Assembly: GCA_026992075.1 (NCBI GenBank)
Contig: JALXAM010000028.1
Coordinates: forward strand, 92,289-150,916
Direction: 5' to 3'
From: Sedimenticola sp.
GTDB taxonomy: Bacteria; Pseudomonadota; Gammaproteobacteria; Chromatiales; Chromatiaceae
Length of the DNA: 58,628 bases
This document shows, one piece after another, positions 1 through 58,628 of the stretch (the stretch's first letter is position 1; each line of letters starts with the position of its first letter). The notes beneath the pieces were generated by a model that was given only the letters and a program-made list of their open reading frames with translations, was not told the origin of the DNA and searched no databases. The position numbers and the translations under genes were made by a program.

Positions 1-71
1 TGTCGCCCATCCCGGTGTTCGACGACCTGCTCGAAGTGGCCCGATATCTCACCGAACCGAAGGAAAGATGA
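1..71 (+). CDS. gmhB: D-glycero-beta-D-manno-heptose-1,7-bisphosphate 7-phosphatase, C-terminal end (partial)
   Basis: Only the last 22 codons are present, read from base 3 to the TGA at 69-71. The tail contains PVFDDLLEVARYL, which resembles the C-terminus of the HAD-family heptose bisphosphate phosphatase GmhB. That enzyme acts in the ADP-heptose pathway for LPS inner core. The stop overlaps the plsC ATG by four bases (ATGA), so the two genes are probably translationally coupled. A gmhB-plsC pair is common in gammaproteobacteria, and this context carries much of the call because so little protein is visible. Confidence 0.6.
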   Translation, partial: SPIPVFDDLLEVARYLTEPKER

Positions 72-793
72 TCCTTTTTCGTTCCGCGCTCTATTTTCTT
101 GCCCTCACCCTCACCATCCTGGTCTTCGGGCTGGCCATCTCCACCGTCGGCCTGCTCCTTCCCCTCTCCGTCCGGGACCGGATGGGCAACGCCTGGGGGC
201 GAACCAATCTCTACCTGATGAAGTGGATCATCGGATTGGATTACCGCATTCGGGGTGCAGACAACCTACCCCGGTCGGCAGCCATCGTGATGAGCAAGCA
301 CCAGTCGGCCTGGGAGACCATCGCCCTGCGGGGGATCCTGAAACCGGAACAATCCTGGGTACTGAAAAGGGAACTGATGTGGATCCCCGTTTTCGGCTGG
401 GCGCTGGCCGCGGTGCCCAACATTGCCATCAACCGCAAGGCGGGACGCAGGGCGGCCCGCCTCATCATCGAGAAGGGTACCGCGCTGCTGCAGCAGGGAC
501 GGGTGGTCATCATCTTCCCGGAAGGAACCCGAACCAGGCCAGGGGAACGTCACCGATACGGCATGGGCGGTGGCCTGCTGGCGGAGAATTCCGGCTTTCC
601 GGTGATTCCCATCGCACACAACGCAGGGGTCTACTGGCCCAGGCGGAGTTTTCTCAAATACCCGGGCACCATCGAAGTGGTGGTTGGGGAACCCATCGAC
701 GTTCAGGGAAAAAAGGCTTCCGAAATCACCCGGGAGGTGGAGGCCTGGATCGAGTCGAAAATGGAGGAATTGCCCCTCACACGGGAAAAATAA
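68..793 (+). CDS. plsC: 1-acyl-sn-glycerol-3-phosphate acyltransferase (PlsC family)
   Basis: This 241-residue membrane acyltransferase should convert lysophosphatidic acid to phosphatidic acid at the inner membrane. A hydrophobic N-terminal segment (about residues 5-32) is followed by the acyltransferase domain. The catalytic block is SKHQSAWET, an HX4E form of the usual HX4D motif, and the substrate-binding block is FPEGTRTRPGE. The start at 68 overlaps the gmhB stop. The gene converges on gyrB, with only 42 bp between the stop codons. That gap contains a perfect DnaA-box sequence (TTATCCACA, 801-809). Confidence 0.9.
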   Translation: MILFRSALYFLALTLTILVFGLAISTVGLLLPLSVRDRMGNAWGRTNLYLMKWIIGLDYRIRGADNLPRSAAIVMSKHQSAWETIALRGILKPEQSWVLKRELMWIPVFGWALAAVPNIAINRKAGRRAARLIIEKGTALLQQGRVVIIFPEGTRTRPGERHRYGMGGGLLAENSGFPVIPIAHNAGVYWPRRSFLKYPGTIEVVVGEPIDVQGKKASEITREVEAWIESKMEELPLTREK

Positions 794-800
794 TCACAAG

Positions 801-809
801 TTATCCACA
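801..809 (+). promoter_or_regulatory. isolated DnaA box (TTATCCACA)
   Basis: A perfect consensus DnaA 9-mer lies in the short AT-rich gap between plsC and gyrB, about 5 kb from the candidate origin. It may be fortuitous, or an accessory DnaA site. Confidence 0.4.
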
Positions 810-835
810 GGATAGGATATTATTCAAGTTATTAC

Positions 836-3552
<2,717 letters not shown>

Positions 3553-4632
3553 CTACGCGGCCGGTCCAGATTCCCTGATCCAGCCATGTTCCACGTGGAA
3601 CACCTTGTCAAAACGACTTTCCAGTTTACCGGCCTCCAAAGCCGTAACCAGTACCTGTATTCCTTTTTCCTCTACCCAGTCCAACACAGCAACAGTTCTT
3701 CGCTCGTCCAGTTCTGCCGCCAAATCATCCAGGAGAAGCACGGGGGGCTCTTCGGTTTTTTCCAGGTAGGACTGAAGCAACCCCATTATCAGGGCATACA
3801 CCAATAGCTTTTGCTGCCCCCGAGAAAGGATTCGTGATGCAGGCCCTTCCGGGGTCAGGACCTGAAGTTCCGCTCGATGGGGCCCAACGCTGGTGTAACC
3901 TCTGTGAAGATCTCGTTCCATTTGTTGTTCGATCGCCCACCGCAGCGAACCCCTTTCGTCTTTCCAGCCGGGCCTGTAATGGAGCTCTACCTGAAAGTTT
4001 GCTTGGAAATGTTTCAGCATCTCCTGCACAAATCCCGATAACTGCGCCAGAAAGTCTACCCGGCGCTGGGTAATGCTCTCGCCCGCATTTCCCAGCAAGT
4101 CCGAGAAAGATTCCGCCAATTTGTAATCCCCCTGCTTCAGGGCCGCATTGCGTTGTCGGAGCGCCCGAGCATAATCACTCAGCAGGGAGTGATAACGAGG
4201 TTCCACGTGGAACAATCCCAGATCCAGGAATTGCCTGCGCAGTTCCGGTCCTCTCTCCACCAGGTCATGAGATGGAGCCCCGATGAAAAAAACGGGTAAT
4301 CTTCTTACCAACTCGGAGCGTCGTTTGATCTCCCGACCGTCACTCCTGGCAAATAATTTGTGTTTCTCCCTCCTTACTCCCAAAGTGGATCGGCTTCCTC
4401 TTTCACTCTCAAGTCGGCCAATCACCTGAGCCGCTTCCGAGCCTTTCTGGATCAAGGGGCCAGCATCGATATGGCGAAAGCTGCGACCATGCCCCAACAG
4501 GTATACCGCTTCCAGCAAAGTGGTTTTTCCGGCACCATTGTTTCCAATGAACAGATTCAATCCCGAAGACAGGTGGACATTGGCCCGCCGGATGGCGCGC
4601 AGGGTTTCTATCTGCAGGTGTCGAATGATCAC
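3553..4632 (-). CDS. recF: DNA replication and repair protein RecF
   Basis: This is a 359-residue SMC-like ATPase that loads RecA at single-strand gaps. The Walker A motif GNNGAGKTT is near residues 30-38. The ABC-type signature region SRGQQKLLVYAL and the Walker B-like VLLLDDLAAELDE are near the C-terminus. Length and order are normal for RecF. The start MIIRHLQIETLRAI is 244 bp downstream of dnaN, a gap that holds a terminator-like hairpin and a repeat. recF may therefore be partly uncoupled from dnaN. Confidence 0.95.
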   Translation of the reverse strand: MIIRHLQIETLRAIRRANVHLSSGLNLFIGNNGAGKTTLLEAVYLLGHGRSFRHIDAGPLIQKGSEAAQVIGRLESERGSRSTLGVRREKHKLFARSDGREIKRRSELVRRLPVFFIGAPSHDLVERGPELRRQFLDLGLFHVEPRYHSLLSDYARALRQRNAALKQGDYKLAESFSDLLGNAGESITQRRVDFLAQLSGFVQEMLKHFQANFQVELHYRPGWKDERGSLRWAIEQQMERDLHRGYTSVGPHRAELQVLTPEGPASRILSRGQQKLLVYALIMGLLQSYLEKTEEPPVLLLDDLAAELDERRTVAVLDWVEEKGIQVLVTALEAGKLESRFDKVFHVEHGWIRESGPAA

Positions 4633-4660
4633 GAGCCAGGTTTCTGCTCTTTCATCATAA

Positions 4661-4680
4661 AAGGGGCGTTTCCGCCCCTT
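4661..4680 (-). terminator. hairpin between dnaN and recF
   Basis: AAGGGGCG and CGCCCCTT form a perfect 8-bp stem with a TTTC loop. On the minus strand the stem is followed by TTTTAT, giving a weak intrinsic terminator or attenuator after dnaN and about 30 nt before the recF start. Confidence 0.55.
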
Positions 4681-4707
4681 TCATTCATTTTTTCTGCTTG
4701 GGGATCC

Positions 4708-4843
4708 TCTGATCTAATCCCGGACGAAACAGATTGTACTCCTCTGGCTCGAGTACAAGGCGAAGTTCGCAGCCAATAGCGAGACTTCAACGCGGTAATC
4801 GGGCCGGAGGGGGACAAGATGCAAGTTCATGGATTAGATCAGA
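4708..4843 (-). repeat. MITE-like repeat C, copy 1
   Basis: This 136-bp element is bounded by a perfect inverted repeat: TCTGATCTAATCC at 4708-4720 and GGATTAGATCAGA at 4831-4843. Its reverse complement aligns along nearly its whole length with 47922-48064. The shared blocks include CTTGTCCCCCTCCGGCCCGA, GGCTGCGAA and TTCGCCTTGT. No transposase or convincing ORF lies inside. It sits between recF and dnaN. Confidence 0.8.
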
Positions 4844-4876
4844 AGATTCTTGGATCAGAAAAGGGTTCAGAAGCGG

Positions 4877-5989
4877 CTAAATCCGCATGGGCATGACCAC
4901 GTACTGGCAGCCATCCTGATTTTCGGAAGTGATGACACAGCTGGAAGCGGGATCGATGAGCCCGAAACGAACCCTTTCTTCCTCCAGCACCCCGAGTACG
5001 TCCAGGAGGTACCCCACATTGAATCCGACCATCATTTCCTCCCCAACGTAATCCACTTCAAGCTCCTCTTCCGCCTCTTCGTGCTCGGGATTGTGCGCAA
5101 GAAGGTTGAGCAGCCCGGGAGAGACTTGAAAACGAACGCCACGGAATTTTTCATTGGAGAGAATGGCCGTTCGCATCAGTGCATGCCGGAGTGGTTCCCG
5201 GTCGGCGACCAGTTGCTTCACATTGTCGCTCCCCGGTATGACCTTGGCGTAATCCGGGTAGCGCCCATCGATGAGCTTGGTGGCGAAACTCCCCCCCGGG
5301 AAGATCACTTTCAGAAAACCACTGCTGAACTGGAGTTCCACTGGGGGAGCATCCTTCCTCGAATCCAGAATCCGATTCAACTCCAAAACGGCCTTTCGAG
5401 GCACGATAGCCTGGATGCCGACCTCCTGGTCCTCCTCCAGGGGTACATCGCACAACGCAAGGCGATGCCCGTCTGTGGCCACTGTTCTCAATCTACCGGG
5501 CCGGGTTTCGAAGAACATACCGTTCAGGTAATAACGGACATCCTGCTGGGCCATGGCAAACGAAGTTTTTTCCAGAAGCCGCTTGAGGAGGTGCTGGGGA
5601 ATGTTCACTTGGTGAGTCGCCGCTGCGACCTCCATGGCAGGGTAGTCACCGGCAGGCAAGGTACTCAGCCGGTAACGGCCACGACCGGAACGGAGGACAG
5701 CCTTCTCCCCATCCACTTCCAAAGCGATGCTGGCTCCATCTTCCAGCGCCTTGCAGATGTCGATGATTTTTCTGGCCGGCAAAGTGAAGTCCCCGTCTTC
5801 GGAGGCTTCCACCGCCAATTGGGTTTTGACTTCCAGTTCCAGGTCGGTGGCAACCATGGTCATGTTGCCGTTTTTTACCTGGAACAACAGGTTGGCCAGG
5901 ATGGGAAGGGTCTGTCGGCGTTCGACAATGGTTCCCACCTGCAGCAGTGCCGGTAACAATTCTTCCTTCTTGGTGGTCAGTTTCATCAT
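4877..5989 (-). CDS. dnaN: DNA polymerase III beta subunit (sliding clamp)
   Basis: This is a 370-residue clamp of three repeated subdomains that encircles DNA and tethers polymerase III. It has the normal length and ends with the typical YVVMPMRI tail. It begins with two Met codons in a row (5989 and 5986, MMKLTTKKEELL), so the start is uncertain by one residue. The gene lies downstream of dnaA across a 227-bp gap that is the best oriC candidate here. Confidence 0.97.
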   Translation of the reverse strand: MMKLTTKKEELLPALLQVGTIVERRQTLPILANLLFQVKNGNMTMVATDLELEVKTQLAVEASEDGDFTLPARKIIDICKALEDGASIALEVDGEKAVLRSGRGRYRLSTLPAGDYPAMEVAAATHQVNIPQHLLKRLLEKTSFAMAQQDVRYYLNGMFFETRPGRLRTVATDGHRLALCDVPLEEDQEVGIQAIVPRKAVLELNRILDSRKDAPPVELQFSSGFLKVIFPGGSFATKLIDGRYPDYAKVIPGSDNVKQLVADREPLRHALMRTAILSNEKFRGVRFQVSPGLLNLLAHNPEHEEAEEELEVDYVGEEMMVGFNVGYLLDVLGVLEEERVRFGLIDPASSCVITSENQDGCQYVVMPMRI

Positions 5990-6216
5990 GGTGTTGCCCG
6001 GGATTACAAAACCTAAAGAATGTTTTAAAAAACCTAATTGTTGTTATTAAGCAGGACCAGGAGCCTGAGTAAAAAGAAAAAAGTCTGTGGTTTCCGCCAC
6101 TTGCCTCCTATTATCTGCTGTAGAGTTGCCCCGGAAACCCGGTGACATGCTGTGTAACGACTGTGAATAACCAGCTTTGGCCGCAGACAGGAAAATGGAT
6201 AACAGCTTTTCCACAG
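5990..6216. other. candidate origin of replication (oriC) between dnaA and dnaN
   Basis: DnaA-box-like 9-mers cluster next to dnaA: TTATTCACA (minus strand, 6162-6170), CGTTACACA (minus, 6151-6159), a TTATCCATT variant (minus, 6194-6202) and TTTTCCACA (plus, 6207-6215). An AT-rich stretch at 6006-6050 could be an unwinding element. Placement between dnaA and dnaN is known in several gammaproteobacteria. Further perfect boxes lie at 7722-7730 and 801-809. A GC-skew plot or marker-frequency data would be needed to fix the origin. Confidence 0.6.
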
Positions 6217-7578
6217 TCAGTGGCTCAGGGTTCTCAACAGGTTTTTGTAGTCTTCCGCGATGCGGCTGTCAGTCTCTTTCAGCTCCTGAATCTTGCGCGT
6301 GGCGTAGAGCACCGTCGTATGATCCTTCCCGCCGAAGGCCTGGCCAATCTCCGGTAGGCTGTGGTTGGTAAGTTCCTTCGCAAGAGTCATGGCAATCTGG
6401 CGGGGCCGCGCGATGGTCCGGCTCCGGTTCTTGGAAAGCATGTCGGAGCTGCGGATCTTGTAGTACTCGGCCACCACCTTCTGTATGTTCTCGATGGTGA
6501 TCTGCTTGTCCTGGGCGGCGATGAGATCGCGCAGGGCATCCTTGGCAAAGTCCAACGTGATGGGCCGGCCAGTGAACTGGGCGTTGGCCACCACCCGCCG
6601 CAAGGCGCCCTCCAGTTCGCGGATGTTGGAACGCACCCGCTGGCCGATGAAGAAGGCCACCTCGCTGGGTAGCTCCACGCCAAAGAGCTTTTGCGCCTTG
6701 TTCATCAGGATGGCAACCCGTGTCTCCAGGTCCGGTGGCTCGATGGCCACGGTAAGCCCCCAGCCGAAGCGTGACTTGAGTCGGTCCTCCAGTCCGTCCA
6801 CCTCCTTGGGGAAGCGGTCGCTGGTGAGAATGATCTGTTGCTGGGATTCGAACAGAGCGTTGAAGGTGTGGAAGAACTCCTCTTGGGAGCGCTCCTTGCC
6901 GGCAAAGAACTGGACGTCGTCGATGAGCAGGGCGTTCACCGAGCGCATGCGCTGCTTGAAGGCGTCGATGGCGTTGTGCTGCAGCGCCTTCACCATCTCG
7001 GTGACGAATCCCTCGGAATGGAGATAGAGCACCCGATAGTCGGGCCGGTGCTCATGGATCAGGTTGCCGATGGCGTGCAGCAGATGGGTTTTTCCCAATC
7101 CGGTGCCGCCATAGATGAAGAGCGGGTTGTAGGCCTTTCCTGGCGCCTCGCCGATCTGAATGCCGGCCGCACGGGCCAGTTGGTTGGACTTTCCTTCCAC
7201 ATAATTGTCGAAGGTGAAGCTCCGGTTGATGTTGAGAAGTAAGTCTTCACTACCGGTGTTTTCCCCTGTATCTCTTGAATAAGAGGTGCCGACTGCTTTT
7301 TTTGGAGAAGCACTGACCGTGCTCCGTGCTTTTTTCAAAGAGCCGATCTCGAGGTCGACCTTCAGGTTGCTGTCCGGGTCGTATTCCTTCAGAAACCGCT
7401 GGATATCGGCAAGGTAGTGCTTGCGCACCCAGTCCTGCACAAACGCATTGGGCGCCAACAAGCGCAGTTTTCCGGGGGCCTGCTCTTCGGGGCACTGAAT
7501 CGGCCGGATCCAGGTGTTGAACTGCTGTTCCGGCAGTTCGCTTTCAAGCCGCGCAAGGCAATATTTCCAGTGGTCCAT
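6217..7578 (-). CDS. dnaA: chromosomal replication initiator protein DnaA
   Basis: This is a 453-residue AAA+ initiator. Domain I starts at [12 protein letters not shown] and is followed by a variable, low-complexity domain II (about residues 80-115). The AAA+ core has Walker [12 protein letters not shown] and Walker [10 protein letters not shown]. The C-terminal helix-turn-helix contains the box-recognition signature [12 protein letters not shown]. Unlike in most gammaproteobacteria, rpmH-rnpA does not precede it. The divergent neighbour is ttcA. Confidence 0.98.
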
Positions 7579-7829
7579 TGATCGTCGTGGTGTGCAGGCG
7601 CGTCGTTTTACAACATTATGATTTATTGGGCCTTTTTTGACCCCTTATTGGTTCGGGTATCGGTTGCGGACCCGTCCTGGTGCCTGGGGAGGAAATCAAA
7701 GTGTACTCCTCCCCAGGGAAGTTATCCACAGCAAAATCGGACTGCCCCAGGCCAGTCGCAGCATTCCGGAACCGGGTCCGGAAAGGGTTAGAATCGATAC
7801 CTGTTTTTTGATCCAGATTTCTCTACCGG
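7579..7829. promoter_or_regulatory. dnaA-ttcA divergent intergenic region with a DnaA box
   Basis: These 251 bp separate the divergent dnaA and ttcA genes and should hold both promoters. A perfect DnaA box TTATCCACA lies at 7722-7730, a good candidate for dnaA autoregulation or an origin sub-region. An AT-rich patch lies at 7607-7640. No RNA gene or ORF is apparent. Confidence 0.5.
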
Positions 7830-8573
7830 ATGACTTACCGCTGTCAGAAACCGCCCAAGGCTCTCATGCGGAAGGTGGGTCGTGCCATCGCCGATTTCGA
7901 CATGATTCGTGAAGGGGATCGGTTGCTGTTGGGGGTCTCTGGCGGCAAAGACTCTCTGAGCCTGCTACAGATCCTCTGCCACCTGCAACGCTACGCACCG
8001 GTTCGGTTCGATTTGGCGGTGCTCACGGTGGACCCGGAGATCGAAGGGTTCGATCCTGCTCCACTGAAAGATTACTACCGGGATCTGGGCGTGACCCATT
8101 TCTTCGAACGCCAGCCTATTGCGGAGCAGGCGAAATCGCACATGAGCGGGGATTCCTTCTGTGCCTATTGTGCGCGCATGAAACGGGGCATCATGTACAA
8201 CATCTGTCGCCGGGAGGAGTACAACGTACTGGTGCTGGCCCAGCACCTGGACGACCTGGCCGAGAGCCTGCTCATGTCCATGTTCCACGGAGGCCAGCTG
8301 CGCACCATGAAGGCTCACTATCTCAACGACGCCGGCGACATCCGCATCATCCGGCCGCTGGTCTATGTGCGCGAGCGCCAGACCGCCGCCTTCGCCGCCC
8401 GGGCCGACCTGCCGGTGGTGCCCGACTCCTGCCCCGCCTGTTTCAGTGCCCCCACCCGCCGCCAGCACATGAAGGCGCTGCTGGCGCGCGAAGAGCGGGA
8501 GAACCCCCATCTCTTCCCCAACCTGCTCCACGCCATGCGGCCCTTGATGGTGGAGGGCGATATCCCGTCCTGA
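7830..8573 (+). CDS. ttcA: TtcA-type tRNA 2-thiolation protein
   Basis: This 247-residue PP-loop ATPase of the TtcA family is predicted to thiolate C32 of tRNA using an Fe-S cluster. The PP-loop SGGKDSLSLL is near residue 40. The cluster-binding CXXC is in FCAYCARMKRG, with a third cysteine pair in DSCPACF. It is shorter than E. coli TtcA (311 residues), lacking some N- and C-terminal sequence, so a TtcA-like paralogue is possible. It is transcribed away from dnaA and followed by two R elements. Confidence 0.88.
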   Translation: MTYRCQKPPKALMRKVGRAIADFDMIREGDRLLLGVSGGKDSLSLLQILCHLQRYAPVRFDLAVLTVDPEIEGFDPAPLKDYYRDLGVTHFFERQPIAEQAKSHMSGDSFCAYCARMKRGIMYNICRREEYNVLVLAQHLDDLAESLLMSMFHGGQLRTMKAHYLNDAGDIRIIRPLVYVRERQTAAFAARADLPVVPDSCPACFSAPTRRQHMKALLAREERENPHLFPNLLHAMRPLMVEGDIPS

Positions 8574-8655
8574 TTTACATGGCGCGAGGCGTTGTCGCTC
8601 AGAAATACCCGTTGTAGCTAGGGCTTCATCCTGACAAACAGGAGCGCATTCCCGG

Positions 8656-8763
8656 GGCCGGTAGGCAACCCTTGTTGTCGGGGACGCTGTGAATACATCC
8701 ATGTAAGCTTTGCGGCAGCATCCCTGCTGCCGAAACCCCGACAACAAGGGTTGCCCACCGGCC
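8656..8763 (+). repeat. R element 1 (three-way-junction repeat)
   Basis: First of ten copies of a family of about 106 bp. Arms of 27-28 nt (8656-8683 and 8736-8763) are nearly perfect complements, starting GGCCGGT. They enclose two small hairpins: TACATCCATGTA, and CGGCAGCA-TCCC-TGCTGCCG. Read on the minus strand the loops become ACAUGGAUGU and GCAGGGAUGC, both fitting CANGGANG. The core is in forward orientation here. It lies between the convergent ttcA and secretin-like genes. Confidence 0.9.
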
Positions 8764-8825
8764 ATGCAGCGCTATCGGTTGTTTTGGGGCTTTACCGGTC
8801 CCCACATTCCACAATCCGCTTGCTG

Positions 8826-8931
8826 GCCGACGGGGTGGTTCTCGTAGCGGGACCTCGGAGGCAGGGATGCCGACGCGGAGCCTACAGGGATGTATTCACG
8901 GCGTTCCCGCTACGAGAACCGGACCGGCGGC
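8826..8931 (-). repeat. R element 2
   Basis: This is a subfamily-2 core (CGTCGGCATCCCTGCC type) in reverse orientation. The arms 8826-8852 and 8905-8931 share TTCTCGTAGCGGGA. Together with R1 and a linker containing GCAGCGCTATCGGTTGT it forms a double unit. The same double unit recurs inverted at 19975-20250. The plus strand reads the loop pattern ACAGGGAUGU. The whole 8574-9008 gap holds only these elements and a degenerate GTCGGGCTTCAGCCCGAC-like motif near 8615. Confidence 0.88.
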
Positions 8932-9008
8932 CCCGCAGCAGCGTTCGAATCGCTTACTTTTTCACACTGAAGCTCAACTCACATGGGTGTGTTGATGAAA
9001 TTGCGGTA

Positions 9009-9857
9009 TTACTGTTCCAGCAACTCCACCTTCACCTCGATGGGCTGCTGGCCGGACAGGGTGCCGGTGCTGTAGCTGGTGATGTTGGACCGGCTGCCGT
9101 CCCGTCGCTGGGCGGTGCCGCCGATGGGGATCCACTGGCCCAGCCGACCGCTGACGCGGGTGGTCATGTTCTGCACCGCGAAGGTCTGGGGCGTGCCGGT
9201 GGGCCTGGCGGCGAAAGGCGAGATCTCCAGGGTCACCCGGTCGCCGTTCACCCAGGGGGTGACATAGAAGCCGGAGGTAACGTTGCGGTAGCGCTGCTCC
9301 ACCCGGTAGCGGCCCCAGGGGTCCACCCCGGTGGAGATCACCGGCACCGACAGCCCGGACTGGATGAAGGCCGGCATCCCCTCGGTGGCGCGCACGTAGC
9401 GCTCCTCGTCGGTGGAGTAGCTGCGGCTGCGGTCACTGACGCGACCGTGCAGGCCCTCTTCCTTGCCGGGCTTGCCGATGGTCACCGAGCCCTTGTCTCC
9501 CGCCGGTATCCTGCCCTCCACCCCGATGTCACGCTGGCGGAACCGGCCTGCGCCACCCTGGCGCACGGCGATACGCAACTGCCGCGGCGCCCGGTCGAAG
9601 CGGTCGATGATCTTTTTCAGCTCCGCCAGGTTTTGCGGCGAGGTGCGGATGATGAGCTGGCCGTTCATGCCGGTCACCGTGCCGTCCTTCTCCACGAAGG
9701 GGCGCAGCAGGGGCAGCATCCGATCCACCGTCTGGTGTTTCAGGGGGATGACCTCCAGCGGATAGTCCGCCCAGGCGGCTGCGGAGAGTAACAGGGCGAA
9801 AAGAAGCGTGGCGTGTCGGGCTGAAGCCCGACCTACAAAGCCATGGGGCTTTTCCAT
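9009..9857 (-). CDS. short secretin-like exported protein
   Basis: The 282-residue protein has a signal peptide, ATLLFALLLSAAAWA, followed by a secretin N-domain-like segment (about residues 30-90: YPLEVIPLKHQTVDRMLPLL, GMNGQLIIRTSP, LAELKKIIDRFDRAPRQL). This resembles the N1/N3-type ring domains of GspD/PilQ secretins. The C-terminal part looks like a reduced secretin beta-region (GFYVTPWVNGDRVTLEISPF). It is far shorter than a channel-forming secretin and no secretion genes are adjacent. The first residues (GFVGRASARHA) are encoded by a dispersed GTCGGGCTTCAGCCCGAC repeat. Function unknown; an outer-membrane or periplasmic location is inferred. Confidence 0.7.
   Translation of the reverse strand: MEKPHGFVGRASARHATLLFALLLSAAAWADYPLEVIPLKHQTVDRMLPLLRPFVEKDGTVTGMNGQLIIRTSPQNLAELKKIIDRFDRAPRQLRIAVRQGGAGRFRQRDIGVEGRIPAGDKGSVTIGKPGKEEGLHGRVSDRSRSYSTDEERYVRATEGMPAFIQSGLSVPVISTGVDPWGRYRVEQRYRNVTSGFYVTPWVNGDRVTLEISPFAARPTGTPQTFAVQNMTTRVSGRLGQWIPIGGTAQRRDGSRSNITSYSTGTLSGQQPIEVKVELLEQ
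9815..9836 (-). repeat. GTCGGGCTTCAGCCCGAC-type repeat within a coding start
   Basis: This copy of the small palindromic repeat ends in CCTAC and lies inside the 5' end of the secretin-like gene, where it encodes part of GFVGRASARHA. Confidence 0.8.
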
Positions 9858-9951
9858 TTCAAGATCCCGGTTTGCCTTGCCTGCAACCAGTATAATGCCA
9901 ATTCAAGCCACGAGGCTGGTTTCAGCCCGGTGACTTCAACGCTTTCGGGGC

Positions 9952-10057
9952 GCCGCCGTCCCGGCATTTGTAGCGGGGACGCCGTGAATACATCCCTGTA
10001 GGCTCTGCGGCAGCATCCCTGCTGCCAAAGCCCCGCTATAAACACCGGAACGTCGGC
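9952..10057 (+). repeat. R element 3
   Basis: The arms 9952-9978 and 10031-10057 begin GCCGCCGTCCCGG and GCCGACGTTCCGG (right arm reverse-complemented), with several compensating or mismatched positions. The core is forward, with hairpins TACATCCCTGTA and CGGCAGCATCCCTGCTGCC. It lies in the 325-bp gap between the divergent secretin-like gene and the large dehydrogenase, so it could fall in either leader. Confidence 0.88.
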
Positions 10058-10182
10058 TTTCAGGCGGATAGGACGTCTTCAGACGAGTCGAGATAATCCA
10101 GTAACCATGCGCATTTTCCCACCAGCCAGGAAAACACACCTTGGGCGGGAAAGCGTCCAATGACACTTCCAGCCGATCTTTC

Positions 10183-13100
10183 ATGACTTCCCGCATCCGC
10201 GAGATCCCGTACAACTACACCTCCTTCTCCGACCGCGAGATCGTCATTCGCCTGCTGGGGGAGGAGAACTGGCGCCTCATCGAGGAGCTGCGCGGCAGCC
10301 GCCGCACCGGGCGCTCGGCGCGCATGCTGTTCGAGGTGCTGGGCGACATCTGGGTGGTGGAGCGCAACCCCTACCTGCAGGACGATCTCTTGCAGAACCC
10401 CGACCGGCGCAACGCTCTCATCCACGCGCTCAACCACCGCCTCGACCAGTTCGAGGCGCGCCTCAACGACAACCGCAAGGCCGCCCAACTGCTGGAGGCG
10501 GCGCGCGAGGCGGTGGACCGCTTCGCCAACCGTTTCGGCGCCGATGCCCATCTGCGCAGCCGCATCCGCAAGGCGCTGGAGGGGATCACCCGCGCCGACA
10601 ACATCGACTTCTCCGGCCTGGCCCGCGTCTCCCACGCCACCGACGCCACCGACTGGCGGGTGGAGCTCCCCTTCGTGGTGATCTCCCCCGACCGCGAGGA
10701 GGAGGTGGCCCCCATCGTGCGTGCCTGCATCGAGCTGGGGCTGACCCTCATCCCGCGTGGCGGCGGCACCGGCTACACCGGCTCGGCGGTGCCCCTGGAG
10801 GCCCACTCGGCGGTGATCAACACCGAGAAGCTGGAGTTCCTCTCCGCTGTCGAGGAGGTGGTACTGCCCGGCGTGGAGGGCAAGGTGCCCACCGTGCGCG
10901 CCGGCGCCGGCGTGGTGACCCGGCGCGTCTCCGAGCTGGCCGAGCGCCACGGGCTTGCCTTCGCCGTGGACCCCACCTCCCAGGACGCCTCCACCATCGG
11001 CGGCAACATCGCCATGAACGCCGGCGGCAAGAAGGCGGTGCTCTGGGGCACCACACTGGACAACCTGGCGAGCTGGCGCATGGTCACTCCCGACGGCAAC
11101 TGGCTGGAGGTGGAGCGGCTGGAGCACAACCTCGGCAAGATCCACCAGCAGGCGCTGGTGCGCTTCCGCCTTTCGCGCTTCCATCCCGACGGCCGCACCC
11201 CCCTGGGCGAGCCCGAGATCCTGGAGATCCCCGGCCATCGCTTCCGCAAGCGCGGCCTGGGCAAGGATGTCACCGACAAATTCCTCGCCGGCCTGCCCGG
11301 GGTGCAGAAGGAGGGGTGCGACGGCCTCATCACCTCGGCCCGTTTCATCCTCCACCGGCTGCCGCGCCACGGCCGCACCCTCTGCCTGGAGTTCTTCGAT
11401 CCCGACGTGGCGCGCGCGGTGCCGGCTATCGTCGAGGTGCGCGATTACGTGGAGGAGCTCGACGGGGTACAGATGCTGGGGCTGGAGCACCTCGACGAGC
11501 GCTACGTCAAGGCGGTGAACTACGCCACCAAGGCGGCGCGGCGCGAGCGGCCCAAGATGGTACTGCTGCTGGATCTGGTCTCCGACAACGACGCAGCCCT
11601 GGAGCACGCCGCCGAACGGGTGGTGGCCCTGGCCGCGGCCCGCGGCGGCGAGGGCTTCATCGCCACCAGTCCCGAGGCGCGGCGCCAGTTCTGGCTCGAC
11701 CGGGCCCGCACCGCCGCCATATCCGCCCACACCAACGCCTTCAAGATCAACGAGGACGTGGTGATCCCCCTGGAGCGGCTGGGCGACTACAGCCGCGGCA
11801 TCGAGGCCCTCAACATCGAGCAGTCCATCCGCAACAAGCAGCGCATCATGGAGGCGGTGGAGGATTTCCTCCAGGGCGACATCGAGCGCCTCTGCCGCTG
11901 CCCCGACTTCGAGCAGTCGGAGGAGAACCGCCGCATCCTGGCCGACAAGAGGGCGGCGACCCTGGCGATGCTGGAGGAGACCCGCAACCGCTGGTCGCGC
12001 ATCCTCGAACGGCTGCGGCAGCCCGCCGCGGAGAACCTCGACCTGCTCACCGAGGCCGAGCAGGCGCACATCCGCCCCGGCGACACCCTGCTCGACCTGA
12101 TGCTGCGCCGCGACCTGCGCCAGAGCTACCGCCGCGAGGTGGAGCAGCGCATCAAGGAGATCTTCTCCGGCCAGGAGCTGGCCCCTCTGCGCGACGAGCT
12201 CGACCGCATCCACGCCCGCATCCGCGACAGCCGCCTCTTCATCGCCCTGCATATGCACGCCGGCGACGGCAACGTCCACACCAACATCCCGGTCCACTCC
12301 CACGACTACCAGATGCTGCACGAGGCGGAAAAGCTGGTGGACCAGGTGATGGCGCTGGCCCGCTCCCTGGGCGGGGTGATCTCCGGCGAGCATGGCATAG
12401 GCCTGACCAAGATCCAGTACCTGGAAGAGGAGAAGCTGGCCGATTTCGTCGCGTACAAGAAAAAGGTCGATCCCGAGGGCCACTTCAACCGCGGCAAGCT
12501 GCTGCCCGGCTCCGGCCTGGAGGCGGCCTACACCCCCTCCCTGCGGCTGGTGCAGCAGGAGGCGATCATCCTCGAGGCGAGCGAACTGGGCGAGCTCAAT
12601 GACGACATCCGCCACTGCCTGCGCTGCGGCAAGTGCAAGCCGGTCTGCCAGACCCACGTGCCGCGCGCCAACCTGCTCTACTCGCCGCGCAACAAGATCC
12701 TCGCCACCGGCCTCATCATCGAGGCTTTCCTCTACGAGGAGCAGACCCGCCGCGGCCTGAGCCTGCGCCACTTCGAGGAGATGAACGACGTGGCCGATCA
12801 CTGCACCATCTGCCACAAGTGCCAGGCCCCCTGCCCGGTGAACATCGACTTCGGCGAGGTGACGGTGCGAATGCGGCGCATCCTCACCGAGCGCGGACAG
12901 AAACGCTTCAGCCCCGGCGGCGCCGCGGCCCTGGCCTTTCTCAACGCCACTCGCCCGCGCACCGTGCGCTGGCTGCGCAGGTTACTGGCTGAATGGGGCT
13001 TCAAGGGAATCACCTTGGGCCATCGGCTGTTCAAGGGCCTGGGCTTTTTGCGCCACACGGATGAGCCGCCCCACGCCACCACCGGCAAGATGGCCCTCTC

Positions 13101-14013
13101 CACCCAGGTGGTGGAGCTGGTACGCCGCCCCATCGAGGTGGAGCTGCCGCGTGTCACCTGGCGCACCGCCTGGGGGCTGGAGGATGCCACCCAGGTGCCG
13201 GTGCTGCGCGATCCCAAGGTGCCCTCCATCGACGCCGAGACGGTCTTCTACTTCCCCGGCTGCGGCTCCGAGCGGCTCTTCTCCGACATCGGGCTGGCCA
13301 CCATCGCCATGCTCTACACCCACGGCGCCGAGGTGGTGCTGCCGCCGGGCTACCTCTGCTGCGGCTATCCCCAGGAGGCCGCCGGCCAGCACCAGCGCGG
13401 CAAGGAGATCACCACCGCCAACCGGGTGCTCTTCCACCGCGTGGCCAACACCCTCAACTATCTCGACATCCGTACCGTGGTGGTGAGCTGCGGCACCTGC
13501 ATGGACCAGCTCCTCCAGTACCAGTTCGAGCAGATCTTTCCCGGTTGCCGCCTCCTCGACATCCACGAGTGGCTGATGGAGAAGGGGGTGGTCCTCGACG
13601 GCAGCCAGGAGACCGAGTACCTCTTCCACGATCCCTGCCACTCCCCCATGAAGCGGTACAACCCGGTGGCCGTGGCCGGCGCGCTCATGGGCAAGCCGGT
13701 GACCCTCTCCGACCGCTGCTGCGGCGAGTCGGGCACTCTCGGCACCACCCGCCCCGACATTGCCACCCAGCTCCGCTACCGCAAGGCCGAGGAGCTGCGA
13801 AAAGGCATAGAAATCCTGGGCGATGCACCGAAGCGAATACTCACTTCATGCCCCGCCTGCCAGCAGGGGCTGCTCAAGTTCCACGCCGAGACCGGGCTAA
13901 AGGCCGACTACCTGGTGATGGAGCTGGCCAACCGCCTGCTGGGAGAGAATTGGCAGGAGGCGTTCGTGCGGCGGGTGAAGGAGGAGGGGGGCATCGAGAA
14001 AGTGCTGCTATGA
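10183..14013 (+). CDS. large FAD/iron-sulfur oxidoreductase (DUF3683, D-lactate/glycolate dehydrogenase-like fusion)
   Basis: This 1276-residue fusion starts at [15 protein letters not shown]. From the N-terminus it has: a DUF3683-type region (about 1-140); an FAD-binding PCMH domain ([26 protein letters not shown]); an FAD-oxidase C-terminal domain with [12 protein letters not shown] and [10 protein letters not shown]; two 4Fe-4S clusters ([11 protein letters not shown] and [14 protein letters not shown]); and two CCG domains ([55 protein letters not shown]). It combines GlcD/Dld and GlcF functions in one chain. Oxidation of a 2-hydroxy acid with electrons passed to quinone is the likely reaction. 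The substrate cannot be told. Confidence 0.85.
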
Positions 14014-14022
14014 TCCAGATTG

Positions 14023-14044
14023 GTAGGTCGGGCTTCAGCCCGAC
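14023..14044 (+). repeat. GTCGGGCTTCAGCCCGAC repeat
   Basis: A palindromic repeat preceded by GTAG, 33 bp left of R element 4. An inverted partner lies at 14206-14227, so R4 is bracketed by an outer pair. Confidence 0.85.
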
Positions 14045-14076
14045 AATTGTGAGAGCACTACCATCGCTTTCCGGGG

Positions 14077-14182
14077 GCCGGTGGGGGAGTCTCTCTGGCA
14101 GGGCCGCCGTGTATACATCCCTGTAGGCTTTGCGGCAGCTTCCCTGCTGCCGAAACCCTGCCAGAGAGACTCCCCCACCGGC
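14077..14182 (+). repeat. R element 4
   Basis: The arms 14077-14103 and 14156-14182 are a perfect 27-bp inverted repeat beginning GCCGGTGGGGGAGTCTC. The core is forward. The second hairpin loop reads CTTCCCTG, which on the minus strand is CAGGGAAG. The element is bracketed by two GTCGGGC palindromes. It fills most of the 254 bp between the dehydrogenase and the DUF4926 gene. Confidence 0.92.
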
Positions 14183-14205
14183 TTCCAAGCGTTGCTGGAT
14201 GGTTC

Positions 14206-14227
14206 GTCGGGCTAAAGCCCGACCTAC
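14206..14227 (-). repeat. GTCGGGCTAAAGCCCGAC repeat
   Basis: Right-hand inverted partner of the repeat at 14023-14044, ending CCTAC. Confidence 0.85.
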
Positions 14228-14267
14228 CCGCCACGGTTGGGAGTCGTGAGAACTGAAGGAGTATGAG

Positions 14268-14498
14268 TTGGTGGTGATTCGTGAACAGGATTCAGTGGTT
14301 TTGACCCGCGATGTTCCCGGATATGGTCTCGAAGCCGGGGATGTGGGAACCGTGGTGATGATTCATCGGGGAGGAGAAGGGTACGAAATGGAGTTCACCA
14401 CTCTGAAAGGCGAGACAGTGGGCGTGCTGACGCTCATGGCCGGGGATGTCCGACCGGTGGACCGGGGAGAGGTGGCCCATGTCAGGAAGGTGGCCTGA
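14268..14498 (+). CDS. DUF4926-like small protein
   Basis: A 76-residue protein (VVIREQDSVVLTRDVPGYGL...GDVGTVVMIHRGGEGYEMEF) that looks like the DUF4926 family, small SH3-like barrels often found near toxin-antitoxin or DUF genes. The TTG start at 14268 is preceded by AAGGAG (14256-14261) at good spacing. The nearby ATG at 14263 is out of frame and stops at once. A GTG at 14271 is an alternative. It overlaps the following lipoprotein gene by 20 bp. Role unknown. Confidence 0.7.
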   Translation: MVVIREQDSVVLTRDVPGYGLEAGDVGTVVMIHRGGEGYEMEFTTLKGETVGVLTLMAGDVRPVDRGEVAHVRKVA

Positions 14499-15057
14499 GG
14501 CAGCTTTGAAAAGCATCCTCGCAATCCTGCTGCTGGCGCTGGCCGGCTGCACCGTGATGGTGCCGCAGTACCGGGGCGAGGATGCCGGCTACCGCTTCAT
14601 CCTGCACCAGCCGGTCACCATCCCGGCAGATCGAACCCGGGTCTATATCCAGGGTGGCAGAGTGAGCACCGGTTTCAACAGCTACGCGGTGAGCTGCAGC
14701 CTGGAGGTGCGCGCCCTGGCGGAGGAGCCGAGAACGGTGCAGCCTGACACTTTCGTGGTCTACCGTATCCAGCAGTTCTTCGAGGAGGTGGCTGCGGCTC
14801 ACTGGAAGCCGGTGCAGCTGGCCTCGCTGAAGCTTGCCGATGCCGCGGTGGACAGCGGTCCTTCGGACATCTTCCGCGGCTTCCATTTCTGGCTCCATTC
14901 CGACCAGCAGCCCGACGTGTTGCGGCTCACCTGCCGCGGCGTCTTCGCCGCCCCCTGGGAGGCCTATCCCCCCACCTACGAAGAGATCGTGGAAACCCTG
15001 GGCGAGGTGGCCGACCTCAAGTCAGCCACCGAGACCATCCCGCCGGGGAAGTTTTGA
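14479..15057 (+). CDS. predicted lipoprotein
   Basis: When started at MSGRWPEAALKS (14479) this gives a 192-residue protein with a lipoprotein signal peptide ending LLLALAGC, so Cys is about residue 24. The mature part is rich in beta-type sequence (YRFILHQPVTIPADRTRVYI, FNSYAVSCSLEV) and has no family I recognise. The start lies inside the upstream DUF4926 gene, suggesting coupling. A longer in-frame start at 14446 is less likely because it would bury the signal peptide. Confidence 0.75.
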   Translation: MSGRWPEAALKSILAILLLALAGCTVMVPQYRGEDAGYRFILHQPVTIPADRTRVYIQGGRVSTGFNSYAVSCSLEVRALAEEPRTVQPDTFVVYRIQQFFEEVAAAHWKPVQLASLKLADAAVDSGPSDIFRGFHFWLHSDQQPDVLRLTCRGVFAAPWEAYPPTYEEIVETLGEVADLKSATETIPPGKF

Positions 15058-15062
15058 GCAGG

Positions 15063-15126
15063 GTTCGCGCCGCGGACGGCGCTCCTGTGAGCGATCTCCT
15101 GTAGGAGGCACGTCCCCGCGCCGAAC
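15063..15126. repeat. GTTCGCG...CGCGCCGAAC inverted repeat (family E)
   Basis: Two inverted halves: GTTCGCGCCGCGGACGGCGC, and the CTCCTGT / GTAGGAGGCACGTCCCCGCG side ending GCCGAAC. The same type occurs at 27885-27947 and 33441-33538, and as a half copy near 56210-56236. It lies between the convergent lipoprotein and nei genes and could act as a bidirectional terminator. Confidence 0.7.
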
Positions 15127-15138
15127 CCGGTATTTCCC

Positions 15139-15975
15139 TTACCCTGAGGGAGAGGGAGCTTCCTGGCAGCGGGGACAGAGGTAACACACCTGCCCGCCCC
15201 GACGTTCCTTCACGATGGGGGTGCCGCAGTGGTAGCAGGGCAACCCTTCCCGGCGGAAGACATGAAACCGGTACTCCTCGAAGCTGGCTCCCGCCTTCTC
15301 CAGCTTCTTCGCCCGTTCCAGGTCATTGGTGATGCCCCCGGTCCGGTAGGACTGGCGTGGAAGCTGGAGCATACGTCCCGCCAGCGCCACCAGCTGGCCC
15401 ATCGGCAGGTCGGCGGGGCGCAGGTCGGGGTGCAACCCGGCACAGTGCAGGATCTCGCAGCGCAGGTAGTTGCCCAGCCCGGCGACGAAGGATTGGTCGG
15501 TGAGCAGGGATCCCAAGCGCCGGTTGCGAAAGCGGGGTGAGGCCAGCCTGCCCAGCACTCTTTCCAGGGTGAGGGATTCGTCCAGCACGTCCGGCCCCAG
15601 CCTGGACAGAAAAGGATGGCCACGCAGCTCGTCGGTGGGCCACACCTGGATATCGGAAGCGCTGTAGAGCAATGCCCAGGCTTCCGGCACCTCGATGGCC
15701 AGCCGGAGCTGGCGCCGGGTATCGGGCAGATTGCCGGGCGTCACCACTTCCCAGCGGCCATAGAGCTGGTTGTGGCTGTAGAGGCTGTACTGGTTACCGA
15801 GGTGGATGAGCAGTGCCTTGCCCCGGCTCTCGATGTCGGCGATGCGAACGCCATCGAAACGCCCGTTCCACTCCGCCAGAGACGGCAAATGGAAGTGAAT
15901 GCGTGAGGCGATCTGGCCGGTGATCGAATTGGCGAGCCGGTCACGCAGGCGACGGATTTCCGGACCTTCGGGCAA
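15139..15975 (-). CDS. nei: endonuclease VIII (Nei)
   Basis: A 278-residue bifunctional glycosylase/AP lyase of the Fpg/Nei family that removes oxidised pyrimidines. The catalytic N-terminus is MPEGPEIRRLRD (Pro2 nucleophile, Glu3). The H2TH region contains FVAGLGNYLRCEILH. The C-terminal zinc finger is CYHCGTPIVKERRGG followed by QVCYLCPRC. The EGPEIRR start favours Nei over MutM. It lies 12 bp downstream of the hemerythrin gene, so it is probably in the tmcA-hemerythrin-nei transcript. Confidence 0.93.
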   Translation of the reverse strand: MPEGPEIRRLRDRLANSITGQIASRIHFHLPSLAEWNGRFDGVRIADIESRGKALLIHLGNQYSLYSHNQLYGRWEVVTPGNLPDTRRQLRLAIEVPEAWALLYSASDIQVWPTDELRGHPFLSRLGPDVLDESLTLERVLGRLASPRFRNRRLGSLLTDQSFVAGLGNYLRCEILHCAGLHPDLRPADLPMGQLVALAGRMLQLPRQSYRTGGITNDLERAKKLEKAGASFEEYRFHVFRREGLPCYHCGTPIVKERRGGQVCYLCPRCQEAPSPSG

Positions 15976-15987
15976 GAGCGGGGCGGG

Positions 15988-16467
15988 TCAATCGAGGTGA
16001 GGTGAGAGGAACTGGGCGGTGACGGTGTCCATGGTGTTCACATGGTGGAGGAACCACTGCGGCCACAGCTCGAACACGAATTCCACCAGAGGTCCCGTCT
16101 CCCGGTTTTGGCGCCAGGAGGAGGCCACTGCTTGCAACTGCTCCAGCACCGTGGCGTGTTCCTGGGCGTGCACCGGGTAGGCGGGAAAACCGTACTCCTC
16201 CATCCAGCGGTTTTCCCGCTCGAAGTGGGCACGGGTGTGCTCGATCCATTCCTGCAGTGCGCGATCCAGCGCCTCCACATCCGGTGGTTCCGACTCCGCC
16301 TTTTGCAGCAGCCTAGCCAGTGCGTTCACCAGCGCCACCTCCTCCTGGTGGGTGCGATTCATGGTGTCCACCGCCACCAGAGGAATCTCCTGCGGTGCAA
16401 GCGCTTCGTGCCTGGCGTTCATGGTGAATGGTTGGAGAGGAAACTCGGTAATAACCCTATACCTCAT
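15988..16467 (-). CDS. hemerythrin-domain protein
   Basis: A 159-residue four-helix hemerythrin. Di-iron ligand motifs are visible: a first His (RTHQEEVALVNALA), HTRAHFERE, HAQEHATVLEQL and HHVNTMD. Such proteins bind O2 or NO-related species and act in oxygen sensing or delivery. The ATG at 16467 overlaps the tmcA stop by four bases (ATGA), implying translational coupling. A later Met at 16422 (MNARHEAL) is an alternative start. Confidence 0.85.
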   Translation of the reverse strand: MRYRVITEFPLQPFTMNARHEALAPQEIPLVAVDTMNRTHQEEVALVNALARLLQKAESEPPDVEALDRALQEWIEHTRAHFERENRWMEEYGFPAYPVHAQEHATVLEQLQAVASSWRQNRETGPLVEFVFELWPQWFLHHVNTMDTVTAQFLSPHLD

Positions 16468-18488
16468 GGGATTATGAGGTCAAGCACGGCCTGCCGCAGC
16501 GCGGCTTCAGCCTGTCCTTTTCCCGTAAACCCGAAGTGAGTGGCCACTTCTGCCCAGCTTCTTCCCTGCAGGACCTTGGTCACCAATAGCTGCGCTTTTC
16601 TGGAAGAGGGAGCATGCTGACGGCAGGCCAGTTGGTGCAGCGCGCCCAAAGCGTCGAGATAACTCCACTGCCCTTGCGCGTAGGCGGTAAGAAGCCTCCT
16701 GGTTTCCCCCGGCAAAGGTTCATCCAGGGCATCGCGCAGCGACAGGACGAGCCCGGGATCCAGTTGGGTGAAGAACTGGCCCAGCTGCAGGGGGAAGTTC
16801 TGCTGGAAGCGGCGGTGAGCCTGCTGCAGCGATTTGCCAAGTACCGGCACCAGGGCCTTTGCCACCAGCAGGGCGTGAGCACCGCTGCTCGCCTCCCGCC
16901 GGTGGCCCAGTCGCAGGGGGAAGTATCCGGCCCGGCGCCAGAAACGGGCCAGCTCCGGCGTGGCTCCGAAACTGGCTCCCAGCAGCTCGATTTGCTGCTG
17001 TCGGGCCTGCGCTTCCACAGCAGCGAGCAGTCGGCTGCCCAGGCCCTGGCCCTGGAGTGCGGGATTGATGGCGATTCGCACCACCCGCCAGCAGCGTGCC
17101 TGCAGTGTTTCGGGCAGTTGACAGCGGGTGGCCAGGGCCTGGGGCAGCAGATGGCCCCGGGGCCTTCGTTTTCCCTCCAGGATCTCCTGTTGCAGCGTGC
17201 CGGGCAGATTGCCCTCTTCCGCCACCAGCGCAACGCCCAGCACCCTCCTCCTGGACTCGAGGAGAAACAGCCGCAGATTGGGGGCATCGAGAAGGTACCG
17301 GAGATCCCTGGGGGTGGTTCGATAGTGAGCACTCACCATCAAGCCAAAGGCCGATTCCAGTAGCTCGGGTCGATCCAGCAGTTGACGGGGGATGATCCGC
17401 CGCACATGACATTCATCGGGTGATGGGAGTTCTTCCTTCCAGGAAGGGGGTTCGGCATCCAGCAGCAGCGCCCGGTACCCCAGTCGCTCCAGGGGGTCGT
17501 TTTCGGCCCAGCGCACCGGCTGGCGCAGCTCGCATCGCTTCCAGCCGGGTCGCAACCGTTCCAGATGGTGGCCGAGCCGCACCTCGAACCCGCGGCCGGA
17601 GCCTTCGTAGCCATGCACCGTGGAGGAGAGAACCACGCGGGAATGACACCGGATCAGCTCCAGCAGCAGGGGCAGCGGGATCCCGGCAGCCTCGTCCACC
17701 AGCAGGAGGTCGGTGTCGGGATTTTCCCGCAGCAGCCGATCTGGTGCCATGAAGGCCAGACCACCCTGGACCGGCGCTCCTTCCACGGATCCCGTTGGCG
17801 AGCGGGACAGGACTTCCCTTGCATGGGTGAAGAGGATCTCCGTGGCGGACCGCCTGGGTGCGGTGACCAGGATCCGCTTCTGGTGGATGGCGGCCAGCTC
17901 CCCCGCGGCCCGCCCCAGAACGGCCGACTTTCCCCTGCCGCGATCGGCCACCAGCAGCAAGGGCCTGCGCGGATGGCCCAGGGCCACCCGTTGGATCGCC
18001 TCCAGTGCCAGGGACTGGTCCCGGGTGAGTGTCATCGGCTCCGAAGGCCCGCCTGTGGCTTCGATGCGCACGCTCGTCCGAGGCGGCTCGAAGGATTGGA
18101 AGATCCGGGCCAGCCGCTGCAGGAAACGGCTGGGGCGTGGCACCGGCCAGCCGTGAACCGCCCAGCTCTCCAGGCAGAGGTCCTGCCGCCATGGCCAGCT
18201 TTCCGGGGGCGGGGTCAGCAGCAGAAAAGTGCCGCCGCCGCGGACCAGGCCGATGGCGATGGCGAAGGCGTCCACATCGAACCCCAGGGTGGCGTCGAAC
18301 ACCAGAAGATCGGTCTCGCTGCCCAGATGGCGTACCAGCTCGCCGGGCGGAAGTCGCCGGATGCCCGCAGGAGACCGGTGACCCACCCAGAGTCCGCCGG
18401 GATGCCAGGCTTCCAGAGCCTGCTTCCGGCACTCCTCTGCCGGGCCTGAGAGCAGCCTGAACTGTCGATGAAGGGCCGCAGTGGTCAC
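16464..18488 (-). CDS. tmcA: tRNA(Met) cytidine acetyltransferase TmcA
   Basis: A 674-residue RNA acetyltransferase that installs N4-acetylcytidine at the wobble position of elongator tRNA-Met. An N-terminal DUF1726-like region (residues 1-140) precedes a helicase-like ATPase with Walker A ADRGRGKSAVLG and Walker B LLLVDEAAGIPLP. The GNAT acetyltransferase core contains NPALQGQGLGSRLL. A C-terminal tRNA-binding domain ends at GFTGKGQAEAALRQ. Length and domain order match E. coli TmcA. Confidence 0.95.
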   Translation of the reverse strand: MTTAALHRQFRLLSGPAEECRKQALEAWHPGGLWVGHRSPAGIRRLPPGELVRHLGSETDLLVFDATLGFDVDAFAIAIGLVRGGGTFLLLTPPPESWPWRQDLCLESWAVHGWPVPRPSRFLQRLARIFQSFEPPRTSVRIEATGGPSEPMTLTRDQSLALEAIQRVALGHPRRPLLLVADRGRGKSAVLGRAAGELAAIHQKRILVTAPRRSATEILFTHAREVLSRSPTGSVEGAPVQGGLAFMAPDRLLRENPDTDLLLVDEAAGIPLPLLLELIRCHSRVVLSSTVHGYEGSGRGFEVRLGHHLERLRPGWKRCELRQPVRWAENDPLERLGYRALLLDAEPPSWKEELPSPDECHVRRIIPRQLLDRPELLESAFGLMVSAHYRTTPRDLRYLLDAPNLRLFLLESRRRVLGVALVAEEGNLPGTLQQEILEGKRRPRGHLLPQALATRCQLPETLQARCWRVVRIAINPALQGQGLGSRLLAAVEAQARQQQIELLGASFGATPELARFWRRAGYFPLRLGHRREASSGAHALLVAKALVPVLGKSLQQAHRRFQQNFPLQLGQFFTQLDPGLVLSLRDALDEPLPGETRRLLTAYAQGQWSYLDALGALHQLACRQHAPSSRKAQLLVTKVLQGRSWAEVATHFGFTGKGQAEAALRQAVLDLIIP

Positions 18489-18501
18489 GCGGTGACGGGA
18501 G

Positions 18502-18528
18502 AAAAAAACAGGCCGGCGGAAGCCGGCC
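18502..18528 (-). terminator. intrinsic terminator of the host-attachment-family gene
   Basis: GGCCGGC-GGAA-GCCGGCC forms a 7-bp stem, followed on the minus strand by a run of seven T. It starts 8 bp past the stop codon of the upstream minus-strand gene (18537). Confidence 0.8.
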
Positions 18529-18536
18529 CGGGGGAA

Positions 18537-18974
18537 TCAGAGAAAATCGGGAAGTTTCTTGCGGATCTCTTCCGGGCTCTGTTTGACCACGTCCTTGGCC
18601 ACCTCGCCGGCCACCAGGGATTTCACGTGATCATCGAGGCAGTCCCTCAACTCGCCCAGAAAAGCCGGGGCGGCCAGGATATAGAGTTTGTCGAAAGCCT
18701 TGTCATTGGCCGCCTGGCGCAACTTTTCGCAAAGGCTCTTGGCGAAGCGGATGGATTCCTCCTTCTTGGCATCCACCTCGTTCTCCATGGCGTGGCGACC
18801 ATGGCCTGCGCTGTCGAAGGCCCGCCCCGGCTCATCGGAATAGAGCTCGGTGTCCCTCTTGCGGCTCTCTGGATGTTCCAGTTCCTCGATGGCCACCAGA
18901 GGACCCACCCGGTTGTCCGCCCGGAGAATCTTCGCTTGGCTGCTGTCGGCAGCCAGAACCCATGAAATTGCCAT
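18537..18974 (-). CDS. host attachment protein family (PF10116-like)
   Basis: A 145-residue protein starting MAISWVLAADSSQAKI. It matches the small family annotated as required for attachment to host cells: a beta-strand with an Asp near the start, then KLYILAAPAFLGELRD and a C-terminal KDVVKQSPEEIRKKLP. Such proteins resemble the eRF1 domain fold, and the true function outside Agrobacterium is unknown. The start at 18974 gives a good N-terminus. The extended start at 19040 adds a basic, unlikely segment. It has its own terminator. Confidence 0.82.
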   Translation of the reverse strand: MAISWVLAADSSQAKILRADNRVGPLVAIEELEHPESRKRDTELYSDEPGRAFDSAGHGRHAMENEVDAKKEESIRFAKSLCEKLRQAANDKAFDKLYILAAPAFLGELRDCLDDHVKSLVAGEVAKDVVKQSPEEIRKKLPDFL

Positions 18975-19125
18975 GCCTTGTTTCCTCTTTTGTTGTCGAT
19001 GGGGGTTTTTATAACATGATATCCCTTCTGCGATAATCAACAGGGGTCAGGATCGGGATGCCACGCGGCATTCGCAGTCGACCCGGGTTTTCCTGACGAT
19101 GAATCGACCGGAGAGGAGGTGAATC

Positions 19126-19407
19126 ATGTTGGACGATCCCCAGCCCTTGTTCGACCAGTTCCTTCCCAAGGCCCGTCGGTACGTGGAATCCCCGGGCGTC
19201 ATGGCGGCACTGGAACTGGACGGCATCTGTGAAAAGCTCTATCCGCTGGTGGCCCGCAAACTGGGGGACACGGCGTTATCCAACCGCATCCGGGATTTTG
19301 GCCGTGGTCTGCCACGCAAGAGCGAGGAGGAGCTGCGGGTGCTGCTGGAGGAGATTCAGGAGCTGGCCGGCCAGCACGGCCTGCTCTACCCTTCGGCCGC
19401 GGCCTGA
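19126..19407 (+). CDS. conserved-looking small hypothetical protein
   Basis: A 93-residue, mostly helical protein (MLDDPQPLFDQFLPKARRYV...). I do not recognise it. A strong Shine-Dalgarno GGAGAGGAGGTG lies just before the ATG, which supports translation. It is divergent from the host-attachment gene and converges on the HugZ-like gene. No signal peptide or membrane segment is seen. Confidence 0.6.
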   Translation: MLDDPQPLFDQFLPKARRYVESPGVMAALELDGICEKLYPLVARKLGDTALSNRIRDFGRGLPRKSEEELRVLLEEIQELAGQHGLLYPSAAA

Positions 19408-19416
19408 AAGACGCCG

Positions 19417-19902
19417 TCACCCCTTCCGCAGCTCGCCGATCACCAGACGATTGCCCTGCACCACCCACGCCTGCCCGAAGCCACGCACGTAGCTTCCCTT
19501 CTCCACCTGGAAGCGGAAGAGATGGAAATCGGGCAGGCTGCGCAGCAGGGCCACCGTCTCGCCGAAGGCCGACTCCATCCGCTCCAGCAGCCTGTCCGCC
19601 TCCTTGCCCCTGACCTCCCCGGCCCGGCACTGGAGCACCAGCCGTTCGCGGGCGAAGAGGTTGCGCGCTTCGGCCTCGGGCTGGATGAACATGAGACTGG
19701 CCCTCGGGTTGGCCAGCAGATTGCGGGTGTGGGCGGCCAGCTCGCTGACGTAGATGCAGATGGCCTCGTCGTCGTCGAGAATGAAAGGTGCATAGCTGAT
19801 CTCCGGCTCGCCTGCCGGAGAGACGGTGGCCAGCAGGACGCTCCTGCAGCGGTCGCGCAGGGCGCGGGCGACTTGTTGGAGTTGTTGCTGCTCGTCTGTC
19901 AT
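19417..19902 (-). CDS. HugZ-like FMN-binding split-barrel protein (pyridoxamine 5'-phosphate oxidase family)
   Basis: 161 residues when started at MTDEQQQLQQVARAL (19902). The split-barrel core includes SVLLATVSPAGEPEISYAPF, ICIYVSELAAHTRNLLANP and RASLMFIQ, typical of HugZ/HutZ heme-utilisation proteins and related FMN proteins. The C-terminus KGSYVRGFGQAWVVQG resembles the HugZ heme/iron-linked tail. An extended frame to 20016 runs into R5 and is not used. It lies downstream of metH across the R5/R6 pair. Confidence 0.82.
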   Translation of the reverse strand: MTDEQQQLQQVARALRDRCRSVLLATVSPAGEPEISYAPFILDDDEAICIYVSELAAHTRNLLANPRASLMFIQPEAEARNLFARERLVLQCRAGEVRGKEADRLLERMESAFGETVALLRSLPDFHLFRFQVEKGSYVRGFGQAWVVQGNRLVIGELRKG

Positions 19903-19974
19903 GGTGGTTGCGAATACGCTGCATAGGTGGGGCTTCAAGCCCGACGAGGCGGATAATTCGAATGCTTTCCCGGG

Positions 19975-20080
19975 GCCGCCGGTCCGGTTCTCGTAGCGGG
20001 AACGCCGTGAATACATCCCTGTAGGCTCCGCGTCGGCGTCCCTGCCTCCGAGGTCCCGCTACGAGAACCGCCCCGTCGGC
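19975..20080 (+). repeat. R element 5
   Basis: A subfamily-2 core, forward orientation. The arms 19975-20001 and 20054-20080 contain TTCTCGTAGCGGGA, the same arm sequence as R2. With R6 and the linker 20081-20144 it is an inverted copy of the R1/R2 double unit. Confidence 0.9.
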
Positions 20081-20144
20081 TTGCCGACGGATCGCGGACA
20101 TTGGCGATCCGAAACGCCACTTGAACAACCGATAACGCTGCAAA

Positions 20145-20250
20145 GCCGGTGGGGGATCCTTGTTGGCGGGGTTTCGGCAGCAGGGATGCTGCCGCAAAGC
20201 TTACACGGATGTATTTACAGCGTCCCCGCCAACAAGGATCCCCCACCGGC
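20145..20250 (-). repeat. R element 6
   Basis: Perfect 27-bp arms (20145-20171 and 20224-20250) beginning GCCGGTGGGGGATCCTTG. The core is reversed, so the plus strand reads ACACGGAUGU and GCAGGGAUGC in the two loops. The 386-bp gap between the HugZ-like gene and metH consists of R5, linker, R6 and a GTCGGGC palindrome. Confidence 0.92.
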
Positions 20251-20270
20251 CCTGGGAAAGCGTTTCCGTT

Positions 20271-20288
20271 GTCGGGCTGAAGCCCGAC

Positions 20289-20292
<4 letters not shown>
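20271..20292 (-). repeat. GTCGGGCTGAAGCCCGAC repeat at the metH stop
   Basis: A palindromic repeat ending CCTAC that overlaps the metH stop codon (20289) and forms the outer edge of the R5/R6 unit. Confidence 0.85.
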
Positions 20293-24029
<3,737 letters not shown>

Positions 24030-24092
24030 GGTTGGGCAGGAAAAAGAGAATACGACAGCCGATTATACAGGCGCAGGCCGGCAGCGCGGGGA

Positions 24093-24115
24093 GGAACAAA
24101 AAACGGTTTTGTTCC
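24093..24115. promoter_or_regulatory. inverted repeat between metH and the Uma2 gene
   Basis: GGAACAAAA (24093-24101) and TTTTGTTCC (24107-24115) form a perfect 9-bp inverted repeat with a 5-nt spacer. A related GGGAACAAAG lies just before the Uma2 start. It sits in the 132-bp divergent promoter region and could be an operator or a hairpin in either leader. Confidence 0.4.
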
Positions 24116-24161
24116 CACCGTGCTAGAATAAAACCCTGCGGGAATTGGGGAACAAAGTGAG

Positions 24162-24707
24162 ATGGCACGGGCCTATCACGAACACTACACCGTGGAGGAC
24201 TACCGCCAGTGGGAGGGCGACTGGGAACTCATCCAGGGCATGCCCTACGCCATGACACCCTTCCCCAGCGTCAGCCACCAGGTCTGCCTTGCCGACCTTG
24301 TTTACCTGTTGCGCCAGGCGTTTGAGCAGGTGGACTCCTGCAGCAACTGCCTGGTGGCGGTGGCGCTGGACTGGGAGATTTTCTCCGATACCGTGGTCCG
24401 TCCTGATCTGCTGGTCACCTGCCATCAGCAGGGTGAACGCATCGTCACCACCCCTGAGCTGGTGGCCGAAGTGGTTTCACCCTCCAGCGCCAACCGGGAT
24501 GAAAACCTAAAATTCGATCTCTATGCCCGGGAAGGGGTGCAGTGGTACCTGCTGCTCTACCCGGACGAGCACCGCGCCCGCATCTACCGGAACCAGGAGG
24601 GGCGATTCGTCAAGATGGCCGATGCCGGCAAGGAAACGGTGGAGCTGGAAATCGGCGAATGCCGCTTTTCCCTGCCTTTTGGGCGCCTCTGGCGCGGCGA
24701 CAGGTGA
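24162..24707 (+). CDS. Uma2 family protein (PD-(D/E)XK nuclease-like, DUF820)
   Basis: A 181-residue Uma2 fold protein. The nuclease-like residues are in VVRPDLLVTC (Asp) and LVAEVVSPSSANRDEN (Glu), followed by KFDLYAREGVQWYLLL, all typical of the family. Uma2 proteins are abundant in cyanobacteria and many proteobacteria; their role is unknown, though a restriction-like or transposon-linked role is often suggested. It is divergent from metH. Confidence 0.85.
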   Translation: MARAYHEHYTVEDYRQWEGDWELIQGMPYAMTPFPSVSHQVCLADLVYLLRQAFEQVDSCSNCLVAVALDWEIFSDTVVRPDLLVTCHQQGERIVTTPELVAEVVSPSSANRDENLKFDLYAREGVQWYLLLYPDEHRARIYRNQEGRFVKMADAGKETVELEIGECRFSLPFGRLWRGDR

Positions 24708-24815
24708 TCAGCCGGTTTCCCCGGCAAATATTTTTCTAGCAGCTGCCGTTCAAACTACTGGATCTCCGGGCGGAAAGATGCCGACGGATGGCGCCCGGCA
24801 TGGTGGTGACACGCC

Positions 24816-25112
24816 TCATTTGCTCTCGCTGATCACCTGGCCGGGATGGCTGCCCACCTTCAGCTTGCCCTGGTAGGTGAGCACGTTGCCGAAGGAAAGG
24901 CCTCCCTTCTGGCGCCGTACCCTGGCGTTCTGCTCCCAGGTCCACAGGTGGCCGTCCCGCGTGTCCAGGATGAACACCTTGGGGCTGAGGGAGCCGGTGG
25001 TGCTGGAGGCGCCGGCGCTGTGCAACACCACCGCCTGGTAGCGACCGTCTTCCGCGGCCGACCCCAGAGCGGGCAGGAGAAGCAGGGAGGCAAGCAGGAT
25101 GTGTCGTTTCAT
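24816..25112 (-). CDS. small secreted protein of unknown function
   Basis: 97 residues when started at MKRHILLASLLLLPALGSAA, a clean Sec signal peptide (25112). The mature part is about 77 residues (DGRYQAVVLHSAGAS, KVFILDTRDGHLWTWEQNAR), with a short beta-strand pattern like a single propeller blade. I do not recognise a family. The gene converges on the Uma2 gene and diverges from leuS. Confidence 0.7.
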   Translation of the reverse strand: MKRHILLASLLLLPALGSAAEDGRYQAVVLHSAGASSTTGSLSPKVFILDTRDGHLWTWEQNARVRRQKGGLSFGNVLTYQGKLKVGSHPGQVISESK

Positions 25113-25257
25113 GGCGGTGCTCCTTTTCCGGTTTGGATCGAGTCCATCCTGCCAGCCCCGACGGGCCCTGTCCAACGGGTGGTCCCGAAACGGTTCATGC
25201 ACATCGCCTGGTGCGGTATCCTAACCGGCTGTTTTCAACGAAGGCGGCTGTACCCAG

Positions 25258-27807
25258 ATGGATTCCCAATACGATCCCAAGCGCATCGAGTCCGAGGCCC
25301 AGCGGTACTGGGAGGAGAACCGGAGCTTCCGTGCGGTGGAGGACCCGGCCCGGGAGAAGTTCTACTGCCTCTCCATGTTCCCCTACCCCTCCGGCAAGCT
25401 GCACATGGGCCACGTGCGCAACTACACCCTGGGCGACGTGGTGGCGCGCTACCAGCGGATGCTGGGCAAGAACGTGCTCCAGCCCATGGGCTGGGACGCC
25501 TTTGGCCTGCCGGCCGAGAACGCCGCCATCCAGCACGGCGTGCCGCCGGCCAAGTGGACCCGCGACAACATCGCCCACATGAAGGGCCAGCTCAGACAGT
25601 TCGGTTTTGGCTACGACTGGGAGCGCGAGCTGGCCACCTGCGATCCCGATTACTACAAGTGGGAGCAGTGGTTCTTCACCCGGTTGATGAAGAAGGGCAT
25701 CGCCTACCGCAAGAAGGCCACGGTGAACTGGGATCCTGTGGACCAGACGGTGCTGGCCAACGAGCAGGTGATCGACGGCAAAGGCTGGCGCTCCGGCGCA
25801 CCGGTGGAGAAGCGCGACATCGAGCAGTGGTTCCTGCGCATCACCGACTATGCCCAGGAGCTGCTGGACGACCTCGACCAGCTCGACGGCTGGCCCGAGC
25901 AGGTGGTCACCATGCAGCGCAACTGGATCGGCCGCTCGGAAGGGGTGCGCATGGTCTTTGACATCGCCGGCTGGGACGAGAAGCTGGAGATCTTCACCAC
26001 CCGCCCCGACACTCTCATGGGGGTCACCTACGTGGCGGTGGCTGCCGAGCACCCCCTGGCGCTGGAGGTGGCCAGGAACAACCCGGAGCTGGCCACCTTC
26101 ATCGAAGAGTGCCGCAAGGGAGGCGTCTCCGAGGCCGAGCTGGAGACCATGGAGAAGAAGGGCTTTCCCCTGGGGGTGGAGGCGCTCCACCCGGTCACCG
26201 GTGAGCCGGTGCCGGTGTACGCCGCCAACTTCGTCCTCATGAGCTATGGTACCGGCGCGGTGATGGCGGTGCCGGCCCATGACCAGCGCGACTGGGAGTT
26301 CGCCGAGAAGTATGGCATTCCCAAGAAGCAGGTGATCTTTCCCGAGGACGGCTCCGAGGCCTCCATCGAGGAAGGGGCCTACACCAAGAAGGGGGTGCTG
26401 GTGGATTCGGGCCCTTTCACCGGCCTCACCTCCGAGGCCGCTTTCGATGCCATCGCCGCCTGGCTGGAGGAGCATGGCAAGGGCGGCAGGACGGTGAACT
26501 TCCGCCTGCGCGACTGGGGGGTGAGCCGCCAGCGCTACTGGGGCTGCCCCATCCCGGTGATATACGACGCCCAGGGCAACCCCGAACCGGCCACCGAGTT
26601 CCCGGTGAGACTGCCCGAGGAGGTGGTGCCCGACGGGTCCGGCTCGCCGCTGAAGAAGATGCCGGAGTTCTACGACCTGGGCGACGGGCGGGTGCGGGAA
26701 ACCGACACCTTCGACACCTTCATGGAATCGAGCTGGTACTACGCCCGCTACTGCTGCCCCGACAACGACCAGGCGATGCTCGACGAGCGCGCCCGCTACT
26801 GGCTGCCGGTGGACCAGTACATCGGCGGGGTGGAGCACGCCATCCTCCACCTTCTCTACGCCCGCTTCTTTCACAAGCTGATGCGCGACGAGGGGCTGGT
26901 GCATAGTGACGAACCCTTCACCCGGCTGCTCACCCAGGGAATGGTGGTGGCCGACACCTACTACCGCGAGCGGGAGGATGGTTCCCGCGAGTGGTTCAAC
27001 CCTTCCGAGGTGGAGATCGAGCGGGACGAGAAGGGGCGCGTGGTGCGCGCCGTGCTCAAGAGCGACGGCCTGCCGGTGCAGCACGGCGGGGTGGAGAAGA
27101 TGTCCAAGTCCAAGAACAACGGCGTCGATCCCCAGCCCCTGTTGGACCGCTACGGGGCCGACACCGTGCGCCTCTACATGATGTTCACCGCCCCGCCCGA
27201 GCAGTCGCTGGAGTGGTCCGACGAAGGGGTGGAGGGGGCCTTCCGTTTCCTGCGCCGGCTCTGGAACCTGGCGGCGGAAAAGAAAGAGAAGATCCAGGCG
27301 TCCGAAAGCTATCCGGAAACCCTGGACGATGATCTGCGGGAGGCGCGGCGCGAGATGCACGGCCTGTTGAAGAAGGCGCTCTTCGACTACCAGCGTCAGC
27401 AGTTCAACACCGTGGTCTCCGCCTGCATGAGCCTGGTGAACCTGCTCTCGAAGCAGGCGCAGCCTGCCCTGTTGCGCGAGGGGATGGGCATCCTGCTGCG
27501 GCTGTTGGCGCCCATTGCGCCCCACGTGGCCCATGTGCTCTGGCGCGAGCTGGGCTACGGCGAGGACATCCTCCAGGCCGGCATGCCCGAAGTGGACGAG
27601 AAGGCCCTGGAGCGCGACACCATCGAGTACGTGGTGCAGGTCAACGGCAAGGTGCGCGGCAAGGTGCAGGTGCCCGCCGACGCCGACCGCGAAGCCGTGG
27701 AACAGGCCGCTCTGGCCAACGACAACGCCCGCCGCTTCATCGGCGACAAGCCGGTGCGCAAGGTGATCGTGGTACCCGGCAAGCTGGTCAACATCGTGGC
27801 CAAATGA
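25258..27807 (+). CDS. leuS: leucyl-tRNA synthetase
   Basis: An 849-residue class I synthetase. HIGH is present as HMGH in [17 protein letters not shown], and KMSKS in [13 protein letters not shown]. The CP1 editing domain is recognisable ([20 protein letters not shown]). The C-terminal domain ends [17 protein letters not shown]. The normal order leuS-lptE-holA follows. The stop overlaps a possible lptE ATG. Confidence 0.98.
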
Positions 27808-27884
27808 AAGCGGTCGGGATCACAACTCCCGGTAAGAAGCCCGTCCCCGTGCCGGAGGGAAAAAGTCTGGAAGGCTTGTCAGTA

Positions 27885-27947
27885 GTTCGCGGCCGGGAGG
27901 CTGCTCCTACGGTGGATTGCCGTAGGAGGCGCGTCCCCGCGCCGAAC
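27885..27947. repeat. family E inverted repeat at the 5' end of lptE
   Basis: GTTCGCGGCCGGGAGGCTGC...TCCTACGG and CCGTAGGAGGCGCG...CGCGCCGAAC are inverted halves around a short loop. The element lies between leuS and the lptE signal peptide and is translated in frame if the ATG at 27804 is used. Confidence 0.75.
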
Positions 27948-27971
27948 CCGGCGCCTGCTCTGGGTGGGACT

Positions 27972-28448
27972 TTGGGAATCTGGCTGCTGTTTTCCATCAT
28001 TATTTTACTCACCGCCTGCGGCTTCCATCCCCGCGGTGCCATGGTGCAGGTGCCGAAAGAGCTGCAACCGCTGCGTCTCACCGGCCTGGCCGACTACCAC
28101 CCTTTCATGCGGGAGTTGCGCCACCAGCTGGAACTGGCCGGTGCCCAGCTCACCGAGGATCCCGAGCAAGCCAAGAGCCTGGTGCGGGTGCGGGTGCGGC
28201 GGGAGGGTCGCGTCTTCTCGGTGAATGCCAACAACAACGCGGTGGAATACGAGTACCTCTTCACCCTGGATTTCGACGTGGAGTCCCCGCCGGGAACCCG
28301 GCTGAATAGCGAGCGCATCCAGACCCGACGCATCGTCTATGCCCCGGGGGGCGAGCTGCTGGGCCGGGTGCGGGAAGGCGAGATGCGTGAGCGGGACGTC
28401 TACAGCGAGCTGGCGCAGCGCCTCATCCGCCGCCTTTCGGCCCTTTGA
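27972..28448 (+). CDS. lptE: LPS-assembly lipoprotein LptE
   Basis: A lipoprotein that plugs the LptD outer-membrane LPS translocon. The lipobox is LLTAC followed by GFHPRG. A TTG at 27972 puts the signal peptide (LGIWLLFSIIILLTAC) at the N-terminus and gives 158 residues. An ATG at 27804 overlaps the leuS stop (ATGA) and is in frame, but it would add 56 residues that include the family E repeat. The body shows the LptE pattern (YHPFMRELRHQLELAGAQLT). leuS-lptE-holA is the conserved order. Confidence 0.85.
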   Translation: MGIWLLFSIIILLTACGFHPRGAMVQVPKELQPLRLTGLADYHPFMRELRHQLELAGAQLTEDPEQAKSLVRVRVRREGRVFSVNANNNAVEYEYLFTLDFDVESPPGTRLNSERIQTRRIVYAPGGELLGRVREGEMRERDVYSELAQRLIRRLSAL

Positions 28449-28450
28449 CC

Positions 28451-29485
28451 ATGCGCCTGCGTGCCGACCAGCTGGCGGGCCATCTGGAGCGATCGCTGGC
28501 GCCGGTCTACCTGGTGAGCGGGAACGAGCCGCTGCTGGTGGGCGAGGCCACCGACGCCATCCGCGTCGCGGCGCGCAAGGCCGGTTACGTCAGCCGCGAA
28601 CTGCTGGAGGCCGACAGCCGTTTCGACTGGAACCTGCTGGCACAGCAGGCGGAAGAGATGTCCCTCTTCGCCGAGCGAAAGATCGTCGATCTGCGCCTAC
28701 CGGGGGGCAAACCAGGTCGCGAGGGGAGCAAGGCCCTGGTCGAGTGGTGCGAGCGGCTGCCCGAGGAGACCCTACTGTTGGTGACCCTGCCCAAACTGGA
28801 TCGAAGCCAGGCCAGCAGCAAGTGGGTCAAGACGCTGGAGAAGGCCGGGGTGCTGGTGCAGGTGTGGCCGCCGGACCCGAAGCAGCTGCCGCGCTGGATC
28901 GAACAGCGCATGCGCGCCGCCGGCCTGCAGCCGGCGCCCGGCGTGGCCAGGCTGCTGGCCGAGCGCACCGAGGGGAACCTGCTGGCGGCGCAGCAGGAGA
29001 TCGAGAAGCTGCGCCTGCTTCACGGCGAGGGCGAGGTGGATGAAGCACTGGCGCGCCAGGCGGTCTCCGACAGCGCCCGCTACGATGTCTTTACTCTGGT
29101 GGACGCCGCCCTCGAGGGCGACGCCCGCCGCGCCCTGCGCATCCTGGCCGGGCTGCGCGGCGAAGGGGTGGCTCTGCCGGTGGTGCTCTGGGCCCTGGCG
29201 CGGGAGGCGCGCACCCTGGCTGCCGTTGCAACCGACTTGGAACGGGGCGTGCCCCTGGCCCGGGCAGTGGCCGGGGCAGGCGTCTGGAAGAGCCGCCAGC
29301 CCCTGGTGAGCCGGGGCGTCCAGCGGCTGAAACTGGCACAATGGCAGCAATTGCTGCAACAGTGCGCCGCCGCCGATACCATCATCAAGGGCGCCGAAGC
29401 GGACGATCCCTGGCTGCAGCTGGAGCGCATCGCGCTGGCCATGGCCGGCGCCGCGCCCCTGGAGCGCCTGTGGCCGCTTGCTTGA
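28451..29485 (+). CDS. holA: DNA polymerase III delta subunit
   Basis: A 344-residue clamp-loader subunit that opens the beta clamp. The N-terminal sequence MRLRADQLAGHLERSLAPVYLVSGNEPLL is typical. The ATG follows the lptE stop by two bases. The later VSDSARYDVFTLVDAALEGD block is a HolA hallmark. It is followed by R element 7 rather than directly by nadD. Confidence 0.93.
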   Translation: MRLRADQLAGHLERSLAPVYLVSGNEPLLVGEATDAIRVAARKAGYVSRELLEADSRFDWNLLAQQAEEMSLFAERKIVDLRLPGGKPGREGSKALVEWCERLPEETLLLVTLPKLDRSQASSKWVKTLEKAGVLVQVWPPDPKQLPRWIEQRMRAAGLQPAPGVARLLAERTEGNLLAAQQEIEKLRLLHGEGEVDEALARQAVSDSARYDVFTLVDAALEGDARRALRILAGLRGEGVALPVVLWALAREARTLAAVATDLERGVPLARAVAGAGVWKSRQPLVSRGVQRLKLAQWQQLLQQCAAADTIIKGAEADDPWLQLERIALAMAGAAPLERLWPLA

Positions 29486-29531
29486 GCAACATTCACCACA
29501 GAGGCACAGAGAGCACGGAGAATGGAAAGGT

Positions 29532-29551
29532 GGGTCGGGCTTCAGCCCGAC
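29532..29551 (+). repeat. GTCGGGCTTCAGCCCGAC repeat
   Basis: Left outer palindrome of the R7 unit. The degenerate right partner is at 29699-29720. Confidence 0.85.
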
Positions 29552-29574
29552 GAACCGCGCGACAACATCAGAAC

Positions 29575-29680
29575 GCCGGTGGGGGATCCTTCGTGGCGGG
29601 GTTTCGGCAGCAGGGATGCTGCCGCAAAGCCTACAGGGAAGTATTCACGGCGTCCCCGCCACGAAGGATCCCCCACCGGC
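29575..29680 (-). repeat. R element 7
   Basis: Perfect 27-bp arms (29575-29601 and 29654-29680) beginning GCCGGTGGGGGATCCTTC. They differ from R6 only in the TTCGTG versus TTGTTG segment, changed on both arms. The core is reversed, so the sense strand of holA/proA reads GCAGGGAUGC and ACAGGGAAGU. It fills much of the 272-bp holA-proA gap. Confidence 0.92.
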
Positions 29681-29698
29681 CCCACGACCAAGCACCAC

Positions 29699-29720
29699 GT
29701 CGGACTGAAGTCCGGCCTAC
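29699..29720 (-). repeat. GTCGGACTGAAGTCCGGC repeat
   Basis: Degenerate palindromic repeat ending CCTAC, right outer edge of the R7 unit. Confidence 0.75.
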
Positions 29721-29757
29721 AGTTGATTACTGACTACTGACAACTGACCACTTCAAA

Positions 29758-31020
29758 ATGAACGACATCCAAGCCTACATGCAGGAGACCGGCCGCAAGG
29801 CCCGCGCTGCCGCGCGGGTGCTGGCCGCCGCCACCACCGCGCAGAAGAACACCGCCCTGGAGGCGGTGGCCGACATTCTCGACGCCAGCCGCGAGACGCT
29901 GGCCGAAGAGAACCGCAAGGACCTGGAGGCCGGCCGCGAGAAGGGGCTCTCCGACGCCCTCCTCGACCGGTTGGAGCTGACCCCGGCGCGCATCGACACC
30001 ATGATCGAGGGGCTGCGCCAGATCGCCGCCCTGCCCGATCCCATCGGCGAGATCTTCGACCTCAAGTACCGCCCCTCCGGCATCCAGGTGGGGCGTATGC
30101 GGGTGCCCCTGGGGGTGGTGGGGATCATCTACGAGTCCCGCCCCAACGTCACCGCCGACGCCGCTGCGCTGTGCTTGAAATCGGGTAACGCCACCGTGCT
30201 GCGCGGCGGCTCCGAGGCCTTCCACTCCAACCAGGCCATCGCCGCCGCCATCCGGGAGGGGCTGGAGAAGGCCGGCCTGCCCGGCGACAGCGTGCAGGTG
30301 GTGCAGACCACCGACCGCGCCGCCGTGGGCGCCATGATCACCATGCCCGAGTACATCGACGTCATCATCCCGCGTGGCGGCAAGGGGCTCATCGAGCGCA
30401 TCTCGCGCGAGGCGCGGGTGCCGGTGATCAAGCACCTGGACGGCATCTGCCACGTCTACGTGGACGACGAGGCCGACCCGCAGAAGGCCTTCGACGTGGC
30501 CCTCAACGCCAAGACCCAGCGCTACGGCACCTGCAACACCATGGAGACCCTGCTGGTGAACGGGACCGTGGCGGAGGATTTCCTACCGCGCCTGGCCGGG
30601 GCGCTGTGGGAGAAGGGGGTGGAGCTGCGCGGCTGCGAGCGCACCCGCGCCATCCTCGGCGAGAAGTGCCTGCCGGCCACCGAAGAGGACTGGGACACCG
30701 AATACCTGGCCCCCATCCTCTCCATCCGCGTGGTGGAGGACATCGACCAGGCCATGGAGCACATCGAGCGACACAGCTCTCGTCACACCGACGCCATCGT
30801 CACCGAGAACTACACCAAGGCGCGCCGCTTCCTGCGCGAGGTGGACTCCAGCTCGGTGATGGTCAACGCCTCCACCCGCTTCGCCGACGGCTTCGAGTAC
30901 GGCCTGGGTGCCGAGATCGGCATCTCCACCGACAAGTTCCACGCCCGCGGCCCGGTGGGGCTGGAGGGGCTCACTTCGGTGAAGTTCATCGTCCTGGGAG
31001 ACGGCCAGGTGCGGCAGTAA
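29758..31020 (+). CDS. proA: gamma-glutamyl phosphate reductase
   Basis: 420 residues. An NADPH-dependent aldehyde-dehydrogenase-fold enzyme of proline synthesis that reduces gamma-glutamyl phosphate to the semialdehyde. The catalytic cysteine is in [30 protein letters not shown] and [16 protein letters not shown] are family signatures. The order holA-proA-nadD is that of Pseudomonas-type genomes, but here a minus-strand cassette separates proA from nadD. Confidence 0.97.
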
Positions 31021-31034
31021 CCTGACCGGCAGGT

Positions 31035-31364
31035 TCAGGTGGCAACCGTGGTGGAAGAGGGCGTGCGCCGGAACCAGGCCACGCCCTCTTCCTCGATATG
31101 GCGACGGAGCCTTTTGTTCCCGATCCGGTTGATGAGCAACAGATCCACCTGATGGGGAATGGTGGTGGCCTCGATCTCTTCTTTGAACCGGGCCAGGTCG
31201 TCCAGGTCGAGGGCCTTTCCATAGAGCGCCAGATCGATGTCCGAGTTGGGACGATGGTTGCCCAGGGCACGCGAGCCGAAGAGCACCACCTGTTCCACCT
31301 TCGGGTTGGCCGCGAGGATTTCGATGAGCGTTTTGCGGTGGACCGGCTTGATGCCGTCGTTCAT
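31035..31364 (-). CDS. MNT-domain nucleotidyltransferase (antitoxin-like)
   Basis: A 109-residue minimal nucleotidyltransferase. The catalytic signature is GSRALGNHRPNSDIDLALYG (GSX10DXD). It overlaps the upstream HEPN gene by four bases (31361-31364). This pair resembles HEPN/MNT toxin-antitoxin modules in which the MNT protein AMPylates or otherwise neutralises the HEPN RNase. Direct function is inferred from family and context. Confidence 0.85.
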   Translation of the reverse strand: MNDGIKPVHRKTLIEILAANPKVEQVVLFGSRALGNHRPNSDIDLALYGKALDLDDLARFKEEIEATTIPHQVDLLLINRIGNKRLRRHIEEEGVAWFRRTPSSTTVAT

Positions 31365-31783
31365 TGGCGCTGTTCCAACCGTTGCAGCACCGAGCTCAGC
31401 ACGGGGCAGTAACGCTCCCGGATCAGCGTTTCCGCCTCCAGGGCAAGATCTTCCCGGTAGGTGTGAGCCAGCAGATTCCGCTTGTTCAAGGCATCGAGCA
31501 GCGCCTCGGCCTCTTCTTCCGTGAGCAGGCCGGCACTGAACCCCTGGCGAATGGCTTCACGAGGGGAGTTGGCCTCCAGTCCCAGATGAGCCAGCAGATC
31601 CTTCAGCGTCTTCCACGCCAGCTCGAAGGTGAATTCGAAGGTCTGCACCAGACCCGCCCGTTCCAGGCGGGTATAGTCCCCTTTGGCACAGGCTTCGGTC
31701 AGTTCGCCCAGCGCCAGGCGGAAGTTCTCCAGCCGCTGGCGCCAGCGGGCCTCTTTCGGTTCCGTGGTTGCCATCTCATTCAC
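31361..31783 (-). CDS. HEPN-type nucleotidyltransferase substrate-binding protein (HI0074 family), likely toxin
   Basis: A 140-residue all-helical protein. FEFTFELAWKTLKDLL and SPREAIRQGFSAGLL are signatures of the HI0074-like NTase substrate-binding family. The HEPN RNase motif RX4H is visible as RNLLAHTYRED. It precedes and overlaps the MNT gene, the usual order of these modules. A second Met at 31774 (MATTEPKE) could be the start. Confidence 0.83.
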   Translation of the reverse strand: MNEMATTEPKEARWRQRLENFRLALGELTEACAKGDYTRLERAGLVQTFEFTFELAWKTLKDLLAHLGLEANSPREAIRQGFSAGLLTEEEAEALLDALNKRNLLAHTYREDLALEAETLIRERYCPVLSSVLQRLEQRQ

Positions 31784-31817
31784 CTTCCCTTTGGTGGATT
31801 CATGATACGGTAAATGT

Positions 31818-32411
31818 TCATTTGCGGCCCACGTTGCCGGCCAGCAGGTCGGGGATGTCCACCAGCACCAGCAGCAGGCGGTAGGCGCGGAGCACGGTTT
31901 CGGCGTCGGATACGCCAGCCGACAGCTGCCTTTTCACCGTGGCGAGGTAGTCAGCCGCCAGGGCTCGGCTCTCGGGATGACTCTCCAGGCGATCCAGAAC
32001 CTGCGTGCTCCAGCCGGCGAAATCCACCTTGTCGTCCAGCATCAGCAGGTCGTTGAAGCGCTCGTCGGGGAAATCGATGAAGGTCAGTTCCACGTCGGTC
32101 CAGGACCAGTCCCTGCGCTGAAAGGCGCAGTGGTAATAGAGGGCGTCGGCGGTCTTGTCGGGCCAGCGCATTTCGTGGCGGAAGCTGTTGTAGTACTTCT
32201 CGTGCGGCAGCATGGGAATTTTCATTCCCGGCAGGGATCGTTCTTCGAAACAGATGATTTCCGCCGGCTGTTTTTTCGAACCCGGATGCAGCCCCAACAG
32301 CTCGGGGTGGTGGTTTTTCAGATGGCTGATGAGCGAGGTGAGCAGAACCGTCTTGCCCGAGTTGCCGATGCCGACCACGCCGATGGTGCGTTTGTAGGTA
32401 AAAGGATGCAT
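31818..32411 (-). CDS. YcjX-like P-loop GTPase, apparently N-terminal domain only
   Basis: A 197-residue protein starting MHPFTYKRTIGVVG. A Walker A motif, GIGNSGKTVLLTSL, is followed by a long insert and a Walker B-like ELTFIDFPDERFNDLLML, then DFAGWSTQVL. This arrangement resembles the N-terminal half of YcjX/DUF463 ATPases, which are about 460 residues. The protein ends at LLAGNVGRK with no visible continuation. It is either a genuine short form or a truncated gene. It lies 8 bp after one nucleotidyltransferase gene and 34 bp before the HEPN gene. Confidence 0.55.
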   Translation of the reverse strand: MHPFTYKRTIGVVGIGNSGKTVLLTSLISHLKNHHPELLGLHPGSKKQPAEIICFEERSLPGMKIPMLPHEKYYNSFRHEMRWPDKTADALYYHCAFQRRDWSWTDVELTFIDFPDERFNDLLMLDDKVDFAGWSTQVLDRLESHPESRALAADYLATVKRQLSAGVSDAETVLRAYRLLLVLVDIPDLLAGNVGRK

Positions 32412-32418
32412 GCTCCAG

Positions 32419-32751
32419 TCACTGCTGTGCTTCGGATTTCCCCTTTTCAATCAGAACGACGTGCTCCTTGCGGATGTTTTCCCGAAAGGAGTCCGGTATT
32501 TCGTCCCAGACGAACAGATCGACCCGGAAGGGCAGGTCGCTCTCCTCGAAGGCTTCGCGCAGCTCGGACACGGCCTTTTGCCGGTCGGGTTCGGCGAAGA
32601 CCACCAGGTCGAGATCGGACCAGGGCCTGGCGGTCCCCTTGGCGCGTGAGCCGTAGGCCCAGGTCTCGACACCGGGCAGATGTCGGTCCAGCAAGGCTCG
32701 AACCGTTGCCAGATGGCGGTCGCTCAGTTGCAAAGGAATGTTCATCGCCAC
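32419..32751 (-). CDS. MNT-domain nucleotidyltransferase
   Basis: A 110-residue minimal nucleotidyltransferase with catalytic motif GSRAKGTARPWSDLDLVVF. It is distinct from the one at 31035-31364. Start choices are 32751 or 32745 (MNIPLQLSDRHL). No HEPN partner is immediately adjacent; the next gene is the GTPase-like one. It appears to head a four-gene minus-strand cassette inserted between proA and nadD. Confidence 0.83.
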   Translation of the reverse strand: MAMNIPLQLSDRHLATVRALLDRHLPGVETWAYGSRAKGTARPWSDLDLVVFAEPDRQKAVSELREAFEESDLPFRVDLFVWDEIPDSFRENIRKEHVVLIEKGKSEAQQ

Positions 32752-32821
32752 TGTTTTTCGCTGGCTGCTTCCTGCGGTAATGTTACGTGAATTTCCCGCT
32801 CCTCCGTCACAGGGGTTTCAG

Positions 32822-33445
32822 ATGATCGGCACCTTCGGCGGCACCTTCGATCCAGTCCACATCGGCCATCTGCGCACGGCGCTGGAGGTGTACGAGGCGC
32901 TGGGACTGGCCGAGCTTCGGCTGGTGCCCCTGGGGCGGGCGGTGCATCGGGCCCAGCCGCGATTTCCGGCGGCGCTGCGGCTGGAGATGCTGGAAGCGGC
33001 GGTGGCGGACCAGCCGGGGTTCGTGGTGGACCGGCGCGAGATCGATGCCGACCAGCCCTCCTATACCGTCCACACCCTGAAGTCGCTGCGCCGGGAGCTG
33101 GGTGATGAGGTGTCTCTCTGCCTGGTCCTGGGGCGGGACGCCTTTGCCGCCTTCCACACCTGGCGCGAGCCGGAGCGGATACTGAAGCTGGCCCACCTGG
33201 TGGTGATGGAGCGGCCGGGCGAGCCGCTCTTCATGGAGGGGCCGCTGGAAGCGCTGGCGGAGGGGCGCATCACCGCCCTGCCTGGCGATCTAGCCAAGTC
33301 GCCGGCAGGGCGTATCCTGTTCCAGCCGGTGAGCCAGCTCGAGATCTCCTCCAGCGACATCCGCCGGCGGCTGGATGCGGGCCTGAGCGTGCGCTGGCTG
33401 GTGCCGGAGGTGGTGTGGGCTCTATTGAAAAGACATTCCCCGTAG
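32822..33445 (+). CDS. nadD: nicotinate-nucleotide adenylyltransferase
   Basis: A 207-residue enzyme of NAD synthesis (NaMN to NaAD). The nucleotide-binding motif is GTFGGTFDPVHIGHLR right at the N-terminus, which sets the ATG at 32822; the longer frame from 32738 is an extension. The ISSSDIRRRL motif near the C-terminus is characteristic. rsfS and rlmH, the usual downstream genes, do not follow. moaD-moeA on the other strand does. Confidence 0.95.
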   Translation: MIGTFGGTFDPVHIGHLRTALEVYEALGLAELRLVPLGRAVHRAQPRFPAALRLEMLEAAVADQPGFVVDRREIDADQPSYTVHTLKSLRRELGDEVSLCLVLGRDAFAAFHTWREPERILKLAHLVVMERPGEPLFMEGPLEALAEGRITALPGDLAKSPAGRILFQPVSQLEISSSDIRRRLDAGLSVRWLVPEVVWALLKRHSP

Positions 33446-33538
33446 GAGCCCCGTCCCCGGGGCGAACCTCGGAAGCGGTTTATGGCGCCAGGTTCGGTGG
33501 CACCTTTCTGTTCGGCGCGGGGACGCGCCTCCTACAGG
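33441..33538. repeat. family E inverted repeat between nadD and moaD
   Basis: CGTAGGAGCCCCGTCCCCGG... and ...CGCGGGGACGCGCCTCCTAC are inverted halves flanking a central segment with GGTTCGGTGGC. It sits between the convergent nadD and moaD stop codons and may terminate both. Confidence 0.7.
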
Positions 33539-33539
33539 C

Positions 33540-33803
33540 TCAGCCTCCCGTCACCGGGGGGAAGAAACCCACCTCGTCGCCATCTTTTACCGGCGTCTCC
33601 TCCTGTGCCATCTCCTGGTTGACGGCGGCCAGCACCGTCTCCTCCTCGGCAAAGACCTCGGACCAGGGGGCGCCGCGGCTGGCGAGATGGCGGCGCAAGC
33701 CGGCCACCTCCTTCACGCCGTCGGGCAGCGCCAGCTCCTCGCCAGCGGTGCCCAGCCGGTCGCGCAGGCTGGCGAAGTAGAGCAGCCGGATCACGATCCC
33801 CAC
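33540..33803 (-). CDS. moaD: molybdopterin synthase small subunit MoaD
   Basis: An 87-residue ubiquitin-like sulfur carrier. It ends in the required Gly-Gly (GFFPPVTGG), which is adenylated and thiocarboxylated. The N-terminal RLLYFASLRDRLG is typical. It overlaps the moeA stop by 13 bp; a GTG four codons in is an alternative start. moaE is not present nearby. Confidence 0.9.
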   Translation of the reverse strand: MGIVIRLLYFASLRDRLGTAGEELALPDGVKEVAGLRRHLASRGAPWSEVFAEEETVLAAVNQEMAQEETPVKDGDEVGFFPPVTGG

Positions 33804-35044
33804 CCGATGAGCTCGCAGAAGGGGAGAAACTCCACCTCGTCGCCGGCGCGAACCACCCGGTTCTCGGGCAGCACCACCAGGCCGTTGGCCCAGGTCACCG
33901 AGCTGAGCACGGCGGAGGAGCGGCTGGGGTAGACCTCCACCGTGTTGCTGCCGTCGGCGCCCCGCTGCAGGCGGGCGCGGTGGAACTCCCGGCGCTTGTC
34001 GGGCTTGAGCCAGTCGAAGGCGGCCACGGCGCGGATGGCGTGGTTGTGATGGTCACGCTGTCCCAGCGCCTTGAGGATGAAGGGACGGGCGAAGAGCAGG
34101 AAGGTGACGAACAGCGACACCGGGTTGCCCGGGGTGCCGATGAAGGGGGTGTCGCCGATGTGGCCGAAGGCGAGCGGCTTGCCCGGGCGGATGGCGATCT
34201 TCCACAGGTCGAGGCTGCCCAGCGCCTCCACCGCCGGCTTGACGTGGTCCTCCTCGCCCACCGAGACCCCGCCCGAGGCGATCACCAGGTCGGCGCCCTC
34301 GGCGGCCCGGGTCAGCGCCGCCTTGGTGGCTTCCAGGGTGTCGGCCACCTGGCCCATGTCGATCACCTCGCACCCCATGGCGCGCAGCAGGCCGGAGACG
34401 GTGAAGAGGTTGGAGTTGTAGATCATGCCGGGCTCCAGGGGCTCGCCGGGCATGCGCAGCTCGTCACCGCTGGCCAGTACCGCCACCCGCAGGCGCCGCT
34501 TCACGGTGAGCTCGGGAACCCCCACCGAGGCGGCCAGCCCCAGGTGCTGGGGCAGCAGGCGGGTGCCGGCCTCGATGATGGTGGAGCCTTTCTCGATGTC
34601 CTCGCCGGCACGGCGGATGTTGGCGCCGGCCACCGGCACCTTGTTGAATACCACTTCGTCGCCCTCGGTGCAGGTCTGCTCCTGCATCACCACGGCGTCG
34701 GCGCCCTCGGGGATGGGCGCGCCGGTGAAGATGCGGGCGGTGGTGCCGGGCTCCAGGGGCCGGGGCGCGGTGCCGGCGGGAATGCGCTGTGAGACCTTCA
34801 GCCGGGTGCCCTCGGCGGGGATGTCGGCCACCCGCACGGCGTAGCCGTCCATGGCGCTGTTGTCCCAGCCGGGCACGTCGATGGTGCTGCGCACCGGCTC
34901 GGCGAGGATGCGCCCCAGAGCGTCGTTCAGCGCTAGGCTCTCGGTCTCCTGGACCGGCCGCGCGTGATCCAGGAGCAGCTCCAGCGCCTCTTCGTAGGGC
35001 TTGAGGTCGTGGACGGTGGGGGTGCAGTCGCAGGCGTGGGTCAT
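33791..35044 (-). CDS. moeA: molybdopterin molybdenumtransferase MoeA
   Basis: 417 residues from MTHACDCTPTVHDLKPYEEAL (35044). It inserts molybdate into adenylated molybdopterin. Signatures are DNSAMDGYAV, FTGAPIPEGADAVVMQE, and ASGGVSVGEEDHVKPA followed by GTPGNPVSLFVTF. The upstream ORF extension runs into a dispersed repeat and is not real. It is paired with moaD downstream. Confidence 0.95.
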   Translation of the reverse strand: MTHACDCTPTVHDLKPYEEALELLLDHARPVQETESLALNDALGRILAEPVRSTIDVPGWDNSAMDGYAVRVADIPAEGTRLKVSQRIPAGTAPRPLEPGTTARIFTGAPIPEGADAVVMQEQTCTEGDEVVFNKVPVAGANIRRAGEDIEKGSTIIEAGTRLLPQHLGLAASVGVPELTVKRRLRVAVLASGDELRMPGEPLEPGMIYNSNLFTVSGLLRAMGCEVIDMGQVADTLEATKAALTRAAEGADLVIASGGVSVGEEDHVKPAVEALGSLDLWKIAIRPGKPLAFGHIGDTPFIGTPGNPVSLFVTFLLFARPFILKALGQRDHHNHAIRAVAAFDWLKPDKRREFHRARLQRGADGSNTVEVYPSRSSAVLSSVTWANGLVVLPENRVVRAGDEVEFLPFCELIGWGS

Positions 35045-35083
35045 GATGGTGTTCGATCCATATCGAGGAAAGATTCCAGGTCG

Positions 35084-35154
35084 GTAGGATGGGCAAAGGC
35101 CGTCAGGCCGTGCCATCGATCTTCGGTGGGCACGCTGCGCTTTGCCCACCCTAC
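35084..35154. repeat. GTAGGATGGGCAAAG...GGGCACGCTGCGCTTTGCCC repeat (family F)
   Basis: Inverted halves GTAGGATGGGCAAAGGC and GCGCTTTGCCCACCCTAC flank a short loop. Other copies: 41718-41799, and half copies near 47730-47757 and 57470-57500. It lies upstream of moeA. Confidence 0.75.
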
Positions 35155-35171
35155 ATTGACTTGTTGGTTGG

Positions 35172-35275
35172 GCCCCTAGCCCCCTTCTCCAGCGGGACCG
35201 CTGTGAATACTTCCCTGTAGGCTTCGCGTCGGCATCCCTGCCTCCGAGATCCCGCTGGAGAAGGCGGCTAGGGGC
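35172..35275 (+). repeat. R element 8
   Basis: A subfamily-2 core, forward. The arms 35172-35197 and 35250-35275 carry a locus-specific sequence (GCCCCTAGCCCCCTTCTCC) unlike other copies, yet remain complementary with few mismatches. The minus strand, which is sense for the flanking PfkB and moeA genes, reads ACAGGGAAGU and GCAGGGAUGC. It lies in the 242-bp gap between them. Confidence 0.9.
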
Positions 35276-35286
35276 TCCTCAAGCCG

Positions 35287-36222
35287 TTATCCAAAATCAT
35301 AGCCGAAATTCTCCCGGAACCGCTCGCGGAATTCTTCAGGCGTGAAACGGTGGTTCTGGGTGCCGGCGTGCTCGATCTTGATGGCGCCCATGAGGGCGGC
35401 GATGCGGCCGGTGGTCTCCCAGTCCAGGCCGTTCTGCAGGCCGTAGAGCAGACCGGCGCGGTAGGCGTCGCCGCAACCGGTGGGATCCTCCAGCCGCTCG
35501 GCGCGGGCGGCGGGAATCTCGATCACCTTGCCGTCGGTGTGGATGATAGAGCCCTCGCCTCCCCTGGTGACGATCACCGCCTCCACCTCCCTGGCCAGTG
35601 ACTCGATGCTGCGGCCGGTGCGCTCCTGCATCAGCTTGGCCTCATAGTCGTTGAAGGCGAGCCAGGTGGCCTGCTGCACGAAACGGTTGAGGTGGTCGCC
35701 GTCGAACAGGGGCATCCCCTGGCCGGGGTCGAAGATGAAGGGGATGCCCGCCTCGGCGAACTGCTCGGCGTGCTCGATCATGCCCTGGCGACCGTCGGGG
35801 GAGACCAGCCCCAGCCCGATGCCGCGAGCCTGATCCACCCGGTTGATGTGGGAGTGGTTCATGGCGCCGGGATGGAAGGCGGTGATCTGGTTGTCGTCCT
35901 GGTCGGTGGTGATATAGGCCTGGGCGGTGTACTCCCCCGCCACCTCGGTGACGTGTCGGGTGGAGATGCCGTTCTCCGCCATCCACTGTGCGTACGGGCC
36001 GAAGTCGCCGCCCACGGTGCCCATGGGCAGGCCGTCGCCACCCAGCAGCGCGAGATTGTAGGCGATGTTGCCGGCGCAGCCGCCGTACTCCCGGCGCAGG
36101 TCGGGCACCAGGAAGGAGACGTTCAGTATGTGCACCTGCTCCGGCAGGATGTGATTGCGGAAGCGGTCGTGGAACACCATGATGGTGTCGTAGGCGAAGG
36201 AGCCGCAGATGAGCGCGGTCAT
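35287..36222 (-). CDS. PfkB-family carbohydrate/nucleoside kinase (adenosine kinase-like)
   Basis: A 311-residue ribokinase-fold kinase. The PfkB signatures are GGCAGNIAYNLALLGG near the N-terminus and DPTGCGDAYRAGLLYG, with the catalytic Asp, near the C-terminus. The sequence MTALICGSFAYDTIMVFHDRF is like bacterial adenosine kinases of this family, but substrate specificity cannot be read from it. It is not clearly in an operon with dgkA, which ends 92 bp upstream. Confidence 0.85.
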   Translation of the reverse strand: MTALICGSFAYDTIMVFHDRFRNHILPEQVHILNVSFLVPDLRREYGGCAGNIAYNLALLGGDGLPMGTVGGDFGPYAQWMAENGISTRHVTEVAGEYTAQAYITTDQDDNQITAFHPGAMNHSHINRVDQARGIGLGLVSPDGRQGMIEHAEQFAEAGIPFIFDPGQGMPLFDGDHLNRFVQQATWLAFNDYEAKLMQERTGRSIESLAREVEAVIVTRGGEGSIIHTDGKVIEIPAARAERLEDPTGCGDAYRAGLLYGLQNGLDWETTGRIAALMGAIKIEHAGTQNHRFTPEEFRERFRENFGYDFG

Positions 36223-36314
36223 GGCGGTTATTCCCTTGGTTCAGTTGCGATTCATGGGGGCGGATCTTGCCAGCGGTGGCAGGGGGTGGCTTTGACTTCG
36301 GGCAAGAGGAGGCA

Positions 36315-36677
36315 TCAACCCTGGAGCAACACCAGCGCCCACACCGCCGCGGCCAGCAGCAGGGCCAGCAGCACCGCTGCCGAGCCCATGTCCTTGGCGC
36401 GACCGGCCAGCTCGTTGGGTTCCGGGCTGGTCTTGTCCACGATGGCCTCCAGGGCGGAGTTGAGCAGCTCCACCACCGGCACCAGCAGCCAGCTTCCCAC
36501 CAGCAGCGCCCGTTCCACGCCGTTCTCACCCAGCCAGAGCGCCAGGGGCAGCAGCACCAGGGTGGCGGCCACCTCCTGGCGGAAGGCCGCCTCGTGGCGC
36601 CAGGCGGCGGTCAGTCCCTGTCGGGAATAACCGGCGGCCTTCACCAGCCGCTGGATGCCGGTGTCACCCGGTTTCAC
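36315..36677 (-). CDS. dgkA: diacylglycerol kinase
   Basis: A 120-residue, three-helix membrane kinase that recycles diacylglycerol to phosphatidic acid. [20 protein letters not shown] is the active-site signature. Three hydrophobic segments lie at about residues 35-50, 55-72 and 98-117. Its start overlaps the gcvPB stop by 14 bp, so it is probably translated from the glycine-cleavage transcript. Confidence 0.93.
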
Positions 36678-38124
36678 CTTTCGGCTCCCATTTCAGGTCC
36701 AGTTCGCGGGCGGCGCGCACATCGTCCAGCCGCCGCACCGGCAGATTACAAGGGGCGCCCTTCACCTTTTCCGGCTCCTGTCGCGCCTCTTCACGGATCT
36801 TCACCATGGCCTCGACGAAGGCATCCAGCGCCTCCTTCGCCTCGGTCTCGGTGGGCTCGATGAGAAAGCACTCCGGCACCAGCAGGGGAAAGTAGGTGGT
36901 GGGGGCGTGCATGTCGAAGTCCAGCAGCCGCTTGGCGAAGTCCATGGCGTTCACCCCCAGCTCCTTCGCCTCGGGCTTGAGGGTGATGATGAACTCGTGG
37001 GTGGCGCGCCGCCCGGGGTAGGCGGCGGTGAAGCCCGCCTCCACCAGCCGCTTCATCAGGTAGTTGGCGTTGAGGGTGGCAAAATCGGCCACCCGCTTCA
37101 TCCCCTCGGCGCCGAGCATGCGGGCATAGACATAGGCGCGCAGCAGTACGCCGGCGTTGCCGCCGAAAGCGCTCAGCCGGCCGATGGTGTCGGGGCGCTC
37201 TTTCTCGGTGAGCAGATGGTAGTCGTGGCCGTCGAACGCCACCAGGGGCACCGGCAGATAGGGGGCCAGGCGCTCGCTCACCCCCACCGGTCCGGCGCCG
37301 GGGCCGCCGCCGCCGTGGGGGGCGGCGAAGGTCTTGTGCAGGTTGACGTGGATGACGTCGAAACCCATGTCGCCGGGCCGCACCCGGCCGAGGATGGCGT
37401 TGAGGTTGGCGCCGTCGTAGTAGAGCAGCCCGCCTGCCTGGTGGACCATGCGGGCGATGCGGTCGATGTGGCGTTCGAAGACCCCCAGGGTGGAGGGGTT
37501 GGTGAGCATGATGCCGGCAGTCCGGGGCCCCAGGGCCGCTTCCAGGGCTTCGAGATCCACGTCCCCGGAAGGCAGGGTGGGGATCTCCCGGGCCTGATAG
37601 CCGCACATCACCGCGGTGGCGGGGTTGGTGCCGTGAGCGGCGTCGGGCACCAGGATCTCCCGGCGCTCCTGGTCGCCGCGCGCATCGTGGTAGGCGCGGA
37701 TCATGGCCACGCCGGCGAACTCTCCCTGGGCGCCCGCCATGGGGGCCAGCGAAACCGCCGCCATGCCGGTGACCGACTTGAGGATCTCCTGCAGCTCGTA
37801 CATGGCGCTGAGAAAGCCCTGGCTGTGGCTCTCCGGCGCCAAGGGGTGGCGGTCCACCAGCCCCGGCAGCATGGCCATGGCGTTGGCCCCCCTGGGATTG
37901 TATTTCATGGTGCAGGAGCCCAGGGGGTAGAACTGGGTATCGATGGAGAAGTTCTTCTGCGACAGCTTGGTGTAGTGGCGCACCGCCTGCAGCTCGGAGA
38001 CTTCCGGCAGGCGCGGCCGGTTGCGACGACGGAATGCCTCGGGAATCCCCTCCAGCGGGGCCTGGTCGGCCGGCGCCTGGGCCTGGGCGCGGCGGCCGGG
38101 GCGGGAGTGTTGGAAGATCAGCAT
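36664..38124 (-). CDS. gcvPB: glycine dehydrogenase (decarboxylating) subunit 2
   Basis: A 486-residue C-terminal half of P-protein in the two-subunit form. The PLP-lysine is in [33 protein letters not shown] is a strong signature. With GcvPA it decarboxylates glycine and passes the aminomethyl group to GcvH. It lies 15 bp after gcvPA. Confidence 0.95.
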
Positions 38125-38139
38125 GGCTCGTTCCCGGGG

Positions 38140-39546
38140 TTACAGATCGAATCGCACCATGGTGGCGCAGGCGCCCTGGCGGCGGGTGGCGAGCACCCGC
38201 TGGAGGTTCCGGGCGTACTTCTCCAGGTCGTCCGGGGTGCGGGTCTCGGTGGCGCACACCAGCAGGCAGTCCTCCAGCTCCGGGTAGTCGCCGCCCAGGT
38301 GGTAACCGCCGAGGATGTTGTGGGCGGCCAGGGTGCGCAGCACCTGGGGCACCTCCATGGGCAGGCGCAGCACCCGCTCGTGGAACACCGGGCCGGAGAA
38401 GCGCGGCTCGATCTCCTCGTCCAGGGCGGTGAGCTTCTCCACCAGGGCGTTCAGGTTGGCGTGACAGGCGCCGGCCACCCGCGCCAAGCCGTCGGCCCCC
38501 AGCAGCGCCATGTGGATGGTGGCGGCGGTGACCATCAGCCCCTGGTTGGTGCAGATGTTGGAGGTGGCCTTGGAGCGGCGGATGTGCTGCTCGCGCGCCT
38601 GCAGGGTGAGGGTGAAGCCGGGCTTGCCGTCCAGGTCCACCGTGCGGCCGATGATGCGCCCCGGCATCTGCCGCACGTGCTGCTTACGGCAGGTCATGAA
38701 GCCGAAATAGGGCCCGCCCGAGCTCAGCGGCGCCCCCAGGGGCTGACCGTCGCCGCAGGCGATGTCCACCCCCCTTTCGCCCCATTCGCCGGGCGGCTGG
38801 AGCACCGCCATGGCCAGCGGGTTGACCACGGCGATGGCCAGCAGGCCGTTGCGGTGGGCCCAGTCGCTGAGCTGGTCCACCGGCTCGAGCACGCCGAAGA
38901 AGTTGGGCTGAGGGATCACCAGGGCGGCGAAGTCGCTGCCAGCGTGGATTTCCAGAGCGTCGAGGTCGGTCTGGCCGGTGGCGTCGTCGAAGGGCAGCTC
39001 CAACAGCTCGATGCCCTGGTTGCGCACGATGGTGTGGACGGTGGCGCGGTAGGCCGGGTGCAGGCTGCGCGGCACCAGCACCCGCTTCGACTTCGATTTG
39101 CGGTTGGCGCGCACCGCCATCAGCACCGCCTCGGCCAGCGCGGAGGCGCCGTCGTAGAGCGAGGCGTTGGATACTTCCATGGCCATCAGTTCGGCCATCA
39201 TGGTCTGGTACTCGTAGAGGAGCTGCAGGGTGCCCTGGCTCGCTTCCGCCTGGTAGGGGGTGTAGGCGGTGTAGAACTCGCCGCGGGTGGCGATCTGCCA
39301 GACGGCGGCCGGCACGTGGTGATCGTAGGCGCCGGCGCCGATGAAACAGATGCCGCCGCTGTCCTGGCGCGCCTTTTCCTGCATCAGGCGGCCGATCTCC
39401 ATCTCGCTCAGGGACGGCCCTACGCCTTCTAGGGTATCGGCGCGTAGGGATTCGGGGATCTCGTCGAAAAGATCGTCGATGCTGGAGACGCCGATGGTCT
39501 CCAGCATTTCGCGGATCTCTTCCTCGGTGTGGGGGATGAAGGGCAT
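38140..39546 (-). CDS. gcvPA: glycine dehydrogenase (decarboxylating) subunit 1
   Basis: 468 residues from [15 protein letters not shown] (39546). The family signature [15 protein letters not shown] is present, as are [17 protein letters not shown] and [11 protein letters not shown]. The frame upstream to 39615 is derived from a GTCGGGC palindrome and is not part of the protein. It is between gcvH and gcvPB. Confidence 0.95.
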
Positions 39547-39581
39547 GGTTGGTTGTTCCGGTGTTCCTCGTTGGCGGGGTT

Positions 39582-39647
39582 GTCGGGCTGAAGCCCGACC
39601 TACAGCGCCCGGCACCCGTTTTTCCGTAGGTCGGACTTTAGTCCGAC
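39582..39647. repeat. pair of GTCGGGC-type palindromes between gcvH and gcvPA
   Basis: GTCGGGCTGAAGCCCGAC with CCTAC (39582-39603) and GTAG-GTCGGACTTTAGTCCGAC (39626-39647) face each other. There is no R core between them. They could be an empty flank of an R unit. Confidence 0.75.
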
Positions 39648-39678
39648 AAACAGGCCATCCGTTTTGAGTCGAGGTGGC

Positions 39679-40071
39679 TCAATGCTCCTCCGCCTCCACC
39701 GCCGCGGCGTAGGCGGCGGCGTCCATCAGGTTGTCGAGCTGGGCGGGATCGGCCATCTTCAGCTTGAAGATCCACTGCTCGTAGGGCGCCTCGTTGATCG
39801 CTTCCGGGCTGTCGGCCAGGGTTTCGTTCACCTCCACCACCTCGCCGTCCAGGGGGCTGTAGATATCGGACGCGGCCTTCACCGATTCCACCACCGCGCA
39901 CTCGGCGCCGGCGCCCAGGTCGGTGCCCACTTCCGGCAGTTCCACGTAGACAAGGTCGCCGAGCAGCTCCTGGGCGTGGTCGGTGATGCCCACCGCGACG
40001 ATGCCGTCGCCCTCGTCGCGCGCCCACTCGTGGGTGCTGGTGTATTTCAGGTCGTCTGGTATTTCGCTCAT
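39679..40071 (-). CDS. gcvH: glycine cleavage system H protein
   Basis: 130 residues. The lipoyl-carrying lysine is in [16 protein letters not shown]. The protein shuttles the aminomethyl group between P, T and L proteins. It lies between gcvT and gcvPA, with repeat family G in the gcvT-gcvH gap. Confidence 0.97.
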
Positions 40072-40094
40072 GGTCGTGAGTCTCCTGGTTCGAT

Positions 40095-40175
40095 CCCCTC
40101 ACCCTGACCCTCTCCCGGAGGGAGAGGGAAATCGCGCTCCCCTCTCCCTCCGGGAGAGGGGCCGGGGGTGAGGGG
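40095..40175. repeat. CCCTCTCCCTCCGGGAGAGGG repeat (family G), double copy
   Basis: Two facing copies: CCCCTCACCCTGACCCTCTC...GGAGGGAGAGGG and CCCCTCTCCCTCCGGGAGAG...GGGTGAGGGG. This simple repeat is widespread in proteobacteria. It ends one base from the gcvT stop, and another copy truncates hepT at 51492. Confidence 0.8.
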
Positions 40176-40176
40176 A

Positions 40177-41265
40177 CTATAAATCAATACAAGCCTTGCC
40201 ATGCCGCACGAACGGTGGCTTCACCAGCCGCACCGGCAGCCGCCGGCCGCGGATCTCCACCGTCAGCGCCTCGCCGGCGTCGGGCGCAATGCGCGCCAGA
40301 GCGATGGCCCGCCCCAGGGTGGGCGAAAAGCCGCCCGAGGTGATCCCCCCCACCTCGCGCTCGCCGTCGAACAGCTTCAGATGATTGCGCAAAACGCCCT
40401 TCCCTTCCAGCACCAGGCCGGTGAAGCGGCGCAGGTGGCCGGCCGCCTGCTGCGCCTCGAGGGCCTGGCGGCCGATGAAGTCGCGCCCGCGGTCGCGCAG
40501 GTCCACCGTCCAGCCCAGCCCCGACTCCAGCGGCGTCACCGACTCGTCCATGTCGCTGCCATAGAGGTTCATGCCCGCCTCCAGCCGCAGGGTGTCGCGC
40601 GCACCCAGGCCGCAGGGCCGCACGCCGGCCTCCACCAGCGCCTTCCAGAACCCCACCACCCCTTCGTTGGGCAGCATGATCTCGAAGCCGTCCTCGCCCG
40701 TGTAACCGGTGCGGGCCACCAACCAGTCACCATCGGAGACGGCCTGGAAGGGGGAGAGGGCTTCGGCGGGAGCGCGCAGCGATTGGGGCAGCAGCGGCAC
40801 TGTTTTCTCCCGGGCGTTGGGGCCCTGCACCGCGATCATGCCCAGGTCCCGGCGCGGGCGGATCTCCACCCCGAAGGGGGCCGCCTGCTTCTCCAGCCAG
40901 GCGAGATCCTTTTCGGTGGTGGCGGCGTTGACCACCATGCGGTACCACTGCTCGTCCATGAAATAGGTGATGAGGTCGTCGATGACGCCGCCGTCCTCGC
41001 GAAGCATGCAGGAATAGAGCGCCTTGCCCGGCTGGGTGAGTTTGTCCACGTCGTTGGCCAGCAGGTGGCGGAGGAAGGGCTTCGCCCGTTCGCCGCGGAT
41101 GTCCACCACGGTCATGTGGCAGACATCGAAGAGGCCGGCGTCGTTACGCACGGCGTGGTGCTCCTCGATCTGGGAGCCGTAGTGGATGGGCATCTCCCAG
41201 CCGCCGAAGGGCACCATGCGGGCGCCCAGGTCGCGGTGGGTCTGGTTGAGGATGGTCTTTTGCAC
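40177..41265 (-). CDS. gcvT: glycine cleavage system T protein (aminomethyltransferase)
   Basis: 362 residues from a GTG at 41265 (VQKTILNQTHRDLGARM), preceded on the minus strand by GGAGG at 41275-41279. The longer ATG-started frame runs through the riboswitch and is rejected. MVPFGGWEMPIHYGS and DVCHMTVVDIRGE, then ARTGYTGEDGFEIML, are T-protein signatures. It transfers the methylene group to THF and releases ammonia. It is the first gene of gcvT-H-PA-PB-dgkA, controlled by a glycine riboswitch. Confidence 0.95.
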   Translation of the reverse strand: MQKTILNQTHRDLGARMVPFGGWEMPIHYGSQIEEHHAVRNDAGLFDVCHMTVVDIRGERAKPFLRHLLANDVDKLTQPGKALYSCMLREDGGVIDDLITYFMDEQWYRMVVNAATTEKDLAWLEKQAAPFGVEIRPRRDLGMIAVQGPNAREKTVPLLPQSLRAPAEALSPFQAVSDGDWLVARTGYTGEDGFEIMLPNEGVVGFWKALVEAGVRPCGLGARDTLRLEAGMNLYGSDMDESVTPLESGLGWTVDLRDRGRDFIGRQALEAQQAAGHLRRFTGLVLEGKGVLRNHLKLFDGEREVGGITSGGFSPTLGRAIALARIAPDAGEALTVEIRGRRLPVRLVKPPFVRHGKACIDL

Positions 41266-41300
41266 CAGGGGGCCTCCAGTTCGTCGATCTGGCCTGCCCG

Positions 41301-41378
41301 CCCCTCTGTCCCGGTACCTGAGAGTTTGGCCTGCCGGCCTGCCCCGTCGGTGGGCGCTTGAAACGCCGCTCTCCAGAG
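41301..41378 (-). promoter_or_regulatory. glycine riboswitch, second (3') aptamer
   Basis: On the minus strand: CTCTGGAGAG, then CCACCGACGGGGCA, then CCAAACTCTCAGGTACCGGG and ACAGAGGGG. These are the conserved blocks of the gcvT-type glycine aptamer (P1, the core GGAGAG, ACTCTCAGGT and the closing strand). It ends 35 nt before the gcvT start. Confidence 0.93.
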
Positions 41379-41424
41379 TCGAGCTGTTGCCTCTAATGTT
41401 TCGGTCGCTGGAAGGCAGAGACTG

Positions 41425-41521
41425 GCCGGTGTTTCCGGTGCAGGTGTCGGCAGCCATGGATGGCTGCCGCCAAGCCCCCCAGGGATGGGTTCACGGGCGT
41501 CCTGCACCGGGAATACCGGGC
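41425..41521 (-). repeat. R element 10, inserted between riboswitch aptamers
   Basis: A 97-bp divergent R element. The arms GCCGGTGTTTCCGGTGCAGG and GCCCGGTATTCCCGGTGCAG (right arm reverse-complemented) close two hairpins whose stems differ from other copies (CCCA/TGGG and GGCAGCCA/TGGCTGCC). The plus-strand loops read CAUGGAUG and CAGGGAUG, both CANGGANG. It lies in the linker between the two glycine aptamers. Confidence 0.88.
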
Positions 41522-41550
41522 AGGCTCAACCCCCTCTAATGGCAACTTCA

Positions 41551-41630
41551 CCCCGTGGTCCTTTTGCCTGAGCGATTCCGGGCGGAACTTGCGCCTTCGG
41601 CGCCGGAAGGATCCGGTCTCTCCCACGGGG
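41551..41630 (-). promoter_or_regulatory. glycine riboswitch, first (5') aptamer
   Basis: On the minus strand: CCCCGTGGGAGAGACCGGAT, then GGCGCCGAAGGCGCAAG, then GGAATCGCTCAGGCAAAAGG and ACCACGGGG. Closing strand, GGGAGAG, CGCCGAAGG and CTCAGGCAAAAGGACC are conserved type-1 aptamer blocks. It is separated from the second aptamer by 172 nt; most tandem riboswitches have a linker of only about 10-20 nt. Confidence 0.92.
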
Positions 41631-41717
41631 CATGGCTCGAGTGGGGGATGGTACCGGGAGATGGGGGAGAATGCCAACGGGTTGATCCCGGGACATCGGC
41701 TTGCAAGCGGATAGTTG

Positions 41718-41799
41718 GTAGGTTGGGCAAAGGCGCGCAGCGCCGTGCCCGACATTCCTCGGCTGCTGCGTTGGGCACGCTTCGCTTTGCCCAACCTAC
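41718..41799. repeat. family F inverted repeat upstream of the gcv leader
   Basis: GTAGGTTGGGCAAAGGCGC and CTTCGCTTTGCCCAACCTAC flank GCAGCGCCGTGCCC. It separates the glycine riboswitch leader from ubiI, 22 bp past the ubiI stop, and may end ubiI transcription on one strand. The gcv promoter should lie nearby in 41640-41715, but I see no clear -35/-10. Confidence 0.75.
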
Positions 41800-41820
41800 G
41801 AGGGGTAAGGGATGAGGGGC

Positions 41821-43026
41821 TCACCGCGCCAGCGGCGGCAGCTCGCCCAGGGTACCCATGGCGTTGCGCACCAGCAGCCGCTTCAGCGGCCCCAGCCGGT
41901 CGGCCAGGTCGAGGCCGAGGTTGCGGGCCAGCCGCAGGGGGGTGATATCGTTGCTGAAAAGCCGCTTGAAGCCGTCCATGGCCGCCTGCATGGCGAGGTT
42001 CTCGCCCTTGCGCGCCCGTTCGTATTTGCGCAGGGTCTGTTCGTGGCCCAGGGGGCGGCGCCGGTCGCGCGCCTCCACCACCACCCGCACCAGCTCGGCC
42101 ATGTCCAGCAGGCCAAGGTTGACCCCCTGCCCTGCCAGCGGATGGATCACGTGGGCGGCGTCGCCCACCAGGGCCAGCCCGGGGAGGATGTAGCGGCTGG
42201 CGTGCTGCAGCCGCAGGGGAAAGACGCCCCGTTCGCCCTCCAGGGTCAGCTCGCCCAGGCGCGCCTCGCTGGCGCGGGTCACCGCTTCGTTGAAGGCTTC
42301 CGGCGCCAGCTCCGCCAGCCGGGAGGCTTCCGCCGGCGAGGTGGACCAGACGATGGAGAAATACTCCTTTTCCAGCGGCAGCAGCGCCAGGGGGCCGCTG
42401 GGCATGAAGCGCTGCCAGGCGGTGGCCTGGTTGCCCTTTTCGGCACGCAGGGTGCAGACCAGGGCGTGCTGGTCGTAGCTCCAGCCGCGGGTCTCAATGC
42501 CGGCCAGTTCCCGCAGTTGCGAGCGGGCGCCGTCGGCGGCGACGATCAGGTCGGCCTCCAGCCGCTCTTCCTGTTCTCCCTTGCGGACGCGCAGCGCCGG
42601 GCGTCTGGCGTCGGGCTCCAGGGAGAGCAGCTCGGCGCCGGTGATCACCTCCACCTCGGGGCGCTGCGCCAGTACCTGCCAGAGGGCGCACTGGATGACG
42701 CCGTTCTCGATGATGTGGCCCAGCTCGGGCTCGCCCAGCTCGGCGGCATCGAAGCGGATCTCGCCGCCGGCCGACTCCCACACCACCATGCGCTCGTAGG
42801 GGGTGACCCGGCGGCGCACCATCTCCGGCCAGGCGCCCAGGTGCTCGAAGATGTTATGCGAGGCGCGGCTGATGGCCGAGACGCGGATCTCGAACCCCTC
42901 CCGCGGCCAGGCACAGTCGGGCCGCTGCCGCTCCAGCAGGCGCACCTGGAAGCCCTCCGCCGAGAGGGCGCAGGCGGCCGCGGCACCCACCATGCCGCCG
43001 CCGACGATGAGGATCTCGCCGCTCAC
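41821..43026 (-). CDS. ubiI: ubiquinone-biosynthesis FAD monooxygenase, UbiI/VisC type
   Basis: A 401-residue class A flavoprotein hydroxylase. The FAD motif GEILIVGGGMVGAAAA is at the N-terminus, and ALVGDAAHVIHPLAGQGVNL is the second FAD signature. The GTG start at 43026 overlaps the ubiH stop (GTGA). The order pepP-ubiH-ubiI supports UbiI (C5 hydroxylation in ubiquinone synthesis) over other homologues, but specificity is inferred. Confidence 0.9.
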   Translation of the reverse strand: MSGEILIVGGGMVGAAAACALSAEGFQVRLLERQRPDCAWPREGFEIRVSAISRASHNIFEHLGAWPEMVRRRVTPYERMVVWESAGGEIRFDAAELGEPELGHIIENGVIQCALWQVLAQRPEVEVITGAELLSLEPDARRPALRVRKGEQEERLEADLIVAADGARSQLRELAGIETRGWSYDQHALVCTLRAEKGNQATAWQRFMPSGPLALLPLEKEYFSIVWSTSPAEASRLAELAPEAFNEAVTRASEARLGELTLEGERGVFPLRLQHASRYILPGLALVGDAAHVIHPLAGQGVNLGLLDMAELVRVVVEARDRRRPLGHEQTLRKYERARKGENLAMQAAMDGFKRLFSNDITPLRLARNLGLDLADRLGPLKRLLVRNAMGTLGELPPLAR

Positions 43027-44234
43027 AGCGCCACCCCCCGTGCCAGGCGGGGGAGCCGCCCTTCCAGCCCCATGGCGGCGCGGGCGATGGCATGGCGCGC
43101 CGGGGGGCAGAGTTCCAGCCCCAGCAGCCCCAGGTTGCGCCCTAGCCGCAGGGGCGGCCAGCGGTTGCTGAAGAGCCGCACCAGGGTGTCGGTGGCCAGG
43201 GCCACGTTGCGCCGGTCGCGCCGGCGCCACTGCTCGTAGCGGCGCAGCACCGCCTCGCTGCCGGGATCGGCGCCCTCCTCCACCGCTTGCAGCACCACCT
43301 CCGCCAGCACCGCCAGGTCGCGGATGCCGAGGTTGAAGCCCTGTCCCGCCACCGGGTGGAGGGTGTGGGCGGCGTTGCCCACCAGCACCGCGCGCGGCTT
43401 CACCGAGTCACGCACCCAGGTCTGCGACAGCGGGTAGGCGCTGCGCCTGCCCACCCTTCCCAGGCGGCCCAGGCGCCAGCCGAAGCGTTCCTGCACCTGC
43501 CGGAGAAAGGCCTCGTCGTCCAGCGCCAGCACCTCTTCACGGCGGGCGTCGGGTACCGTCCACACCAGGGCGCAGCGTTCGTCGTGCATGGGCAGCAGCG
43601 CCAGGGGGCCGTCGGCGGTGAAGCGCTCGTAGGCGGTGTTGCGGTGAGGCCGGCCGGGGGTGAGGTTGGCGATCACCGCGCTCTGGTGGTACTTGCGGCG
43701 CACGGTGTCGAAGCAGAGTTGCCGGCGCACGAAGGAGTCGCCGCCGTCGGCGGCCACCAGCAGCCGGGCGCTCAGCTCCCCGCCCTCTTCCAAACCGAGG
43801 TGGGCCGCTTCCGGTTCGATGCTCAGCCAGCGCACCCGCGCCGGGGCCAGCACCGCCACGTCTTCCAGCGACTGCAGACGTGCCAGCAGCGCGGCGCCCA
43901 GGTCGCGGGCGGTGATCACCTGCCCCAGGGCCGGTACCCCTTCTTCGGAGGCATCCAGGCGGGTGACGCCGAAGCCGCCCTGCTCGGAGACGTGGATGTG
44001 CAAGATGGGGGCGGCATGGGACGCCATCTCATTCCATAAACCCAGAGCCTGAAAGATGCGCTGGGCGCCGTGGGAGAGGGCGATGGCGCGGTCGTCGTAG
44101 TTGGGCACCGCCTCCACCTGGAGAGGCGCCGCTTCCACCAGCGCCAGTTTGAGGCCGTGGCCGGAAAGGGCCGTCGCCAGGGTGGCGCCGGCCATGCCGC
44201 CGCCGATGATGACGATGTCGTACTGGTTTGGCAT
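43023..44234 (-). CDS. ubiH: 2-octaprenyl-6-methoxyphenyl hydroxylase (UbiH type)
   Basis: 403 residues from MPNQYDIVIIGGGMAGATLA (44234). A Rossmann FAD motif lies at the N-terminus and VLVGNAAHTLHPVAGQGFNL near residue 290. Aerobic ubiquinone hydroxylase by homology and by its place between pepP and ubiI. An in-frame ATG 16 codons upstream gives a weak extension that is not chosen. Confidence 0.9.
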   Translation of the reverse strand: MPNQYDIVIIGGGMAGATLATALSGHGLKLALVEAAPLQVEAVPNYDDRAIALSHGAQRIFQALGLWNEMASHAAPILHIHVSEQGGFGVTRLDASEEGVPALGQVITARDLGAALLARLQSLEDVAVLAPARVRWLSIEPEAAHLGLEEGGELSARLLVAADGGDSFVRRQLCFDTVRRKYHQSAVIANLTPGRPHRNTAYERFTADGPLALLPMHDERCALVWTVPDARREEVLALDDEAFLRQVQERFGWRLGRLGRVGRRSAYPLSQTWVRDSVKPRAVLVGNAAHTLHPVAGQGFNLGIRDLAVLAEVVLQAVEEGADPGSEAVLRRYEQWRRRDRRNVALATDTLVRLFSNRWPPLRLGRNLGLLGLELCPPARHAIARAAMGLEGRLPRLARGVAL

Positions 44235-44296
44235 GGGACCAGTGTAGGGCGGGGAGAGGGGGGATTCAATGGGGGTTGTCATCCCCCTTCCCTTTT

Positions 44297-44387
44297 GTCA
44301 TCCCGGGCTTGACCCGGGATCCACGGGATCGGGTTGGGGGAAGCTTTCCCGTGGGTCCCGGATCTCGCTGCGCTCGTCCGGGACGAC
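44297..44387. repeat. GTCATCCCGGGCTTGACCCG-type inverted repeat (family H)
   Basis: GTCATCCCGGGCTTGACCCG...CACGGG and CCCGTG...GGATCTCGCTGCGCTCGTCC..ACGAC form an imperfect palindrome filling the pepP-ubiH gap. The same kind of repeat is common in other proteobacteria. Confidence 0.75.
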
Positions 44388-44393
44388 AGGGGT

Positions 44394-45701
44394 TCAGCGC
44401 GCCATCAGCGCCTCGATCTCCTCGATGGTCTTGGGTGCGTCTTTGGAGAGCACGTCGTGGCCGTCGCGGGTCACCAGCACGTCGTCCTCGATGCGGATGC
44501 CGATGCCCTGCCACTTCTTCGCCACGCCGCGCATTCCCCTGGGGATGTAGAGTCCCGGCTCAACGGTGACCACCATGCCCGGCTCCAGCTCGCGCCAGTG
44601 GCCGTCGATCTTGTAGTCCCCCACGTCATGCACGTCCAGCCCCAGCCAGTGACCGGTGCCGTGCATGAAGAACTTCTTGTACTTCTCCTCCTTGATCAAC
44701 TTGGCCGGCTGGCCTTTCAGCAGACCCAGCTTCACCAGCCCGCGGGTGAGGGTCCGCACCGCCGCCTTGTGGGGCGCGTTGTAGGGATTGCCGGGCTTCA
44801 CCTGGGCGATGGCGGCGAGCTGGGCATCGAGCACCAGCTGGTAGAGCTGCCGCTGTGGCTCGCTGAAGCGGCCGTTCACCGGGAAGGTGCGGGTGATGTC
44901 CGAGGCGTAGCACTCCAGCTCGCAGCCGGCGTCCACCAGCACCAGGTCGCCGTCGGCCAGCACTTGGTCGTTGTTGATATAGTGCAGCACCGTGGCGTTG
45001 TCGCCCCCGCCCACGATGGGCTGGTAGGCCTGTTCCCGCACCCCCTTGCGGTAACAGGCCTGCAGGAAGAGGCCCTCCAGGTCCAGTTCCGTCATGCCCG
45101 GCCGGCAGGCGGCCATCAGCTCGCGGTGGGCGGCGGCGGAGATCCTGGCCGCGCGCCGCATCACCGCCACCTCCGAACGCGACTTGTAGAGCCTCATGTC
45201 GTGCAGGTGGTGATCCAGGGCGATGAACTCCTGGGGCGGATGGACCCCCGAGCGGGCTTTGCCGCGGATGCGCGAGATCCACTGCGACATGCGCTGGTCC
45301 AGCTCGGCGTCGGCGCCCATGCTGTAGAACACCTTGTCGCACTGCTCCAGCATGCGCGGCAGGATGTCGTCCAGGTCGCCGATGGGAAAGGCGTCGTCGG
45401 CGCCGTAGAGCTCCACCGCGCCCTGGGGGCCGGCGATGGCGCCGTCCCACCGCTCCTTCTTGGGATCCTTCTCCCGGCAGAAGAGAATGTACTGGCCCTG
45501 GTCGCGGCCGGGGATCAACACCGCCACCGCCTCGGGTTCGGGAAAGCCGGTGAGATAGTAGAAATCGCTGTCCGGGCGGTAGCGGTAACGGACGTCCCGA
45601 TTGCGCAGACACTGGGGCGCCGCCGGAACGATGGCGATGCTGCCCTTGCCCATGATGCGCATGAGCTGGCGCCGGCGGCGCGGGAATTCAGCGGGATTCA
45701 T
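44394..45701 (-). CDS. pepP: Xaa-Pro aminopeptidase P
   Basis: A 435-residue pita-bread metalloprotease. The five metal ligands are visible: two Asp in LVDAGCELECYASDITRTFP, His in MHGTGHWLGLDVHDVG, Glu in VTVEPGLYIPRG and Glu in GIRIEDDVLVT. It removes N-terminal residues preceding proline. Its start overlaps the ygfB stop by 14 bp, the usual arrangement. Confidence 0.95.
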   Translation of the reverse strand: MNPAEFPRRRRQLMRIMGKGSIAIVPAAPQCLRNRDVRYRYRPDSDFYYLTGFPEPEAVAVLIPGRDQGQYILFCREKDPKKERWDGAIAGPQGAVELYGADDAFPIGDLDDILPRMLEQCDKVFYSMGADAELDQRMSQWISRIRGKARSGVHPPQEFIALDHHLHDMRLYKSRSEVAVMRRAARISAAAHRELMAACRPGMTELDLEGLFLQACYRKGVREQAYQPIVGGGDNATVLHYINNDQVLADGDLVLVDAGCELECYASDITRTFPVNGRFSEPQRQLYQLVLDAQLAAIAQVKPGNPYNAPHKAAVRTLTRGLVKLGLLKGQPAKLIKEEKYKKFFMHGTGHWLGLDVHDVGDYKIDGHWRELEPGMVVTVEPGLYIPRGMRGVAKKWQGIGIRIEDDVLVTRDGHDVLSKDAPKTIEEIEALMAR

Positions 45702-46224
45702 CGGCGTGGGTCTCGTGCCAGATGAGGGAGGTGGCCACCCAGAGATACTCGGCCAGCTGCATCAGCGCCTCCTCGGCCTCTTCGTCGTCACCGAACTCGT
45801 CCAGCGCCATGCGGGCGATCTCGCTGAAGTCGCGCAGCGCCTCCCCCGCTTCGCCCTGGAAGAACGACTCCTGCCGCTTGCCGCCCAGACCGAATCCGTA
45901 GAGAAAGCCCTGGCTCCAGTCGCGCAGCGCGGTGGCCCGTTCCCGTACCGGGCGCTCCTCGTCGGGCAGCAGCAGCTGCACCGGCATGCGGCGTTCGCGC
46001 AGCTCCCGTTCGGCCAGCTGCCAGAGCCGGTCCAGCTCGTCCGCCGCCTCCCGCGCCAGCAGGTCGTTCTCGTCCGCCTCATCCAGCAGGTTGGGTCGCC
46101 AGCGGTCCAGGCCGGCGCAGAGCATGCCGCAGAGCATGCCGTGCGCTTCGGCTGCAGTCTGGTCGGCGCCGGCGGCCTGCAACAGCTGCGCCATACGGGC
46201 GTGATCCGGTTTGAACTCCGTCAT
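45688..46224 (-). CDS. ygfB: YgfB/UPF0149 family protein
   Basis: 178 residues from MTEFKPDHARMAQLLQAAG (46224). Conserved YgfB features include EAHGMLCGMLC and the acidic WSQGFLYGFGLG...FSEIARMALDEFGDDEE. In Pseudomonas YgfB is an anti-terminator antagonist affecting ampDh3 expression; a general role is unknown. It is divergent from zapB-like/zapA and coupled to pepP. Confidence 0.93.
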   Translation of the reverse strand: MTEFKPDHARMAQLLQAAGADQTAAEAHGMLCGMLCAGLDRWRPNLLDEADENDLLAREAADELDRLWQLAERELRERRMPVQLLLPDEERPVRERATALRDWSQGFLYGFGLGGKRQESFFQGEAGEALRDFSEIARMALDEFGDDEEAEEALMQLAEYLWVATSLIWHETHADESR

Positions 46225-46291
46225 GGAATCGAGTTTAACACGCCACTTGAACATTGACCCCCAAGCGACCGCGATCTATATTCACTGGCCT

Positions 46292-46525
46292 ATGAACAGC
46301 GGCAAGTTCAGCTCCCCGGCAATCCAGGCACTGGAGGCGCTCGAGCAACAGGTCTCGGCGCTCATCGAGACCTGCGCCTATCTCAAGGAGGAGAACCGTC
46401 TGCTGCGTGCCCAGCAGGAGCGCCTGCAGGAGGAGCGGGCCGCGCTCATGGAGAAGAACCACACCGCCCGCACCCGGGTGGACGCCATCATCAGTCGGCT
46501 CAAATCCCTCGAGGCCCACACGTGA
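46292..46525 (+). CDS. small coiled-coil cell-division-linked protein (TIGR02449/ZapB-like)
   Basis: 77 residues from MNSGKFSSPAIQALEALEQQ. It is predicted to be one long coiled coil (ALEQQVSALIETCAYLKEEN, RLLRAQQERLQEERAAL). This family is regularly found directly upstream of zapA. It overlaps zapA by 4 bp (GTGA). A ZapB-like role in the divisome is inferred from context. Confidence 0.85.
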   Translation: MNSGKFSSPAIQALEALEQQVSALIETCAYLKEENRLLRAQQERLQEERAALMEKNHTARTRVDAIISRLKSLEAHT

Positions 46526-46836
46526 GCCGCGCCCCCAAGACCGTCACAGTCACCATTCTCGACAAGGAATACCGTGTCGCCTGCCAGCCTGGCGAGGAGG
46601 AGGCGGTGATGGCCTCTGCCCTGCACCTGGACGAGCGCATGCGGGAGATCCGCCAGACCGGCAAGATCATCGGCACCGAACGCATCGCCGTGATGGCAGC
46701 GCTCAACATGGCGCACGACCTGCTCACCCTGGAGCAGCAGAGCAAGGAAGTTGACGCAGGTCTCGAAAAGCGCATGCGGCAGCTCCAGGAGCAGGTGGAG
46801 GTTGCGCTGAATCAATTCAACCAGCTGGAACTTTGA
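46522..46836 (+). CDS. zapA: cell division protein ZapA
   Basis: 104 residues, GTG start overlapping the upstream stop. The VTVTILDKEYRVACQPGEEE N-terminal domain and the C-terminal coiled coil are typical. ZapA crosslinks FtsZ filaments at the Z ring. It is followed by 6S RNA and fau, the conserved gammaproteobacterial order. Confidence 0.95.
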   Translation: MSRAPKTVTVTILDKEYRVACQPGEEEAVMASALHLDERMREIRQTGKIIGTERIAVMAALNMAHDLLTLEQQSKEVDAGLEKRMRQLQEQVEVALNQFNQLEL

Positions 46837-46867
46837 GCCGATTCGGGGTAGCCTTTGAACCGAAGGC

Positions 46868-47052
46868 ATCCTCTGCGGTGTTCGTGCACCGGCTTCGTTA
46901 TCCCTTGAGCCTATGCTTTGTCGACAGGGGACCGAAACCACTGCGGAGGTGTGCAAGTCCGCCTCCGAGCGGAAAGCCTGATCCGCAGCCGCGGTTCCCA
47001 CTTGAACCTCACGGTTCAAGGTCACAAACCGGAAACGGCACAGGTGGAGGAT
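46868..47052 (+). ncRNA. ssrS: 6S RNA
   Basis: It lies between zapA and fau, the hallmark location. The 5' end ATCCTCTGCGGTG pairs with the 3' end ...CAGGTGGAGGAT. The conserved CCCTTGAGCC and the tail CACTTGAACCTCACGGTTCA are present. It is about 185 nt. 6S RNA binds sigma-70 RNA polymerase holoenzyme as a promoter mimic. The 3' end touches the fau start codon region. Confidence 0.92.
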
Positions 47053-47656
47053 GTCTTCCATTCCCTCCCCTTCCATGAACCCTTCCCGATCCGAGCTTCG
47101 CGCCAGGCGTCGCGCACTGGATCCTGCATTGCGTTCACGCTTTGCCATGCAGGCCGCCCGGCTGGCCAAGCGGCAGCCCTTCTTCTTGCGCGCCGAACGC
47201 ATCGCCTTCTATCTGGCCAGCGATGGCGAGCTGGATCCCCTGCCCCTATTGCGCAGCGCAGTGGCCATGGGCAAGCAGTGTCTGCTGCCGGTGCTGCACC
47301 CGCTGGGCCACCGGCGACTCTGGTTTGCACGCTGGAAGCCGGGTGAGCCGTTGCGTCCCAACCGCTACGGCATTCCAGAGCCGAGATGGGAACGCAGCGG
47401 TCTGCTCTCTCCCCGCGCCATCGATCTGGTATTGATGCCTCTGGTGGCGTTCGACCATCGCTGTCATCGCATGGGCATGGGCGCTGGTTACTATGACCGC
47501 ACCTTCGCCTGGCGCATGCGATCTCCAACTTGGCGTGGTCCCAGCCTCGTGGGCTATGCCTATGCGCTTCAGGGAGTGACTGCCATAGACACCCAACCCT
47601 GGGACGTTCCGCTGGATGCGGTGATCACCGAACGGGAGGTGTTGCGATGCAAATAA
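47051..47656 (+). CDS. fau: 5-formyltetrahydrofolate cyclo-ligase
   Basis: A 201-residue enzyme converting 5-formyl-THF to 5,10-methenyl-THF. The ATP-site signature LMPLVAFDHRCHRMGMGAGY is present. The ATG at 47051 sits directly after GGTGGAGG in the 3' end of 6S RNA; a Met at 47075 is an alternative without a visible Shine-Dalgarno. The adjacency to the glycine-cleavage folate genes in the window is loose. Confidence 0.92.
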   Translation: MSSIPSPSMNPSRSELRARRRALDPALRSRFAMQAARLAKRQPFFLRAERIAFYLASDGELDPLPLLRSAVAMGKQCLLPVLHPLGHRRLWFARWKPGEPLRPNRYGIPEPRWERSGLLSPRAIDLVLMPLVAFDHRCHRMGMGAGYYDRTFAWRMRSPTWRGPSLVGYAYALQGVTAIDTQPWDVPLDAVITEREVLRCK

Positions 47657-47757
47657 ATTTACTTTCTCGCGGACTCACTGGGTTGGCAAGGTGGACAGCG
47701 CCCTGCTTTTCCTGCAAGCAAGCTCATGACGGGCACGCTTCGCTTTGCCCATCCTAC

Positions 47758-47902
47758 GGAAGGCCTGAAGAATTCGGGCCTTCCTTCGGCACAAGGATGT
47801 GCCGGAAAAATCGATCGCTGTAAGCGATCGATTTTGTAGCAAGCCGCAAACCGCGTTTGCGGCGCAGCGCGCCCTGATAAAGCCAAGGATGGCTTTTATC
47901 AG
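47758..47902 (+). other. tandem hairpin array with GGA loops (candidate regulatory RNA)
   Basis: Five hairpins in a row: GGAAGGCC/GGCCTTCC (47758-47784), CGGCACA-AGGA-TGTGCCG (47787-47804), AATCGATCGCT-GTA-AGCGATCGATT (47809-47833), CCGCAAA/TTTGCGG (47844-47862) and CTGATAAAGCC-AAGGAT-GGCTTTTATCAG (47874-47902). Two loops fit CANGGANG. No promoter or poly-T terminator is obvious. It lies within the 518-bp fau to H1-like gap, after a half family F repeat (47730-47757). Confidence 0.45.
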
Positions 47903-47921
47903 GGGTTCCCTACAGGAGCTT

Positions 47922-48064
47922 CTGATTTAATCCATGAACCCGCATCTTGTCCCCCTCCGGCCCGATTACTGCGTCGATGTTCTTGCCAATAGCTTGTGGC
48001 TGCGAATTTCGCCTTGTGCTCGAACCGGAGGAGAACAACCTGCTCCGTCCAGGATTGAATCAGG
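47922..48064 (+). repeat. MITE-like repeat C, copy 2
   Basis: 143 bp bounded by TCTGATTTAATCC (47922-47934) and GGATTGAATCAGG (48052-48064), imperfect inverted termini. It matches the reverse complement of 4708-4843 over most of its length, with a few small insertions. It lies 110 bp upstream of the histone-like gene. Confidence 0.78.
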
Positions 48065-48174
48065 GGTTACTACAGCTGAAATTCCCTTTCGATCACTGGT
48101 ATTTCACTTCCAGTTGTATATACTCCGGTGAAAGCCTTTACATTTGTTGATCAACAACGACAAGGGGAGATGTA

Positions 48175-48483
48175 ATGGTAAAGAAGACCACCACCAAATC
48201 GGCGGCAAAGGTGACCAAGAAGGCGGCGAAGAAGAAAGTGGCCAAGAAGAAGGTCGCCAAAAAGGTCGCAAAGAAGGTGACGAAGAAGAAGGTGGCAAAA
48301 AAGAAGGTCGCCAAGAAGAAGGTTGCCAAGAAAGCGGCCGTCAAAAAGAAAGTCACCAAGAAGGCCGCGAAGAAGAAGGTGGTGAGAAAGGCGGCGAAAA
48401 AGAAAACCGCCAAGAAGAAGGCAGCGAAGAAAAAGGTCGCCAAGAAAAAGACGGCCAAGAAAAAGGCCGTGAAAAAGAAGTAG
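48175..48483 (+). CDS. lysine-rich histone H1-like protein
   Basis: A 102-residue protein made almost entirely of K, A and V in AAKKKVAKKKVAKK-type repeats, like the C-terminal tails of histone H1, Bordetella BpH1 or Pseudomonas AlgP. It should bind and compact DNA through charge. The ATG is preceded by AAGGGGAGATGTA. The repetitive gene may vary in length by recombination. It ends at the edge of a GTCGGGC palindrome. Confidence 0.85.
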   Translation: MVKKTTTKSAAKVTKKAAKKKVAKKKVAKKVAKKVTKKKVAKKKVAKKKVAKKAAVKKKVTKKAAKKKVVRKAAKKKTAKKKAAKKKVAKKKTAKKKAVKKK

Positions 48484-48500
48484 GTCGGGCTTCAGCCCGA
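48480..48500 (+). repeat. GTCGGGCTTCAGCCCGA repeat at the H1-like stop
   Basis: A palindromic repeat that begins within the stop region of the histone-like gene and lies between it and the convergent ilvA. Confidence 0.75.
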
Positions 48501-48510
48501 GAAGGCCCTG

Positions 48511-50031
48511 TCATCCCGCCCCGGCGAAAAGCCGGTAGGCGGGGTTGTCCGTCTCCTCCTGATAGGGGTAGTCCAGCTCCTCGAGGTAGGCGCGAAACGC
48601 CTTCAGCTCCCCTGGACCGAGCTGGATCCCCACCAGCACCCGACCATGGGCCGAGCCGTGGTTGCGATAATGGAACAGGCTGATGTTCCAACCCCGGCTC
48701 AATCCGGAAAGAAAGTCCAGCAAGGCACCTGGCCGTTCCGGAAAGACGAAGCGGAACAGGTGTTCGTTCTTCACCTGGGGCGCGTGTCCGCCCACCATGT
48801 ATCGGATGTGGAGTTTGGCCGTCTCGTTGTCGGTCATGTCCACCACCGGAAAGCCTTTCTTCTCCAGCTTCTCCTTCAGCTGCTCCTTCTCCTCCAGGCC
48901 ACCGGAGAGCTCCACGCCGCAGAAGACATGGGCCCGCTCGGGGTCGGCATAGCGGTAGTTGAACTCGGTGATGTTGCGCTTGCCCAGCAGCCTGCAGAAG
49001 GCGAGGAAGCTGCCGGGCCGTTCCGGGATCTCCACCGCGAAGAGTGCCTCGCGCTGCTCGCCCAGCTCGGCCCGTTCGGCCACGTGGCGCAGGCGGTCGA
49101 AATTGATGTTGGCGCCGCTCACCACCGCCACCAGCTTCTGCCCTGACAGATCCCGCTCCTGGGCGTGCTTCTTGATCCCCGCCACCGCCAGGGCGCCCGC
49201 CGGCTCGGCGATACTGCGGGTCTCGTCGTAGATGTCCTTGATGGCGGCGCAGATCTCGTCGGTGGAAACCAGTACCGTTTCGTCCACGTGGCGGCGCGCC
49301 AGCTTGAAGGTCTCGCGGCCGATCTGCCGCACCGCCACGCCGTCGGCGAACAGCCCCACCTGCTTCAGCGTCACCCGTCGGCCTGCGGCCAGCGCGCGGT
49401 GCAGGGTGGGGGTGTCGTCCGGCTCCACCCCGATCACCTTGATCTCGGGTCGCACCCGCTTGATGTAGACCGCCATGCCGGCGATGAGCCCGCCGCCGCC
49501 CACCGGCACATAGACCGCATCCAGCGGGTCCTCGTGCTGGCGCAGCACCTCCATGGCGATGGTGCCCTGGCCGGCGATGACGCAGGGGTCGTCGAAGGGA
49601 TGAACGAAGGTCAACCCCTTCTCCTTCGCCAGCTCCAGGGCATGCTCGTAGGCATCGTCGTAGGAATCGCCGTGCAGCACGGTGCGGGCGCCCAGATTGC
49701 GCACCGTCTGCACCTTGATCGGCGGTGTGGTGACGGGCATGACGATGAGCGCGTGCACGCCCAGCCGCCGGCCTGCCAGGGCCACCCCCTGGGCGTGGTT
49801 GCCGGCCGAGGCGGCGATCACCCCCCTCGCCTTCTCCTCCTCGGACAGGTTGTAGATCTTGTTGTAGGCGCCGCGCAGCTTGAAGGAGAAGACGCTCTGC
49901 AGATCCTCCCGCTTCAGGAACACCTCCGCCTTGAGCCGTTCCGACAGCCGCCCCGCCCGCTCCAGCGGCGTCTCCCGCGCCACATCGTAGACCCGCGCGC
50001 GCAGGATGCGTTCCAGGTAATCGTTGGCCAT
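48511..50031 (-). CDS. ilvA: threonine ammonia-lyase, biosynthetic
   Basis: 506 residues from MANDYLERILRARVYDVAR (50031). The PLP lysine is in SVFSFKLRGAYNKI and the glycine loop in VGGGGLIAGMAVY. Two C-terminal ACT-like domains (about residues 325-410 and 420-500) give isoleucine feedback control, as in E. coli IlvA. The start is only 5 bp past the hicB stop, so no room remains for a private promoter; it may be read from hicAB or from inside hicB. Confidence 0.95.
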   Translation of the reverse strand: MANDYLERILRARVYDVARETPLERAGRLSERLKAEVFLKREDLQSVFSFKLRGAYNKIYNLSEEEKARGVIAASAGNHAQGVALAGRRLGVHALIVMPVTTPPIKVQTVRNLGARTVLHGDSYDDAYEHALELAKEKGLTFVHPFDDPCVIAGQGTIAMEVLRQHEDPLDAVYVPVGGGGLIAGMAVYIKRVRPEIKVIGVEPDDTPTLHRALAAGRRVTLKQVGLFADGVAVRQIGRETFKLARRHVDETVLVSTDEICAAIKDIYDETRSIAEPAGALAVAGIKKHAQERDLSGQKLVAVVSGANINFDRLRHVAERAELGEQREALFAVEIPERPGSFLAFCRLLGKRNITEFNYRYADPERAHVFCGVELSGGLEEKEQLKEKLEKKGFPVVDMTDNETAKLHIRYMVGGHAPQVKNEHLFRFVFPERPGALLDFLSGLSRGWNISLFHYRNHGSAHGRVLVGIQLGPGELKAFRAYLEELDYPYQEETDNPAYRLFAGAG

Positions 50032-50036
50032 GGTGG

Positions 50037-50462
50037 TCAGGCGACGCGCAGCTCGGCGTGCTTGCCCAGTGCGGCTAGCGCGCGTTCGATGGTTGCCACC
50101 CGCGTCGCCTGGCGGGGATCGAGCATGCGGCGAACCGCCTTTTCGTCCACCCCCATACGGCGGGCCAGCTCCAGCTTGGAAATCCCCGCTTCCTTCATGG
50201 CGAGGTAAAGCGCCGCTTTCATTGCGGTATGCAGCGGCACCGCCACTATTTGCTCGGCGTTTTGCTTGCGACTGGGGCTGGGAATCTCCTCGTTGTCGTC
50301 GATGCGGCCGGCAATGGCCTCTTCGAGGCAATCCGCTGCTTCCCGCAGCGCCGATTCCAGGTCCTCGCCCTGAGTGATGGCCTCGGGGAGGTCCCGGAAA
50401 GTGACCAGGTAGCCACCCTCTTTTTCGGGTTTCAGGGTGGCGGGGTAAGAAAAGCGGTACAT
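50037..50462 (-). CDS. hicB: HicB-type antitoxin
   Basis: 141 residues. The N-terminal HicB RNase-H-like fold (YRFSYPATLKPEKEGGYLVTF, LPEAITQGEDLESAL) is joined to a C-terminal helix-turn-helix (SKLELARRMGVDEKAVRRML) that should autoregulate the operon. It follows hicA by 13 bp. Confidence 0.93.
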   Translation of the reverse strand: MYRFSYPATLKPEKEGGYLVTFRDLPEAITQGEDLESALREAADCLEEAIAGRIDDNEEIPSPSRKQNAEQIVAVPLHTAMKAALYLAMKEAGISKLELARRMGVDEKAVRRMLDPRQATRVATIERALAALGKHAELRVA

Positions 50463-50475
50463 GGGTTCGGATCCT

Positions 50476-50688
50476 TTACAGTTCTTCCCGTTTCAACCCC
50501 AGCTGTTTGAGCATGGCGTGAAGGGTTCCTGTCTTGAGCTCGTCTTTCGGATTTCTCACAACAGTGCGCCTGGTGCCGTAATAGAGCGTTACATGGCTGC
50601 CCTTCCCCCGCTTCTTGTCGAGGCGGGCCGTCAGGCCGCGTTTCCTGGCCAGTTTCAACACCCTGTCGATGAACTCGCTTCCTTTCAT
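50476..50688 (-). CDS. hicA: HicA-type mRNA interferase toxin
   Basis: 70 residues from MKGSEFIDRVLKLARKRG (50688). A dsRBD-like fold with the catalytic His in KRGKGSHVTLYYG. It cleaves mRNA independently of ribosomes. The pair lies between ilvA and rpiA, which are usually adjacent and divergent, so it is an insertion. Confidence 0.93.
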   Translation of the reverse strand: MKGSEFIDRVLKLARKRGLTARLDKKRGKGSHVTLYYGTRRTVVRNPKDELKTGTLHAMLKQLGLKREEL

Positions 50689-50822
50689 GCCATGTTCCAG
50701 TATCGGACTTATTTGTCCGCATCGCAAGGCGTTGAAGGTGGTTTGCGCGTGCCGGCCGTCTTGGCCTTTTGAGGTGACAGGTGGTATCTTGCCCGCCATC
50801 GAAATCGAAGGAGAAGCAAGGC

Positions 50823-51482
50823 ATGAATGCGGAAGAACTCAAACGCCAGGCGGCGGAAGCGGCGCTGGAATACCTGCCCGACGGCGGCGTGCTGGGCATC
50901 GGCACCGGCTCCACCGTCAACCACTTCATCGACCTGCTGGCCGACGTCAAGGGGCGCTACGAGGGCGCGGTCTCCAGCTCCGAGGCCTCCACCGAGCGGC
51001 TGAAGAAGATCGGCATCCCGGTGCTGGATCTCAACGCCGTGGGCGACCTGGAGATCTACGTGGACGGCGCCGACGAGTCCAACCGCTACCTGCACCTCAT
51101 CAAGGGGGGCGGTGGCGCCCTCACCCGCGAGAAGATCATCGCCGCCGCCAGCAAGAAGTTCGTCTGCATCGCCGACGAGTCCAAGCTGGTGGACGTGCTG
51201 GGCAAGTTCCCCCTGCCCATCGAGGTGATCCCCATGGCCCGCAGCTACGTGGCGCGGCAGCTGGTGAAGCTGGGCGGCACACCGGTGTGGCGCGAGGGCT
51301 TCGTCACTGACAACGGCAACATCATTCTCGACGTCCATAACCTGGAGATCACCGAGCCGGTGAAGCTGGAGACCGAGCTCAACCAGATCGCCGGCGTGGT
51401 CACCGTCGGCATCTTCGGCCACCGCCCCGCCGACGTCCTCATCCTCGGCACTCCCGAAGGTCCCCGCACCATCATTCCCTGA
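50823..51482 (+). CDS. rpiA: ribose-5-phosphate isomerase A
   Basis: 219 residues from [20 protein letters not shown] (50823). [15 protein letters not shown] and [20 protein letters not shown] are the signature loops. It interconverts ribose-5-P and ribulose-5-P. It is divergent from hicAB. Confidence 0.97.
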
Positions 51483-51612
51483 GCCTCTGCTCCCCTCTCC
51501 CTCCGGGAGAGGGGCTGGGGGTGAGGGAGGTGAAAAAGGGGATGCCGAGATGGAGTGAGCGCTTCAGGCGGCGTTCGACGATGTCCGCCTTGTTCAGCAG
51601 CATGTCATCCAC
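51472..51612 (-). pseudogene. hepT: truncated hepT toxin remnant
   Basis: Downstream of and overlapping mntA, a frame starting GTG at 51612 reads VDDMLLNKADIVERRLKR, close to the conserved HepT N-terminus. Homology then ends and the frame runs into repeat family G (51492-51527) and the rpiA stop region. About 18 residues of an expected 130-140 remain, so the toxin is lost. Confidence 0.7.
51492..51527. repeat. family G repeat (CCCTCTCCCTCCGGGAGAGGG)
   Basis: A single copy followed by CTGGGGGTGAGGG, located between rpiA and the hepT remnant. It coincides with the point where hepT homology is lost. Confidence 0.8.
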
Positions 51613-52105
51613 GGGTGCTTCCCCGCTCGAAAACCTCTTCCAGCACGGGTGCCCGGTCTTCATTGAGCTGGGCGTAGTCGTCGAAAACGAAATCCTCGAA
51701 CGCTTCGCAACGCGCACGGTCGGCGCGGTAGAGCCTGACCCCCTTTGCGATCACCTGCATCCGCATCACGGTGGGAATGGCGTTCAGATCCAGCAGATCC
51801 ACCTCGCGGCCGTCAAAGAGATCCGACAGCGCGCCCTGTAGCTTCAACTGTTCCATGAGCGGTAAGGCGCCATCGGCCAGGAATGCCATGTCCGCGTCGC
51901 TCTCCTGGCGCATCGGCCCGTTCACGGCCGAGCCGAACAGCCAGACCCCAAGCAGCCCAGGAATCCGCTGGCGCAACAGAGCGACGGCCTTGGTCAACTG
52001 ACGTTGCGGAATGGACGGAGAATCGTCTGCTGGATGTCGTTGGAGGCAATCGTTCACCAGGGGGACCAACCGAAAAAATTCGCCGTTCGCCAAAGAATTT
52101 TGCAA
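51605..52105 (-). CDS. mntA: MntA-type nucleotidyltransferase antitoxin
   Basis: 166 residues. The nucleotidyltransferase motif is GVWLFGSAVNGPMRQESDAD (GSX10DXD). MntA proteins neutralise HepT by tri-AMPylation. The N-terminal 30 residues are atypical, so the true start may be internal. Its partner hepT is degraded, which makes this an orphan antitoxin. Confidence 0.82.
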   Translation of the reverse strand: MQNSLANGEFFRLVPLVNDCLQRHPADDSPSIPQRQLTKAVALLRQRIPGLLGVWLFGSAVNGPMRQESDADMAFLADGALPLMEQLKLQGALSDLFDGREVDLLDLNAIPTVMRMQVIAKGVRLYRADRARCEAFEDFVFDDYAQLNEDRAPVLEEVFERGSTRG

Positions 52106-52140
52106 AAAGGGGTCCGTCCCCTTTTTTCGCGTGCCCCGAC

Positions 52141-52560
52141 CTAATCGCCAAAAGGATCGACCAAACGAACGCCGGTGCCGATGAAACCCTTGTGGTTTCG
52201 GGTCACCACGGTCAGATCGTAGCTCAAGGCGGTGGCGGCAACCAGCTTGTCCAGCGCATGTTCAGGAAGGGGGACGCGCAGCCTTCCCCATAGCTGCGCA
52301 ATATCGGGGTCGATGTCGAGGATGTTTTCCCGGTACTCCTCCAGGGTGGTGGTCAGCCATTGCTCCAACCGCTCGGCCTGCCGAAGATCCCCGCGATACC
52401 GGATCCGTTCCACACGCCGGCGCAGCTCCCCGACGGTGACGACAGAGATGAACACCGGTTGCCGTTTTTCGATGACCTGCCGAAAAAACGCCCGGACACC
52501 GGGGTTTGCCTTGTCGTGCTTGCGTATCTCGCTGATGACATTGGTGTCAATCAAATACAT
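52141..52560 (-). CDS. vapC: PIN-domain toxin (VapC/FitB type)
   Basis: 139 residues from MYLIDTNVISEIRKHDKANP. PIN-domain acidic residues are visible: Asp in LIDTNVISE, Glu in TVGELRRRVE, Asp in LDKLVAATALSYDLTVVTRN. It is predicted to be an endoribonuclease. It overlaps the antitoxin gene by 14 bp, in the usual antitoxin-then-toxin order. Confidence 0.92.
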   Translation of the reverse strand: MYLIDTNVISEIRKHDKANPGVRAFFRQVIEKRQPVFISVVTVGELRRRVERIRYRGDLRQAERLEQWLTTTLEEYRENILDIDPDIAQLWGRLRVPLPEHALDKLVAATALSYDLTVVTRNHKGFIGTGVRLVDPFGD

Positions 52561-52786
52561 GACCCCCTTCCGCCGGCTCGTCTTCCATCCGCTGGAAATC
52601 CTCGTCCTCTCCCACCGGGGGGATCTGGGCCAGCGCTTCCGCAAAGCTCTTTTTCCTTGGCCGCAGCAAGGCCGCTTCGAGCAGTGCGCGGTGTTCGGCC
52701 TCGGCGCTCCGACCATGTCGCGCCGCCCGCTGCTTGAGCGCCTTCACGATGCGGGGATCAAGGTTTCGCACAATGAGATTGGCCAT
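52547..52786 (-). CDS. vapB: FitA/VapB-type antitoxin
   Basis: 79 residues from MANLIVRNLDPRIVKALKQR. A ribbon-helix-helix DNA-binding N-terminus with AARHGRSAEAEHRALLE, typical of FitA-like antitoxins. The C-terminal tail should block the PIN active site. The longer frame to 52873 is not needed. Confidence 0.9.
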   Translation of the reverse strand: MANLIVRNLDPRIVKALKQRAARHGRSAEAEHRALLEAALLRPRKKSFAEALAQIPPVGEDEDFQRMEDEPAEGGHVFD

Positions 52787-52870
52787 GGGCTGGGGTGCAT
52801 CCGTTTTAGATGATTTCAATGATTGCAAAAACAGCGAAAAAAGGTCCAAAAAAGCGGTCTGTCCTCTTTT

Positions 52871-53185
52871 CACGAGGGCGCATCCCAGGGTTTCGCCTCT
52901 TGCGCAGCGAGATTACGGCTACCGTGAACAACGGTGACGATACAAACCCCCGAGGGGCGGACCAAGTAAATGATCCGATAGCCTTGATGGATCAGCTCCC
53001 GAACCTTCTCATTACCTACCATCGGCTTCGGGAACGGCACGGCCCATGTTGGAAAAGTCTTTCAGCTTCTCGACGGCCGCGATGATCTGCTCCACAAAGC
53101 GTCGGGCGTATTAGGGAGAGTCTTTTGCGATGTACTCTTTCAGGTCGCGCAGGTCGGCCAACGCCTGATGTGACCACCCGATCAC
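52871..53185 (-). pseudogene. parE-like toxin with an in-frame stop
   Basis: A GTG-started frame (53185) reads VIGWSHQALADLRDLKEYIA then KDSP, a TAA stop (53113-53111), then YARRFVEQIIAAVEKLKDFP and on to TVVHGSRN. Apart from codon 25 this is an intact ParE/RelE-fold toxin of about 104 residues. No ParD antitoxin is found; the sequence just upstream is interrupted by the IS element at 53208. Inactivated toxin, or the start may be a shorter product after the stop. Confidence 0.8.
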
Positions 53186-53230
53186 CTTTCGTTCAGCAGC
53201 TCTGTAATGACCCCCTAGTTTTCACACACC

Positions 53231-54073
53231 CTACGCAGCAATCTCCGCAGGCACCTGATAACCGAGCGCCTGGTGCGGCCGCTCGGTGTTGTAGTGGCGT
53301 ATCCAACGCCCGATCACTTCCCGTGCATGGCTGATCGATTCAAAGTGATGATGCCAGGCACATTCTTCCTTCAGGGTGCGGATAAACCGCTCGATCATGC
53401 CATTCTGTTCCGGGCTGTACGGCTTGATGAATTCCTGGGTCAGCCCATACGCCTTGACTGTGGCCGTATAGCGACTGGAGGTGAATACCAGGCCGTTGTC
53501 GCTGCGTAGCTGCAAAGGCCCGGACACCCGGCCCAGATGACCAAACCGGTGGATCAGGGCCTCTTCCAGCGCCGCTTCCGCGGTACAGGCGTTGCCATGG
53601 GCTGCCAGGCGCCACCCCAGCAACTCCCTGCTGGCGCAGTCGATAACCAGCGCGATATGGCACCACCGGTTCCGGCCACACCAGATCCGGGCCAGGTCCG
53701 TGGCCCAGCGCTGATCCGGCGCCCGGGCAATCGATGGCAATGCACTCACCCGGGGCCGATGGCCCCTGGGCCGCTTGCGTACCTGCCATCCCTTGAGGCG
53801 GCAGATCCGCTGCACCACCTTGCGGTTCCAGCCCAGCATAAAGGCAATGCGCCGGTAACCGTAGGTCGGAAAGCGCTCGATGACCGACTTCACCTTCTTG
53901 GCCTTCAGCTCGTCCACAACAGGCTGTCGGGTCCTGGGCCGGTAGTAGTAGCTCCTGCGACTCACACCCAACCACCGGCAGAGTTTGGCAATGGAAACAT
54001 CAAAGCCTTCCGCTTTCAGTTCCGCCTGTACCGACTGGATCAGCTCTCTTCCTCGTCGAGCAGGCGCTGCCAC
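53231..54073 (-). CDS. IS3-family transposase OrfB (DDE integrase domain)
   Basis: About 280 residues. A helical N-terminus (SIAKLCRWLGVSRRSYYYRP) precedes the rve/DDE core: WATDLARIWCGRNRW (first Asp), QLRSDNGLVFTS (second Asp) and EQNGMIERFIRTLKEE (Glu). The frame begins at the slippery site, so the active product is an OrfAB fusion after a -1 shift. The C-terminus HYNTERPHQALGYQVPAEIA is typical. Confidence 0.94.
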   Translation of the reverse strand: MAAPARRGRELIQSVQAELKAEGFDVSIAKLCRWLGVSRRSYYYRPRTRQPVVDELKAKKVKSVIERFPTYGYRRIAFMLGWNRKVVQRICRLKGWQVRKRPRGHRPRVSALPSIARAPDQRWATDLARIWCGRNRWCHIALVIDCASRELLGWRLAAHGNACTAEAALEEALIHRFGHLGRVSGPLQLRSDNGLVFTSSRYTATVKAYGLTQEFIKPYSPEQNGMIERFIRTLKEECAWHHHFESISHAREVIGRWIRHYNTERPHQALGYQVPAEIAA

Positions 54074-54351
54074 TTTTTTATCGCTTTGAGCTCCAGTTCC
54101 TTTTCGCCCAGGGCCGCGTGCGCTTCCGCCAGCTTGCGCTCATACTGCTCCCGAATGTCCCGGGGACGGGCCCGGAAGTTGTTCTCCATGCCCCGGATGC
54201 CTTCCTCCACCCAGCGCTCCACCTCACTCGGGGTGAGGTCGTGCTGACGGGAGACCTCTGCAACCGTCGTTTTCCCCTTGAGAATGTCCAGTACGACCTG
54301 CGTCTTGCGCTTGGCCGTCCACCGCTTGATCTCGTTTTCCTGCTTGTTCAT
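54040..54351 (-). CDS. IS3-family OrfA (DNA-binding)
   Basis: 103 residues. A helix-turn-helix (TTVAEVSRQHDLTPSEVERW) is followed by a coiled coil (EQYERKLAEAHAALGEKELE). It overlaps OrfB by 34 bp. It binds the IS ends and regulates transposition. Confidence 0.93.
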   Translation of the reverse strand: MNKQENEIKRWTAKRKTQVVLDILKGKTTVAEVSRQHDLTPSEVERWVEEGIRGMENNFRARPRDIREQYERKLAEAHAALGEKELELKAIKKWQRLLDEEES

Positions 54352-54531
54352 GTTGCCCTCCTTCCTGCACTATAACCTGTGCAGGTTTGGAGGGGGTCAT
54401 TTCAGGCTTACGCTCCACGCTTCTTCCCCACGGTCGGTTGCCCTTCCGCAGTTGCGCTTCGCTTCATTCGCCGTGACCAACTCGTGGCGAGACTTTCACC
54501 CGCAGGGGCGCGCCCATGCTGGGCGCACAAC

Positions 54532-54557
54532 AAAAAAGGGAGCGCCAAAGCGCTCCC
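54532..54557 (-). terminator. intrinsic terminator of the porin gene
   Basis: GGGAGCGC-CAAA-GCGCTCCC (54538-54557) has an 8-bp GC-rich stem, followed on the minus strand by six T. It lies 50 bp past the porin stop. The rest of 54400-54606 shows no gene. Confidence 0.88.
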
Positions 54558-54606
54558 TTTCGACTCCCCTGCATCCGAAGATGCCGGGTGATGGTTTCAA
54601 CTTCGA

Positions 54607-55701
54607 TCAGAAGCTGTGGACCATGCCCATGGAGATGCCTTTTTGCCCTTGGAGGCCAAAGTTGGTGGTATGCAGATTGATGTCGCTGTCTGCATAGATC
54701 ACGTAAACCTTGCTCCGCTTGGAGAAGTTGTGATCCAGACCAATGGCCCAACTGTCAGTGCTGTCGGTAGTGTCGGTGCCAGCACCATCAAGGATGGTGA
54801 TGTCATCATCCCAGTCGGTGCGCAGCCACATGGCTTTCACGACATTGTTGCCGAATTTATAGGAGCCATTGATGGTGTAGGTCTTGAAGTCGATAAAGTT
54901 TCCAGAGGCATCCACAAAGCCGGCGAATGCGCCATCAGCTTGCTGATATACACCGCCGATGTGGAAGTTGTTGAAGTCATAACCGGCGCCAATTCGCCAG
55001 TGGCTCAGGTCTGCATCAAAGGTTTCATCAGCAAGGTTGTCGACGTTTTCATAACCACCGGCAATGAACAAGCCGCCATTGGAATACATTGCAGCAAGGG
55101 AATAACCGCCTGCCAAATCGCCGGACCCATCACCCGTGCCCGCAGCATTAGCATCAGCATCAGGCACGATAGCGCCGATAAGGGTCAATCCGCTAAAGTT
55201 GGGGGAAACATAAGCGATGGCGTCGTTAGCGCGGATGTCAATAAAGCCACCAAAGCCTCCTGTTTGGCTGCCAATGTTGTAGTCGGCGATGGTGTCCGCG
55301 AAGATATCCAGCTTGCCGGTGGACATCTTTACAGGAGTGTCATGACGGCCATAGAGGAAGGTGCCCCAGCCACCAGCCAGGCCAACATAAGTGTTCCGGA
55401 AACCAAAGGTGCCGCCGTCGGTGATGCTCATTTGGGTTTCGACTTTCCAGATGAACTTCAAGCCGTTACCCAGGTCTTCGGAACCCTTGAAACCAAGGCG
55501 GGAGGCGCGGCTGGTGACATCCCACTGGCTGTCACGATCGTAAGGGGCGCCGCCTGCTCCGATAGTAGTGTTGTTGGCGTCATAGTCGACATAATCGATG
55601 GAAGCGTGCAGCTTGCCGTAAATGGTCACTTCGGCATTGGCAGCCTGAGCGGCCATGGGCAGGGCGGCCGCCACTGCCAAGGTGAGAAGCTTCTTCTTCA
55701 T
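54607..55701 (-). CDS. outer-membrane porin (Gram-negative general porin family)
   Basis: 364 residues from MKKKLLTLAVAAALPMAAQA, a signal peptide (55701), with GGAG at a good distance upstream. The mature start EVTIYGKLHASIDYVD and SRLGFKGSEDLGNGLKFIWK are classic trimeric porin blocks. FRNTYVGLAGGWGTFLYGRH surrounds the constriction-loop region. The C-terminus ends in Phe (SMGMVHSF), as required for BAM-mediated assembly. It has lower GC than its neighbours. Ion selectivity is unknown. Confidence 0.93.
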   Translation of the reverse strand: MKKKLLTLAVAAALPMAAQAANAEVTIYGKLHASIDYVDYDANNTTIGAGGAPYDRDSQWDVTSRASRLGFKGSEDLGNGLKFIWKVETQMSITDGGTFGFRNTYVGLAGGWGTFLYGRHDTPVKMSTGKLDIFADTIADYNIGSQTGGFGGFIDIRANDAIAYVSPNFSGLTLIGAIVPDADANAAGTGDGSGDLAGGYSLAAMYSNGGLFIAGGYENVDNLADETFDADLSHWRIGAGYDFNNFHIGGVYQQADGAFAGFVDASGNFIDFKTYTINGSYKFGNNVVKAMWLRTDWDDDITILDGAGTDTTDSTDSWAIGLDHNFSKRSKVYVIYADSDINLHTTNFGLQGQKGISMGMVHSF

Positions 55702-55884
55702 GGTGAATAACTCCGTATTTGAGTTGGTTGAAAGGTTGCTGTCCAAGCAGGGGGAATAATAGTCGTTTTTTTGCCCACAGGCAACAGTTTTTTGCAAAAA
55801 TATCACGTTATGCTTCAAGTGTTGCAAAAATGGCACTGTCAGGGCCGGGTCGACATGGCCTGTGTCGCGGAATAGGTTTCACCC

Positions 55885-56123
55885 ATGGTCGTACCAGAAC
55901 GCCGCGTCCGCCTGTTTCGCAATGGCCCTGACCAAGCCTGCACATTCCCCGCGAGTTCGAGCTGGAGGGTGAAGAGGCGACTCTCCGCAAGGAGGGTGAC
56001 CGGCTGATCGTTGAGCCGGTACGCAAGGGCAAGCTGTTGGAACTGCTGGGCGGGCTCGATTCCATCGAGGAGCCTTTTCCGGACACGGACGAGGACTTTC
56101 CGCTTTTGGGTGAGGTATCTTGA
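55885..56123 (+). pseudogene. frameshifted VagC/AbrB-type antitoxin
   Basis: MVVPERRVRLFRNGPDQA reads in one frame from 55885. IPREFELEGEEATLRKEGDR followed by LIVEPVRKGKLLEL reads in the next frame to 56123. Together they match a VagC/VapB SpoVT-AbrB antitoxin interrupted by loss of one base near 55938. No PIN toxin follows. The rest of 55702-56303 holds the porin promoter region, a GTCGGGC palindrome at 56161-56180 and a half family E repeat. Confidence 0.7.
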
Positions 56124-56160
56124 CAGCCGTTGGGGTTTCCGGGCTTGGCGCGGGAGTTTT

Positions 56161-56180
56161 CGGGCTGAAGCCCGGCCTAC
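56161..56180 (-). repeat. CGGGCTGAAGCCCGGCCTAC repeat
   Basis: Degenerate member of the GTCGGGC palindrome family, upstream of the rpsI terminator region. Confidence 0.65.
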
Positions 56181-56250
56181 GGGCGGGTTGCCTTGTGGTG
56201 TCGTGGGGGAGTTCGCGGCGGGGAGGCCGCTCCTACGGGGGTGGTCAGGA

Positions 56251-56277
56251 ACAAAAAACCCTCCGCGGGGGAGGGTT
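56251..56277 (-). terminator. intrinsic terminator after rpsI
   Basis: AACCCTCC-GCGGG-GGAGGGTT (56257-56277) is followed on the minus strand by a run of six T (the TT closing the stem plus four more). It lies 27 bp past the rpsI stop. Confidence 0.88.
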
Positions 56278-56303
56278 CGAAGAAGGATAATTCTGTTGCG
56301 CGG

Positions 56304-56696
56304 TCAGCGCTTGGAGTATTGTGGCCGCTTGCGCGCCTTGTGCAGGCCCACCTTCTTGCGCTCTACCATGCGGGCGTCGCGGGTGAGGAAGCCGGCCTTG
56401 CGCAGGGGAGCGCGGAGGGATTCGTCGTAGTCGAGCAGGGCGCGGGCGATGCCGTGGCGGATGGCGCCGGCCTGGCCGGTGGTGCCGCCCCCCTTCACCG
56501 TCACCCGGGCGCTCACCTTGTCGATCATCTCGGTCACCTCCAGCGGCTGGCGCACGATCATGCGCGCGGTCTCGCGGCCGAAGAACTTGTCCAGCGGACG
56601 GCCGTTGACGGTGATGGTGCCGTCGCCAGGGGTGAGGAAGACGCGGGCGGTGGAGGTTTTGCGTCGTCCGGTGCCGTAGTTGTATTGCTCTGCCAT
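56304..56696 (-). CDS. rpsI: 30S ribosomal protein S9
   Basis: 130 residues. [20 protein letters not shown] at the N-terminus and [17 protein letters not shown] at the C-terminus (the tail that reaches the P-site tRNA) are definitive. It follows rplM by 29 bp. Confidence 0.98.
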
Positions 56697-56725
56697 GGGT
56701 GTCGAATCCGTCTGTCGGTATTGGT

Positions 56726-57154
56726 TCAGAGGTCCAGGGGCTTGGGCTGCTGGGCTTGGTGGGGATGCTCGGGGCCGGCATAGACCTTGAGCTTGCGGAA
56801 CATGGCCCGGCCCAGGGGGTTGCGCGGCAGCATGCCCTTGACTGCGTGCTGGATGACCCGCTCGGGGGCCTTCTGCAGCAGCTTCTCCAGGCTGATGGAC
56901 TTGAGGTTGCCCACGTAACCGGTGTGGTGGTGGTACATCTTGTCTTTCATCTTGTTGCCGGTGACGCGGATCTTCTCGGCATTGACCACCACGATGTAGT
57001 CGCCGGTGTCCACGTGAGGGGTGTAGATGGGCTTGTGCTTGCCCTTGAGGCGACGGGCGATCTCGCTGGCCAGGCGCCCCAGGGTCTTGCCCTCGGCGTC
57101 GATGAGGTACCAGTCGCGGCGCACTTCCGCCGGCTTTGCGCTAACCGTAGTCAT
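56726..57154 (-). CDS. rplM: 50S ribosomal protein L13
   Basis: 142 residues from [20 protein letters not shown] (57154). [20 protein letters not shown] is the L13 signature. The longer frame to 57187 adds an unlikely N-terminus. First gene of the rplM-rpsI operon. Its leader region holds R element 9. Confidence 0.97.
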
Positions 57155-57280
57155 GTTCTCGTTCCTGAAATGGGCCAAGTTCGCCATGTTCCACGAAAGG
57201 GCGCGAATGTTACCCGACTTTGCGGCGGCTTACAAGCGCGATTTCTGTCGCTCCCATGGCAACGTCATTCAACCTGGAGC

Positions 57281-57382
57281 GGGGGCGGGCACCTGCCCGG
57301 AAAATCCCGCGAATACATCCATACAGGATAGGCTTTGCGTCGGCATCCCTGCCTCCGAAGTTTTCCGATCGGGCACCCGTCC
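57281..57382 (+). repeat. R element 9 (degenerate)
   Basis: A subfamily-2 core with a small insertion (CATCCATACAGGATAGGCT). The arms around GGGCGGGCACCTGCCCGG and its partner are imperfect. One loop keeps CAGGGAUG on the minus strand, the other has decayed to UAUGGAUG. It lies upstream of rplM. A half family F repeat follows at 57470-57500. Confidence 0.7.
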
Positions 57383-57562
57383 TTGCTTTTCGAGGGCTTA
57401 CGGCCTCGGGTCACTTGATTCCGCCATCTCTCCTCAAGGCCCGGGCTGTCGTTTTTCGCAGGTGTATGCAGGGCGGGCAAAGCGCAGCGTGCCCGCCACG
57501 GATCGATGGGTGCAGTGAGCCGGTATTTGCCCATCCGGCTCGTTAGGGCATGATTTTCAGGC

Positions 57563-57669
57563 AAAAAAAAGCGCGGCAGGGGGTGCCGCGCCAATCAATA
57601 ACCACCAAAGGAGGATGGTGCATACTGATTTTCCAGGGGGTAGGGGGAGGAGGAGTGGAAAATCAGTAC
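57563..57669 (-). ncRNA. candidate small RNA with C-rich anti-Shine-Dalgarno loops
   Basis: A self-contained unit of about 107 nt on the minus strand. It should start near GUACUGAUUUUCC (57669). Hairpin 1 has a 13-bp stem (ACUGAUUUUCCA/UGGAAAAUCAGU) with loop CUCCUCCUCCCCCUACCCCC. Hairpin 2 is CACCA-UCCUCCUU-UGGUG. Hairpin 3 is a GCGCGGCA/UGCCGCGC terminator followed by eight U (57563-57591). The C-rich loops are complementary to Shine-Dalgarno GGAGG, as in Xanthomonas sX13 or CcsR-type RNAs. I cannot assign it to a known family with certainty. Confidence 0.75.
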
Positions 57670-57675
57670 ATGAGC

Positions 57676-57704
57676 ATTCTCTTATATTAGAGATTGCTTG
57701 TCAA
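57676..57704 (-). promoter_or_regulatory. sigma-70 promoter of the candidate small RNA
   Basis: On the minus strand: TTGACA (57704-57699), a 17-bp spacer, then GAGAAT (57681-57676). The -35 is perfect and the -10 matches 4 of 6. The predicted start is about 7 nt downstream, exactly at the foot of hairpin 1. Confidence 0.7.
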
Positions 57705-57803
57705 CACTTGTATTGATTTTTTCTCGGGGTTCCCCTGCATGGCGTGCGGGGTGTTTGATAAGTTATTGATATAAATAAGAACTATGGAGCTGTTGGCGAT
57801 TTG

Positions 57804-58115
57804 TCAGCGGAGCTTGAGTCGCTCCACCGGCTCTCCGTTCAGCAGGTGGCGTGTTATGATCTCCTCCAGATCGTCCCGGTCCACGTAGGTGTACCAGGTC
57901 TCGTCCGGGTAGATCACCAGCACCGGCCCCTGGTCGCAGCGATCCAGGCAGCCGGCATTGTTGATGCGCACCTTGCCCTTGCCATGGATCCCCAGCTCCT
58001 TGCAACGCCGCTTCAGGTAGGCTCGAGCCTTCTCGGCGCCGAAGTCGGCGCAACAGGTTTCGCCGTTTTCGCGCTTGTTGGTGCAGATGAACAGGTGGTG
58101 CTGGTACCAGGACAT
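57804..58115 (-). CDS. (2Fe-2S) ferredoxin, thioredoxin-like (Shethna-type)
   Basis: 103 residues. Four cluster cysteines fit the thioredoxin-like ferredoxin pattern: FICTNKRENGETCCADFG, and NNAGCLDRCDQGPVLVIYPD. Likely an electron carrier; the partner is unknown. The downstream 188 bp before the small RNA promoter region contains no ORF of note. It is divergent from the Fe-S protein that follows. Confidence 0.9.
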   Translation of the reverse strand: MSWYQHHLFICTNKRENGETCCADFGAEKARAYLKRRCKELGIHGKGKVRINNAGCLDRCDQGPVLVIYPDETWYTYVDRDDLEEIITRHLLNGEPVERLKLR

Positions 58116-58126
58116 GGTGTCTTCAC

Positions 58127-58628
58127 TTGAGTTCCACTGACTCTATTATATGGGATGCCGCCCGCTTGCAGGCGGAGGTGAGCCGGTGCGTGAAGTGCGG
58201 GCTCTGCCTGGCGGAATGTCCCACCTATCGGCTCTCTCTGAACGAAGCCCGCTCTCCCCGCGGACGCCTCGCCCTGGTGGCGGCCCTGGCGGCGGGGGAG
58301 GTGACGGCCGACGATGTCGGTGCCGCGCAGCTTTCGAGCTGTCTTTTCTGTCGTCGCTGCCAGGCGATCTGTCCCTCGAAGGTGGCCTATGACGCCATCC
58401 TGGACCAGGGGCGCCGTTACACCAGGAAACGGCTTCCTCTCAAGAGCCGGCTGGCGGTGGGGTTGCTGAGCCGCCCGGTGACGGCGGCCCTGCTGCCGGC
58501 TCTGGCCCGCGTCGCGGGAGCCTGGCTGCCGGGAGACTCCCTGCCCGCGCGGGTGGCGAGGCGGGCGCGGAAGGGTGGAGGGCCCGGGCCCGGCTGGCGC
58601 AAGGCTGCCGCCGGGGAGTGCCTGGGGC
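58127..58628 (+). CDS. GlcF-like iron-sulfur protein (partial, runs off the window)
   Basis: The frame reads SRCVKCGLCLAECPTYRLS, then RSPRGRLALVAAL, then SSCLFCRRCQAICPSKVAYD: two 4Fe-4S ferredoxin motifs in the arrangement of glycolate oxidase subunit GlcF or related CCG-domain proteins. It has no ATG near the start; a TTG at 58127 gives a plausible N-terminus (LSSTDSIIWDAARLQ) but lies only 12 bp from the divergent ferredoxin start, so TTG at 58166 or GTG at 58178 are alternatives. The C-terminal CCG domains would be beyond the window. Confidence 0.75.
   Translation, partial: MSSTDSIIWDAARLQAEVSRCVKCGLCLAECPTYRLSLNEARSPRGRLALVAALAAGEVTADDVGAAQLSSCLFCRRCQAICPSKVAYDAILDQGRRYTRKRLPLKSRLAVGLLSRPVTAALLPALARVAGAWLPGDSLPARVARRARKGGGPGPGWRKAAAGECLG

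Follow-up and report, generated by a model that had tools for sequence, protein, structure and literature searches.

Ten copies of an intergenic repeat, here termed R, lie in the window (the whole 58,628-nt stretch of Sedimenticola sp. JALXAM010000028.1 that was analyzed, in whose numbering positions are given), and the reading we favor, at about an even chance, is that R belongs to the YPAL/RU-2 (Ysr224) kind of non-autonomous mobile repeat and that its GGA-strand RNA would bind CsrA through its pairs of loops. A broader proposition is held more tentatively, somewhat short of an even chance: that class-wide mobile repeats, at least 150 copies strong in some genomes, spread near-optimal pairs of CsrA sites and form a distributed transposable sink, in which one insertion would give CsrA control and other modules with unrelated stems share the loop, some of them nesting in R loops. 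The first-pass annotation of this DNA had proposed that the repeats may be binding sites or sponges for an Rsm/Csr protein. This interpretation is supported in part, as the motif is real and held more tightly than the stems and csrA is present in the genome; however, R belongs to an already known mobile kind and shows no strand preference.

R copies in the window

All ten copies placed by the first-pass annotation were recovered by pattern search of the window (Table 1), and its account of the loops mostly holds, apart from small errors in copy assignment and in the list of variants. The list omits AGGGAC, found in the first hairpin of the copy at 19975, and the very different stems attributed to the copy at 57281 actually belong to that at 41425, with loops CAUGGAUG and CAGGGAUG; the loops of the 57281 copy are UAUGGAUG and CAGGGAUG. 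For nine of the ten copies, none of 200 shuffles folds as well (z −2.7 to −11.1), and the copy at 57281 folds no better than its shuffles (z −0.25; 76 of 200 as good). By itself, CANGGANG is barely enriched in the window (63 found against 48.5 expected, a count reached by 2 of 100 shuffles); TACARGGATGT is found four times against 0.01 expected (0 of 100 shuffles), each time within an R copy.

Glycine riboswitch aptamers at 41546-41635 and 41296-41386 (minus strand) bracket R copy 9 upstream of a glycine cleavage T-protein gene, and this copy may split a tandem glycine riboswitch (41296-41635). Elsewhere in the window are a 6S RNA gene (46867-47054) and an ORF rich in lysine/alanine repeats (48144-48683), which is histone-like by eye and without a Pfam match.

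Table 1. R copies and the S element in the window; the strand given for R is the one that carries GGA.
Feature	Position	Strand	Description
R copy 1	8656..8763	-	outer stem and two hairpins, loops AGGGAU, AUGGAU
R copy 2	8827..8930	+	loops AGGGAU, AGGGAU
R copy 3	9952..10057	-	loops AGGGAU, AGGGAU; found by wider patterns, first hairpin missed by the narrower regex
R copy 4	14079..14180	-	loops AGGGAA, AGGGAU; REPs at 14028 and 14207
R copy 5	19975..20080	-	loops AGGGAC, AGGGAU
R copy 6	20145..20250	+	loops AGGGAU, ACGGAU; REP at 20272
R copy 7	29575..29680	+	loops AGGGAU, AGGGAA; between holA and proA-like genes; REP at 29535; R absent here in near relative G011
R copy 8	35172..35275	-	loops AGGGAU, AGGGAA
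R copy 9	41425..41520 (ends approximate)	+	divergent stems; loops AUGGAU, AGGGAU
R copy 10	57281..57385	-	degraded; loops AGGGAU, AUGGAU (UAUGGAUG)
S element	47768..47910	+	two hairpins with AAGGAU hexaloops, at about 47793 and 47885; its stems are not related to those of R

Architecture and constraint in the Sedimenticola genome

Read on the GGA strand, R is built of an outer stem, which has at least 25 pairs in several window copies, hairpin A, whose loop is for example AGGGAU, and then hairpin B, GCC-UAC-[ANGGAN]-GUA-UUCAC-GGC, in which three pairs stand under the hexaloop. The whole genome (2.73 Mb, 76 contigs) holds 75 copies by the pattern CCTACANGGANGTATTCACGG with up to three mismatches, where the reversed control gave none; covariance model R1 finds 88 copies at E ≤0.001 among 119 candidates scored.

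It had been claimed that the A and the GGA of the loops are constant and the positions beside them vary, and this is borne out. In loop B the 75 copies have A (74), N1 (G63 T7 A4 C1), G (75), G (75), A (75) and N2 (T50 A9 G9 C7), so that GGA is present in 75/75 and both N positions take all four bases; the pattern used favors an intact loop B, although it tolerates three mismatches. Loop A was followed in alignment A2, built from the 75 pattern copies by leaving out ten with an inserted module and the divergent L063 (minus strand) and adding the one at 41425 in the window, which gives 65 rows. Here A is present in 65/65 and the GGA columns in 65, 64 and 65 of 65, with seven loops one base shorter.

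Constraint on the loops exceeds that on the stems, which vary yet stay complementary, as the annotation's question about loops and stems had anticipated. In A2, the outer stem averages 1.15 bits of entropy per column, and the columns of A and of GGA lie between 0 and 0.11; 93.9% of cells are paired in the given structure compared to 35-55% when it is shifted by 1-3 columns; and 372 double-change cells are seen against 101.5 in shuffles, with double changes in all 15 outer-stem pairs. The two GGAs are 20 nt apart in 63/65 copies. Among the 75 pattern copies, the SELEX core TACARGGATGT occurs in 42 and TACANGGANGT in 69. The UUCAC bulge of hairpin B (GTGAA on the other strand) has an entropy of 0.11-0.56 in A2 and 0.09-0.56 in alignment A3 of other organisms; across genera the bulge is nearly as well conserved as the loops, and CsrA gives no explanation for this bulge.

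R in other genomes

The first-pass annotation had asked whether the GGA loops hold in further copies, and the loop pattern is kept in other genera. Model R1 was run on 66 of 80 named loci, the 14 left out coming in many cases from organisms already represented, and the 83 matches form A3, which is aligned to that model and so biased toward it. The structure covaries here as well (690 double-change cells against 215.0 shuffled). Most rows were collected with a pattern that already sets loop B, which is no independent evidence in them; loop A was left free by that pattern and has GGA in 78/83 and the full ANGGA in 67/83, its first base being A in 72/81 and C in 7/81 and its closing pair C-G in 80/81. 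A separate hairpin count in other genera gave GGA in 79/84, with two of the five misses showing GGGA by eye, and the two GGAs are 19-21 nt apart in 80/83 copies.

Among the matches listed for the R pattern in named genomes are Xanthomonas, Stenotrophomonas, Methylomicrobium, Alcanivorax, Saccharospirillum, Thioalkalivibrio, Haliea, Rheinheimera, Zobellella and others, and model R2 counted at least 150, 139, 114, at least 150, at least 150 and 86 matches in six such genomes, Methylotuvimicrobium buryatense 5G being one of those with at least 150. In a sample of the class (Gammaproteobacteria), R is present in at least 78/370 genomes at E ≤1e-4, with the best 12 candidates per genome scored under strict filters. 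A draw across the phylum, for which the share of genomes from outside the class is not given, found R in 27/299, all 27 of the same class. Within 38 near and distant relatives R occurs in 18, patchily even within the genus: 88 copies in the Sedimenticola genome studied, 71 in G012, 34 in G011, and no match to the covariance model in congeners G006, G009 and G010. A phage or plasmid origin was dismissed, as the pattern has no match in viral contigs and one S. maltophilia copy has none in plasmids and phages.

Two arrangements were seen elsewhere in the class. One genome has six copies in tandem in a single orientation with a period of 226-229 nt (L271; G548:C1:93800-96600), and S. maltophilia D457 (G040) has thirteen close pairs among 62 listed hits, always minus then plus and 211-366 nt apart.

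Mobility and flanking REPs

R is mobile, as is seen from an empty and filled orthologous site between holA and proA. The Sedimenticola genome has R here, and G011, 92% identical at this site, has none within 500 nt upstream of proA; of 11 loci compared, nine are without R and G007 holds a different R in the opposite orientation. Comparison of orthologous sites in sister genomes gave a flank match for 25/67 copies, and the pairs compared are the 18 with a summed flank score of at least 1000, their flanks being 80-97% identical. These sites hold the same R, an R with another stem (L207/L042, L197/L039) or an R in the opposite orientation (L199/L030, L208/L054, L237/L042); the differing occupants look like cassette exchange or repeated insertion at one place. 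In the same-orientation pair L198/L022, the outer stem shows a compensatory change from A-T to G-C.

REPs (core TCGGGCTTCAGCCCGA and its inverse, up to three mismatches) flank the copies of the Sedimenticola genome on both sides in 27/75 cases and on one side in 15/75, with no REP within the stretch searched for 33/75; inverted REPs on both sides are mostly at fixed distances. The same genome has two Y1-transposase matches, one of them to a RAYT-like gene (L190, 1450-1902) with exact REP cores on either side; the REPs there come in pairs (1355-1980) and have a core identical to that of the REPs beside R copies. The alternative offered by the first-pass annotation, a structure-moved REP-like element, may also hold in part, with 27 copies between inverted REPs matching those that flank RAYT and 33 for which the stretch searched has no REP.

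Orientation relative to genes and replication

No strand preference of R relative to genes was found. With co-directional neighbors, copies were sense in 24 and antisense in 21 cases in the Sedimenticola genome, 29 and 20 in other taxa, and 15 and 21 in sister genomes, or 68 against 62 over the three sets (p 0.66), the counts being of copies with usable neighbors (73/75, 75/99 and 60/67, respectively). The neighbors come from a home-made gene finder, which Pfam supports for 9/10 flanking proteins in the window, and only 1/73 copies falls inside a predicted gene. Replication-strand bias is likewise absent in two complete genomes (34/62 and 24/49, taken from the best 62 of 114 and the best 49 of at least 150 matches). 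Selection on each copy through the neighboring mRNA is therefore unsupported, and an RNA role, if any, would lie at the level of the family; copies antisense to both neighboring genes also keep GGA, as do all 75.

Other elements carrying the loop

ANGGA hexaloops are also found on stems unrelated to R, and were counted for the CsrA reading. The S element is a second dispersed repeat, with further copies at L285 near 8790 (minus strand) and L287 near 13029 (minus strand), and has other hairpins between its two loops; these are about 92 nt apart, beyond the CsrA bridging range of 10-63 nt quoted in the excerpted text of PMC7652899. Structured modules of about 100 nt, which add further ANGGA hairpins, are nested in the hairpin A loop of 10/75 R copies (L002, L012, L013, L017, L030, L040, L042, L044, L050 and L062) and in the hairpin B loop at L280, L287 and L289, and resemble insertions into the GGA loops.

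A 400-kb sample of the genome contained 172 intergenic hexaloop hairpins with at least six pairs, among which A.GGA. was the third commonest class (13); the two commoner classes (20 and 18) both come from the REP loop, one from each strand. After R was masked, 11 A.GGA. hairpins were left: one R hairpin, four in modules nested in R, four in two S copies and two standing alone. Adjoining the S element of the window is one arm (47914-47980) of a 67-nt inverted repeat pair that is 88% complementary, the other arm being at 4784-4850.

CsrA as a predicted ligand

In excerpts of PMC7652899, the preferences of CsrA are given as RUACARGGAUGU, mostly in 6-nt loops and mostly with no more than four contiguous pairs, with ACA and GGA in all SELEX ligands; the dimer is described as bridging 10-63 nt, with an optimum above 18. 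Copies of R from the Sedimenticola genome and from other genera agree with the sequence preference in that GGA lies within a hexaloop, and the 20-nt spacing and the three-pair stem of hairpin B were counted in favor of CsrA on the same partial account. The genome has one CsrA match, of ordinary sequence, its gene lying behind one that by eye encodes aspartate kinase, which settles the question whether csrA is present. Across the class, csrA was found in 324/370 genomes, in 77/78 of those with R and 247/292 of the others (Fisher's p 0.00018), an association confounded by ancestry and by reduced genomes; the R-bearing G204 has no good match, reaching 15.9 bits even at a relaxed threshold.

Several findings count against CsrA. 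The full ANGGA is missing from loop A in 16/83 copies of other genera, with C as first base in the seven noted above, although ACA and GGA were shared by all SELEX ligands; the stem of hairpin A frequently exceeds four contiguous pairs; Rfam models Ysr224 on the strand opposite to GGA; and the missing strand preference, the conserved bulge and the wide loop spacing of S weigh on the same side. On balance, it is plausible that RNA from the GGA strand of R is a CsrA ligand, as predicted from the loops. In a transcript that crosses R on this strand, a long stem would carry two A-N-G-G-A-N loops with 20 nt between them, and one CsrA/RsmA dimer could bridge these loops; collectively the copies may form a dispersed sink for CsrA, and any one of them might tie CsrA to the UTR that hosts it. 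Conservation of ANGGA would then be due to this RNA function in the family of elements as a whole, not in each copy.

If CsrA binds R, a function at the molecular level can be given to a large class of bacterial intergenic repeats, many Gammaproteobacteria have more CsrA sites than was estimated, and transposition is a route by which CsrA control spreads. The literature searched on YPAL, REP or Ysr224 does not name CsrA and nothing was found that treats YPAL and CsrA together; within that literature, the CsrA reading thus appears new. None of the papers listed for CsrA together with repeats, REPs or sponges deals with such a repeat, the string GTGAATACATCC occurs in one unrelated paper, and Box C combined with BIME and ERIC had no match.

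Alternative readings

The chief rival, which we consider unlikely though well ahead of the others, is that the loops serve as single-stranded DNA: in the course of transposition or template switching, the fold with both its loops and its UUCAC/GTGAA bulge would be recognized by a transposase or another nuclease, and the likeness to CsrA sites would be coincidental. Such a reading accommodates the lack of strand bias relative to genes or replication, the REP-bounded copies together with a RAYT gene with identical REPs, the orthologous sites at which R is absent, different or inverted, and a bulge conserved along with the loops. Against it stand the free N between the fixed A and GGA in two hairpins, which is the pattern of CsrA, the sharing of the loop by S and the nested modules despite their other stems, and the copies that have no REP nearby.

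Improbable in our view is a role in RNA solely as a stable hairpin that protects or processes host transcripts, as proposed for YPAL, with no part for CsrA. The very stable folds of nine window copies are consistent with this, as is the suggestion in the available portion of PMC2229807 that YPAL might affect how stable the transcripts upstream of it are; stability accounts for the stems but not for the invariant GGA loops. Slightly less probable still is that the complementary strand is the working RNA, as in Rfam Ysr224, and the GGA strand a bystander. RF02770 does match R on the complementary strand, and partial texts describe Ysr224 as temperature-responsive (PMC9029176) with several copies transcribed in Yersinia ruckeri (PMC12112432), but R is inserted equally in both orientations.

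Comparison with known elements

R resembles the REP/REPIN system (RAYT, TnpA-REP) in the inverted REPs that surround about a third of its copies and share their core with those flanking RAYT; the R core itself is not a REP, and 33/75 copies have no REP in the stretch searched. The CsrB, RsmX, RsmY and RsmZ sRNAs, antagonists of CsrA, have hairpin loops with ANGGA as R does. They differ from R, which is dispersed as a repeat, carries two sites in each copy and has no known promoter; R as a CsrB/Rsm sRNA was rejected because it is a dispersed repeat and because no such family was matched in Rfam scans of the window at gathering score or of thirteen R-bearing loci at relaxed E-values. TwoAYGGAY, another Rfam family considered, was listed in no Rfam scan, and most of the other sub-threshold matches were to eukaryotic microRNA models fitting the long stem and were dismissed.

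When set against the R core, the consensus of Ysr224 (RF02770) aligns to its complementary strand, and this family has matches in 4/4 genomes tested; in S. maltophilia D457 they overlap R copies on the opposite strand when the hits are compared by eye. The scores are below the Rfam gathering cut-off of 70 bits, the best being 43.1 (S. maltophilia D457), with 34.9 in the Sedimenticola genome, and E. coli has no match to the 53-nt consensus. Unlike R as read here, the strand modeled in Rfam is the one without GGA.

Closest to R is YPAL/RU-2, a 168-bp palindromic mobile sequence of Yersinia, for which duplications of 3-26 bp and empty and filled sites are described in the part of PMC2229807 available. 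RU-2 as printed in Table 1b of PMC2759123 holds the R core, GCGCC-AAGGAT-GGCGC and GCC-TAC-ATGGAT-GTA-TTTAC-GGC, inside an outer stem, and by folding and by-eye comparison it folds like R, with two GGA-loop hairpins on that stem. Like R, YPAL lies between genes in many copies, and for either of them sites are found empty as well as filled. R differs in a distribution far wider than the Yersinia and Erwinia given for YPAL, in its very variable outer stems, and in being often bounded by REPs in Sedimenticola. Judged by sequence and fold, R is a widespread relative of YPAL, a mobile kind already known; if CsrA binds R, YPAL repeats, the Ysr224 sRNA and CsrA, so far treated as separate subjects, would meet in one element.
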